42,865 nt of DNA from Nitrospirales bacterium (lineage in GTDB: Bacteria > Nitrospirota > Nitrospiria > Nitrospirales > UBA8639), in assembly GCA_022824735.1 (NCBI GenBank), contig JAJDZI010000119.1, positions 1 to 42,865 on the forward strand, given 5' to 3'. Shown piece after piece: positions 1 through 42,865 of this stretch. The position numbers were made by a program, and so were the translations under genes. How positions within the stretch are numbered: position 1 is the first letter of the stretch; every line of letters begins with the position of its first letter. Below the pieces are notes generated by a model that saw only the letters and a program-made list of their open reading frames with translations, was not told the origin of the DNA and searched no databases.

Positions 1-1308
1 GTCCTGGGCATCGGCCTGCTCCTGCTGGCCGCCGGCCCGGCCGGAGCTGTCTCCATGGATGAGCAGCGGCTGTTCGATGTGGCCGGCGACGACAATAATG
101 GGCACAACGCGGTCCGGACCCTGTTGGCAAAAGGAGTCAGCCCGAACGTGCCGGTGGAGTTCTCTTCCCTGCGACGGGCCGCCATCCACGTGGCCGCGGA
201 GAAAGGGGCGGTCAACAACCTGGCGGCCATGCTCAAGGCGGGCGGGAACCCGACCCTGCCGGACGGAGAGGGGAATACCCCTTTGCACTGGGCCAGCACG
301 GGCGACCGGGGCGGGATGGGCCTCACCCATGCCCATCCCGCAGCCATCCGGCTCCTGGTGCAACATGGGGCGGACCTGCACCGGACCAACCACAATGGGG
401 CCACCCCGCTGCACGTGGCTGTTTATGGCGGCTTCGGCCGCGGGTCGGCCAGCGGCGCCATTATCCAAACCCTGCTGACTGCCGGCGCCAAGCCGGAGAC
501 GGTCGATGGGAGCGGGTTGACGGCCTTACAGCGCTTTGCCCGCGACGGTGCGAACGAGGGCGAGGTCGTGACGATACTACTCAAGGCCGGGGCCGACCCG
601 GATCGGGTGACGCCGGGCGGGGATGCCCCGCTGCATTTGGCGATTAAGAACGGGCAGAAAGGCAGGGTGGTGAAGGCGTTACTGGCGGGCGGGGCGGAGC
701 CGTGCGTGCAGGATGCCGAGGGGTACACCCCGTACCAGTTATACAATGCCCAGGAAGATGCCGTCATCCGGCAGGCCCTGGATCGGGCGCAGGGGCACGA
801 CCTGGCCTGCGACGCAAAGAAACAGGCGGAGGACCCGCAACGGGTGGAGGGTAACACGACAACCGGCGACGATACGGGTGAGGACAAGGCAGGGCAAGCT
901 CCGGCGATGGAACCCTTCGGGCCTAATTGGATCGTTGCCGAGAATCAGCCGTGTCAGAAATTTAACCCAAATCCGACTCCCGGCGAGACGTATACCTGGT
1001 CCGGCGGGTGTGTGGACGGCAAGGTGTCCGGTAAGGGGCGGGGTGTCTGGCATTTACCCGATGGCAGGCAAGATGTGTACGAAGGCGGCATGCGCGACGG
1101 CAAGAATCATGGCCAGGGGACTTTTACCTGGCACGATGGCGACCGCTATGAGGGGGAGTGGCGCGACGACAAGCCTCATGGCTATGGGACTCTTACCTTG
1201 ACCAATGGCGAGTCCTACGGGGGCCAGTGGCAGAACGGATGTTTTCGTCGTGAAGATGGATCATCCGCTTGGATAAATACATCAAAGGAGGCGTGCGGTT
1301 ATAACTAA
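1..1308 (+). CDS. Exported ankyrin-repeat / MORN-repeat protein, 5' end cut by the window
   Basis: The reading frame is open from the first base. The residues before the first internal ATG (base 55) form a hydrophobic stretch ending in A-A-G-P-A-G-A-V-S, which looks like the end of a signal peptide, so the true start lies left of the window. About six ankyrin-type repeats follow (motifs such as GNTPLHWA, GATPLHVAVYGG, DAPLHLAIKNG), then an acidic linker and three MORN repeats near bases 1060-1250 (YEGGMRDGKNHGQGTF, YEGEWRDDKPHGYGTL, YGGQW). Both repeat types are binding scaffolds and no catalytic domain is visible. An exported or periplasmic scaffold is inferred. Base composition matches the core genome, unlike the next three genes. 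Confidence 0.85.
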   Translation, partial: VLGIGLLLLAAGPAGAVSMDEQRLFDVAGDDNNGHNAVRTLLAKGVSPNVPVEFSSLRRAAIHVAAEKGAVNNLAAMLKAGGNPTLPDGEGNTPLHWASTGDRGGMGLTHAHPAAIRLLVQHGADLHRTNHNGATPLHVAVYGGFGRGSASGAIIQTLLTAGAKPETVDGSGLTALQRFARDGANEGEVVTILLKAGADPDRVTPGGDAPLHLAIKNGQKGRVVKALLAGGAEPCVQDAEGYTPYQLYNAQEDAVIRQALDRAQGHDLACDAKKQAEDPQRVEGNTTTGDDTGEDKAGQAPAMEPFGPNWIVAENQPCQKFNPNPTPGETYTWSGGCVDGKVSGKGRGVWHLPDGRQDVYEGGMRDGKNHGQGTFTWHDGDRYEGEWRDDKPHGYGTLTLTNGESYGGQWQNGCFRREDGSSAWINTSKEACGYN

Positions 1309-1377
1309 CTGTCCGGTGGACTACAGTATGCGGTGCATGATCGGGACCGGGACAAGGTCAGAAGACAGGAGGCTATC

Positions 1378-1857
1378 ATGTTGAAAGGATTCATGCTCTT
1401 TTTGTTTGTAGTGCTTGTTTTTCCAGCTACTGGTAAAGCTCAGACAATGATTGCTGGCGTCCCCGTCAATTGCGTTGACGCTTATGGTGTTCCCGTCATG
1501 ACAATTCCCGCCCCTCAATTGGGTGATGTTGGTATGGCTCGGATCGAGCCGAATGGCGTACGGGTTATCTATCTCAATCCAATTATTCTTAACGTCTTAC
1601 CTCGACCGATCCAGCTATTCTGGTACGCACACGAGTGTGCCCATCATCATCTTGGCCACACCTACGGCTTTCAGCAGTTATCCCGAGAAAAAGATGCAGA
1701 TTGCTGGGCTATTCGTATTGGGCGAGAGCAGGGTTGGATAACCCCAAAAGTCATCGACGTGATGGCCCACTACTTTAGAGGGAACCCCGGTTCTCCTTGG
1801 GGACATTTACCGGGTCCTCAGCGCCTTCAAAATTTTGTCAATTGCTATAACTTGTAG
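1378..1857 (+). CDS. Small exported HExxH putative metalloprotease (M48-like motifs)
   Basis: 159 residues. The ATG at 1378 is chosen because AGGAGG lies at 1367-1372 and it gives a clean signal peptide (MLKGFMLFLFVVLVFPATGKAQ region); an ATG at 1333 would add a charged tail with no ribosome binding site. The sequence shows H85-E86-C-A-H89 followed by E104-K-D-A-D108, the HExxH...ExxxD arrangement of M48-type zinc peptidases, with E86 as predicted catalytic acid. It is far shorter than full M48 enzymes and has no transmembrane helix after the signal, so a minimal periplasmic peptidase or inactive relative is possible. It is followed 12 bases later by another small gene, so the two are probably co-transcribed. 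Activity and substrate are unknown. Confidence 0.7.
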   Translation: MLKGFMLFLFVVLVFPATGKAQTMIAGVPVNCVDAYGVPVMTIPAPQLGDVGMARIEPNGVRVIYLNPIILNVLPRPIQLFWYAHECAHHHLGHTYGFQQLSREKDADCWAIRIGREQGWITPKVIDVMAHYFRGNPGSPWGHLPGPQRLQNFVNCYNL

Positions 1858-1869
1858 AGAATAAACGTC

Positions 1870-2736
1870 ATGAATACGCCCGAGACAAATAGTCAACCGA
1901 CGTGCAAATGCTCTAGCGTGAATGTCAGTACATGGATATCTATGCTGGCGATAGGGCTTTCTTTTGTTGCTCTCGTCTTTACGATTTGGAATGAAACCAA
2001 GAAGGAAGAGACAACGCTACGACAAAGTCTGACCGACGTTCTGGAACAGATCACGGATATCGATAGGGAAGCCGCAGAGTTTCAGGCTAAAGCATCGCTC
2101 ATCGAGGGACAAAAAGATTTTGCATCATTTAGCTTCATGAATCGTAAGTTTTTGCTGCTGCGTCAAGCAGAAGAACTCTACAAAAATCTTGAGGAAGAGA
2201 CGACCGTAGCAGACGACGCCCTGATTTCACTTGCGTATTTTGGAGTTGGTGAATTTAAGGAAGCAGAATCGCATATGAAAGGAGCTTTGGAGAAGGCAAA
2301 AACGCGCATTGTGCGCGCCTCTGCTCTCAGATCCCTTGGGAATCTTGCTGTTGCCCGTGGGGAGCATTCCCACGCCACAGAACTTTATGACAAGGCATTA
2401 CAAGAAATCGGCATGCCCAAAAACGATATGGAAAACAATTTTAAGATGACAACAAATTTGTTCAAGGTACAGCACGCGGTTGCTCGCAATGACTATGACG
2501 GCGCCGCAACCTCTCTCGATGAATTGGTGGTCGATTTCCAGAATCTCGATTGCACGTCGGCAAGAAACCAATGGTTTATGAAAATTTACGTGATGGTACA
2601 AATGCTTGCCCCACATTTGGAAGGCAAGATTTTAACGCCGCCTATCGGTGATGGGAAAGCAAAATGTATCTACGACTCATACGCGTCTGGGTTCGTTAAA
2701 CAGGGTAAGTTGAGGAGATGGTCTCCTCCCTCTTAA
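1870..2736 (+). CDS. Membrane-anchored hypothetical protein with helical repeat region
   Basis: 288 residues. A short N-terminal segment containing C-K-C is followed by one transmembrane helix (about residues 22-40), a charged probable coiled coil (about 45-75) and a helical region with TPR-like periodicity (about 95-215, for example AESHMKGALEKAKTR and AVARGEHSHATELYDKAL). No enzymatic motif is seen. It starts 12 bases after the HExxH gene and shares its lower GC, suggesting one acquired unit. I do not recognise the family; a membrane-tethered protein-interaction module is the most that can be inferred. Confidence 0.6.
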   Translation: MNTPETNSQPTCKCSSVNVSTWISMLAIGLSFVALVFTIWNETKKEETTLRQSLTDVLEQITDIDREAAEFQAKASLIEGQKDFASFSFMNRKFLLLRQAEELYKNLEEETTVADDALISLAYFGVGEFKEAESHMKGALEKAKTRIVRASALRSLGNLAVARGEHSHATELYDKALQEIGMPKNDMENNFKMTTNLFKVQHAVARNDYDGAATSLDELVVDFQNLDCTSARNQWFMKIYVMVQMLAPHLEGKILTPPIGDGKAKCIYDSYASGFVKQGKLRRWSPPS

Positions 2737-2793
2737 TTCATTGGCATTGAATGCGCCAAGATGGAGAAAGGCAGCGCAATCATCTAAGCCCGG

Positions 2794-2826
2794 GTAGGTC
2801 GAGTAAGTCGAAGGCCTAACCCGACA
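2794..2826. repeat. Degenerate REP-like sequence
   Basis: The gap 2737-2910 has the typical REP ends (GTAGGTCG... and ...CCCGACAA) seen near the RAYT gene, but the middle is diverged. Probably a decayed copy of the REP family mobilised by the 4428-5003 transposase. Nothing else is visible in this gap. Confidence 0.35.
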
Positions 2827-2910
2827 ACGGAAGAGAACTTGAGGGAGGTCAAGAGGCTTGTCTAACAATAAGATCAGGAATGGCATATTTTCTTGTGGGG
2901 TTTTACGAAA

Positions 2911-3399
2911 ATGAATGATTCAGATGATTCAGATGATCTGAGCTTCTGGGAAAAGTTGGTTCGCTGGCTAATAACAAAAAGAGTTCTGCCGCGATCGAAG
3001 TGGGGTTTCGTCGTCGGCTTTCTCGTGTGTGGTCCAGGATTATGGTATCTGTATGATAATTCTGGGCAATCTATAGAAGAGATCCGTTCAAGCGCTGTCA
3101 ATCATATGGAAAAAATTTATCAACTCAGCAAATGCGAAACTGACTGGCTGTATAACATTGATGTAAGCAAAGTTGACTTTGAAGATGAACAAACGGCTAG
3201 GGAATTGGAGCAAATGTCCGGTGAGAACGTGGAGCAAAAGAGGAGGGCGATGCTTTCTTGGAGGAGACAACAAGAAGGCAATTTAGGTCAAGGAATTTCG
3301 GCGACAAAAGAACTTTTGAAGGAAATCGAACGTCTTAGCATGCAAATAGCGGATATATGGAAACCAGGCGTGGCATTGGGTTTCCGTTGCATTGAATAA
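2911..3399 (+). CDS. Hypothetical single-pass membrane protein
   Basis: 162 residues from the ATG at 2911; an in-frame TTG at 2893 would add six residues and cannot be excluded, as neither has a strong ribosome binding site. The N-terminus is acidic (NDSDDSDD), with one hydrophobic segment (about residues 30-49, GFVVGFLVCGPGLWYLY) and then a charged, coiled-coil-prone domain. No family is recognised. Its architecture (one helix plus soluble helical domain) and low GC resemble the gene at 1870-2736. It may belong to the same small accessory cluster, although a 174-base gap with a REP-like sequence separates them. Confidence 0.5.
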   Translation: MNDSDDSDDLSFWEKLVRWLITKRVLPRSKWGFVVGFLVCGPGLWYLYDNSGQSIEEIRSSAVNHMEKIYQLSKCETDWLYNIDVSKVDFEDEQTARELEQMSGENVEQKRRAMLSWRRQQEGNLGQGISATKELLKEIERLSMQIADIWKPGVALGFRCIE

Positions 3400-3445
3400 T
3401 CATGCAGCCAATGAAATTGATCTACAGCCAGGTTGGCGCGCGCAG

Positions 3446-3471
3446 GTCGGGTGAGTGCAGCGTCATCCGAC
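3446..3471. repeat. REP palindrome (variant)
   Basis: A 9-base stem, GTCGGGTGA and TCATCCGAC, encloses an 8-base loop. The GTCGG/CCGAC ends match the three REPs around the RAYT gene. Confidence 0.55.
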
Positions 3472-3487
3472 ACTGCGGCTTTGTTTT

Positions 3488-3590
3488 GTCATTCCCGCAA
3501 GCTTGTTAGCGGGAATCCAGTGCCGTTGTTTTTACGAACGGAGGAAAAAGCAAGGACGCTGGATCCCCGATTAAGGATGTCGGGGATGAC
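3488..3590. repeat. MITE-like inverted repeat (GTCATTCCCG...CGGGGATGAC)
   Basis: The ends are imperfect inverted repeats of each other (GTCATTCCCGC...GCGGGAATCCAG at the left; CTGGATCCCCGA...TCGGGGATGAC at the right). Each end is itself a short hairpin, about 103 bases overall. One half of the same element recurs at 15472-15495. Non-coding; likely a dispersed palindromic repeat. Confidence 0.6.
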
Positions 3591-3619
3591 GGCAAGAGAC
3601 AACGAATGTATCAATGAAC

Positions 3620-3680
3620 GCCTGTCCTGAGCGTAGCGACAGCGAAGTGGAAGGAAGCCTGTCGAAGGCACTGAACACAT
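3620..3680. repeat. Dispersed repeat with CCTGTCCTGAGCG core
   Basis: The core and the tail CACTGAACACA recur at 15571-15606 (CTGTCCTGAGCGCAG... then GACTGAACACA), with an inverse fragment at 10285-10306. Here the middle looks internally duplicated (AGCGACAGCGAAG). It lies between the MITE-like repeat and mazF, so 3400-3716 is entirely repeat DNA. Confidence 0.55.
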
Positions 3681-3716
3681 ACTCCTGGTGCCGTCTTTTC
3701 CAAGAACCAACGGTCG

Positions 3717-4046
3717 CTATGAGGCTAACCCGATAAATAACGCGAGGCTGCGATTGAGACGAACCATGGTCTCATCATTGAGGTGCCCGATGTGTTGAGC
3801 GATACGTTCCCGCCGCAATGCCACGATTTTATCGACCATGATTTGTGAAGTCACCGTAAGCCCAGTTGTTTCTGATGGTTGGACATCGATCCGAAACAAC
3901 GGCGCATGTTGGCTCTTGCTCGTGATTAAACAGACGACGATGCTTGCGTGGGTCTCATTGAAGAGATCGGACTGAATAATGACCGCAGGACGCGGCTTTC
4001 CGTAATCCCCTGGCGCGGATACGATAACCAGATCACCACGTTTCAT
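3717..4046 (-). CDS. mazF: MazF/PemK-family toxin (mRNA endoribonuclease)
   Basis: 109 residues, the normal size for the family. The N-terminus MKRGDLVIVSAPGDYGKPRPAV is the conserved MazF/PemK strand-loop signature, followed by a central IVVCLITS strand and the TSQIMVDKIVALRRERI segment that carries the conserved core. MazF enzymes cut mRNA at short sequences and are neutralised by a small antitoxin. Its ATG overlaps the stop of the upstream antitoxin gene by four bases (ATGA, 4043-4046), so the pair is translationally coupled in the usual antitoxin-first order. It sits between repeats, consistent with a mobile type II toxin-antitoxin module. Confidence 0.88.
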   Translation of the reverse strand: MKRGDLVIVSAPGDYGKPRPAVIIQSDLFNETHASIVVCLITSKSQHAPLFRIDVQPSETTGLTVTSQIMVDKIVALRRERIAQHIGHLNDETMVRLNRSLALFIGLAS

Positions 4047-4261
4047 TGATCCGGAGCCATGTCCGCGATGCTTTCTATGAACTCCAGGGTCTCTTGTTCA
4101 GACTCGTGCCGGCTGACCAAGATGGACTGGCGACGGGCCTCTTTGACGAAATGCTCCGATCGTGTGTCAGGCACCCAAATCTGAACGGGACGCAACCCTG
4201 CTGCCCGGAGTCGACGACGGTAGTCCTGCATTTTCTTGTGGCCGGAAGTATGAGAAGCCAT
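4043..4261 (-). CDS. MazE-like antitoxin (DUF3018-type)
   Basis: 72 residues from the ATG at 4261 (MASHTSGHKKMQDYRRRLRA). An in-frame start 12 codons upstream adds a poor N-terminus. The basic N-terminal half with RRRLRAAGLRPVQIWVPDTR is typical of the DUF3018/MazE-type antitoxins encoded directly before mazF. The acidic C-terminal tail (ESEQETLEFIESIAD) would bind the toxin. AGGG lies about nine bases before the ATG. Such antitoxins normally also repress their own promoter; no operator was identified. Confidence 0.8.
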   Translation of the reverse strand: MASHTSGHKKMQDYRRRLRAAGLRPVQIWVPDTRSEHFVKEARRQSILVSRHESEQETLEFIESIADMAPDQ

Positions 4262-4344
4262 GTCCGTTTTCCCTATCGTGGTATGCCAGGGTAACATGTT
4301 ACCAATAATGCTCTAGAACCTCAAGGAGCATTCAGCCTGGGTAG

Positions 4345-4371
4345 GTCGGATTAGCGCAAGCGTAATCCGAC
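4345..4371. repeat. REP palindrome upstream of the RAYT gene
   Basis: A near-perfect stem, GTCGGATTA and TAATCCGAC, with loop GCGCAAGCG, preceded by GTAG (4341-4344). It is one of three copies placed before, inside and after the transposase gene. GTAG next to a REP hairpin is the known recognition feature of RAYT enzymes. Confidence 0.9.
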
Positions 4372-4427
4372 AATCCAGGCACGTTTCCAGTCGTCACCGT
4401 CCGCTTGAATGTCGTACACTCACGACC

Positions 4428-5003
4428 ATGCACTATAGACGGGCGTTTATCCCGGGCGGGACCTATTTTTTTACCATCGTGACTGCCCGGCGGCGGAAAC
4501 TGTTTAACGATGACGCGTCTGTTGATGTCGTACGCCAGGCGTTTCGCCACGTCAACGGCACACGGCCTTTTACCATCGACGCGCTGGTCATTTTACCCGA
4601 TCACCTTCATTGTATCTGGACGCTATCCCCTTCTGATTCGGATTATCCCACCCGGTGGCGATTAATCAAAACTTGGGTCACAAAGCATCGCCCTAGACCG
4701 GTGCCGGCGGCAAAGCCCTTGGGACTGTCGGATTACGTTTGCGCTAATCCGACCTACGGGATTACGGGACCTACACGACTGGCGGTTTGGCAGGGTCGGT
4801 ATTGGGAGCACGTCATCCGTGATGAAACGGATTACCGGCAGCATGTGGATTATATTCATTACAACCCGGTGAAACATGGCTATGTGCAACGTCCCTGGGA
4901 TTGGGCGTATTCAAGTTTCCGGCACTACGTGCAAGAGGGGCGTTATCCGCAAGATTGGGGCGAGACGGCTCCCGTCTTTGGCGAAGGGGTGGGACATGAA
5001 TGA
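4428..5003 (+). CDS. REP-associated tyrosine transposase (RAYT, Y1/IS200-like)
   Basis: 191 residues. The N-terminus has the RAYT signature RRAFIPGGTYFFTIVTARR. The HUH metal-binding motif is in LPDHLHCIWTL, and the C-terminal block DYIHYNPVKHGYV holds the candidate catalytic tyrosine. RAYTs are single-copy domesticated Y1 transposases that nick single-stranded REP DNA and are thought to spread REP elements. REPs lie 57 bases upstream and about ten bases downstream. A third REP (4727-4753) lies within the coding sequence and is translated as roughly residues 100-109 (GLSDYVCANPTY), between the HUH half and the tyrosine half, without breaking the frame. Confidence 0.92.
   Translation: MHYRRAFIPGGTYFFTIVTARRRKLFNDDASVDVVRQAFRHVNGTRPFTIDALVILPDHLHCIWTLSPSDSDYPTRWRLIKTWVTKHRPRPVPAAKPLGLSDYVCANPTYGITGPTRLAVWQGRYWEHVIRDETDYRQHVDYIHYNPVKHGYVQRPWDWAYSSFRHYVQEGRYPQDWGETAPVFGEGVGHE
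4727..4753. repeat. REP palindrome inside the RAYT coding sequence
   Basis: A stem, GTCGGATTA and TAATCCGAC, lies in frame within the transposase gene, followed by CTAC, the reverse of the GTAG tag. It is in the opposite orientation to the upstream REP at 4345. Confidence 0.9.
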
Positions 5004-5013
5004 AGGTGGGGCT

Positions 5014-5039
5014 GTCGGATTACGCTACGCTAATCCGAC
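5014..5039. repeat. REP palindrome downstream of the RAYT gene
   Basis: GTCGGATTA and TAATCCGAC with loop CGCTACGC, followed by CTAC. The CTA at its right edge (5040-5042) is also, on the minus strand, the TAG stop codon of the PHP gene. Confidence 0.9.
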
Positions 5040-5885
5040 CTACGAGGAGGCGGCGTGTCGTAAGGGGGGCAGTAACGTGTCTGGGACTTTTAGGTTTCCT
5101 TTTCCTCGACCGACTTGAATGGCCGGGTTTGTCGCGCCGTGGAAATCGCTGCCGCCGGTTATCAGCAGGTCCAATCGTTTGGCCAATTCGAGATACCGCG
5201 AAGTCTGTTTCCGGTTATGGCTGCTGTAAAACACTTCCAGGCCCAACAATCCGGCTTCCTTTAGGCACGCACACAAGCGGTACAGGGGCTCTCCTTGACA
5301 CCGGGTCCACGCCGGGTGTGCCAGAACCGGAACGCCGCCTGCGTTGCGAATCCAGCCGATGACGTCCCGTGTGTCGGAGAGTATCCGCGGCACGTAGGCC
5401 GGGGCTCCCTCTTTCAAGTATCGATCGAAGGCTTCCCGTGTATCCTGAACGTATCCCTTGACAACCAACGCCTGCGCGACGTGCGGGCGACCGATGGAGC
5501 CGGAGCCGGCCTTGGCCTTGACGTCGGCCTCGGACAGTTCAAGGCCCAGGGCGTTCAGCCGTTCGATGGTCTGGGGAATTCTGGCGTTTCGGGAGAGACG
5601 CTGTTGAGCCAAACGTTCCCGGAAGGCCGAGTCCTGCCAGTCGAAGAAATAGCCGAGGACGTGGAGCTCCTGTCCGTCCAGGCGGGAACTCAACTCGACC
5701 CCGGGAATGATTTCGATGCCCAGCGGCGTGGCGGCTTCCATGGCGTGGGGAATACCGTCCACAATATCGTGATCCGTGATGGCCAGAGCCGTGACGCCTG
5801 CTTGATGGGCCAGGTCCACGACCTCGCCGGGCATCAGGCTGCCGTCGGAGTAGCGGGTGTGCAGGTGAAGATCGATTCGTGCCAT
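5040..5885 (-). CDS. PHP-domain phosphoesterase (RNase AM / YciV-like)
   Basis: 281 residues. PHP metal-binding motifs appear in order: DLHLHTRYSDG at the N-terminus, AITDHD, PGVELS, the central GSIGRPHVAQAL, VLAHPAW, and GGSDFHG near the C-terminus. This arrangement matches the PHP enzymes that hydrolyse 3',5'-nucleoside bisphosphates and trim RNA 5' ends (E. coli YciV/RNase AM), which are 280-290 residues long. It follows the folB-methyltransferase gene by 24 bases and is probably co-transcribed. Its stop codon is supplied by the edge of a REP element, so its last few codons may have been reshaped by REP arrival. Assignment to the exact subfamily is from motifs only. Confidence 0.85.
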   Translation of the reverse strand: MARIDLHLHTRYSDGSLMPGEVVDLAHQAGVTALAITDHDIVDGIPHAMEAATPLGIEIIPGVELSSRLDGQELHVLGYFFDWQDSAFRERLAQQRLSRNARIPQTIERLNALGLELSEADVKAKAGSGSIGRPHVAQALVVKGYVQDTREAFDRYLKEGAPAYVPRILSDTRDVIGWIRNAGGVPVLAHPAWTRCQGEPLYRLCACLKEAGLLGLEVFYSSHNRKQTSRYLELAKRLDLLITGGSDFHGATNPAIQVGRGKGNLKVPDTLLPPLRHAASS

Positions 5886-5909
5886 CGAAGTGCGCTCAGG
5901 ACGGGCCGG

Positions 5910-6830
5910 TCAAGGTTTCTGCGCCACGAGCCGCGCGGTGATGGTGGGTTCCTGGTGAAGCGGTGCAGGGGAGGGGCCTTCTTCATAATGCAGCACTCGC
6001 AGTGGATGCGTGAGGCGCAGCAGTTCGTTGTGCTCCAAGCAAAATTCTTTCCTCCGGGGATGCTGGTACCGGACGTGGTTGTCGATCAGAAACGTTTCAT
6101 AGATCAGGATGCCGCCGGGCTTGAGCGCTTGCAGGAGAGACGGAAAGAGCGGCCGGAAGAGATAGAAAAACACCACGATCCCGTCGTATTCCTGATTGCC
6201 CAGCGAAGGCACCGCCGCCGGGTCTTTTTCCAAGTCCGTGTTCCACGTCGAGAGATTGGGCAGGCGGTGTTCGCCGGCCTTGTGCGTCAGAGCGGCTAAT
6301 GCCTGCTCGTTTCGATCGAGACCGGTCACCTCATACCCTTGAGAAGCCAGGTACAAGGCGTGGCGGCCTTCTCCGGCGGCCACGTCCAGGACTTTGCCCT
6401 TGGGGATCATGTGGGCGACGGCGCGCAAAAACGGCGAAGGTTGAAAAGGGGAAACGGAATCGATTGCGCGGATGCGAGGGTACGTCAGGCGGATGCCGAC
6501 AGAACCTGACACGTCCGGGAGCGGCGGCGCGGCTTTCCGCAACCAGATGGTCAGTCGTTGAATGGGAAATTCCAGCAGAAGTGTTTGGGCGATTTGATCC
6601 GTCAATCGTTCGATCAGCGCGTTTTCATGGGCGGTTCCGACGTCAATGACTCGTTGCACGACTCTGGCGTAATCCACGGTTTTGGTGAGGTTGTCGGAAT
6701 GAATGGCGTCTTCGACCGAACAGGTGAGTTCGAGGTCCACCAACAGCGGCTGCGGGCATTGCCGTTCGTCCGGCGTGACCCCGCACCGCGCTTGAAATCG
6801 TACCCCTTCAATGATGATGGCTTCGGACAC
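5910..6830 (-). CDS. folB: Fusion: dihydroneopterin aldolase (FolB) + SAM-dependent methyltransferase
   Basis: 306 residues in two domains. Residues 1-122 are a complete FolB of normal length, with the predicted active-site Glu22 (GVTPDERQCPQPL) and Lys99 (LRKAAPPLP); FolB converts 7,8-dihydroneopterin to 6-hydroxymethyl-dihydropterin in folate synthesis. Residues about 130-306 are a class I methyltransferase with SAM motif I at 147-158 (VLDVAAGEGRHA), a GLDRNE acidic motif and LKPGGILIYETF, resembling TehB/UbiE-type enzymes. The frame runs through without a gap. folC lies 3.5 kb away in the window. The methyltransferase substrate is unknown. The gene is divergent from moaC. Confidence 0.85.
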   Translation of the reverse strand: MSEAIIIEGVRFQARCGVTPDERQCPQPLLVDLELTCSVEDAIHSDNLTKTVDYARVVQRVIDVGTAHENALIERLTDQIAQTLLLEFPIQRLTIWLRKAAPPLPDVSGSVGIRLTYPRIRAIDSVSPFQPSPFLRAVAHMIPKGKVLDVAAGEGRHALYLASQGYEVTGLDRNEQALAALTHKAGEHRLPNLSTWNTDLEKDPAAVPSLGNQEYDGIVVFFYLFRPLFPSLLQALKPGGILIYETFLIDNHVRYQHPRRKEFCLEHNELLRLTHPLRVLHYEEGPSPAPLHQEPTITARLVAQKP

Positions 6831-6914
6831 CAGGGCATTGTCGAGGAGGGGAAAATACGTGTCAACCCCGGTTGACTTGCCCGGCTTCGGTCAGGCGTGA
6901 GCAGGTCCAACCGC

Positions 6915-6944
6915 TTGACCCGCTTTTCGGAGGGCTCCTATAAT
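6915..6944 (+). promoter_or_regulatory. Sigma70 promoter of the moa operon
   Basis: TTGACC (6915-6920), an 18-base spacer and a perfect TATAAT (6939-6944) predict a transcription start near 6951, about 30 bases before the moaC start. It is the only good promoter between folB and moaC. Confidence 0.8.
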
Positions 6945-6980
6945 AGGGTCGAACGCTTAGGAGGGGGGGGATTGTGCCTG

Positions 6981-7511
6981 GTGGCTGATTTGACGCATTT
7001 TAATGAATCCGGCCGTGCGAGGATGGTTGACGTGTCGGCCAAGGGTTCGACCGAACGCATTGCGGTGGCGCAGGGCCGCGTCTCGATGCTTCCGGAAACC
7101 CTACGCCGTATTCAGGAAGGGAAAATCGCTAAAGGCGACGTCCTGGCCGTAGCGCAGGTGGCCGGAGTCATGGGCGCCAAACGGACGCCGGACTTGATCC
7201 CCATGTGTCATCCCTTGATGCTGACGAGCGTGAACATCGACTTCCGGGAACATGCAACGCCCGATGAGCGGGGGCAATGTGCCTTGACCATCCAGGCTGC
7301 GGTCAAGACCAACGGCCAGACCGGGGTCGAAATGGAAGCCATGACCGCGGTCGCGGTGGCGGCGTTGACGATTTACGATATGTGTAAAGCCGTGGACAAG
7401 GGCATGAGTATCGGAGACGTGTGTCTGGTCTCGAAATCCGGCGGCAAATCCGGGACCTATCAGCGAGCCGGCGTCGAGACCTTGGCTCCTGCTCATGGGG
7501 CCTCGTCATGA
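6981..7511 (+). CDS. moaC: Cyclic pyranopterin monophosphate synthase MoaC
   Basis: 176 residues from a GTG start, giving [19 protein letters not shown], the usual MoaC N-terminus. AGGAGG followed by a G-run (6959-6970) lies 10-16 bases upstream; a TTG at 6972 is the main alternative. The conserved DLIPMCHPL and [13 protein letters not shown] motifs are present. MoaC forms cPMP from the 3',8-cyclo-GTP product of MoaA, the first committed steps of molybdopterin synthesis. It is the first gene behind the 6915 promoter, and its stop overlaps the moaD start by four bases (ATGA). Confidence 0.95.
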
Positions 7512-7807
7512 TTGTCACGGTGAAATTGTTCGGCATGTTGAAAACGCAGCTTCACAACGAATCCGAATCCGAATTGAAGGTGTCATTGGATCAGGGTTGC
7601 CGGGTGGATGACCTGATTGCCGCCATCCAGGCGATGAATGCCGACGTTGGCGACTTGTTGCTGAAAAGAAAAATTCTCGTGTCGGTGAACCATGAGATGG
7701 CTCATGGGGAAACGGAACTGACCGGCACTGATGAAATCGCGTTGCTTCCGCCGTTTTCCGGCGGATCATGTACACCATGGGAGATGCTTGCCGATGTCTA
7801 CCGTTGA
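7508..7807 (+). CDS. moaD: Molybdopterin synthase small subunit MoaD with C-terminal extension
   Basis: 99 residues, beta-grasp fold signature ([11 protein letters not shown]...) ending in ALLPPFSGG. In normal MoaD the GG is the very C-terminus and is thiocarboxylated to donate sulfur. Here the GG is residues 85-86 and 13 more residues follow ([13 protein letters not shown]) before TGA at 7805. No stop occurs at the GG in any frame, so a simple one-base error does not restore the usual end. The gene runs 14 bases into moaE. Either the tail is removed by a protease to expose GG, or this protein is inactive or specialised. The rest of the pathway in this operon is complete. Confidence 0.85.
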
Positions 7808-8237
7808 TGCAGAAACCATGTTGGTCCGGGTCCAACGAGAAGACTTTTCGATTGACGAGGAAATCAACCGGGTCCGGAACCGTTCCACGCGCATTGGCGG
7901 CATTGCGACCTTTCTCGGCACCGCGCGTGATCGATCGAATGACCGGGACGTCAGCCGGATCACGTTTGAATACTATGAAGGGATGGCCCAGAAGAAACTC
8001 CGGGAGATCCGCGAACGTGCGTTGCAGGATTTTGACGTCATCGAAGTGCTGATCCTGCACCGGTACGGCGAGATCGACGTCGGGGAGAACATTGTCCTGA
8101 TTGTGGCGGGCGCCATGCACCGGGCTGATGCGTTCAAGGCGTGCAAATGGTGTATCGATGAATTGAAGCAGATTACGCCGATCTGGAAATGTGAACAGAC
8201 GCCGGACGGAGAGGTATGGGTCGAGCAACATCCATGA
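7794..8237 (+). CDS. moaE: Molybdopterin synthase large subunit MoaE
   Basis: 147 residues from the ATG at 7794, with GGAG about ten bases upstream. MoaE binds cPMP and, with thiocarboxylated MoaD, makes the dithiolene of molybdopterin. Conserved blocks include GGIATFLGTAR, the EYYEGMA segment, HRYGEID and the C-terminal LKQITPIWKCEQTPDGEVWVE, in which both catalytic lysines (K at LKQ and K at IWK, seven residues apart, as K119/K126 of E. coli) are kept. It overlaps moaD by 14 bases and moaA by four (ATGA, 8234-8237), indicating translational coupling. Confidence 0.95.
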   Translation: MSTVDAETMLVRVQREDFSIDEEINRVRNRSTRIGGIATFLGTARDRSNDRDVSRITFEYYEGMAQKKLREIRERALQDFDVIEVLILHRYGEIDVGENIVLIVAGAMHRADAFKACKWCIDELKQITPIWKCEQTPDGEVWVEQHP

Positions 8238-9283
8238 ATACCGCGCCGGCAAGCGCAGACCTGTTTGATGCGTTCGATCGTCCCCTGCGGAGTCTGCGCG
8301 TGTCCGTGACGGACCGGTGCAACTTGCGGTGTCGCTATTGCATGCCGGAGGACGAATATGCATGGCTTCCCCGTGAAACCCTCCTGAGCTTCGAAGAAAT
8401 CAATCGGTTGGTGGAGATCTTCGCCGAGTTCGGCGTGGATAAAGTCCGGTTGACGGGCGGGGAGCCTTTGCTTCGTCGTGACCTGCCTGCCCTTATCCGC
8501 CTGTTGAAGCGACAGACCGCTATCCGGGACGTTGCCCTGACGACGAATGGCATCCTGTTGGATGAGCAAGCCGGATCCCTTCGCGACGCCGGTTTGGATC
8601 GCATCACGGTCAGCCTGGACACGCTCAACCCCGACAAGTTCAAGAACCTGACCAAGCGGGATACGTTTGACCGGGTTTTACAGGGCATTGCGCACGTCAA
8701 GACGGCTGGATTGACCGGACTCAAAATCGACACGGTTGCAATCAAGGGATTCAACGACGACGAGTTCGTCGAGTTGATCGAATATGGAAAAAGCGTCGAT
8801 GGGGAGGTGCGATTCATCGAGTACATGGACGTCGGTGGCGCGAATGATTGGGGCATGGAAAAAGTCGTTTCCCAGGCGGAGATCCTGCAGACGTTCCGGC
8901 AGGCCTACGGCTCGGTTGAGCCCATTCGGGAAAACAGTTCGGCTCCGGCCCGGCGCTATCGATTGCCGGACGGCACGACGTTCGGGATCATTCCCTCCAC
9001 GACCACGCCGTTTTGCGCGACGTGCGACCGGAGTCGTTTGACGGCGGACGGCATGTGGTACTTGTGCCTCTATGCCAGGCACGGATTCGATTTACGGGAA
9101 CCGCTCCGCATGAATGATGAGGCGGCCTTGCGAGACCGCATCCGGTCGGGGTGGCGGCAACGGGTCGATCGCGGTGCCGAAGACCGCAAAGCGCTGGAGT
9201 CCTCGAGCGGGCGGGGCCAGTTTATCCAGATTGACGAACTGCGTCAGGATCCACATTTGGAAATGCACGCGCGCGGCGGCTGA
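8234..9283 (+). CDS. moaA: GTP 3',8-cyclase MoaA (radical SAM)
   Basis: 349 residues. The N-terminal radical-SAM cluster motif is CNLRCRYC (CxxxCxxC). The C-terminal second 4Fe-4S cluster ligands are in FCATCDRSRLTADGMWYLCL. The protein ends in ARGG, matching the conserved C-terminal GG that inserts into the MoaA active site. It converts GTP to 3',8-cyclo-7,8-dihydro-GTP, the substrate of MoaC. The ATG at 8234 is preferred over an upstream in-frame GTG because of the ATGA overlap with moaE. The last 120 bases before accD hold a hairpin and no gene. Confidence 0.97.
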   Translation: MNTAPASADLFDAFDRPLRSLRVSVTDRCNLRCRYCMPEDEYAWLPRETLLSFEEINRLVEIFAEFGVDKVRLTGGEPLLRRDLPALIRLLKRQTAIRDVALTTNGILLDEQAGSLRDAGLDRITVSLDTLNPDKFKNLTKRDTFDRVLQGIAHVKTAGLTGLKIDTVAIKGFNDDEFVELIEYGKSVDGEVRFIEYMDVGGANDWGMEKVVSQAEILQTFRQAYGSVEPIRENSSAPARRYRLPDGTTFGIIPSTTTPFCATCDRSRLTADGMWYLCLYARHGFDLREPLRMNDEAALRDRIRSGWRQRVDRGAEDRKALESSSGRGQFIQIDELRQDPHLEMHARGG

Positions 9284-9333
9284 TTGTTCCTGCCGTTGTT
9301 GGTTCTTGCGTCCCTGATTCGATCACCGATAGA

Positions 9334-9382
9334 TCCCCGATCAGGTTCCCGATGACAGGCGTCGGGGGACAGTCATCGGGGA
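9334..9382. promoter_or_regulatory. Nested inverted repeat between moaA and accD
   Basis: TCCCCGAT (9334-9341) pairs with ATCGGGGA (9375-9382), and inside it GTTCCCGA pairs imperfectly with TCGGGGGAC. It lies just before the accD ribosome binding site (GGGAGAAG) with no T-run. It may be an mRNA structure or a decayed copy of the ATCGGGGA repeat family seen at 3559-3590 and 15472. Confidence 0.4.
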
Positions 9383-9403
9383 CAGGCCCGGGAGAAGATC
9401 TCG

Positions 9404-10249
9404 ATGGGGTTGTTCAAGAAGGGCTCGTCGGAACGGCAGGAAAAGGGCAAGCTGAACGTCGTCGAAGGCATGTGGATGAAATGCGCGTTTTGCCGCGCCA
9501 TCGTCTACCGCAAAGAAGTCGATCAGAACTTCAAACTCTGTCCCAAGTGCGGATACCACTTTCCCCTGTCGGTCCCCGAACGCATTGACGTCTTGTTCGA
9601 TGCCGGCAGTTTTCAGGAGTGGGACGCCGGCTTGTCTCCCGGCGACCCCCTGGCGTTTGTCGATACACAACCCTATCCCGAACGAATCGAGATCTCCCAG
9701 AAGAAAACCGGCAGGCGTGATGCCATCGTCACGGGAGAAGGGACGATTCAAACTTGTCCGGTCATCGCGGGGATCTTTGATTTTGGATTCATGGGCGGCA
9801 GTATGGGGTCCGTGGTGGGAGAAAAGATCTGTCGCGCGGCCGACCGGGCCATCGAGGGAAACACGCCGTTCCTGCTCGTGACCACGTCGGGCGGAGCGAG
9901 AATGCAGGAGGGCATCCTCTCGCTCATGCAGATGGCCAGGACGTCGGCGGCGATGGCGCGGCTTCATGAAGCCGGCGTGCCGTTCATTTCGCTCCTGACG
10001 GATCCGACGTTCGGGGGAGTCACCGCGAGCGTGGCCATGCTGGGTGACGTGATCCTGGCTGAACCGAAAGCCCTGATCGGGTTTGCGGGCCCGCGCGTGA
10101 TCGAACAAACCATCAAGCAGCGGCTGCCGGACGGATTTCAGCGCGCGGAATTTTTGCTCGAACATGGTATGATCGACGCGATTGTGAGCCGGCCCCGTCT
10201 TCAGCAGACGCTTCACGCTGTTTTTCGGCACTTGGGCGCCGGTGTCTGA
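9404..10249 (+). CDS. accD: Acetyl-CoA carboxylase carboxyltransferase subunit beta AccD
   Basis: 281 residues, normal length. An N-terminal zinc ribbon (CAFC ... LCPKC, about residues 27-49) is followed by the carboxyltransferase core with GFMGGSMGSVVGEKI, TTSGGARMQEG, DPTFGGVTASVA and GFAGPRVIEQT. AccD pairs with AccA to transfer carboxyl from biotin carboxyl carrier protein to acetyl-CoA, making malonyl-CoA for fatty acid synthesis. It is followed by folC, an accD-folC pairing common in many bacteria. Confidence 0.97.
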   Translation: MGLFKKGSSERQEKGKLNVVEGMWMKCAFCRAIVYRKEVDQNFKLCPKCGYHFPLSVPERIDVLFDAGSFQEWDAGLSPGDPLAFVDTQPYPERIEISQKKTGRRDAIVTGEGTIQTCPVIAGIFDFGFMGGSMGSVVGEKICRAADRAIEGNTPFLLVTTSGGARMQEGILSLMQMARTSAAMARLHEAGVPFISLLTDPTFGGVTASVAMLGDVILAEPKALIGFAGPRVIEQTIKQRLPDGFQRAEFLLEHGMIDAIVSRPRLQQTLHAVFRHLGAGV

Positions 10250-10284
10250 CGGGCTGCCTCTACCTCCCCTTCACCCTTCCTGAT

Positions 10285-10306
10285 CCTTCGCTGCGCTCAG
10301 GACAAG
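10285..10306. repeat. Fragment of the CTGTCCTGAGCGCAG dispersed repeat
   Basis: CCTTCGCTGCGCTCAGGACA is the reverse of the core at 15571-15593. It sits in the 114-base gap between accD and folC, within an imperfect CTCCCCTT/AAGGAGGGGGAG inverted repeat (10263-10320). Confidence 0.5.
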
Positions 10307-10363
10307 TAAAGGAGGGGGAGAAGAGAGGCGCCGACGTTGATAGGCTAGCCTTGAGGCGCGTTG

Positions 10364-11665
10364 ATGAAGCCTTCCTACGAAGCCACACGAGAACGTCTCT
10401 ACGAATTGCAACAATTCGGCATCCATCTGGGACTCGACACGATTTCCTCGTTGTTGTCGGAACTCGGAAACCCCCAGGATCGCATTCCGGTCCTGCACGT
10501 TGCCGGAACCAACGGGAAAGGATCCGTGGCGGCCATCACGGCGTCGATCCTGCAGGCAGCCGGCATTCGCGTTGGGTTGTATACGTCTCCGCACCTTCTT
10601 GATTTTCCCGAACGAATCCAGGTTCAAGGACGTTGCATTCCCGAAGATCGAGTCGTTGACCTGTTCAACACCGTGCAAGCCTTGCCGTCTTTCGCCGTGC
10701 CGCCCACGTTTTTTGAGGTGGCCACCTGCATGGCTTTTCAGTATTTTGCCGAAGAACGCGTAGAAATCGCGGTCCTGGAAGTCGGGCTGGGCGGGAGATT
10801 TGACGCGACGAACGTCTGCAAGCCGATCGGAACCATCATTACCAATATTTCATTCGATCATGAGAAGCACCTGGGCTCATCCCTGGAAGCGATTGCCTTC
10901 GAGAAAGCGGGGATTGTCAAACGAAACGTTCCGTTGGTTATCGGACCGGTCGATCCATCGGTCGCCGGCGTCCTGGCGGAGCAGGCGGGACAAAAGCAGG
11001 CACGGACGTTCAGGTTCGGTCGTGAGTTTCAGTGCGTCTTCCGGTCGTCCGGTGTCTTCGATTTCATCGGGATGCATCGCAAGTACGTGAATCTTCACTG
11101 CGCGCTGGACGGCGAGCATCAAACGGCGAATGCGGCCTGCGCCGTCGCTCTTCTCGAAGCCTGCGTGATGCCCCGGACCCCGATTTCCGAACGGGCCGTC
11201 AGGCAGGGCTTGGAGCAGGTTTCCTGGCCGGGCCGGCTTGAACGGCTTCGGCGTCATCCTGAAATCCTCTGTGATGGAGCCCATAACCCGGCGGCGGCGG
11301 ACTGTCTCGCAATCCATTTGCAAGCGCGTCTTTCCGAAGAACAGGGGCGTCGTCTTATCCTGATGGTCGGGATGATGCAAGACAAGAATCTTTCCGTATT
11401 TTTGAAGACGCTGGCCCCGCCGGCCGACGCGGTGATCCTGACGCGGATCAATGCTCCCAGGGCGGCCACCGTGCGTGCATTGAAAGAAGCCCTGCCGGTC
11501 ATTGATCATCCGGCACACGAGTGCGAGTCTCCGGAAGCGGCCTTCGACCTGGCCATGGGGCTGGCGAGCGAAAACGACCTGATCTGCGTGACGGGATCAT
11601 TGTTCCTTGTCGGCCACGTGAAAAGCCTGATCACGGGAAGGACGTATGAACCTGTTCTGGGATAG
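10364..11665 (+). CDS. folC: Bifunctional folylpolyglutamate synthase / dihydrofolate synthase FolC
   Basis: 433 residues from the ATG at 10364 (GAGG about seven bases upstream). Mur-ligase-type ATP binding: HVAGTNGKGSVAA P-loop near residue 47, the EVGLGGRFDATN motif, and the C-terminal DGAHNPAA motif. FolC adds glutamate to dihydropteroate and extends folate polyglutamate tails. The 3' end overlaps the lptD start by 20 bases, so the two are co-transcribed although functionally unrelated. Confidence 0.95.
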   Translation: MKPSYEATRERLYELQQFGIHLGLDTISSLLSELGNPQDRIPVLHVAGTNGKGSVAAITASILQAAGIRVGLYTSPHLLDFPERIQVQGRCIPEDRVVDLFNTVQALPSFAVPPTFFEVATCMAFQYFAEERVEIAVLEVGLGGRFDATNVCKPIGTIITNISFDHEKHLGSSLEAIAFEKAGIVKRNVPLVIGPVDPSVAGVLAEQAGQKQARTFRFGREFQCVFRSSGVFDFIGMHRKYVNLHCALDGEHQTANAACAVALLEACVMPRTPISERAVRQGLEQVSWPGRLERLRRHPEILCDGAHNPAAADCLAIHLQARLSEEQGRRLILMVGMMQDKNLSVFLKTLAPPADAVILTRINAPRAATVRALKEALPVIDHPAHECESPEAAFDLAMGLASENDLICVTGSLFLVGHVKSLITGRTYEPVLG

Positions 11666-13964
11666 TCGAACCCAAGCGCGTCACGCATGGCGAATCGCCG
11701 GGACCGTCGTCCTGTGTGCCGTTCAGATCGTGTGCATGACGGTGAGTCGGGTTCATGCGTTGCCCATGTTTCCCGTGTCCGAACCCTCGGAAACGGAACA
11801 CACGTCTTCTCCTCGCGTCGCGCCGGAGGAACCTGATGCGGCTTCCGCTCTTCGCGTCACGGCTGAGCGAACCGAGTTCGATCACGTGACGGAGGAATTC
11901 AAAGCCGTCGGATCGGTGGTTGTGACGCAGGGGGACGTGCGGTTGACCGCCGACCGGGCCGCGCTCCACAAGCTCTCCGGACGGTTAACGGCCAAGGGGC
12001 ACGTTCATCTCAAGGATCAAATGCATGACGTGTGGGCGGAGGAACTGACCATCAACGTGAATACGGAATCCGTTCTTGTGGTCAACGGAAAGATTTTCCT
12101 GAAAGAGACGGGAACGTGGCTTCGCGGCCGTCTGCTCCAGCGGTTTTCCGAAACGCACTATCGCGTACAGGACGGAACGTTTACGAATTGCAAAGCGGAT
12201 GACGGGCAAATCCCCGATTGGAGTTTTTCGTTTCAGGACGTGGACGTGGAACAGGGCGACAGTGTGTTCGCCAAAAATACATGGTTGAACATTCGCAACC
12301 AGCCGGTTATCCCGGTCCCCGTGCTGCGCTATCCGATGCCGAACGCCAGGAAAACCGGATTTCTGGTTCCGACGATCGGGTTCGACAACGTGTTGGGCGT
12401 TCAATATCGGCAGGGGTTTTATTGGGCGCTTTCTCCCAGTCAGGACCTGACCATCGCCCCGCAAATCCTGACCAAACGGGGTCAGGGAGGAGACCTGAGG
12501 TATCGTTACGTCCTGAATCGCCGGTCGAGAGGGCAATGGCTGATCAATGCGTTTAATGATACCGATGTCAAACAGTCCCGCGCGCAAGTGACGGGGGCGC
12601 ACGTTCATCGTGCGCAGGACGACCTGTTGATTCAAGCCAAGGTCAATTATGCCACGGACCGGAGGCTTCTACGGGACTTGAGTGCTTCCGGGATTTCCCG
12701 GGCGTTGCCCAGTCAGGAATCCGTGCTGCACGTCACACGCCGTTTGCCCGGAGGCGCGGCCTATCTCAGGGCCCAATACCTGCAACCGCTGGATGCCGGA
12801 GGCCGGAATACGTTTCAACGGCTGCCGGAAATCGGGCACCGGTTCGGGCATCGTTTTGCCTTGGGCGCGGAAACGGTGGGTCTCGACGTCGGATTGGATT
12901 CGACCTTTGTCCACTTCGCCCGTGAGCAAGGGAGCAACGTGAGCCGTTTCGACGTCATGCCGTCCCTGGCCGTTCACGGGTTGCACTTGGGGCACGTGGT
13001 TGGTCTTCGCCCGCAATTCAAAATCAGGGAAGTTCTCTATTCCCGCGGCCGGACTCAAGATGACGCCCGGGATCGCGGGACGTTTTGGTTGGGCCTGGAT
13101 GCGGTCTCGAACGTCTCGCGCGGCTTTCAAGTTGGGACCGGGCACCGGCTGCGTCACACAATTGAGCCGCGCGTGTTCTATGAATACGTGCCGGCGACGA
13201 GGCAGTCTGACCTTTTACAGGTCGATGCGACCGATAATCTTCTGAAGAAACACCTGGCGACGTATTCCTTGAGAACCAGGTTGCAGGATGAGCGGAGCGG
13301 GAAACGGTCAACCACGTTAATGGACGTGATGGTTGCCCAAAGTTACCATCTCGGTTCTGCGCCCGGTTCAACGCAAAAGTTTTCGGACGTGTGGGGGAGG
13401 GCGACCTTTGCATTGCCGGCAACGCCATTCCCGGATCTTCTGGATCGTTTCAGCCTGAGTCTCGATACGTTTTACAATCCGGAGGACCGGGAATTATCGC
13501 AGTTCAATTCAGACGTCACGGTGCAGGCGCATCAACGGGCCTACGTGCAAGTCGGGTATCGCTATGCGCGATCAGGTTTGCTGCCCCGCCGGGGAGACGT
13601 CTGGAACCCGGTGTCCTTTAATGAAGTCCTGGCCGCCCAATCGGAAATCAACTTTTTCAGCGCGGGCGGCGCCGTTCGTCTGCCATGGGGATGGACGGTG
13701 GGGACTCAGGCCTATCATGATTTTGTCACGGACCGGACCCCCGAATGGGACGTCCTGGGCTTCTATCAAAACTCCTGCAAATGCTGGTCGCTTGGGCTGT
13801 ATTATATTCACTTATCGGCAGGCAATGGCCTTCCTGAACGTAATCAATTCAATTTTTTCCTCACGTTGCGCGGTTTGGGGGCCACTACCGGATTAGGCAC
13901 TCAAATCTTCAACCGCATTCTCGGTCCGCTTTTTCAGGGTGAGCAAAACCTGCCGTGGTCCTGA
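11646..13964 (+). CDS. lptD: LPS-assembly outer membrane protein LptD
   Basis: 772 residues. An N-terminal signal segment (IAGTVVLCAVQIVCMTVSRVHA) is followed by an OstA/LptA-like jellyroll (about residues 70-200: VTAERTEFDHVTEEFKAVGS, LTADRAALHK) and then the long beta-barrel (about 230-772) that forms the LPS translocon with LptE. Cysteines at 182 (FTNCKADD) and at 711 and 713 (SCKCW) match the N-terminal and C-terminal cysteine sites that form interdomain disulfides in E. coli LptD, though the C-terminal pair here is C-x-C rather than adjacent. It is convergent with the HD gene, with only 25 bases between them. Confidence 0.95.
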   Translation: MNLFWDSRTQARHAWRIAGTVVLCAVQIVCMTVSRVHALPMFPVSEPSETEHTSSPRVAPEEPDAASALRVTAERTEFDHVTEEFKAVGSVVVTQGDVRLTADRAALHKLSGRLTAKGHVHLKDQMHDVWAEELTINVNTESVLVVNGKIFLKETGTWLRGRLLQRFSETHYRVQDGTFTNCKADDGQIPDWSFSFQDVDVEQGDSVFAKNTWLNIRNQPVIPVPVLRYPMPNARKTGFLVPTIGFDNVLGVQYRQGFYWALSPSQDLTIAPQILTKRGQGGDLRYRYVLNRRSRGQWLINAFNDTDVKQSRAQVTGAHVHRAQDDLLIQAKVNYATDRRLLRDLSASGISRALPSQESVLHVTRRLPGGAAYLRAQYLQPLDAGGRNTFQRLPEIGHRFGHRFALGAETVGLDVGLDSTFVHFAREQGSNVSRFDVMPSLAVHGLHLGHVVGLRPQFKIREVLYSRGRTQDDARDRGTFWLGLDAVSNVSRGFQVGTGHRLRHTIEPRVFYEYVPATRQSDLLQVDATDNLLKKHLATYSLRTRLQDERSGKRSTTLMDVMVAQSYHLGSAPGSTQKFSDVWGRATFALPATPFPDLLDRFSLSLDTFYNPEDRELSQFNSDVTVQAHQRAYVQVGYRYARSGLLPRRGDVWNPVSFNEVLAAQSEINFFSAGGAVRLPWGWTVGTQAYHDFVTDRTPEWDVLGFYQNSCKCWSLGLYYIHLSAGNGLPERNQFNFFLTLRGLGATTGLGTQIFNRILGPLFQGEQNLPWS

Positions 13965-13989
13965 TCGACGCGCCGTTCTTCCGTCCCCA

Positions 13990-15369
13990 TCATTTCCGAA
14001 GGACTTGTTCTGTGGCCAGTGCCAAGGCGGCATCGGCCTGATGGTCTTCGGCAAAGATTCGGAGTTGGACGATCTGCGAAGGCAAAAACTCCAGCAGCTC
14101 TTGAAGTTTTTCCTTTTCAACGGACCCGGTTGCGGGATCGTAGAGATAAAACTGAAATTGGCCCATGTTCAATACGTTGAGGGGCCGGGTGTCCTTGCTG
14201 GCGATGTCCACTCGAAACGTCAGCCCTCGCAGTTGTCGAGGTAACTGTTGACGAATGCGGGATTCCAGCTTCTCCGGTGTTGCCGCCGGTCCTCGCGGAC
14301 GGCAATCTTGCGTCGTCAATACCCTGCTGTACGCCGTTTTCCACTTGATTTGCCGTCCCAACACGCGGGCCCATTCTTTCCCGATCCGTCGTCTTTTTCG
14401 ATTCCTTGACGATTCCCAGGCGCGAACCGTTTCCAGCAACGACCAATCCGTGAGTCGAAGGTATTGGTGCATGTGTTGGAGGGGGTTATACGGGAAAATA
14501 CATTCCATGGTTTCGTGGAAAATTTCCAGGAGATGGAGATCGATGGCGCGTGAGGTCCGGTGATAATAGACGTTGGCATAAAGGTAGAGCCTGGCGTTGA
14601 GAAACATCTGGAGGGCGGGCAATCCGTTCTTGTGAATAGTCAATCCCTTTGGCGTGATCAGGGTGTAATGCATCAACCGGGGAATATCCACGGGTCCGAC
14701 CGCGACCCCACACATGTAGGAGTCGCGCAGGACGTAATCGAAGTTATCCGCCGTGAACAGTCCTCCGATTAATGGTCGAAGCAGTTGCAGCCACCTGGGA
14801 TAACGTCGATTGTGTTTGTCGGGTTGTTTGAAGATCAGGAACGCCACGTACTCGGGGTCGAGTATTTCATGGTCTGCCAATGTTCCGGAAGGACTCCGGC
14901 GGACTCGCTTGATGTGTGGACCAACTTCATGACGAATAATGGCCTGGCTGACGTGTTCGTGCGACAACCCGTACCGGTGCAGAAAATGGTGATCGAAAAA
15001 ATGACAAAAGGGGCCGTGGCCCACGTCATGGAGTAGGGCGGTGATCCTGAGCAACGCTTCGACGTAGGGGAGGGAGGGAACGTCACGAACCGTTTCGGCC
15101 AGGCTGGGGTACACGTGCTTGGCATATTGCCCGGCCAGGTGCATGGCACCCAGCGAATGCTGAAACCGGCTGTGTTCCGCTGAAGGATAGACCCATCGTG
15201 CGCTCTGTAATTGATAGATGTACCGAAGACGTTGGAGCCAGGGAGAATCAATCAGATCTTTTTCGGTGATTTCGTTTGAGTCCGGCGAGGCTTGGGGAAC
15301 GGTAAATTGAATGTAATGATGAATCGGGTCGGCGATCAGAGAAACGTCGTGAGGGATTGGTTTGGCCAT
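13990..15369 (-). CDS. HD-domain phosphohydrolase (SAMHD1/dGTPase-like)
   Basis: 459 residues. The HD metal-site motif is complete: H71 (SRFQHSLG), H114-D115 (ALLHDVGHGPFCH) and a distal Asp near residue 208 (FTADNFDYVLRDS). The segment from DLIDSPWLQRLRYIYQL to EHSRFQHSLG is typical of SAMHD1-type proteins, which are usually deoxynucleotide triphosphohydrolases. The C-terminal 150 residues are family-specific. A perfect TTGACA lies on the minus strand at 15404-15409 but has no good -10, so the promoter is uncertain. Substrate specificity is not evident. Confidence 0.85.
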   Translation of the reverse strand: MAKPIPHDVSLIADPIHHYIQFTVPQASPDSNEITEKDLIDSPWLQRLRYIYQLQSARWVYPSAEHSRFQHSLGAMHLAGQYAKHVYPSLAETVRDVPSLPYVEALLRITALLHDVGHGPFCHFFDHHFLHRYGLSHEHVSQAIIRHEVGPHIKRVRRSPSGTLADHEILDPEYVAFLIFKQPDKHNRRYPRWLQLLRPLIGGLFTADNFDYVLRDSYMCGVAVGPVDIPRLMHYTLITPKGLTIHKNGLPALQMFLNARLYLYANVYYHRTSRAIDLHLLEIFHETMECIFPYNPLQHMHQYLRLTDWSLLETVRAWESSRNRKRRRIGKEWARVLGRQIKWKTAYSRVLTTQDCRPRGPAATPEKLESRIRQQLPRQLRGLTFRVDIASKDTRPLNVLNMGQFQFYLYDPATGSVEKEKLQELLEFLPSQIVQLRIFAEDHQADAALALATEQVLRK

Positions 15370-15471
15370 CAGGTCTCGCGTCTGAAGAGATGAAAAAACC
15401 TCGTGTCAATCTTAACGTAGCGTGAGAGAACGAACAACCAACGCCGCGTTCCTATCACCGTCTTTCCTTCT

Positions 15472-15495
15472 GTCATCCCCGACATCTGTAATCGG
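15472..15495. repeat. Half copy of the MITE-like GTCATCCCCGAC repeat
   Basis: GTCATCCCCGACATCTGTAA followed by TCGGGGATCCAGTG matches the reverse of the right half of the 3488-3590 element. The other half is missing. Confidence 0.55.
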
Positions 15496-15570
15496 GGATC
15501 CAGTGTCTTTCTCTTTTCTTTCCTTCGCCCCTGGTGGGAGAGGGCCGGGGTGAGGGGGGACCGTCAGCGC

Positions 15571-15606
15571 CTGTCCTGAGCGCAGTCGAAGGGAATGACT
15601 GAACAC
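15571..15606. repeat. Dispersed repeat CTGTCCTGAGCGCAGTCGAAGG
   Basis: Same family as 3620-3680, including the GACTGAACACA tail. Together with 15472-15495 it fills the 280-base gap 15370-15649, which holds no gene. The half-MITE and this repeat occur in the same order as at 3488-3680. Confidence 0.6.
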
Positions 15607-15649
15607 AGACAGGAATGACACGTTCCGGATGATGGTGCCTGTTTTTCTG

Positions 15650-16096
15650 CTAACAAGGTCGCTTGCGGTACCAGGATATCAGGAGCAATCCCACAGGATA
15701 AGCCAGGAGGGCGCCCAGTATGCTCAGGGTCAACGCTCCCAGGGTAAACGGTAGAATGAAGGGGCGCACCGTTTCGTAGAGTGTGGTGATGGACAGGTGA
15801 TGCCAGGACACGTCCGGAATATTCCGGATGCCCAACAGAAAAAATCCCGTCCACATCGTGGCTCCTAAAATCGGGACGACCGTCCAGGGATTATTGATGA
15901 GTGAGCCGGCCATGACCGCGGGAAAATTCAGCCGGAGAGCCCAGGCCAGAAACACGGCACTCGCGGTATGCAGCCCATAGGTCGGGGTGAATGCAATGAA
16001 GACTCCAAGGGCAAAGGCAACGGCCGTGCGTTGAGGCGTCTCTCCGAGATGGAGCGCTTCGCGTATTTTCGCACGAAGATAGTTGGGTGTGACCAC
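15650..16096 (-). CDS. DUF2062 membrane protein
   Basis: 148 residues. The N-terminus LREALHLGETPQRTAVAFALGVFIAFTPTYGLHT carries the DUF2062 signature, followed by hydrophobic segments including NNPWTVVPILGATMW and a C-terminal helix pair. DUF2062 proteins are small inner-membrane proteins of unknown function. The gene starts 20 bases after the thiL stop and is likely in one transcript with thiL and lon. Confidence 0.85.
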   Translation of the reverse strand: MVTPNYLRAKIREALHLGETPQRTAVAFALGVFIAFTPTYGLHTASAVFLAWALRLNFPAVMAGSLINNPWTVVPILGATMWTGFFLLGIRNIPDVSWHHLSITTLYETVRPFILPFTLGALTLSILGALLAYPVGLLLISWYRKRPC

Positions 16097-16116
16097 GATG
16101 CGGGAACCGGCAAGTC

Positions 16117-17163
16117 TTATCGACGGTTGAAGTGACGAAAACTTTCGTTTGAAAGTTTCTGTTTCCGGCCTGAGGAGAGCACAAGTTGCCGGCCAAACGC
16201 CTTCGGTTTGATTTCGCCAATGCAGGTTATGGGCACCTTTGTTTGTTCGGAAACGCGTAACACGTTCTGATGATGTGTGGCAGGGGCGGTAAACAGGAGC
16301 TCATAATCTTCCCCTCCCCGGAGCGCGATCTCTATGGGATCTCTCTTGTTTTGCCGGGCAAAGGCGCGCAGTTGGGAAGAAAGCGGAAGGGCGGTTGCGC
16401 GGATCTCGGCGCCCACCCGGCTTGCTTCGCACACGTGTCCTACGTCTGAAGAGAGTCCGTCGGAAAGGTCAATCGCGGCATGCGCGAGCTTTCGGCCGGC
16501 CAGGCGTTGTCCGACGTGAACCCGCGGAGCCGGTCGCAGGTGACGCCGGACGAGAAACGTTTCCACGGCCGGCGGGTGCAATCGTCGCCGGTTCGCTGGA
16601 CGGGTTTGCAAAATGCGGAGGCCGGCGTTGGAATCACCGAGTGTTCCGGTCACGTAAATATGGTCCCCGATTTCAGCATTGTTCCTGGTCAGCGCGCGAT
16701 TTGTTCGTACCGACCCCATGATAGTCAGGCTGAGAAAGATCTGCGACGGAGAGGAAGAGGTGTCCCCGCCGATCAATTCGACGTTGAAGGGGCGACAGGC
16801 CGCCTGGATGCCGCGATAGAGCTCACGGACGTGTTGAGGCGGAACCCGGACGGGAAGAGCCATCGAGACGAGCAGGTACAGCGGGGTGCCTCCCATGGCC
16901 GCGACGTCACTGAGGTTGGCCACACCCGCGCGCCAGCCGAGGTCCTTCGGGGTCTGATAGTTCAAGTCGAAATGCACGTCTTCGATCAAGACGTCGGTGC
17001 TGACTAGAAGCTGTTGCCCCTGCCGTGCTTTCAGGATGGCGGCATCGTCGCCGATGCCGGTGATAATCCGGGGAGAGGACGTGGGCCACTGGCGTTGCAA
17101 TTGCCGGATGAGCCCGAATTCTCCGATGGTTTTCAGGGAATCACGCGTGGATGAGCGGTTCAC
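16117..17163 (-). CDS. thiL: Thiamine-monophosphate kinase ThiL
   Basis: 348 residues. It begins with a GTG whose GTGA overlaps the lon stop (17160-17163). Motifs: EFGLIRQL, GIGDDAAI near residue 37, STDVLIEDVHF, GWRAGVANLSDVAAMGG, the GGDTSSS loop and the C-terminal ALRGGEDYELLF. ThiL phosphorylates thiamine monophosphate to the active cofactor thiamine diphosphate. Coupling to lon indicates co-transcription from the lon promoter. Confidence 0.95.
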   Translation of the reverse strand: MNRSSTRDSLKTIGEFGLIRQLQRQWPTSSPRIITGIGDDAAILKARQGQQLLVSTDVLIEDVHFDLNYQTPKDLGWRAGVANLSDVAAMGGTPLYLLVSMALPVRVPPQHVRELYRGIQAACRPFNVELIGGDTSSSPSQIFLSLTIMGSVRTNRALTRNNAEIGDHIYVTGTLGDSNAGLRILQTRPANRRRLHPPAVETFLVRRHLRPAPRVHVGQRLAGRKLAHAAIDLSDGLSSDVGHVCEASRVGAEIRATALPLSSQLRAFARQNKRDPIEIALRGGEDYELLFTAPATHHQNVLRVSEQTKVPITCIGEIKPKAFGRQLVLSSGRKQKLSNESFRHFNRR

Positions 17164-19607
17164 CGCCGGGCCTTTTTGACAGGCAGGGCCGCCGCCCGTT
17201 GTTTTCGTTTTGAAGCGGCTGCTTTGGCGCGCGCGGGCGGCTTGGGTCTGTGACGTACCGGGCGGAGAAGCGCTGCGGCGAAGACCTGCTCCACCCTTTC
17301 CGCGAATATGATCTTGATCCCTTTCAACAAGTGTTTGGGAAGTTCTTCCAAATCTTTCTCGTTTCGTTTGGGCAGAATGATGCGAGGGATCGAGACCCGC
17401 TTCGCCGCCAGGATTTTTTCTTTCAACCCGCCGATGGGCAGAATGCGTCCGCGAAGGGTGATTTCTCCCGTCATGGCGACGTCGTGCCGGACGGGAATAT
17501 TCGCCAGGTTCGACGCGAGGGCCGTCGCCATGGTGATCCCGGCTGAAGGTCCATCCTTGGGAATGGCGCCGGCGGGCACGTGAATGTGAATGTCGGTTGT
17601 CGAGAAGGTTTCATCCTTGATGCCCAGCGTGCCGGCTTGTGCCCGGACAAAGCTGAGCGCGGCCTGGGCGGATTCCTTCATGACGTCGCCGAGATGCCCC
17701 GTCAAGGTCAGGTTGCCTTTGCCCTGCATGCCCGTGGCTTCGATGTGCAGCGTTTCTCCGCCCGTTTCCGTCCAGGCCAGCCCGATGGCCAGCCCGACCT
17801 GATCTTTTTCCTTTTCGGTTTCCGGCAGGTATTTGGGAATGCCGATATAGGTGCGGAGGGAACGCGGTGTGATGGAATGGAGTTTTGGTTTGCCTTCGGC
17901 AACGCGCCGGGCCACTTTCCTCATGGCGTTGGCGAGTTCCCGTTCGAGGTTGCGGACGCCGGCTTCTCGCGTATAGTGGGTCACGATTCTTTGCACGGCA
18001 AGGTCAGTGATACGAAAATGTTTTTCCGAAATACCATGTTGTTCCAGTTGCCGCGGGATGAGATAACGCCGGGCAATCCCCAGTTTTTCTTCTTCGGTAT
18101 ATCCGGGGATTTCAATAATTTCCATCCGGTCCCGGAGGGCCGAAAGAATGGGGTCCATGAGATTGGCCGTCGTGATAAACATCACGTTGCTGAGGTCGAA
18201 GGGGACGCCCAGGTAATGGTCCGTGAACGCGTGGTTTTGCTCGGGATCCAACACTTCCAGCAGCGCCGCTGAAGGGTCGCCGCGAAAATCCATGCCGACC
18301 TTGTCGACTTCATCCAGCATGAACACGGGATTATTGGTTCCCGCCTGCTTGATGCCTTGCATGATCCGTCCGGGCAAGGCCCCGACGTACGTGCGGCGGT
18401 GTCCGCGGATTTCGGCTTCGTCACGCACTCCGCCCAGGCTCATGCGCACAAACTCGCGACCCAAGGCCCGGGCAATGGATTTCCCCAGCGACGTTTTTCC
18501 CACGCCGGGCGGGCCGGCGAAACACAGGATCGGACCTTTGAGTTTCTCCTTGAGTTTGCGGACGGCCAAATATTCGAGGATGCGTTCCTTGACCTTTTCC
18601 AGGTCATAGTGGTCTTCGTTGAGCACTTTCTTGGCGGCGTCGATGTCCAGGTTGTCCGTGGAGGCGTGATTCCACGGAATTTCCACCATCCATTCCATGT
18701 AGGTCCGCACGGTCGCCGCCTCGGCGGTGTCGGGGTGCATCTTTTCGAGACGCTTCAATTGTTTTTCCGCTTCCTTCAGAACCTTATCCGGCATGCGGCA
18801 TTCCTCAATGCGTTTTCGAAATTCCGCCACTTCTTCGGCCCGGTCATCCAGTTCCCCCAGTTCTTTCTGAATGGCTTTCAATTGCTCGCGAAGGAAGTAT
18901 TCCCGTTGCGTTTTATCGATCTCGCCCTTGGCGTCGGCTTGGATTTTCTGTTGCATCGACAACACGTCGATCTCTTTCGAGAGGATCTCCGTCACCCGTT
19001 TTAACCGGGTCACCGGATCGTCGGTTTCCAGAATTTCCTGCGTCACCTCCACTTTCAATCCAAGGTTCGAGACGATGAGGTCGGCCAGCCGGCCGGGTTC
19101 GTCCATGTTTTCGATGACCACCATGACGTCCGGCATGAGCACTTTCCCGAGGCTGGCGATCCGGTCCACCCCGTCTTTTGCGGTTCGAATGACGGCTTCG
19201 GTTTCGAGGGATGCCGCCGGTTCGAGAGAAGCCGGGAAGGGTTGAATGCGAACGGAGTAAAACGGTTCGGATTGGAGATAGTGGATGATCTTTGCCTTCG
19301 TCAGGCCCTGGACCAGAATTTTGATTCGCTCGTCGGGGAGTTTCAGCATGCGCATAATCATGCCGACCGTGCCGGTTTCGAAAATGTCCGCCGGCGCCGG
19401 CGTTTCCGTGTCATGGGCTTTCTGGGTCGCCAGGAGGACCATGCGATTACCGGCAAGGGCCGTTTCTATGGCCTTGATCGACATTTCCCGTCCGACAAAC
19501 AAGGGCAGGACCATGTACGGAAAGACCACGATGTCCCTCACGGGGATCAACGGGAGATCGCTGGGAATATCAACGTCCGGAGGAGCCTGGTGCAGTTCTT
19601 CAGTCAT
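17160..19607 (-). CDS. lon: ATP-dependent Lon protease (LonA)
   Basis: 815 residues, full-length LonA. An N-terminal substrate-binding domain (LPLIPVRDIVVFPYMVLPLFVGR) and a coiled-coil region precede the AAA+ module, with Walker A GPPGVGKT near residues 364-371 and Walker B VFMLDEVDKV. The C-terminal serine-lysine protease has S688 (PKDGPSAG) and K731 (GGLKEK), 43 residues apart as in E. coli S679/K722. The C-terminal tail is unusually basic (KPPARAKAAASKRKQR...). Lon degrades misfolded and regulatory proteins. Its promoter is at 19764-19793. Confidence 0.97.
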   Translation of the reverse strand: MTEELHQAPPDVDIPSDLPLIPVRDIVVFPYMVLPLFVGREMSIKAIETALAGNRMVLLATQKAHDTETPAPADIFETGTVGMIMRMLKLPDERIKILVQGLTKAKIIHYLQSEPFYSVRIQPFPASLEPAASLETEAVIRTAKDGVDRIASLGKVLMPDVMVVIENMDEPGRLADLIVSNLGLKVEVTQEILETDDPVTRLKRVTEILSKEIDVLSMQQKIQADAKGEIDKTQREYFLREQLKAIQKELGELDDRAEEVAEFRKRIEECRMPDKVLKEAEKQLKRLEKMHPDTAEAATVRTYMEWMVEIPWNHASTDNLDIDAAKKVLNEDHYDLEKVKERILEYLAVRKLKEKLKGPILCFAGPPGVGKTSLGKSIARALGREFVRMSLGGVRDEAEIRGHRRTYVGALPGRIMQGIKQAGTNNPVFMLDEVDKVGMDFRGDPSAALLEVLDPEQNHAFTDHYLGVPFDLSNVMFITTANLMDPILSALRDRMEIIEIPGYTEEEKLGIARRYLIPRQLEQHGISEKHFRITDLAVQRIVTHYTREAGVRNLERELANAMRKVARRVAEGKPKLHSITPRSLRTYIGIPKYLPETEKEKDQVGLAIGLAWTETGGETLHIEATGMQGKGNLTLTGHLGDVMKESAQAALSFVRAQAGTLGIKDETFSTTDIHIHVPAGAIPKDGPSAGITMATALASNLANIPVRHDVAMTGEITLRGRILPIGGLKEKILAAKRVSIPRIILPKRNEKDLEELPKHLLKGIKIIFAERVEQVFAAALLRPVRHRPKPPARAKAAASKRKQRAAALPVKKARR

Positions 19608-19763
19608 CGATCGTTGCTAGCAGTTTCAAACCGGCAAACGTGACGTGTCACACGGCGCCAAACAAATTTTTGGGATAGCACCACCGAGGGCAGGAATCGT
19701 CCGTCGTTCACCCATACGGATTGCAGCGTTCAACCGTCGAGTGTCTTCTCAACGGATCGTTGA

Positions 19764-19793
19764 ATAGTAGGTAAACAAAAAAATGAATGTCAA
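19764..19793 (-). promoter_or_regulatory. Sigma70 promoter of lon
   Basis: On the minus strand, TTGACA (19788-19793), an 18-base spacer and TACTAT (19764-19769) give a predicted start near 19757 and a leader of about 150 bases. No heat-shock (sigma32) or CIRCE element was recognised. Confidence 0.75.
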
Positions 19794-19824
19794 GGAAAGA
19801 AGCGCGATTTCAAGCTTCCCAAAC

Positions 19825-19853
19825 TTTACAAGCCATACGGGGCGATCTATAAT
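19825..19853 (+). promoter_or_regulatory. Sigma70 promoter of the bamA-lpxK operon
   Basis: TTTACA (19825-19830), a 17-base spacer and a perfect TATAAT (19848-19853) predict a start near 19860, about 200 bases before the preferred bamA start. With the lon promoter it makes a compact divergent control region (19608-20059). Confidence 0.75.
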
Positions 19854-20059
19854 GGCGCACCTTTTCATAGCATTCTTTCAGGTCTGAGTACCTGGACCCG
19901 GTCCCCTGAAAACCACTGTATGTTTCTCACCCTTGAGTGCCGGCCCCGGCTTGTGATTGTATGGCCCCTGTCCCAATGGGACGTGTTTGTCCGGAACGCA
20001 CGATGATGACAATCGGTTCAAAGAATCCGCGTTCGACGATTCCCAATCCCGGAATCCCC

Positions 20060-22336
20060 ATGAGAGTCATGACCGGTCGCGTGCTGGTGATGATTCTCGT
20101 GTCCGGATGCCTGTGTGTGACTCTGTCTCTGCCGTCGTTGAGTCAGGCACAGGAGGTGGTCGTGGACCGCGTTGCCATTGCGGGAAATCAGCGAATCGAG
20201 TCGGACGCGATTCTTGGGAACGTGACCCTCAAAGCGGGAGATCCGTTTTCACCTGAGGCGACGCGGCAGCAGATTCAACGGATTTACGATATGGGCTTCT
20301 TTGACGACGTGCAAGTGCAGACGGAAACGACAGGCAAGGGCGTCGTGATCACGTTCGTGGTGCAAGAAAAACCCTTTGTGACGGCCATTGTCTTTGATGG
20401 GAACGACGCGTTGTCGGACGATAAGTTGAAAGAGATCATCACGCTGCGGAATCAGGTCTTTCTCGATCAACAAGCGGCCAAAGCGAGTGCGGAGAAGATC
20501 CGGGAGGAATATGAAAAAAGCGGGTATCACAAGGCCAAAGTCATCCTGATCATTCAGGAATTGCAGGCGAGTCGCAATCGCGTGACGTTTTTCATCCAGG
20601 AAGGCACGCGAGCGAAAATCGATACAATTCATTTCGCCGGTATGACCGTGTTCGACAAAAAAGATTTATTGAGTGTGATGGCCAACCAGGAATGGACCAC
20701 GTTTCTCTCCCTCATTACGGACGCGGGGATCCTGCACCAGGAAGAACTCTCAAACGATATTGAACGGATCAAGGAATATTATTCGAATAGAGGATACCTT
20801 GACGTGCAGGTCGGGACCCCCGCCATTGAACTGACTGATGACAAGGAATCCGTGAACCTGACGTTTCAAATCAGTGAAGGGCGACCGTACACGGTTCAAA
20901 CGGTCCGCTATGAAGGGAATACGGTTTTTGAAGACGAAGCCCTTGCGCGATATTCGTTTATCCGTCCCGATGACGTGTTTCAACGTACGACGGTCCGTGA
21001 AGAAATTTCCCGCGTCACGGACATGTATGGAGCAGAGGGGTATGCCTTCGCCGAAGTCTCGCCCAACCTGTCTCCCAACCCTGATACGCTGACGACGGAC
21101 GTGACCTTTACGATCACGGAAGGGTCGCTGATCCGGGTCAGGGAGATTCACATTACGGGGAACGATAAGACGCGAGACAACGTCATTCGCCGGGAGTTGC
21201 GAGTGGATGAACAGGAAGTCCTGGATTCCGCGGCCATCAAGCGCAGTTTCCAACGGCTCAATAACCTGAATTTCTTTGAAACCGTCGAATTGGTTCCCGA
21301 ACACGTGGAGGAAGATAAGGTTGACGTGCAAGTGCGAGTCAAGGAGAAGCCCACGGGGCAATTCAGTATCGGCGGTGGGTTCAGCACTCTCGATCAATTT
21401 ACGGCCATTGCCAATATCACGGAAGGGAACTTGTTCGGGTTGGGGTACTTGGTCCGGGTTCGCGGACAAGTCGGTGTTCGTCGAACGATCGGCGTCCTGA
21501 CGTTCAGGAATCCGGCGCTGTTCGACGGCCCCACTTCCTTCCAGGCGGACGGGTTTAGCACGCAAACGAATTTCTTGACGTACCAGGAAGAGAGAAAGGG
21601 CGGGACGGTCCAATGGGGAAGGGCCTTTTCCGAATACATTATGGGAAGTTTTACGCTCGTCGGCGAGCAAATCAGAATTACAAACGCGGCCAGTGACGCC
21701 ACGTCGTTCATCCGGAACCAGCTTGGCGATCAATCCACGACGGGGTTTCGTTCGAGTATTTTTCGTGATACCCGCGACTTTTTCCAGGACCCGCGTACCG
21801 GCTCGAGAACGGGGCTGCGCCTGGGTTTCGGAACCGATATGCTGGGAGGAACCAATAATTTCTATCGATTCGCGCTTGATGGGTTGAAATATATCCCGTT
21901 ACCCGTGTGGGATCTCAGAATGGCGTTCCGTGGGCGGTTCGGTATGGCGGACGGGTATTCAGGCAGTTCCGTGCCCCTGACGGAACTCTTTTTTGTCGGC
22001 GGCATCAATACGATGCGCGGGTTTCAATTCGGGCGAGCCGGTCCCGTGACCGATTCCGGAACGTTGGCGGGCGGGAACAAACAGTTGATTATCAATACCG
22101 AGTTGATTTTCCCCGTCCTTCCTACGGCAAAATTGAATGGGGTCCTCTTTTTTGATTACGGGAAAGGTTTTGCCGAAGAAGAAGATTTGAATTTCAATCT
22201 GCGAAAGGCAACGGGAGTCGAGGTGCGCTGGATTTCACCGTTCGGGCCTTTACGCGCGGCATGGGGTCTCAAATTGGATCGCAAGGACCGGGAGCAATCC
22301 AGCGTCTTTGAGTTTTCCGTCGGGAACGTCTTCTAG
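20060..22336 (+). CDS. bamA: Outer membrane protein assembly factor BamA
   Basis: 758 residues from the ATG at 20060, chosen because it gives a compact signal peptide (MRVMTGRVLVMILVSG ... LSQAQ). In-frame starts at 19937 and 20003 would add up to 41 non-hydrophobic residues, and no start has a strong ribosome binding site. Five POTRA domains follow (VVDRVAIAGNQRIESDAI, VTAIVFDGNDALSDDKL, KIDTIHFAGMTVFDKKDL, YTVQTVRYEGNTVFEDEAL, RVREIHITGNDKTRDNVIRREL), then a 16-strand-type barrel with the conserved FFVGGINTMRGF lid motif. BamA inserts beta-barrel proteins, including LptD, into the outer membrane. It is first in the operon. Confidence 0.95.
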   Translation: MRVMTGRVLVMILVSGCLCVTLSLPSLSQAQEVVVDRVAIAGNQRIESDAILGNVTLKAGDPFSPEATRQQIQRIYDMGFFDDVQVQTETTGKGVVITFVVQEKPFVTAIVFDGNDALSDDKLKEIITLRNQVFLDQQAAKASAEKIREEYEKSGYHKAKVILIIQELQASRNRVTFFIQEGTRAKIDTIHFAGMTVFDKKDLLSVMANQEWTTFLSLITDAGILHQEELSNDIERIKEYYSNRGYLDVQVGTPAIELTDDKESVNLTFQISEGRPYTVQTVRYEGNTVFEDEALARYSFIRPDDVFQRTTVREEISRVTDMYGAEGYAFAEVSPNLSPNPDTLTTDVTFTITEGSLIRVREIHITGNDKTRDNVIRRELRVDEQEVLDSAAIKRSFQRLNNLNFFETVELVPEHVEEDKVDVQVRVKEKPTGQFSIGGGFSTLDQFTAIANITEGNLFGLGYLVRVRGQVGVRRTIGVLTFRNPALFDGPTSFQADGFSTQTNFLTYQEERKGGTVQWGRAFSEYIMGSFTLVGEQIRITNAASDATSFIRNQLGDQSTTGFRSSIFRDTRDFFQDPRTGSRTGLRLGFGTDMLGGTNNFYRFALDGLKYIPLPVWDLRMAFRGRFGMADGYSGSSVPLTELFFVGGINTMRGFQFGRAGPVTDSGTLAGGNKQLIINTELIFPVLPTAKLNGVLFFDYGKGFAEEEDLNFNLRKATGVEVRWISPFGPLRAAWGLKLDRKDREQSSVFEFSVGNVF

Positions 22337-22355
22337 CGTGCAACGCCTACGGGAC

Positions 22356-22940
22356 ATGAGCACGTCATGCTCGGGAATCGTGCGTCAGGCTGGTTTGGTC
22401 ATCCTGTTGTCGGTAGTCGCCGGTTGCGCGACGCCTGCTTCCGAGTCCGCCGGAGTGTTCGTCACGGAGCGACCGCCGGGTTCCGGTCTCGCCATCGGCG
22501 TCGTGGATACGCAATGGTTATTGAAAGAGTCGAAACTCGGCCGCCAGGTCAATGAGACGCTCAACCAGTTTATGAAGGACCGGCAAGCGTTACTCGAACT
22601 TGAACAGCAGGAACTGCGGAACCTGGAAAATGAGTTGTTGCGTCAAGGCAGCGTCTTGAGTCCCCCGGCCAAACAACAAAAAGAAGAGCAATTACGCCAG
22701 CGCATGTTGGACTACCAGCAAAAAGCCGGTAATATGTCACGGGAGTTTCAGTCCAAGCAGGCCGACTTGCTGGATGAATTTCGTGAACAGGTTGACATCG
22801 TCGTCAAGCGAATTGCCCGGCAACGGAGGTTGAGGCTCGTCGTCGAAAAAGGGAAGAATACATCGACGCGGTACTATGACGAGAGTATGGATTTTTCATC
22901 CGCCGTGTTGGAACTGTTGGACCAGACCACGTCACGCTGA
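22356..22940 (+). CDS. Skp/OmpH-family periplasmic chaperone with lipobox
   Basis: 194 residues. It starts at the ATG 20 bases after bamA; an in-frame GTG at 22338 is an alternative. After an N-terminal hydrophobic segment the sequence LSVVAGC (Cys24) fits a lipobox, so the protein may be a lipoprotein. Then comes the OmpH start IGVVDTQWLLKESKLGRQV, a long charged coiled coil (about 75-165) and the final strand LRLVVEKGKNTSTRYYDESMD. Skp holds unfolded outer-membrane proteins on the way to BamA. E. coli Skp is soluble with a normal cleaved signal, so a lipid anchor would be a variation. Confidence 0.85.
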   Translation: MSTSCSGIVRQAGLVILLSVVAGCATPASESAGVFVTERPPGSGLAIGVVDTQWLLKESKLGRQVNETLNQFMKDRQALLELEQQELRNLENELLRQGSVLSPPAKQQKEEQLRQRMLDYQQKAGNMSREFQSKQADLLDEFREQVDIVVKRIARQRRLRLVVEKGKNTSTRYYDESMDFSSAVLELLDQTTSR

Positions 22941-22955
22941 CGAACAGGACTGCGC

Positions 22956-23015
22956 ATGACGCCAGTCACGTTGGGCGACGGGTTGTTCCGGTCCGAGGAT
23001 ACGCGGGAACCATGA
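22956..23015 (+). CDS. Possible 19-residue leader peptide before fabZ
   Basis: ATG (22956) with AGGA six bases upstream, ending in TGA that overlaps the fabZ ATG (ATGA, 23012-23015). It fills the gap where lpxD usually lies. The peptide matches nothing I know. It may simply carry ribosomes through to fabZ, or be chance. Confidence 0.3.
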   Translation: MTPVTLGDGLFRSEDTREP

Positions 23016-23515
23016 GCGATCAGATGGCCGAATCGGACGTCGTGATGGATGCCATTGAAATACAGGCCATCCTTCCGCACCGTTATCCGTTTTTACTCGT
23101 GGACCGGGTCGTCGCGTTTGACTCCGGGCGGCGGGCAGTTGGATTGAAAAACGTCACAGTCAATGACCCGTACTTCCAGGGCCATTTCCCCGGGCGTCCC
23201 GTCTTCCCCGGCGTGTTGATCGTCGAAGCGCTTGCCCAATTGGGCGGCGTGTTGGCCATTCGATCGTCGTCCGTTGAGGGATCGCCGATTGTCTACCTGA
23301 CGGGAATCGATAAGGCCAAATTTCGCAAACCCGTCATTCCCGGCGACCAGATACGGTTGGAGGTCGAAGCGATGAAACGCCGGCCACCGTTCTGGAAGAT
23401 GGAGGGAAAGGCGTTTGTCGAAAATGACCTGGTGTGCGAGGCTGAATTAACGGCCATGCTGCAATCGGAACAGGCCGGCTCCACGGAGGCGGAAACGGGG
23501 CACCCCAAACCGTAA
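23012..23515 (+). CDS. fabZ: 3-hydroxyacyl-ACP dehydratase FabZ
   Basis: 167 residues (an ATG at 23024 is also possible). Hot-dog fold with catalytic His in ILPHRYPFLLVDRV and catalytic Glu in FPGVLIVEALAQLGG. It removes water from (3R)-hydroxyacyl-ACP in fatty acid elongation and competes with lipid A synthesis for 3-hydroxymyristoyl-ACP, which explains its usual place beside lpxA. The C-terminal tail (EQAGSTEAETGHPKP) is slightly longer than usual. lpxA follows after eight bases. Confidence 0.96.
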   Translation: MSDQMAESDVVMDAIEIQAILPHRYPFLLVDRVVAFDSGRRAVGLKNVTVNDPYFQGHFPGRPVFPGVLIVEALAQLGGVLAIRSSSVEGSPIVYLTGIDKAKFRKPVIPGDQIRLEVEAMKRRPPFWKMEGKAFVENDLVCEAELTAMLQSEQAGSTEAETGHPKP

Positions 23516-23523
23516 GGAGTCTG

Positions 23524-24342
23524 ATGTCGAGTCGATCCATTCATCCCACGGCTATTGTTCATCCGAAATCCGAACTCGATGAGGACGTGATCGTGGGGCC
23601 TTTTTGTGTCATCGGCGAGCACGTGAACATCGGTCGCGGGACTGAACTGCATTCACACGTCAGCCTGGAAGGCCATACGGATATCGGACAACGGTGTAAA
23701 ATCTTTCCCTACGTTTCAATCGGAGGGCCACCCCAGCACCTCCAATATCATGATGAGCCGACGCGCGTGAGCATCGGCGATGAAAATATTTTGCGGGAGT
23801 ACGTAACGGTGAACCGCGGCACGGCGTTCGGTGGGGGCGTCACGACGATCGGCCGGCATAATTTTTTGATGGCCTACGTCCACGTAGCGCATGATTGTCA
23901 CATCGGCGATGACGTCGTCATGGCTAATGCCGCGACGCTTGCCGGACACGTTTCCGTCGGGAACCATGCCGTGATTGGCGGATTGGTGGGTGTGCATCAA
24001 TACGTGCGGATCGGCGACTACGCCATGATCGGCGGATGTTCCGCCGTCGCAAGGGACGTGCCTCCGTTCATGCGCGCAGTCGGCAACCGGGCCGATCTCT
24101 ATGGGATTAACGCCATTGGGCTTCGCCGGGGAGGGTTTTCCGTTCAACGCATTCGCGTGTTGAAACAAGCCTACAGCCTGCTGTTTCGGAAAAACCAGCG
24201 TATGGCCGACAGTATCAAACTGGCCCGCCATCAATTCGATGATAGTCCGGACGTCCTGATCCTGCTGACGTTTCTGGAAACCTCGACTCGCGGGATGTGT
24301 CGTTCCGCGCGAAAAGGTCAAAGCGATCAGGAAGAATTTTAG
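23524..24342 (+). CDS. lpxA: UDP-N-acetylglucosamine O-acyltransferase LpxA
   Basis: 272 residues, AAGGAG just upstream of the ATG. Left-handed beta-helix hexapeptide repeats fill the first 190 residues, and the catalytic His is H123 (YVHVAHDCHIG). Gly171 (IGGCSAVARDVPP) aligns with E. coli Gly173, the ruler that allows a 14-carbon 3-hydroxyacyl chain; chain length here is inferred from that. The C-terminal helical domain starts GLRRGGFS and the tail STRGMCRSARKGQ is slightly extended. LpxA catalyses the first step of lipid A synthesis. Confidence 0.97.
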   Translation: MSSRSIHPTAIVHPKSELDEDVIVGPFCVIGEHVNIGRGTELHSHVSLEGHTDIGQRCKIFPYVSIGGPPQHLQYHDEPTRVSIGDENILREYVTVNRGTAFGGGVTTIGRHNFLMAYVHVAHDCHIGDDVVMANAATLAGHVSVGNHAVIGGLVGVHQYVRIGDYAMIGGCSAVARDVPPFMRAVGNRADLYGINAIGLRRGGFSVQRIRVLKQAYSLLFRKNQRMADSIKLARHQFDDSPDVLILLTFLETSTRGMCRSARKGQSDQEEF

Positions 24343-24356
24343 GTGACCCACACGCG

Positions 24357-25214
24357 GTGACTCAAGATTTGTCGTCGTCAGCTTTGCCGCTTCCTCCCAC
24401 TGGAGCCTGGATAGGCCTTATTGCAGGCAACGGTCGCTTCCCTATCATTTTTGCCGAAAACGCCAGGAAGCTTGGATTTCGAGTCTCGGCTGTGGCGCAT
24501 CGCGGTGAAACCTCTCCTGAGTTGGAGCAGGTGGTTGACCGGATGCATTGGGTTCGCATTGGTCAGTTCGGGAAAGTCATTCAGGCCCTCAAATGTGACG
24601 GCGTCGAGCAGGCCGTGATGCTGGGCGGGATGAAAAAAACGCATCTCTTTTCCGGCGCGCGTCCGGATTTTCGGGCGATGGCGTTTTTTGCCAAACTGAA
24701 ATCATGGAAGGATGATCAGATTCTCAGGGCTATTGCCGACGACCTGGAAGGGGAAGGGATTACGATTCGGGAGTCCACGTTCGGGCTTTCGAATCTCGTG
24801 GTCCCCGAAGGCACGTTGACCCGGCGTGAAGCGTCCGGGAAGGAACGGGAGGACGTCTCCTACGGATGGCGCATTGCGAAAGACGTCGGCCGTATGGACA
24901 TTGGTCAATGCGTGGTGGTCAAAGATCGCGTGATCGTTGCGGTTGAAGCGGTCGAGGGGACGGATGAAGCCATCCGGCGAGGCGCCCGGCTGGCCCGGGG
25001 CGGAGCCGTTGTCGTCAAGTGTTGCAAGCCCCAGCAGGATTTGCGGTTTGACTTGCCCGCGGTCGGTCCTCGAACCATCGACGTGATGGATGAAGTCAAG
25101 GCTTCGGTGTTGGCCCTGGAGGCCCACAAGACCATCATGCTTGATCGGGAAGAGATGCTGGCGAAAGCTCATCGAGCCGGCATCGCGGTTATAGGTGTCT
25201 ATGGAAACCCTTAA
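24357..25214 (+). CDS. lpxI: UDP-2,3-diacylglucosamine pyrophosphatase LpxI
   Basis: 285 residues from a GTG at 24357, preceded by AGGTGA (24341-24346). A start further up would overlap lpxA and encode a basic tail unlike the family. It has the LpxI (DUF1009) N-terminus WIGLIAGNGRFPIIFA and the C-terminal block RMDIGQCVVVKDRVIVAVEAVEGTDEAI. LpxI hydrolyses UDP-2,3-diacylglucosamine to lipid X, replacing LpxH. It ends 14 bases inside the next gene. Confidence 0.95.
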   Translation: MTQDLSSSALPLPPTGAWIGLIAGNGRFPIIFAENARKLGFRVSAVAHRGETSPELEQVVDRMHWVRIGQFGKVIQALKCDGVEQAVMLGGMKKTHLFSGARPDFRAMAFFAKLKSWKDDQILRAIADDLEGEGITIRESTFGLSNLVVPEGTLTRREASGKEREDVSYGWRIAKDVGRMDIGQCVVVKDRVIVAVEAVEGTDEAIRRGARLARGGAVVVKCCKPQQDLRFDLPAVGPRTIDVMDEVKASVLALEAHKTIMLDREEMLAKAHRAGIAVIGVYGNP

Positions 25215-26169
25215 CGTCGGCGTTATCGGTGTGGGACATCTTGGGCAACATCATGCCCGTATTTATTCGGAATTGCCCCAGACCCGGTTGGTGGGCGTGG
25301 TTGATATTGACCAGCCCCGGCGGACTGAAATCGGCGCCCGTTTTGGCGTCGCGCATTTCGAGGACCGGCGAAGTGTATTGGACCAGGTGGACGCGGTGAG
25401 CGTTGCCGTGCCGACGTTGCAGCACCGGGAGGTTGTGCTGGATTGTCTTGATGCGGGCGTGCACGTATTGGTTGAAAAACCCCTGGCTGTCACGCCGGAC
25501 GAAGGCCGGCAGATGATCGACCGTGCGCGGCAGAAAGGACTGGTGTTACACGTCGGACACGTTGAGCGCTTCAATCCCGTCAGGGACCTGGTCTATGATT
25601 GTATCTCGAATCCCGGGTTTATCGAATGTCACCGGCTTGCTTCCTTCCAACCACGGGGAACGGACGTTGACGTCGTGCTGGACCTGATGATTCACGACGT
25701 CGACCTGATTTTGTCTTTCGGCCTTGGGAAGGTCTCCAGCGTGGAGGCTGTTGGGACCGCGGTTCTTTCCCCGCAGGTTGATTTTGCGCATGCCCGGATC
25801 GAATTTGACAAGGGATGCGTCGTCAATTTGACGGCCAGCCGTGTCTCGACCGGCCGTTTGCGGAAAATGCGTCTGTTTCAGGAAGACCTCTATCTCTCCG
25901 TGGACTTTCTCTCTCGCCAGGGCATCGTGTATCGACGAGCGAACGGTACGGACGTTGAGTCAGCGGTCCGGGAGGAATCGATTCAGGCAGGAGATGAAGA
26001 GCCGCTGAAACGTGAATTACAGGCTTTTGCGCAAGCCATCCGGACCGGCGCTCCCGGCGGCGTCTCCGGCGAAGAGGGGTTGGCCGCCTTGGAACTCGTC
26101 CATGCGATCAAACAGGCCATTCGTGGAAAAGCGCATCCGTTGGCCGGGCTTTCAAGGGTCGCACTTTAG
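25201..26169 (+). CDS. Gfo/Idh/MocA-family NAD(P)-dependent oxidoreductase
   Basis: 322 residues (a GTG six bases upstream is also possible). Rossmann motif VGVIGVGHLGQHHARIY at the N-terminus, the VEKPLA motif near residue 95, and a typical C-terminal alpha/beta domain containing LDLMIHDVDLILSF. It is embedded between lpxI and lpxB. In Acidithiobacillus a member of this family (GnnA) lies between lpxA and lpxB and oxidises UDP-GlcNAc so that the aminotransferase GnnB can make the 3-amino sugar for amide-linked lipid A. No GnnB-like gene is visible here, so that role is only a possibility. Confidence 0.85.
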   Translation: METLNVGVIGVGHLGQHHARIYSELPQTRLVGVVDIDQPRRTEIGARFGVAHFEDRRSVLDQVDAVSVAVPTLQHREVVLDCLDAGVHVLVEKPLAVTPDEGRQMIDRARQKGLVLHVGHVERFNPVRDLVYDCISNPGFIECHRLASFQPRGTDVDVVLDLMIHDVDLILSFGLGKVSSVEAVGTAVLSPQVDFAHARIEFDKGCVVNLTASRVSTGRLRKMRLFQEDLYLSVDFLSRQGIVYRRANGTDVESAVREESIQAGDEEPLKRELQAFAQAIRTGAPGGVSGEEGLAALELVHAIKQAIRGKAHPLAGLSRVAL

Positions 26170-26177
26170 GGGAGGGC

Positions 26178-27314
26178 GTGTCTGGTCCGTCGATCATGAT
26201 CGTCACCGGTGAGGCGTCAGGCGATCTTCATGGTGCAAGTCTGGCAAAAGCCTTAAAACACCTTCAGCCTGAAATCAGGCTTGTCGGGGTCGGCGGCCAA
26301 CACATGCGCGCTGCAGGAGTGGAACTGGTGCCGGGTTTACATCGTTTGGACGTCGTTGGCGTGCCGGGTCCGGTCGCAATTTGGAAGGGCTTGGCCAACC
26401 TGTTGACCCTGAAGCGGTTTTTCAGAAGAGAATCCTTCGACGGCGTGGTATTTGTCGATAATCCATCGATGAATCTCCGGCTGGCCAGGATCGCGGCGAA
26501 GTTCGGTCATCGCGTCATCTATTATATCGCGCCGCAGATTTGGGCCTGGGGCCGGTACCGGATCAATTTGATCAAGCGGGTCGTGCGCCGGATGATCGTG
26601 ATTCTTCCATTTGAGGAGCCCCTGTACCGTGAAGCCAACGTGCCCTGTAGCTTCGTTGGTCATCCCTTACTCGATCACGTGGCGCAGCGGTATGAGACGG
26701 CTCATGTGCGCCAACAATTGGGGCTGCCGGTTCAAGGCTTGATTCTTGGAGTGCTTCCCGGAAGCCGGCGCGCCGAAATCGAGTCACTGTTGCCGACGAT
26801 GATGGAAGCGGTGGGACGCATTCGGGAGTCGTTCCCCGGCCTTCATTGCGTCATCGGACAAGCGCCCACGGTAGCCGGAGAATGGGTCAACGGGGTCATT
26901 GACCAAAAGAAGCTTCCCGTGACCGTGGTCCCGAATCAACCCGAAGAGGTCATGGCCGCCGCGGATTTGCTGTTGGTGGCGTCGGGGACGGCCACCTTGC
27001 AGGCGGCCCTGGTCGGCACGCCCATGATCCTGGCGTATCGTGTTTCCCGGTTGACCTGTCTTCTTGCCAAACTGGTCATCACGGTCGAACACGTGGGGTT
27101 GGTCAACCTCGTCGCCGGGCGTGGCATTGTTCCGGAATTATTGCAATCGGACATGACGGCTGAGCGGCTCAGTGCGGAGGCGCTTCGTCTTCTGAAGGAT
27201 CAAACCCGTTACGATCACATGCGGGAAGCCCTGGGCGGCATTCGCGCCAAGCTGGGTTCGCCCGGAGCTTCCTTGAGAGCGGCAGAGGTCGTGTTGGACG
27301 AGTGCCGGGCATGA
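26178..27314 (+). CDS. lpxB: Lipid-A-disaccharide synthase LpxB
   Basis: 378 residues from a GTG start with GGGGAGGG just upstream. GT19 motifs: TGEASGDLHGASLAKAL at the N-terminus, YYIAPQIWAWGRYR, CSFVGHPLLD and LPGSRRAEI. The C-terminal nucleotide-binding half has ASGTATLQAALVGTPMILAYR. LpxB joins lipid X and UDP-diacylglucosamine into the lipid A disaccharide. Its stop overlaps the msbA start (ATGA, 27311-27314). Confidence 0.96.
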   Translation: MSGPSIMIVTGEASGDLHGASLAKALKHLQPEIRLVGVGGQHMRAAGVELVPGLHRLDVVGVPGPVAIWKGLANLLTLKRFFRRESFDGVVFVDNPSMNLRLARIAAKFGHRVIYYIAPQIWAWGRYRINLIKRVVRRMIVILPFEEPLYREANVPCSFVGHPLLDHVAQRYETAHVRQQLGLPVQGLILGVLPGSRRAEIESLLPTMMEAVGRIRESFPGLHCVIGQAPTVAGEWVNGVIDQKKLPVTVVPNQPEEVMAAADLLLVASGTATLQAALVGTPMILAYRVSRLTCLLAKLVITVEHVGLVNLVAGRGIVPELLQSDMTAERLSAEALRLLKDQTRYDHMREALGGIRAKLGSPGASLRAAEVVLDECRA

Positions 27315-29059
27315 CGGTGTATCTCAGAATTTTGTCCTACCTGCATGAATACCGGTTCCGGTTGATCGTGGCATGTCTGTGCGCGGCGGGCGTGGCGGGC
27401 ACATCCGGATTATATGCCTGGTTGGTGCAACCGGTCCTTGACGAAATTTTTATCGCCAAAGATCAATTCCTGTTAATGGTTCTGCCCTTGGTCCTTCTCG
27501 GCGCGGCCGCCTTGAAAGGCCTCTTTTCGTATGGTCAAGCCTATCTCATGGGTTACGTGGGCAATCGCGTGGTGGCGGAAGTCCGGCAGCAACTGTTCGG
27601 TCACTTTCTTCGCATGTCGTTGCCGTTTCACCACAAACATTCAAGCGGGCGATTGGTTGCGCGGGTCATCAACGACGTCAACGAAATGGCCAACGCCATT
27701 CCCAACGTCGTGAGAGACCTGATTCAACAGGGGCTGATCCTTGTGGTCTTGACCGGCGTGGCGTTCTACCAGAATTGGAAGCTGGCCACGGCGTTGCTTG
27801 TGGTGATGCCGGTTTCGACCTATGCCATCGTGAAAATCGGCAGGCGGTTGCGAAAGTTGGCTGCCAGGGGCCAGGAGTCGATGGGAGACATGGCCTCGTC
27901 GCTGAAAGAAGCCTTTGCCGGGATTCGAATCGTCAAAGCGTACGGGGGTGAACACGTTGAACAACAACGGTTTGCCAAGGGCAATGCCACGTATTTGCGA
28001 GCGGTCATGAAATCGGCGCAACTGGGTGCGCTGACGTCGCCCCTGTTGGAGATGATCGGCATAGGCGGCATTGCCTTTATCGTGTGGTACGGCGGGTTTT
28101 CAGTGATAGACGGACAAATGAAACCCGGCGAGTTTTTTTCCTTTTTAGCAGCGATGTTCATGGCGTATGCCCCGTTAAAAAAACTGGCCAGCGCCAATAT
28201 GTTCATTCAACGGGCGATTGCGGGGGCGAACCGGGTTTTTGAAATGCTGGATATGGAGCATGAATTTGTTCGCGACTCCGGGCGCGCGGCCTTGTCGCCC
28301 ATCTCGCGTTCCCTGGAGTTTCAAAACGTGAGCTTTCATTATGAAGAGAGTGACGTTCCGGCGATCGAACACATTAACCTGACCGTCGAGTTCGGCGAAG
28401 TGATTGCGTTGGTCGGAAAAAGTGGGAGCGGCAAATCCACCCTGATGAGTTTGGTGCCGAGGTTTTATGATCCATCCGAAGGCCGCATTTTGATCGACGG
28501 TCTGGATCTCAAGGACGTGACGTTGACGTCCCTGCGCGCGCAGATTGCCATCGTCTCCCAAGAGACGGTCTTGTTTGATGAATCGGTACGGGCTAACATT
28601 GCCTATGGACGCCCTGATGCGTCCGAAGAAGAAATTGTTCAGGCGGCCCGGGCGGGATACGCGTGGGAATTTATTTCAGAGTTACCCAACGGGCTGGATA
28701 CGCTGATAGGAGAAAACGGCGTCACCCTGTCCGGCGGACAGAGGCAGCGGTTGGCCATTGCCCGTGCAATATTGCGGAATCCTCCGCTATTGATTCTCGA
28801 TGAAGCGACCTCCGCGTTGGATACCGAGTCCGAACGGCAAGTCCAGGCGGCCTTGACCGAATTGATGAAAAACCGGACGACGCTGGTCATTGCGCACCGC
28901 CTTTCGACCGTTCAGCATGCAGACCGTCTTATCGTCCTGGACGAAGGGCGCATCGTGGAAGAGGGGCTTCATCATGAGTTACTGCGTCGGAACGGGATGT
29001 ACTCGCGACTGTACCAGACCCAATTCCACGACGTTCCCGCCGTGCATACGATGCGGTAG
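27311..29059 (+). CDS. msbA: Lipid A flippase, MsbA-type ABC transporter
   Basis: 582 residues. An N-terminal six-helix transmembrane domain (about residues 15-310) is fused to an ATPase domain: Walker A GKSGSGKST near 368-375, signature LSGGQRQR near 473, Walker B LLILDEATSALD near 495, and H-loop IAHRLSTV. This is a half-transporter that works as a homodimer, flipping lipid A-core across the inner membrane. The lipid A operon context supports MsbA over other ABC exporters. Confidence 0.93.
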   Translation: MTVYLRILSYLHEYRFRLIVACLCAAGVAGTSGLYAWLVQPVLDEIFIAKDQFLLMVLPLVLLGAAALKGLFSYGQAYLMGYVGNRVVAEVRQQLFGHFLRMSLPFHHKHSSGRLVARVINDVNEMANAIPNVVRDLIQQGLILVVLTGVAFYQNWKLATALLVVMPVSTYAIVKIGRRLRKLAARGQESMGDMASSLKEAFAGIRIVKAYGGEHVEQQRFAKGNATYLRAVMKSAQLGALTSPLLEMIGIGGIAFIVWYGGFSVIDGQMKPGEFFSFLAAMFMAYAPLKKLASANMFIQRAIAGANRVFEMLDMEHEFVRDSGRAALSPISRSLEFQNVSFHYEESDVPAIEHINLTVEFGEVIALVGKSGSGKSTLMSLVPRFYDPSEGRILIDGLDLKDVTLTSLRAQIAIVSQETVLFDESVRANIAYGRPDASEEEIVQAARAGYAWEFISELPNGLDTLIGENGVTLSGGQRQRLAIARAILRNPPLLILDEATSALDTESERQVQAALTELMKNRTTLVIAHRLSTVQHADRLIVLDEGRIVEEGLHHELLRRNGMYSRLYQTQFHDVPAVHTMR

Positions 29060-29085
29060 CCAATGAACGACCGGCGGCTTAAAAA

Positions 29086-29741
29086 ATGAACCCACTGACA
29101 TTACGCATCCTGTCGTTTCTCGGCGCGGCCACGATTCGGCTTCTCGGCAAGTCGATGTCCTTGAAGTCGCATGGGTTCGAACCGGTCGACCGGCTATACC
29201 GGGAAGGAGGCAATATCATCCTGGCATTCTGGCACGGGCAACAATTGATGATCCCGTTAGGCTACCGTGGCCTCCACCCCGAGGTTCTGATCAGCCAACA
29301 TCGTGACGGGGAAATCATTTATCGCATCATCAAGCGATTCGGATACGGCGCCGTCCGCGGGTCGGCCACGAGGGGAGGACACAAGGCATTGCGCCAACTG
29401 ATTCGCTTGGGCCGGGAGGGCGTTGATCTCGCCATTACGCCCGATGGCCCCAAGGGGCCCAGATATCGCGCTCAGCCGGGTGTCGTCGCGCTCGCCAAAT
29501 TCACGGGCTTGCCTATCGTTCCCCTGGTGTTTGCGTGCTCAAAAAAAAAGTCTTTTCCAGTTGGGACCGGTTCATAGTCCCGTATCCGTTTTCCAGTGGG
29601 ATCTATCTTTGGGGCAACCCGATTCGGGTTGAACGTGCTGCTGACGCCGAGACCCTGGAACGGATACGGGTCGAGTTGGAAACCACCCTCTGCTCCATGT
29701 CATCCGAAGCGGAAGCGATGTGTGATAAGCGTTCCTTGTAA
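29086..29741 (+). CDS. DUF374 lysophospholipid-acyltransferase-like protein, split by a -1 frame change
   Basis: The first frame (29086-29577) encodes 163 residues of a DUF374 protein (IILAFWHGQQLMIP with the acyltransferase HG, then ITPDGPKGPRY and LPIVPLVFACSKKK) and then stops. The missing C-terminus (SSWDRFIVPYPFSSGIYLWGNPIRVE ...) continues in the -1 frame to 29741. Joining them at A AAA AAG (29544-29550) gives about 218 residues, the usual family length. So the gene is expressed through a programmed shift, or is mutated, or one A is missing from a run of ten in the assembly. In this operon it may stand in for LpxL-type late acyltransferases. Confidence 0.85.
29544..29550 (+). other. Candidate -1 frameshift site A AAA AAG
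   Basis: The heptamer is in the correct phase (zero frame TCA AAA AAA AAG) within a run of nine A. A hairpin GGGAC...GTCCC (29563-29581) starts 12 bases downstream and spans the zero-frame TAG. A run of nine A could also allow transcriptional slippage. Confidence 0.5.
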
Positions 29742-29758
29742 TCCGGGTTCGTGTCGAG

Positions 29759-31072
29759 ATGTGGTACGGTCTCTATAATGTGCTCCTCATCCTCGCGTTT
29801 CCGATCGTTCTTTGCGCGTTGCTGCTCAAGAAACGGTGTCGTTCCGGCCTGTCGCAACGGATGGGATGGGTTGTGCCGCAAGGGTGGGACTCTCAGCAGA
29901 ACGTGTTGTGGATTCATGCTGTGTCCTTGGGAGAAGTGTCGGCCATTGTGCCGTTTGTGAAGACGCTGCACCAACGGTATCCCGCCACCAGGATCGTGGT
30001 CTCGACCGTGACGGAAACCGGACGGGAAGCCGTGCAACAGCGATTGACCGGCATCGCCACGCATTGTTTTTTGCCGTTGGATTATCCCTGGATTGTGAAC
30101 CGGTTCATTACTGCCCTGAACCCGGCCGGGTTTTTAGTCGTCGAAACCGAACTGTGGCCGAACCTGTTGCGTTCGCTCTCCCGCCGGGGAATTCCTTCCG
30201 TGATCATGAACGGACGATTGTCATCCCGTTCCTTTTCTCGCTACCAATGGGTCAGGCCGTTCATGCGGCAGGTTCTTGCGACCGTCGCATTGGGGCTCGT
30301 GCAGTCCGGCAGGGATGAACGCCGGTTCGTCGAGTTGGGGGCTTTGCCTGACCGGATGCACCGTACGGGGAACATGAAATTCGACCTCACGATGAAAGGA
30401 GAGTGTGCTGCCCAGCCATCGATCCCGCGTTCGGCCTTCGGGTTGTCGGAAGACGAACGGTTGCTTGTCGCAGGCAGTACCCATCCCGCCGAGGAAGAGA
30501 TCCTTTTGGAAAGTTACCGCGAGTTGATCCGTTCATTCTCCAACGTCGTGCTCCTGTTGGCTCCAAGACATATCGAACGATGCGACGTGCTGGCCCGGAC
30601 CATCGAGGAGTTCGGGTTTCTCCCGGTGAGACGTAGCCGTTTGCCCGGAGAGGGTGACCGGGAAGCCGTGGGACCGCGGGTCATCCTTCTCGATACCCGG
30701 GGAGAATTGGCTCAAGTGTACGGGCTGGCGTTCATGGCATTTGTGGGAGGGACGCTGGTTCCCGTGGGAGGGCACAATCTCCTGGAGCCGCCGGTTTGGG
30801 GAAAACCCGTGTGTTTCGGACCGTATACCGATCACTGTCATGAGATTGCGGATTTATTGATCGAATCCAGCGGCGGCATTCGAGTCCGCAATGGCCGGGA
30901 ATTGACCGAAACGTTCGTCAAGGGGATGCAGGACCAGGATTGGGTGTCTCATCGCGGGCTCAATGCGCGTAAAGTCATCGACGACAATCAAGGCGTGATC
31001 GAGAAAAATTTGGCCATGGTCGAGCAAGTCGTCGGCTTGAATCGTCGTAAGCCGGATGGACGTCGATGCTGA
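29759..31072 (+). CDS. waaA: 3-deoxy-D-manno-octulosonic acid (Kdo) transferase WaaA/KdtA
   Basis: 437 residues. An N-terminal membrane anchor (LYNVLLILAFPIVLCALLL) precedes the GT30 domain: WIHAVSLGEVSA (catalytic Glu region), VVSTVTETGREAV, FLVVETELWPNLL, RTGNMKFDL, AGSTHPAEEE, and GGHNLLEPPVWGKPV near the C-terminus. It transfers Kdo from CMP-Kdo to lipid IVA. Whether it adds one or more residues cannot be told from sequence. It overlaps lpxK by seven bases. Confidence 0.96.
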   Translation: MWYGLYNVLLILAFPIVLCALLLKKRCRSGLSQRMGWVVPQGWDSQQNVLWIHAVSLGEVSAIVPFVKTLHQRYPATRIVVSTVTETGREAVQQRLTGIATHCFLPLDYPWIVNRFITALNPAGFLVVETELWPNLLRSLSRRGIPSVIMNGRLSSRSFSRYQWVRPFMRQVLATVALGLVQSGRDERRFVELGALPDRMHRTGNMKFDLTMKGECAAQPSIPRSAFGLSEDERLLVAGSTHPAEEEILLESYRELIRSFSNVVLLLAPRHIERCDVLARTIEEFGFLPVRRSRLPGEGDREAVGPRVILLDTRGELAQVYGLAFMAFVGGTLVPVGGHNLLEPPVWGKPVCFGPYTDHCHEIADLLIESSGGIRVRNGRELTETFVKGMQDQDWVSHRGLNARKVIDDNQGVIEKNLAMVEQVVGLNRRKPDGRRC

Positions 31073-32070
31073 CGGGGCCGTATCGATTCGCCACGTGTTT
31101 CCGGACGTGGCTGTATGAACGAGGATGGTTGGCGCGACGCCGGTTGCCTCGTCCGGTGGTCAGTGTCGGGAACCTCACGGTCGGTGGTACGGGTAAAACC
31201 CCCATGGCCATGTGGGTGGCCGGCAAATTGTTGGGGTATGGGAAAAAGCCGTGTATCCTCAGCCGGGGATACCGTCGCAAAAGTCAACGGGAATTTTTGC
31301 TGGTCTCCGATGGAACGTCGGTCTTTGCCGGACCCCGGGAGGCCGGTGACGAACCCTATTTGATGGCAACGCGATGTCCGGGCGTCGTCGTGGCCGTTGG
31401 CGCTGATCGATATGAACTGGGTCGTTGGGTCTTGAGTCAACGACCCATTGACTGTTTCATCCTGGATGACGGTTTTCAACATTTGAGCCTCGACCGTGAC
31501 GTGAACCTGTTGCTGGTAGACAGTTCCAGTCCTGCCGGAATACAGGCACTGCTTCCCGTGGGAAAACTTCGGGAACCGCTTGGCGAAGCCAGGAGAGCCT
31601 CGGATATTATTCTGACCCGGGTTGACGATGAATCCATGATTGCCGACGTACTGGATCCGATCCGGGCGGCCCTGGGTTCCGCGATCGATCCCATTACCAC
31701 GAGATTCACGCCCAAAACGTTGATGGGCGCATCGGAATCGATGCCGCTTTCCGGTGTTCGCAGAAAACGGGCGCTCCTCTTCAGCGGTATCGGGAATCCC
31801 GAATCATTCCGCCGGATGGTCACGGCATTCGGCGTGCAGGTGGTGGATGAACTTGTCTTTCGGGATCATGAAGCATACGGCCCTTCCAGGGTTGCGGAGA
31901 TTTATCGACGCGTTGAGCGGAGCCGTCCGGACGTGGTGCTCACGACGGAAAAAGATTTGGTAAAGGTTGAACCGGATTGGTCGGTTCCGGTTCCTCTTTT
32001 TGCCGTGTGTCTCGATTTGGAGTTTTTGGATGGCGAGAGTCGCTTGGAACGTACGTTGGCGGCCTTGTGA
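31066..32070 (+). CDS. lpxK: Tetraacyldisaccharide 4'-kinase LpxK
   Basis: 334 residues. Walker A in VSVGNLTVGGTGKTP (about residues 28-42), ILSRGYRRK, and the Walker B-like FILDDGFQHLSLDRD. LpxK is a membrane-associated kinase that phosphorylates the 4' position of the lipid A disaccharide. It is the last gene of the operon and converges on the unrecognised gene at 32124-33185. The 53-base gap shows no convincing terminator. Confidence 0.96.
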   Translation: MLTGPYRFATCFRTWLYERGWLARRRLPRPVVSVGNLTVGGTGKTPMAMWVAGKLLGYGKKPCILSRGYRRKSQREFLLVSDGTSVFAGPREAGDEPYLMATRCPGVVVAVGADRYELGRWVLSQRPIDCFILDDGFQHLSLDRDVNLLLVDSSSPAGIQALLPVGKLREPLGEARRASDIILTRVDDESMIADVLDPIRAALGSAIDPITTRFTPKTLMGASESMPLSGVRRKRALLFSGIGNPESFRRMVTAFGVQVVDELVFRDHEAYGPSRVAEIYRRVERSRPDVVLTTEKDLVKVEPDWSVPVPLFAVCLDLEFLDGESRLERTLAAL

Positions 32071-32123
32071 GCGAGGACACAACGCAGCCCTGCGCCCGAT
32101 AGTGCAATAAAGCAGAGGTTCCT

Positions 32124-33185
32124 TCAGGGAAAAGGGGAGAGCGGAGCATACGCCATAGGATAGGCGAACAACTCCTCGAGCCAAGCGGTCATCGCGGTCA
32201 TGGGCAGGGGCATCATGTTCAACCGGACTTCGAGTTGATAGTGATTGTCCATCCCCATGATTCCGACGATGGCGGCGGCATCCGGGTAATCGGGAAGAAT
32301 CGCTTGTGTTCGAAATTCGGAAACGGTGGTGTACAACCGGCCCTCCTTTCCCACAATATCCAGCAGGGCCGGAAGGTCCGTCAGGCAGGTGTGCGCGGAG
32401 CAGCGGTACACGGTTCGCACGCCGGGCTCGATAGTCTTGAATTCATCCAGGGTTCCCTGGGAAAAGCCGGTCAAATAGATTCGAACCGTTGCCGCCGGCA
32501 GCCGATGCGTCGAAGCCAATCCGCTGGCCGGTACGAGGAAGGCGAATGGGTCGGAGGAATTGAATTCGAATTGGCACGGTCCGAACGCATCCGGCCAAGA
32601 ACAAAAAAACGGAACGTCTTCGTGAGTGTTGCGAAGCGTGACCCGGTCCTTTTGAATCGACACGTCTATCGGTAAATCAAGCAGGTCAATGGCTTCGCGG
32701 AACGCCGCCTGCCGTTCCTCCAGCCAGACCGGCCGTTGGTGGGGGGCAGAGGGTTCGCCTTGGGCAATAATCGTCGCGGTATGGAACCGGACCCTGATGA
32801 ATGAGTGCGTATGGCGGAATCCGACCCAGAACATGGCAATGGGCTGCAGGGTGGCCAAATGGACGGAAAGGTGCCATGGGTGGCTGATGGAGCAATACGC
32901 GCTGACGGATTGGTGGCGTTGGAACGTCGAATGGTAGCGGCCGGCCAGAAGAAAAAAATCGTCTTTCCAATCATCGAGCACATGAACCATCGTCACGTCT
33001 TCCAGGGGCCATTGATCGAGTCGTTGGATGGCTCCCGGCGATGGAACCGGCCACTCCTCGATGTAACAGATGCCTTCTTTATCAGGATCAACGTGACGCA
33101 ATGTTCTGGCGCGCAGACGGTCGAGCAGGTCGAGGACTTGAGGGAAACTCAATGCCTGACGGGATTCCCAGCGTTGCTCACGCAT
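32124..33185 (-). CDS. Unrecognised conserved-looking protein
   Basis: 353 residues from the ATG at 33185 (MREQRWESRQALSFPQVLDLLDRLRART); a start 19 codons upstream would add a hydrophobic Cys-containing tail and looks less likely. There is no signal peptide, transmembrane helix or motif I can name. The N-terminal 30 residues are basic and helical; the rest alternates beta-like and charged segments with scattered Cys and Trp. GC matches the lpx operon, so it seems to be a resident gene, the last before the mobile island. Function unknown. Confidence 0.65.
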   Translation of the reverse strand: MREQRWESRQALSFPQVLDLLDRLRARTLRHVDPDKEGICYIEEWPVPSPGAIQRLDQWPLEDVTMVHVLDDWKDDFFLLAGRYHSTFQRHQSVSAYCSISHPWHLSVHLATLQPIAMFWVGFRHTHSFIRVRFHTATIIAQGEPSAPHQRPVWLEERQAAFREAIDLLDLPIDVSIQKDRVTLRNTHEDVPFFCSWPDAFGPCQFEFNSSDPFAFLVPASGLASTHRLPAATVRIYLTGFSQGTLDEFKTIEPGVRTVYRCSAHTCLTDLPALLDIVGKEGRLYTTVSEFRTQAILPDYPDAAAIVGIMGMDNHYQLEVRLNMMPLPMTAMTAWLEELFAYPMAYAPLSPFP

Positions 33186-33530
33186 ACCGGCATTCCCGCA
33201 GAAAATGAAGAAGCTGATGGCGTTTAGGGTGGACTTGCACACCCCCTTCCGATCCCCCGTTCAAATCCCGCCGGTTCCATTGGAGATAGTCGGTAAATTA
33301 GGGCCATCACTGGTTGTTGATGTCTTATGATGAATGGCGGAGAGGGTGTTCTGCAAACGATACGCAAACCCCCTATAAACAGGAGCGTTTCGTCGATCAT
33401 GTCATGTGTGTTCCCAAGTTTGTTCCCACAGACGGAGGCACTCCCCCCGCAGGATGGGACTTCGTGCGACGGGGCTCCTATCATACTATTTCTGCCAGAC
33501 CTGGATTTCAATGCGGAGGAGGGACATTAT

Positions 33531-33562
33531 GTCCTGAGCAAGCCTGCGAAATCAATAGGACG
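33531..33562 (+). repeat. 32-nt hairpin repeat, copy 1
   Basis: GTCCTGAG ... GCGAAAT ... AGGACG: outer stem GTCCT/AGGAC with a 22-base interior. 26 of 32 positions match copy 2, and all differences are inside the stem. Upstream of the AlpA-type gene. Confidence 0.55.
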
Positions 33563-33607
33563 GCACGCACCGGATACTCTGGGACGGTCCTGGAACAACA
33601 TGGATTT

Positions 33608-33639
33608 GTCCTGAGTAAAACGGCGAAATAAACAGGACG
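33608..33639 (+). repeat. 32-nt hairpin repeat, copy 2
   Basis: Same length and outer stem as copy 1, starting 77 bases later and 85 bases before the alpA ATG. The rest of the 33186-33692 gap holds no convincing gene. Confidence 0.55.
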
Positions 33640-33692
33640 ACATCCCCCGCATATGTTGGCATCCTCCGCGAATCACAAAGGAGGTGATGCCA

Positions 33693-33899
33693 ATGTCGAC
33701 AGATCAAGACGTGCTTCTAACCCGCCGTGAGGTTGAGCGACGCACGGGGCTCAGCCGCAGCACTCTGTACCGAAAAATGCGCGACGGGACCTTTCCCGTG
33801 CCGCTGAAAGTCTCTGAACGGGCCGTGCGCTGGCGTGAGAGTGACATTCGCGCCTACGTCGATTCGCGTCCACGATCCTATGGCGAGACGGCAACATGA
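33693..33899 (+). CDS. AlpA-family DNA-binding regulator (helix-turn-helix)
   Basis: 68 residues. LLTRREVERRTGLSRSTLYR is a MerR/AlpA-type helix-turn-helix, followed by the family pattern FPVPLKVSERAVRWRESDIRAYV. The leader has AAAGGAGGTGAT (33677-33688), a perfect complement of the 16S rRNA 3' end, eight bases before this ATG; in-frame starts at 33684 and 33687 lie inside it and are rejected. AlpA-type proteins control excision or integrase expression in P4-like islands. The integrase of this island lies 8.7 kb away, at the other end. Confidence 0.88.
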   Translation: MSTDQDVLLTRREVERRTGLSRSTLYRKMRDGTFPVPLKVSERAVRWRESDIRAYVDSRPRSYGETAT

Positions 33900-33989
33900 C
33901 CAGAAGAAGAAATCCGAGGAGGTGGCTGGTTCATGGCGGCCTGGGCACAGGCCGCCGGTCTCGCCGACACCGGACAAGGAGGTTGTCCC

Positions 33990-34239
33990 ATGCGAATTGA
34001 ACGCCGTGATCCCACGCTCAAATACCCCCGGGCCGTCCGAGAAGAAAAGCGCCGACTTGTCCTAGACTGGCTCCTGGAATTTCAATTCTCCTCGGTCGAC
34101 CTGCTCGCCCGCCGCCTCGGCCTGACGTACCAAAGTTCCTATAAATTCTTTCGCGCGCTCCTCGACGCCCAGATCATCCAATCATTCAAGAGTGTCTATA
34201 CCAACCAGGTCCGCTATCTCATGCTCACCAAGGCCGGAG
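33990..34239 (+). pseudogene. Replication-relaxation/MobC-like protein, 5' part (broken by IS30 element)
   Basis: AAGGAGG lies seven bases before the ATG at 33990. The sequence begins MRIERRDPTLKYPRAVREEK and continues as a winged-helix domain (LVLDWLLEFQFSSVDLLARRLG, YKFFRALLDAQIIQSF, RYLMLTKAG). It resembles the N-terminus of replication-relaxation (MobC-type) proteins of mobilisable elements. It is interrupted after ...LTKAG by the insertion sequence. Removing 34240-35276 (the element plus one GGAG copy) joins it in frame to the 3' part as ...LTKAGVDMLQVAGRD. Confidence is high for the interruption, moderate for the family. Confidence 0.75.
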
Positions 34240-35229
34240 GGTGGATTCACATTTGAAGTGCAACAGATGGTTTCTAAAAACCTCGGCAGGGGTTTGATAG
34301 CCGAGGCATTGACGCGGCGTATTATTATAGACTTGGACCAGGTGCGTAAAGTGTTCATCGGAGAGCGTGGCCAAGTTGGTTTTACGGGGCAGGGTGCGGC
34401 GTAAGCGCCCGATCGCGTTTTCGATTCCGCCCTTCTGCCAAGGCGCATGCGGCTCACAAAAAAACGTTTCCAGGCCCAAGGCATGGAGCGTGTGATGTTG
34501 GGCGAATTCCGTACCGTTATCGAAGGTGAGGGTTTGCCGCCAGGTTGGGGGTAGCGGGGCCAAGAGCGCCGCCAGCAGGTGGGCGATGGGCGCGGCGGCC
34601 TTGCCGGGGGGCCGGGCGGCGAGGAGCAGGCGCGAGTGGCGTTCGTGCAGGGTCAGGACGGCTTGGCCATAGAGCCGGAACAACATCAGATCGGCCTCCC
34701 AGTGGCCGGGGGTCTGGCGGTCGGCGGCGGCGGCGGGCCGCTCGGTCAGCGGGCGGCGCAGGGTGATGAAGGACGCGGGGCTCCGGCCTTTGGTACTCCG
34801 GCGGCCGCGTTTGGCTTTGGCCCGGGGCAGATAGTGCCGCCACGCATAGTTGGTTTTGCGGGCCATCTGGGCATAGATGAAGCGGTAGATGGTTTCGTGG
34901 GCCATGACCTTCCGGTGCTGCTCCACGGCCAGGCGGCCCGCCACTTGTTGCGGGGACCAGCCGGCTTGAAGCCGGGCCAGGACCCGGGCGCGGAGGTCGG
35001 GGTCGCGGTCGAGCTTGGACCCGCGCCAGCGCCGGGCCCGGGCTTGTTGGTCGGCATAGCCGGGCTGGTAGCCCTGGGTGCGCGCGGCATTGCGTTTCAG
35101 TTCCCGAGCCATGCTTGATGGCGCGCGATCCAGAGTTGCCGCAATTTGGCGGAGCGAGTGTCCCGCGGTGTGTAAGTAGGCCATTTGACAGCGGTCTTCA
35201 AGGGTGAGATGCGTATAAGAGTGTCCCAT
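34225..35229 (-). CDS. IS30-family transposase (DDE)
   Basis: 334 residues. An N-terminal IS30 helix-turn-helix (HLTLEDRCQMAYLHTAGHSLRQIA) is followed by the DDE core: first Asp in GHWEADLM, second in LTFDNGTEF, Glu in KGGIENAIGRLRR. All are present, so it looks intact. The reading frame runs through the left inverted repeat (giving HFKCEST) and only stops at 34225, in flanking host DNA. The last few residues and stop codon are therefore supplied by the gene it landed in. AAGGTG precedes the ATG. Confidence 0.92.
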   Translation of the reverse strand: MGHSYTHLTLEDRCQMAYLHTAGHSLRQIAATLDRAPSSMARELKRNAARTQGYQPGYADQQARARRWRGSKLDRDPDLRARVLARLQAGWSPQQVAGRLAVEQHRKVMAHETIYRFIYAQMARKTNYAWRHYLPRAKAKRGRRSTKGRSPASFITLRRPLTERPAAAADRQTPGHWEADLMLFRLYGQAVLTLHERHSRLLLAARPPGKAAAPIAHLLAALLAPLPPTWRQTLTFDNGTEFAQHHTLHALGLETFFCEPHAPWQKGGIENAIGRLRRTLPRKTNLATLSDEHFTHLVQVYNNTPRQCLGYQTPAEVFRNHLLHFKCESTLRPW

Positions 35230-35272
35230 GGCAACACCTTAACAAAGTGTTGCACTTCGTTTGTGAATTTAG
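34240..35272 (-). mobile_element. IS30-family insertion sequence (about 1.03 kb)
   Basis: Inverted ends: ATTCACATTTGAAGTGCAAC at the left (from 34245) and, read inward on the minus strand, ATTCACAAACGAAGTGCAAC at the right (35249-35268). GGAG occurs on both sides (34236-34239 and 35273-35276); treating it as the target duplication restores the interrupted gene exactly. The outermost 4-5 bases are uncertain. GC is higher than in the rest of the island. Confidence 0.85.
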
Positions 35273-35800
35273 GGAGTCGACATGTTGCAGGTCGCCGGCC
35301 GGGACGTGGCCAAAGCCCAAACCCAGACCTCCCGACTAAACCGATACTCGCACATTATGCACGACTTGGCCGTGCAACGCGCCGTGCTCAAGCGGCTCGC
35401 TCACTACAACGAAGTGATTTGGGATCAACATATCAACCTCCCGGATCAATTCGACAACCCTGATGCCCTCCTGCACTCACCGAAGAACTATTGGGTAGCC
35501 TTGGACTATGAACGCTGACGGAAAGAAGACAAACGCATCTATCTTTCTTTCCTGAATCATGCCCAAGCCCTCGTGAAACGATACTACAGCGGCGTGTACT
35601 ATCTGTTCGACCGCGAACCCGACCTCGTGCACTACCAGACGCTCTTCGCGGCCCCGGCATGGCCCGAGTACCGCTACAATCGCAAGACCGGCAAAATCAC
35701 GCTGGCGGGCACCCACTTCAAGCCTGATGCCATCGAGCGCTTACGCGACTGTTTTCTCTTCATTCACGAGGCCCACAGCCACATAAGGGATTCCCCTTAA
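35273..35800 (+). pseudogene. Replication-relaxation/MobC-like protein, 3' part with in-frame TGA
   Basis: Continues the frame of the 33990 gene: VDMLQVAGRDVAKAQTQ ... NPDALLHSPKNYWVALDYER, then TGA at 35516-35518, then RKEDKRIYLSFLNHAQALV ... CFLFIHEAHSHIRDSP to TAA at 35798. The same frame is open on both sides of the TGA and the protein logic continues (ER-x-RK-x-x-x-RIY...LNHA is typical of the family), so the stop is likely a point mutation, for example from TGG. The gene is therefore doubly broken. A start at 35282 could still give a fragment. Confidence 0.75.
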
Positions 35801-35811
35801 AAAAAGGGAAT
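35790..35811. terminator. Hairpin between convergent reading frames
   Basis: ATTCCCCTT (35790-35798) pairs with AAGGGAAT (35804-35811) around an A-rich loop. It overlaps the stop of the relaxation pseudogene and lies just past the stop of the minus-strand small gene. It could be a weak bidirectional terminator; no long T-run follows. Confidence 0.4.
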
Positions 35812-35813
35812 AA

Positions 35814-36011
35814 TCAAGAATAGTTGATGATCTCTGGGCCAGAAATTTGTTCCGCAACCATTTCATACAATCGGCGCTGATCTATCCTCTCTTTAAAGTA
35901 TTCCCACTTCTCGCGTGTTAACCTTTCGCAAGCACCTTGTAATTTGGATGCAGTCTTAACCGCATAATCGTCGTGCATTGAAGACAGAATCTGCTCTCTG
36001 ATTGAGTCCAT
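35814..36011 (-). CDS. Small hypothetical protein
   Basis: 65 residues, charged and helical (MDSIREQILSSMHDDYAVK ... REKWEYFKERIDQRRLYEMVAEQISG). AAGGAG lies about 12 bases before the ATG on the minus strand. It is AT-rich like the following cargo, and divergent from the GHKL ATPase gene. Its size and charge would suit an accessory or antitoxin-like protein, but no family is recognised. The 180 bases between it and the next gene hold a possible C-terminal remnant of another minus-strand gene (near 36085-36150, ALDRLTKTLATYQPPAK) without a start. Confidence 0.45.
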   Translation of the reverse strand: MDSIREQILSSMHDDYAVKTASKLQGACERLTREKWEYFKERIDQRRLYEMVAEQISGPEIINYS

Positions 36012-36191
36012 ATTTCTTTACTCTCCTTCTCCCTTTTTTCGCTTTGGTTTCTTCTTCCCCGTCTTCTACTTCGGAGCCTTGGCCGGTGGTTGATACGTCG
36101 CCAGGGTCTTGGTCAATCGGTCTAGGGCTTGTTTGATGGCGGAGTTTATGAGTTCTTAGTTCTGTTTGCACTTTTTATGATAAACTAAAAT

Positions 36192-37094
36192 ATGCCTAGA
36201 GACCGTTATGTGATCACCTTCCCACCGTACTGTGACAATCAAATCGATACATATAAAAGGGTTTTCAATGATTACTGGAGATTCATGAAAACCGATTCAT
36301 CTGCAGAAATTATTTTTGAGTGTGGAGATATACGCTTGATTTACCCATTCGGATTAAATGTTATTGCCCTTCTCATCAGAAGTTTTTTGCAACAAAGGTC
36401 AAGAACTATTCTTTTTGTTCACCCGACAGATTCTGCCTGCGAGAGATATTTTGAGGATCAAGGTTTTTACAAAGAATTTCTCATTCAGGACAGAGATAGA
36501 ACCATCGAAGCTTCCCTTCAAAGCACCGGTGTTGGGCTTCGCAGGATGGTTGCATTCGAGCCATTGTATTTCGACACGATTGCCATGTGGTTGAATAGAT
36601 ATTTGTTCTTGCCCGAGGAAAGTATTCAGGAGGCTATAATTGTTCCCCTTCCAGAGATCGTCAACAATGTCATAGACCATAGCCGATCTTCTATGGGTTG
36701 CTATATCAGCGCTCAAGCCTATCCCGATAAAAATAAATTGATGTTATCAGTTGCCGATCTCGGAGTTGGGTTTCTCAATACTTTACTTCCCAAATATCCA
36801 TCATTGAGTGCAAACGAAGGCGCTATTGCATTAGCCATCCAAGAAGGTATATCATCAAAATCTAAAGACCGTAATATTGGTGCTGGGTTATCTATTCTCT
36901 GCGGTTTTCTCAAACAGCGCGGCAACTTGGAAATAATTTCTATTGACGGGCTATGGCAACAGGACGCTGCTGGAAACTCGTTAAGTAGGACGTTGCCCTT
37001 TTCTTTTCCCGGGTCCTGTATTAACATTGAATTTGATAATCAAAAGATTGCCGAATTCATGTTGAGTCAAGACGATGAAAACATTGATCATTAA
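36192..37094 (+). CDS. GHKL ATPase with N-terminal STAS-like region (pair partner of DUF4325)
   Basis: 300 residues. The C-terminal half is a histidine-kinase-type ATPase domain: N box E155-x3-N159-x3-H163 (LPEIVNNVIDHS), G1 box D189-x-G191-x-G193 (VADLGVGF), G2 box GAGLSIL near 230-236. There is no histidine phosphotransfer region or receiver. The N-terminal half (about 35-95, AEIIFECGDIRLIYPFGLNVIALL) resembles a STAS-like fold. Such ATPases act as anti-sigma-type kinases or stand-alone switches. The ATG at 36192 has no clear ribosome binding site; a TATGAT at 36176 would make a nearly leaderless transcript. It overlaps the next gene by 20 bases. Confidence 0.75.
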   Translation: MPRDRYVITFPPYCDNQIDTYKRVFNDYWRFMKTDSSAEIIFECGDIRLIYPFGLNVIALLIRSFLQQRSRTILFVHPTDSACERYFEDQGFYKEFLIQDRDRTIEASLQSTGVGLRRMVAFEPLYFDTIAMWLNRYLFLPEESIQEAIIVPLPEIVNNVIDHSRSSMGCYISAQAYPDKNKLMLSVADLGVGFLNTLLPKYPSLSANEGAIALAIQEGISSKSKDRNIGAGLSILCGFLKQRGNLEIISIDGLWQQDAAGNSLSRTLPFSFPGSCINIEFDNQKIAEFMLSQDDENIDH

Positions 37095-37386
37095 AGACAT
37101 TGTTGGTCCATATTGTGGGACATATGAGCAGGGAGCGAAGCTGTCTCATATCATCTATCCTTTGCTCAAGTCTTCCCCAAGAGTCGCTTTGGACTTTCAA
37201 GGAGTTGGATTAACTTCTTCGTCATTCTTCAACGGCGCTATCGTCAATCTGTTGCCAGATTTTACCGACGATGATGGAAGGCTGCGTATCGTCTTTTGTA
37301 ATTTAACGCCACGCGATAATTTTATTTTGCAGCACACGCTGAAAGTTGCGAAACATAGGGATGCAGCGATTGCGCAATTCCGTTAG
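37075..37386 (+). CDS. STAS-like domain protein (DUF4325)
   Basis: 103 residues. VALDFQGVGLTSSSFFNGAIVNLL is the DUF4325 pattern: a strand ending in DF, then a Ser-Ser-Phe loop where STAS anti-sigma antagonists carry their phosphorylated serine. Overlap with the upstream ATPase gene indicates a fixed pair. By analogy with SpoIIAB/SpoIIAA, the ATPase could phosphorylate or bind this protein at Ser in TSSSF. No sigma factor or obvious target gene lies nearby. Function unproven. Confidence 0.75.
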   Translation: MKTLIIKDIVGPYCGTYEQGAKLSHIIYPLLKSSPRVALDFQGVGLTSSSFFNGAIVNLLPDFTDDDGRLRIVFCNLTPRDNFILQHTLKVAKHRDAAIAQFR

Positions 37387-37392
37387 TTCGAA

Positions 37393-37641
37393 TTACGCCA
37401 CTAATACTCGATACCGTATCCCCTTGCCACACAAAGCCCGTGAGAGAGAAGCGATCCGATCAGTTGTATCTTGTTGCACATCCCCATCGTTGAGCCTGGA
37501 CGTAAACTCATTCACATACCGGTGCGTGTACTTCATGCTCCAGTTGTGATAGATACCATAGCAGCCTCGTATCCTGGGACTTATAGGCACTTTTCTAGTG
37601 TGGCCTACGAAAAAGGCATCTGGATGGAACACGTGATGCAA
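37393..37641 (-). pseudogene. C-terminal fragment of an IS1595/ISXO2-type transposase
   Basis: CYGIYHNWSMKYTHRYVNEFTSRLND and the final GKGIRYRVLVA match the end of IS1595-family (ISXO2-like) transposases, which carry G-x-YH-x-VS-x-KHLHRY-x-x-EF-x-FRYN. The catalytic part is missing and the upstream frame is degraded. It marks an older insertion between the two cargo modules. Confidence 0.65.
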
Positions 37642-38168
37642 GTCATTGCCCTGTTGTTACGGGACCGGGTCTTTGATCTTTTGCAGGATCCAAACGCTGC
37701 CAGCGACCCTTCGTCTAAGTAGTTGCCAGCCCCCATTCTCAAAAAGCGCGTCAGTTTAAGGATAATTTCCCAATTTCGTGGGAATCCCGTGGGGCTCTGG
37801 CACGACGCCTGAATGAAAACCGCATGAATAGAGGCGATTCACGGGCATGTGGCTCGTGCCCTGGGGCAGACCGTTGGTCTTTTGGTCGCACGTCACATCG
37901 TCTAGGGACGGTGGTGCTGTGCTCGTTCACGTCGGATCGAGGGATTAACGTGAACCGCATCGGTGGGGAGGTCCACTGGGGCTGACCTGCTCGCCTTACT
38001 CGATTTGGGATCGAGTCTGCGCCGCTGGAAATTTTGGCTACAACACCCTCGACATTCACCTTAACAATCTTGTCGGCCGCTCAACAAATCAATGCCGCCA
38101 TTTCCAGACGTTCGCCTTGGACCTAAATTGAGGGGAAGGTCAATGGCTCCCTCGATTCATGAGATGAC
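37642..38168. other. Non-coding or decayed DNA between the two cargo modules
   Basis: No reading frame here has a ribosome binding site or a recognisable protein. GC rises to about that of the chromosome around 37750-38060, unlike the AT-rich cargo on both sides, so this is probably debris of an insertion sequence or other element. Confidence 0.5.
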
Positions 38169-38197
38169 TTTCCGACTGTGACCACAACAGGTATAAT
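38169..38197 (+). promoter_or_regulatory. Promoter-like sequence before the metallophosphoesterase gene
   Basis: A perfect TATAAT (38192-38197) with a 17-base spacer to a weak -35 (TTTCCG, 38169-38174). Predicted start near 38204, about 40 bases before the ATG at 38246. Confidence 0.5.
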
Positions 38198-38245
38198 TTC
38201 CTCAACCACGCAAACGAGACTCACCCTAAAGTTAGTTGATTGTTC

Positions 38246-40030
38246 ATGCGTCCGATTCGTTGGCTCCATATCTCTGATTTTCACCTGCACGAAAAGCAAT
38301 CCTCAAAACAGGATGCCGTGTTGGATGCAATGCTTCATGACATCAAACAGCGAGGCGATGGCGATGTGATATTCGATTTTGTATTAGTTACCGGCGACCT
38401 TGCCTTTTCTGGAAAAGAATCTGAGTACGAGCTGGTCGAACCTTTTTTTACTAAACTTTCTTCGACGATCGGGTTGTCATGTAATAGAATTTTTTGTGTT
38501 CCAGGCAATCACGATGTTGACCGTAGTCGGCAAAAAATGTCCTTTGCCGGGGCGCGATGTGAGCTTCGTAGCCAAACCGACATTTACTCGTTCCTTGCAA
38601 ACGTCGAGGAGCGTGAAATGTTACTTACGCGCCAAGCTAACTTCCGCAAGTTTCAAGAGCGTTTTTTCTCAGACCAGACAAGAAATCGCACCCAAGACGA
38701 TCTGGGCTATGTTTCCGTAATTGACGTCAATGAAATTCGAATTGCGATTATCGGACTAAACTCTGCGTGGCTCGCCGAAGGAGGTCAATCAGATGATCGC
38801 CAGCTTCTAATTGGCGAAGAACAGGTTAGAAATGCTGTCAAAATTGTGAACACAGTCAATCCCCATGTCATCATCGGCATGGTGCACCATCCATTCGACT
38901 ATCTGCGTGATTTTGATCGATGGCCAGCCAGTCGCTCTTTGGAAGAAATCTGCCACTACTTTCACTTCGGGCATCTTCACTTTCCTGACGCGTCCAGCAT
39001 TGAATCGTATTCGGGGCGCTGCCTGACACTTGCTGCAGGCGCGTTGTTTGAATCGCGCGAGGCATACAATGGCTATACCACGGTTACGCTCGACGTGCTA
39101 CGTGCCAAGGCTGACGTTACCTTCATTCACTTTGATCCCAATAAAGGTGTTTTTTCTAATGAGTCCAAGAAAAGCTATCCACATGAAGTGGATGCAGCCG
39201 TTTCGTGTACTATTAGTGATCTAGGTTCTGCCATCGAACGATATTGTCCGGTCGGTGTAGCCAATTTCACTCATTATCTTGCCGCGCTTCTTTTAGGTAA
39301 TATGTCTGAGGTCCCGATGCTCGTAGACAACGTAGTTGCCTTCAGAACCACCAACCTGCTGCAAGAACAATCTGAGGATGAATTTGCGGCTGTTACGAAG
39401 GACTTCCTAGGTGTCGGCAATGTTATCAAACTACTACACAATCGGGAATCCCTTGACGAAATACTTAACGCGCACGGTCATCCGATCACTGTGTATGGTG
39501 CGAAGCTAAAGGAAGTTTGCGAAACTTATCATGAATTACGGGCAGAGCTTGAGGCTCGTGAAACAAATGCCCGGAAGCTTGCTGGCACAGGGCCTAGAGT
39601 TCCCTTCCAGCACACGTTGGCATTACTGGATGAGCTTCGCTCTGCGGAGGATTGGAGTGCACTTCGTGAGCAGGCTGAGCGGAGTTGCGACCTAAAGAAT
39701 ACAGTTGTGGCGGCTGAAGCCAAGAGAATGTTAGCGCTATGTCTGGCCCGTTCGACCGAGCAAGGGGAGCACCAACGCGCTGCCAGAATTTATCAAGAAC
39801 TTATTGTTTCAGCAGAAGGACAGGCCGACGACTGGGCTAGCTTGGCAACACTGCAGATTGATGACGAAGATAGTGCGCAAGCCGAAGAGACGATAAGAAA
39901 TGCCATTACGACTTTTCCAGTTTATGTTGACCGTTTTATCGAGATCGGGAGGAAAATTCTTGAAGCGACGGGGGATGTTGAATTTCGGGAATGGCTATCG
40001 GCTCAAAAGAAGGACGGGAGGAAAATATGA
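38246..40030 (+). CDS. Calcineurin-like metallophosphoesterase with C-terminal helical/TPR-like region
   Basis: 594 residues from the ATG giving MRPIRWLHISDFHL. All five metal-site motifs are intact: D11-x-H13, G50-D51, G87-N88-H89-D90, H214-H215 (MVHHPFD) and G242-H-x-H245 (GHLHFPD). The catalytic domain occupies about residues 1-290. The remaining 300 residues are helical, with a TPR-like stretch near 495-575 (AAEAKRMLALCLARSTEQGEHQRAARIYQELI, ASLATLQIDDEDSAQAEETIRNAI). Substrates of this superfamily range from DNA and cyclic nucleotides to phosphoproteins. Its stop overlaps the next start by four bases (ATGA), so both proteins are made together. Confidence 0.85.
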   Translation: MRPIRWLHISDFHLHEKQSSKQDAVLDAMLHDIKQRGDGDVIFDFVLVTGDLAFSGKESEYELVEPFFTKLSSTIGLSCNRIFCVPGNHDVDRSRQKMSFAGARCELRSQTDIYSFLANVEEREMLLTRQANFRKFQERFFSDQTRNRTQDDLGYVSVIDVNEIRIAIIGLNSAWLAEGGQSDDRQLLIGEEQVRNAVKIVNTVNPHVIIGMVHHPFDYLRDFDRWPASRSLEEICHYFHFGHLHFPDASSIESYSGRCLTLAAGALFESREAYNGYTTVTLDVLRAKADVTFIHFDPNKGVFSNESKKSYPHEVDAAVSCTISDLGSAIERYCPVGVANFTHYLAALLLGNMSEVPMLVDNVVAFRTTNLLQEQSEDEFAAVTKDFLGVGNVIKLLHNRESLDEILNAHGHPITVYGAKLKEVCETYHELRAELEARETNARKLAGTGPRVPFQHTLALLDELRSAEDWSALREQAERSCDLKNTVVAAEAKRMLALCLARSTEQGEHQRAARIYQELIVSAEGQADDWASLATLQIDDEDSAQAEETIRNAITTFPVYVDRFIEIGRKILEATGDVEFREWLSAQKKDGRKI

Positions 40031-42294
40031 GCACAAGCGGTGATTCATTCGAAGTGGGCCTTCATTTCGAGAACCTTCTCCGAGCAATTTCCAAGGAAAT
40101 ATATGAAACACCGCATGCTTTTATCCGTGAAAATGTCCAGAATGCTGTCGATGCAGTTCGTATTCAGGCCCTTCGCGAGAAAGTTGAACCCTCCGATAAC
40201 CGATACGGCATCGTAATTTCTGTCGATGACCGGACGGTCTCGGTGCGAGACAACGGCATAGGCATGTCTAGGGAAGCTCTCCAGAATTACTTTTGGACGA
40301 TGGGAGCAAGTGGAAAGCGAACACAGGAAGCACGGGAGGCTGGCTGTGTCGGAATGTTTGGTATCGGCGGGTTTGCAAACTTCGGTGTATGCGACATGCT
40401 AGAAGTTACTTCGCAAACTGATGAAGAGTCTATTGGCACACTCACAAGACTCTCAGCTAATGATATCGAGGAAGCTAGTGCTAAAAGGCCGCCGATAATT
40501 CCGTCCGTAACTGTTCAGAGATCAGAGGCCGCTGGGCCTCGTGGAACCATGGTGGTCGGTCGCATGAAGAAGAGTCCTAATGTTGATGACCTCAAGACTT
40601 ATCTAAAGGGTTTTGTCCGTTTCGTTCCGATAGCCATTAAATTCAATGGCGAGATGATTTCACAACAAGTTTTTGGAGATGTTGACGATCGCGCTAACTT
40701 GAAACCTATTGGCTCCCTCAGTGAGACATGGACTTTAGACAATATCACCGTTGCCGGCCGACTTTTCGAGGACCGTGGCCATGCGCTCATAATAGCAATC
40801 GAGGATTTTGCCCGTAATGGTGAGCAATTAAATCTTACAGGCCAATTACGTTTCGAGAACGGTGCCATTGACGTTTTCAAGCGCGGGTTTAAGCTTTGCG
40901 CAACTCAAATTCCGAGCACAATCGGCATCTCAGGTCGGCTTGATTGCGACCTGTTCGCGCCCACCGCAGGGCGTGACTCATTGGATGCAGGCACCACAAG
41001 CTTGTTGGGCGAAATCAGTAAACTTCTAGAGAATGTGGCTATTGACGCGATATTCGACTCACCGGAGAGAATTTCCCAGCATACACGGGTCTTCCGGCTT
41101 GTGGTTCAGCGTGGCTTCATTGGTAAAATGGGCAAAGTGCTCGTTCGATTGGTAGACGGCGATGAAAAGGTATTGTTGGATATAAAACGACGTGCAACAG
41201 AAGGTAACGTTGGAGTTTTCTTCGGAACGGCACAGAAGCAAGCCCTTAACCAAATCATGCAAGCGCGCGGTCATATTGTTGTTCAATTGTCGGCTGATCG
41301 CTATCGCCGGGAGGCCGAAAAGCGATACTTGGAGATGTACTGTAAAGCGAAACCGTTCGACGGGATGATCGATTGTACAGAGGTCTATGACAATATGACA
41401 CGCTTTGAGCGCATGTTTCTTGCCGAAATCGAACAGAACATCTCCAGATCATACGAGATAGCGGAATTCAAGTTGGTTGCCGGGCACCTCACTGAAGATA
41501 TACCTGTTTTTGTCAAGGAGCGTTCCGGTAGTCATCCCATAGAAATATTTGTTGACGTCCGCCACGGGGAGGTAAAAAAACTCGAAAGACTCGGATTGAC
41601 ACCACTTACGCATTCCCTTATTTCCGTATTTTTTCACGAGTATATAGGGCCCTCTCTCAAAAAATGGAGCCCGCGTTTTTTTGGCGATGGGGCATTGAAT
41701 CTCGAACTATTTGCCAAACGGCGTTCGGAGTTATGGATCCTCATCAAGGACGATATCAGCGTTGTCCGTAAGGGGGGGAAGCGAGTGATAGTGACGCGCG
41801 AAGATGTCAAGGTGATCCATGTCGGCGATGAGCCACTACCGGCACATCCCGCTAAGGATCAGACGCATCGCCTGCTTCAGATCATTGACGATGATAGCGG
41901 CACTGACTGGGCAGGATATTACATTCGGTTACCTGATTACGCCTTTCGAGCTTATGGCGATTTGCTCCCCGATTGCGATACCTATGGAGTTGTCTGGATT
42001 GGCAATAAGATTACATTTGTCGCTTCTGACGGCATCAGCGCCCAGTTCCAATACGAAATTCGTCTTGATGAGATTATTGCCGCTGAGGTGGAAGGTAAGC
42101 TTCGTGTAGAAGGAGCCTTGGAACTGACACGACCGATTCAGGAGATGTACGGGAGTGCTTACTTCCCAATCCCGACTGTTTTAGAGAGGTTTCTTGTACC
42201 AGCGGACAACGAGGAGATACGCTTGGATCTATACTGCCAGTTGATCGATATGAGAACCAGTAAATTGTGGGACATTGATAAGCCGGACTCATAG
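40027..42294 (+). CDS. Hsp90-like GHKL ATPase, large (755 residues), partner of the metallophosphoesterase
   Basis: The ATG at 40027 has GGAGG eight bases upstream and overlaps the preceding stop (ATGA). The N-terminal domain is of the Hsp90 type: E35-x3-N39-x2-D42-A (AFIRENVQNAVDAVR), D75-N-G77-I-G79-M (VRDNGIGM), and the lid motif VGMFGIGGFANFG (108-120). The middle region (about 170-350) includes KSPNVDDLKTYLKGFVRFVPI, as in Hsp90-type proteins, but the C-terminal 400 residues do not look like HtpG. It is not the housekeeping chaperone. AT-rich cargo, followed by the convergent integrase. Confidence 0.82.
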   Translation: MSTSGDSFEVGLHFENLLRAISKEIYETPHAFIRENVQNAVDAVRIQALREKVEPSDNRYGIVISVDDRTVSVRDNGIGMSREALQNYFWTMGASGKRTQEAREAGCVGMFGIGGFANFGVCDMLEVTSQTDEESIGTLTRLSANDIEEASAKRPPIIPSVTVQRSEAAGPRGTMVVGRMKKSPNVDDLKTYLKGFVRFVPIAIKFNGEMISQQVFGDVDDRANLKPIGSLSETWTLDNITVAGRLFEDRGHALIIAIEDFARNGEQLNLTGQLRFENGAIDVFKRGFKLCATQIPSTIGISGRLDCDLFAPTAGRDSLDAGTTSLLGEISKLLENVAIDAIFDSPERISQHTRVFRLVVQRGFIGKMGKVLVRLVDGDEKVLLDIKRRATEGNVGVFFGTAQKQALNQIMQARGHIVVQLSADRYRREAEKRYLEMYCKAKPFDGMIDCTEVYDNMTRFERMFLAEIEQNISRSYEIAEFKLVAGHLTEDIPVFVKERSGSHPIEIFVDVRHGEVKKLERLGLTPLTHSLISVFFHEYIGPSLKKWSPRFFGDGALNLELFAKRRSELWILIKDDISVVRKGGKRVIVTREDVKVIHVGDEPLPAHPAKDQTHRLLQIIDDDSGTDWAGYYIRLPDYAFRAYGDLLPDCDTYGVVWIGNKITFVASDGISAQFQYEIRLDEIIAAEVEGKLRVEGALELTRPIQEMYGSAYFPIPTVLERFLVPADNEEIRLDLYCQLIDMRTSKLWDIDKPDS

Positions 42295-42369
42295 AAAAGG
42301 GAAGATAGCGTAGAGCTTGACTTGGCGGGAAGCGCCTCTGAGAGGGCCTCGATTTTTGGTCCATGTCAA

Positions 42370-42865
42370 TCAGCCGTGCCACGGAATCACGTCGGCACTT
42401 GGCGCACCTGTGACGTAGTCGGCCCACTTTTGCATCACCGATCGCCGCCGATCGAACAGATCGGAACGTTGATAGGCCCCCTCCACGCCTTTGACGACAT
42501 GGGCGAGACGGGCTTCGGCCACTTCGCGTGATACGTTCACGTCCGCACACCACGACCGGAAACACGCCCGGGCAATGGCATGGGGCACGCCATTGATCCC
42601 GTTCTCTCGGACTAGCTTGGAAATCGTCGCGTCGGACAGGGCCTTGCCCTGTGCGCTCGGAAACACCAGGGCCGACTCACTCTTGGACTGGGCCTCTTGC
42701 AAGATCTCACAGGCCCGCGATGACAACGGCACCCGATGCGCTCTGCCGGTTTTGGTGCGGGTGACCGGAATCACCCACATCTTGTTGGGGACATCGATTT
42801 CAGCCCATTCTGCCAGCCGCACCTCGCCGGACCGGGTCGCGGTGAGGACTTGAAACTCAAAGCAG
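42370..42865 (-). CDS. P4-type tyrosine integrase, C-terminal part (runs off right edge)
   Basis: The frame is open to the window edge, so the N-terminus lies outside. Visible motifs: catalytic Arg in LTATRSGEVRLAEW, the KTGRAHRVPLS beta segment, PHAIARACFRSWC (His and second Arg), AEARLAHVV, and the catalytic Tyr in EGAYQRSDLFDRRR. The His-to-Arg spacing (HAIAR) is one residue longer than the common HxxR. P4-type integrases insert islands at tRNA 3' ends, and this one reads inward from the right, so the attachment site is expected beyond the window. A weak hairpin plus T5 (about 42325-42357) may end the opposing transcript. Confidence 0.92.
   Translation of the reverse strand, partial: CFEFQVLTATRSGEVRLAEWAEIDVPNKMWVIPVTRTKTGRAHRVPLSSRACEILQEAQSKSESALVFPSAQGKALSDATISKLVRENGINGVPHAIARACFRSWCADVNVSREVAEARLAHVVKGVEGAYQRSDLFDRRRSVMQKWADYVTGAPSADVIPWHG

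Follow-up and report, generated by a model that had tools for sequence, protein, structure and literature searches.

In a low-GC AlpA/IS30/integrase island, the end that bears the integrase has two overlapping genes, which encode a calcineurin-like metallophosphoesterase (MPE) and an Hsp90-like ATPase. On balance, the pair is probably a mobile two-gene conflict system, most likely directed against phage, in which an Hsp90-type ATP clamp would hold or arm a phosphodiesterase effector, with phages or other mobile elements as the targets. The observations behind this reading are the operon itself, the constant linkage and co-divergence of its two genes, the intact catalytic residues of both proteins, the mobile and defence context, and the homology of the ATPase to the N and M domains of Hsp90.

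The gene pair and its island

The window, i.e. the whole stretch of 42,865 nucleotides that was analyzed, is a complete contig. The features of the island and of the pair are as follows.

33240..33281, no strand: left island edge; genus conservation stops at about 33240, where five relatives have a tRNA-Ser(gct)
33693..33899, + strand: AlpA-type prophage/island regulator (Phage_AlpA, 57 bits), marking the side of the island away from the integrase
36192..37386, + strand: neighboring cargo outside the pair, a GHKL-fold protein overlapping a STAS-like DUF4325 protein
38192..38197, + strand: TATAAT hexamer, a candidate promoter element in the sequence
38246..40030, + strand: MPE gene, 594 aa; calcineurin-like metallophosphoesterase (residues 1-312) and all-helical TPR-like C-terminal domain (323-590)
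40016..40030, + strand: GGGAGG Shine-Dalgarno-like run and ATGA stop/start overlap in the sequence, a signal of translational coupling
40027..42294, + strand: Hsp90-like ATPase gene, 755 aa; GHKL N-domain, middle domain with catalytic-type Arg316, partial C-domain to about residue 552 and extra C-terminal region (553-755)
42370..42864, - strand: tyrosine integrase, C-terminal 164 aa, PRK09692-like, cut by the contig end; the mobility gene of the island

Both open reading frames of the pair are intact in sequence and translation. The TGA stop codon of the MPE gene (40028-40030) shares the tetranucleotide ATGA with the ATG start codon of the Hsp90-like gene at 40027, and the GGGAGG run is positioned just 5' of this ATG, in agreement with the first-pass annotation, which had described two intact genes overlapping by ATGA. 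The same annotation placed a TATAAT box ahead of the pair; the hexamer is present, but a promoter scan called no promoter at 38192-38197 and returned no more sites than were found in shuffled sequences. The preferred start of the MPE gene is ATG 38246, since a 43%-identical relative from Poribacteria begins at the equivalent residue (MRPI...). The GC content of the pair is 48% compared with 56.6% for the core. The integrase that had been noted beside the pair is borne out by scores of 48 bits (Phage_integrase) and 85 bits (PRK09692) for the truncated gene. A tRNA-3'-end-like stretch, GTTCAAATCCCGCC, is left in the window at the left edge of the island, and a dispersed 57-bp repeat close to the island edge showed no stable fold.

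The two encoded proteins

The MPE protein matches Pfam Metallophos (PF00149) with 44.5 bits, above the curated cut-off of 21.5, and its metal ligands Asp-11, His-13, Asp-51, Asn-88, His-89, His-214, His-243, and His-245 (D11, H13, D51, N88, H89, H214, H243, H245) are invariant in 18 of 18 sequences, in keeping with the calcineurin-like motifs recognized initially. The C-terminal tail, which had been called helical, comprises 12 helices (residues 377-590) arranged as an antiparallel array in the predicted structure. A single canonical TPR motif of 34 residues (W-L-A-...-A-...-A-...-P) is found at residues 527-560 in the long-tailed subfamily to which the MPE of the window belongs; there is no Pfam TPR match to this protein, and a clear TPR motif was not obtained for the short-tailed members. 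The nearest solved or modeled fold is that of Bacillus subtilis YydB (model 9a6c; Z 28 over 278 residues, 22% identity); diesterases of cyclic-nucleotide and glycerophospho type, purple acid phosphatases, and Mre11 are also among the nearest. These fold neighbors are so varied that the substrate cannot be deduced from the fold.

The Hsp90-like protein passes the Pfam HATPase_c_3 cut-off of 25 with 42.8 bits, and residues E35, N39, D75, G79, G112, G114, T174, and R316 are invariant in 18 pairs, as expected from the Hsp90-type ATP-binding motifs first noticed in its sequence. Residues 4-423 align with HtpG in profile comparison (hhalign, 99.5%), and R316 falls on the NVSR arginine of the HtpG middle domain in this alignment. 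The model superposes on full-length Hsp90 over residues 3-552 (Z about 24, rmsd about 8 Å, with low pLDDT at 550-612), leaving only about residues 553-755 without a counterpart. The initial description of a 400-residue C-terminus unlike HtpG was therefore too strong. Hsp90 chains from 8gae and 8gft, two Hsp90-PP5 structures, are found among the structure matches alongside other Hsp90 chains; no MEEVD sequence is present at the C-terminal end. The NCBIfam equivalog cut-offs for HtpG (63 of 371 bits) and for HSP90 family protein (73 of 455 bits) are both missed. A plain duplicate of HtpG was rejected on these scores, which are far below the HtpG cut-offs, and on the constant coupling to the MPE. 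By these comparisons, the protein is a divergent Hsp90 relative and no HtpG orthologue.

Linkage, spread, and neighborhoods

Adjacency of the homologues was the check proposed in the first-pass annotation, and the MPE gene lies directly 5' of the Hsp90-like gene in 22/22 relatives having upstream sequence, with a 4-nt overlap in 15 of the 22 pairs. At none of the HtpG-like loci in the same scan was an MPE gene found in front. The distance matrices of the two proteins are correlated with r=0.95, a value reached in 0/10,000 permutations, and the correlation is 0.91 when the clade of the window is omitted. A same-genus copy is decayed, with the MPE split across two frames and the Hsp90-like protein lacking about 240 residues; it is included in the linkage count, and co-divergence and residue conservation were computed without it. 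Together, the 22/22 linkage, the translational coupling, and the co-divergence strongly support a real two-gene system, and chance proximity was rejected on the linkage and r values. For the two Poribacteria copies, dN and dS are 0.144 and 0.545 for the MPE (dN/dS about 0.26) and 0.053 and 0.345 for the Hsp90-like protein (dN/dS about 0.15). An apparently truncated MPE in Rhizobium sp. 007 was rejected as such, since the record annotates only the 3' part (9510-9968) of an open frame that is full length (8496-9968).

The pair occurs in many phyla with a patchy distribution (2/296, 2/49, 2/399, and 2/85 genomes, 0.5-4%), and is also found on conjugative plasmids and IMG/VR viral contigs; phage records contained no full-length homologue. 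In two Poribacteria genomes the pair is nested between HmaA and HmaB of a complete HmaA-HmaB-HmaC operon (G326 and G748), in Polyangiaceae it directly precedes a BrxHI helicase gene, and in Thiotrichales an integrase is located near it. Patchiness, islands, conjugative plasmids, viral contigs, and nesting inside Hma operons support the view that the pair is not housekeeping. Neighboring integrases or defence genes, which the first-pass annotation proposed to count, are seen in the Hma, BrxHI, and integrase cases, but most neighborhoods (flanks of about 8 kb) contain no recognized defence gene, which is partly due to short contigs and the limited length of these flanks. The genes scanned next to the pair in the window included no HmaA, HmaB, or HmaC. 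Membership of the pair in Hma was rejected as a general rule, most pairs being without Hma.

Proposed mechanism and comparison with known systems

The domain anatomy of the two proteins is consistent with an ATP-driven clamp controlling a phosphoesterase effector. The Hsp90-like protein would act as a dimeric clamp that binds the MPE, probably via the TPR-like helical tail of the latter, and holds it in an inactive or armable form. An infection signal, possibly a phage protein acting as client or a shift in ATP or in the load on chaperones, would alter the clamp cycle and so release or activate the phosphoesterase, which may then act on nucleotides or nucleic acid, cleaving phosphodiester bonds and thereby halting phage replication or the cell. 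More tentatively, the pair may represent an immune system widespread among bacteria, with a TPR-tailed phosphodiesterase effector that is switched by ATP through a true Hsp90 machine having all three domains (N, M, and C); it would then be an immune sensor of the Hsp90-client style in prokaryotes. Such a sensor would parallel Hsp90-PP5 and Hsp90 control of plant and animal NLR immune receptors.

The coupled two-gene organization on mobile elements, with an Hsp90-like gene that never occurs without the MPE in the relatives examined, is also what a toxin-antitoxin style addiction pair would present. The phosphoesterase would then be toxic, the Hsp90-like ATPase would fold or smother it as the antidote, and phage protection would be a by-product of toxin release on disturbance. 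We consider this unlikely, as at 594 and 755 aa both proteins are large compared with usual toxin-antitoxin pairs and the nesting in Hma operons points to immunity. The addiction and armed-effector readings overlap, and sequence alone cannot separate them.

A regulatory rather than killing role would follow if the MPE were a protein phosphatase recruited by Hsp90 via its TPR-like domain to dephosphorylate Hsp90-bound clients, as a bacterial counterpart of Hsp90-PP5. The Hsp90 N-M homology, the Metallophos fold, the TPR motif at 527-560, and the matches of the ATPase to 8gae and 8gft are in line with this, although other Hsp90 chains match as well. The nearest folds of the MPE are phosphodiesterases and YydB and not PPP phosphatases, the ATPase lacks a C-terminal MEEVD, the TPR of PP5 is N-terminal, and the setting is one of mobility and defence, making such a counterpart improbable. 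Hsp90 homologues are normally chaperones and many neighborhoods lack a known defence gene, so that an accessory stress chaperone operon on mobile elements, with a phosphoesterase that repairs or recycles nucleotides and no conflict role, was also considered; this appears very doubtful given the patchy occurrence across phyla, the nesting in Hma operons, and the fact that the MPE is related to anti-phage effectors. The mobile conflict system with a clamp-controlled effector is thus the reading we retain. If true, it would add a chaperone ATPase to bacterial immune switches and would offer a simple bacterial comparison for the Hsp90 dependence of NLRs, long noted in plants and animals, as well as a tractable two-protein case in which to define a phage-triggered Hsp90 client. 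The defence-gene libraries used do not contain the pair, and direct searches are possible with the MPE and Hsp90-like alignments.

NCBIfam, PADLOC, and the open literature searched yielded no description of the pair. In that literature, anti-phage, Hsp90-like, and metallophosphoesterase were never combined in one paper, and the BREX and helicase papers examined do not mention the pair. The initial failure to match it to a named system thus stands, and the pair appears to be undescribed so far, although its MPE half fits a known effector theme. Known systems combining an NTPase with a phosphoesterase effector use GTPase or ABC-type partners, and no regulator that is an Hsp90 with a middle domain was found among them. 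The MPE scores 131 bits against DS-8 (NF053861; cut-off 790, profile positions 1-292 of 994), 72 bits against DS-9, and 155 bits against PADLOC PDC-S60 (profile positions 1-307 of 1027). DS-8 and PDC-S60 thus share a homologous phosphoesterase head (MPE residues 4-311), but are single proteins of about 1000 aa, whereas here the head is joined to a helical tail and has a separate Hsp90-like partner. GASH operons that begin with a related MPE gene are present on three plasmids (Agrobacterium, Klebsiella, and Paraburkholderia). In contrast to these GASH and DO-GTPase systems, where the MPE is accompanied by GASH and other GTPase-system proteins and by no Hsp90-like ATPase, the MPE of the window has no GASH or GTPase genes beside it and is followed by the Hsp90-like gene alone. 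The commonest effector domain of such GTPase systems is a calcineurin-superfamily phosphoesterase (Kaur et al. 2020, PMC7159879). The MPE head resembles the effectors of other NTPase-run conflict systems, namely DS-8, DS-9, PDC-S60, the GASH operons, and YydB. YydB of B. subtilis, closest to the MPE in fold, is another MPE with an ATPase partner, YydD, with which it forms the YydD-YydB complex, but YydD is no Hsp90.

On the ATPase side, the BbrUII/HgiDII restriction enzymes, MzaB, and TmtA likewise carry a HATPase N-domain in a defence setting, but match weakly (37, 12, and 12 bits, respectively) and over the N-domain only, with the Hsp90 middle domain outside the matches. Hma hosts the pair in the two Poribacteria genomes, but as a passenger, since neither the window nor most relatives have Hma with the pair. 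Hsp90 and HtpG themselves have in common with the Hsp90-like protein the GHKL N-domain (E35, N39, D75, G112, G114, T174) and the HtpG-aligned middle domain with R316, and are distinguished from it by its extra region (553-755), its mobile setting, and its constant coupling to the MPE. Eukaryotic Hsp90-PP5 also brings together an Hsp90 and a TPR-bearing enzyme of the metallophosphoesterase superfamily; domain order, subfamily, and operon setting differ, and we regard the resemblance as a parallel, with homology not claimed.

The gene pair and its island

The window is a single complete contig (C32) of a 2.3-Mb genome. Sequence conserved within the genus stops at ~33240, and in five relatives tRNA-Ser(gct) lies just past this edge. 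From there the order is an AlpA regulator, an IS30 transposase, a pair of GHKL and DUF4325 genes, the pair formed by a metallophosphoesterase (MPE) gene and an Hsp90-like ATPase gene, and an integrase, of which only the C-terminal part is present, the gene running off the contig. The GC content is 56.6% up to 32 kb compared with 48% in the MPE/Hsp90-like pair. The conservation edge, the relatives' tRNA-Ser(gct), the AlpA, IS30 and integrase genes and the GC difference indicate that the first-pass annotation was right in placing the pair in an integrase island.

Features of the island
34225-35229, IS30-family transposase
38246-40030, forward strand, MPE, 594 aa, Pfam Metallophos 44.5 bits
40027-42294, forward strand, Hsp90-like ATPase, 755 aa, Pfam HATPase_c_3 42.8 bits

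The two genes share an ATGA stop/start, as had been noted, at 40027-40030 behind a GGGAGG run. The TATAAT box reported with them is present as a hexamer at 38192, but a promoter scan found promoter-like sites around the pair to be no commoner than in shuffled sequence. Elsewhere in the island (36192-37386, GC about 42%) lie two overlapping genes, a candidate separate two-gene module: one encodes 300 aa with weak motifs of the GHKL ATPase type, the other a STAS-like DUF4325 protein of 103 aa. Adjoining lpxK, 32068-32124 holds a dispersed ~57-bp repeat that most genomes of the genus carry in many copies; a stable single-strand fold was not found for it.

Linkage, spread and genomic settings

A four-sequence profile searched against 84,980 species genomes gave 80 loci; those that score more than 110 bits with the Hsp90-like protein constitute its family, and the remainder, below 57 bits, are HtpG-like. 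The first-pass annotation had asked how often the homologues adjoin: the MPE gene lies directly upstream on the same strand in every family member with upstream sequence (22/22, window counted), and directly in front of none of the HtpG-like loci. The 22 include the same-genus copy, two members from whole-genome searches, three viral-contig and two plasmid copies; two more viral-contig copies, broken off at the gene itself, stand outside this count. The 4-nt overlap occurs in 15 of the pairs. The pairwise distance matrices of the MPE and Hsp90-like proteins are correlated (r = 0.95, n = 18 pairs; reached by 0/10,000 permutations), with r = 0.91 minus the window's clade. The genes form one unit, travelling together.

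The spread of the pair is patchy: 2/296 genomes sampled in the phylum and 2/49 in the family, 2/399 in the order of a Burkholderiales relative and 2/85 in the phylum of a Poribacteria relative. The nearest relatives are in Poribacteria (60% identity) and Acidimicrobiales (52%), and the window's own genus has a copy (genome G199) that is only about 25% identical, which points to horizontal transfer. That copy (L100 5041-8128) is decayed, with the MPE split in two frames and the Hsp90-like gene missing ~240 internal residues. About 14 kb from it lies a 498-aa protein (L108 2436-3932; G199:C45 22436-23932) whose start, YDNPLAIYREYVQNAADA, resembles another GHKL/Hsp90-type ATPase.

The pair also occurs on conjugative plasmids of Pseudomonas and Rhizobium, on viral contigs, on contigs carrying RepB partition genes, and in Thiotrichales at a locus with an Arm-DNA-bind_3 integrase. 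In two Poribacteria genomes HmaA (565, 562 bits) flanks it on one side and HmaB (up to 382 bits) on the other, and HmaC (231, 243 bits) comes after HmaB. The PADLOC authors chose the name Hma because the system is often found with Septu (PMC8565338); it was later handled as BREX-related (PMC12839542). In one of the two, G748, the stretch from HmaA to the pair holds an NsnA-like gene (L104 5651-7144; PADLOC 469 bits) alongside ABC-type ATPases, which gives this operon the look of an insertion site for defence cargo. In Polyangiaceae a BrxHI helicase (1527 bits) directly follows the pair, and in Pseudomonas an ABC three-component operon is ~3 kb away. At many other loci the short flanks read contain no recognised defence gene.

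Predicted structures and active sites

The Hsp90-like model (mean pLDDT 77.7) superposes over residues 3-552 on full Hsp90 chains with Z about 24, above MORC2, SMCHD1 and topoisomerase VI (Z 18-19), and profile comparison with HtpG gave 99.5% across residues 4-423; residues 161-755 have no match in a Pfam search. By structure and profile the second protein is thus a divergent Hsp90 that carries an extra region, and more than a GHKL domain joined to a foreign tail. The Hsp90-type assignment of the first-pass annotation stands, but its 400-residue C-terminus unlike HtpG is too sweeping, as only about 553-755 lacks a counterpart. The MPE model (pLDDT 79.5) has a diesterase-type head and, in keeping with the helical C-terminus described earlier, twelve helices at 377-590; a single canonical TPR motif lies at 527-560. 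In structure comparison the MPE model comes nearest to 9a6c chain B (YydD-YydB model; Z 28), and Rv0805, Lmo2642, purple acid phosphatases and Mre11 rank next.

Among 18 pairs, all eight MPE metal-site residues are invariant, as are E35, N39, D75, G79, G112, G114, T174 and R316 of the Hsp90-like protein. In alignment R316 matches the NVSR arginine in the middle domain of HtpG; in Hsp90 this arginine touches the ATP gamma-phosphate. Judged from sequence, both proteins look like active enzymes. Between the two Poribacteria copies dN/dS is about 0.26 (MPE) and about 0.15 (Hsp90-like), which places both under purifying selection, less strict on the MPE.

Proposed function and relation to known systems

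We favor, with some reserve, an Hsp90-type ATP clamp that would control a candidate phosphodiesterase effector, the MPE, in conflict with mobile elements or phages. A toxin-antitoxin system seems unlikely to us. Less probable again, and to a similar degree, are a PP5-like phosphatase and a chaperone system acting outside conflict.

The Hsp90-like protein meets no model in NCBIfam (2026) or PADLOC (2023), and no description of the pair was found in open-access full text, in agreement with the earlier failure to match it to a named system; subscription literature lay mostly outside the search, so a published account may exist. The anti-phage models DS-8 and DS-9 score 131 and 72 bits against the MPE head and PDC-S60 155 bits, all below full-length membership. 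Related MPEs are the first genes of GASH-type operons on Agrobacterium, Klebsiella and Paraburkholderia plasmids; on a Sphingomonas plasmid, another related gene encodes one protein of ~1065 aa. On the Agrobacterium plasmid pAtCFBP6624, the MPE-GASH conflict operon adjoins an S8 peptidase/ATPase pair and a phospholipase D-like gene. According to Kaur et al. 2020 (PMC7159879), no effector is more common in such GTPase systems than the calcineurin-superfamily phosphoesterases. From the model scores, the GASH operons and these GTPase-system effectors, the MPE head looks like a plug-in effector combined with different NTPase regulators. What is new is the Hsp90-like partner: an NTPase with an MPE effector is a known kind of system, and the proposed Hsp90 switch is the surprising part.
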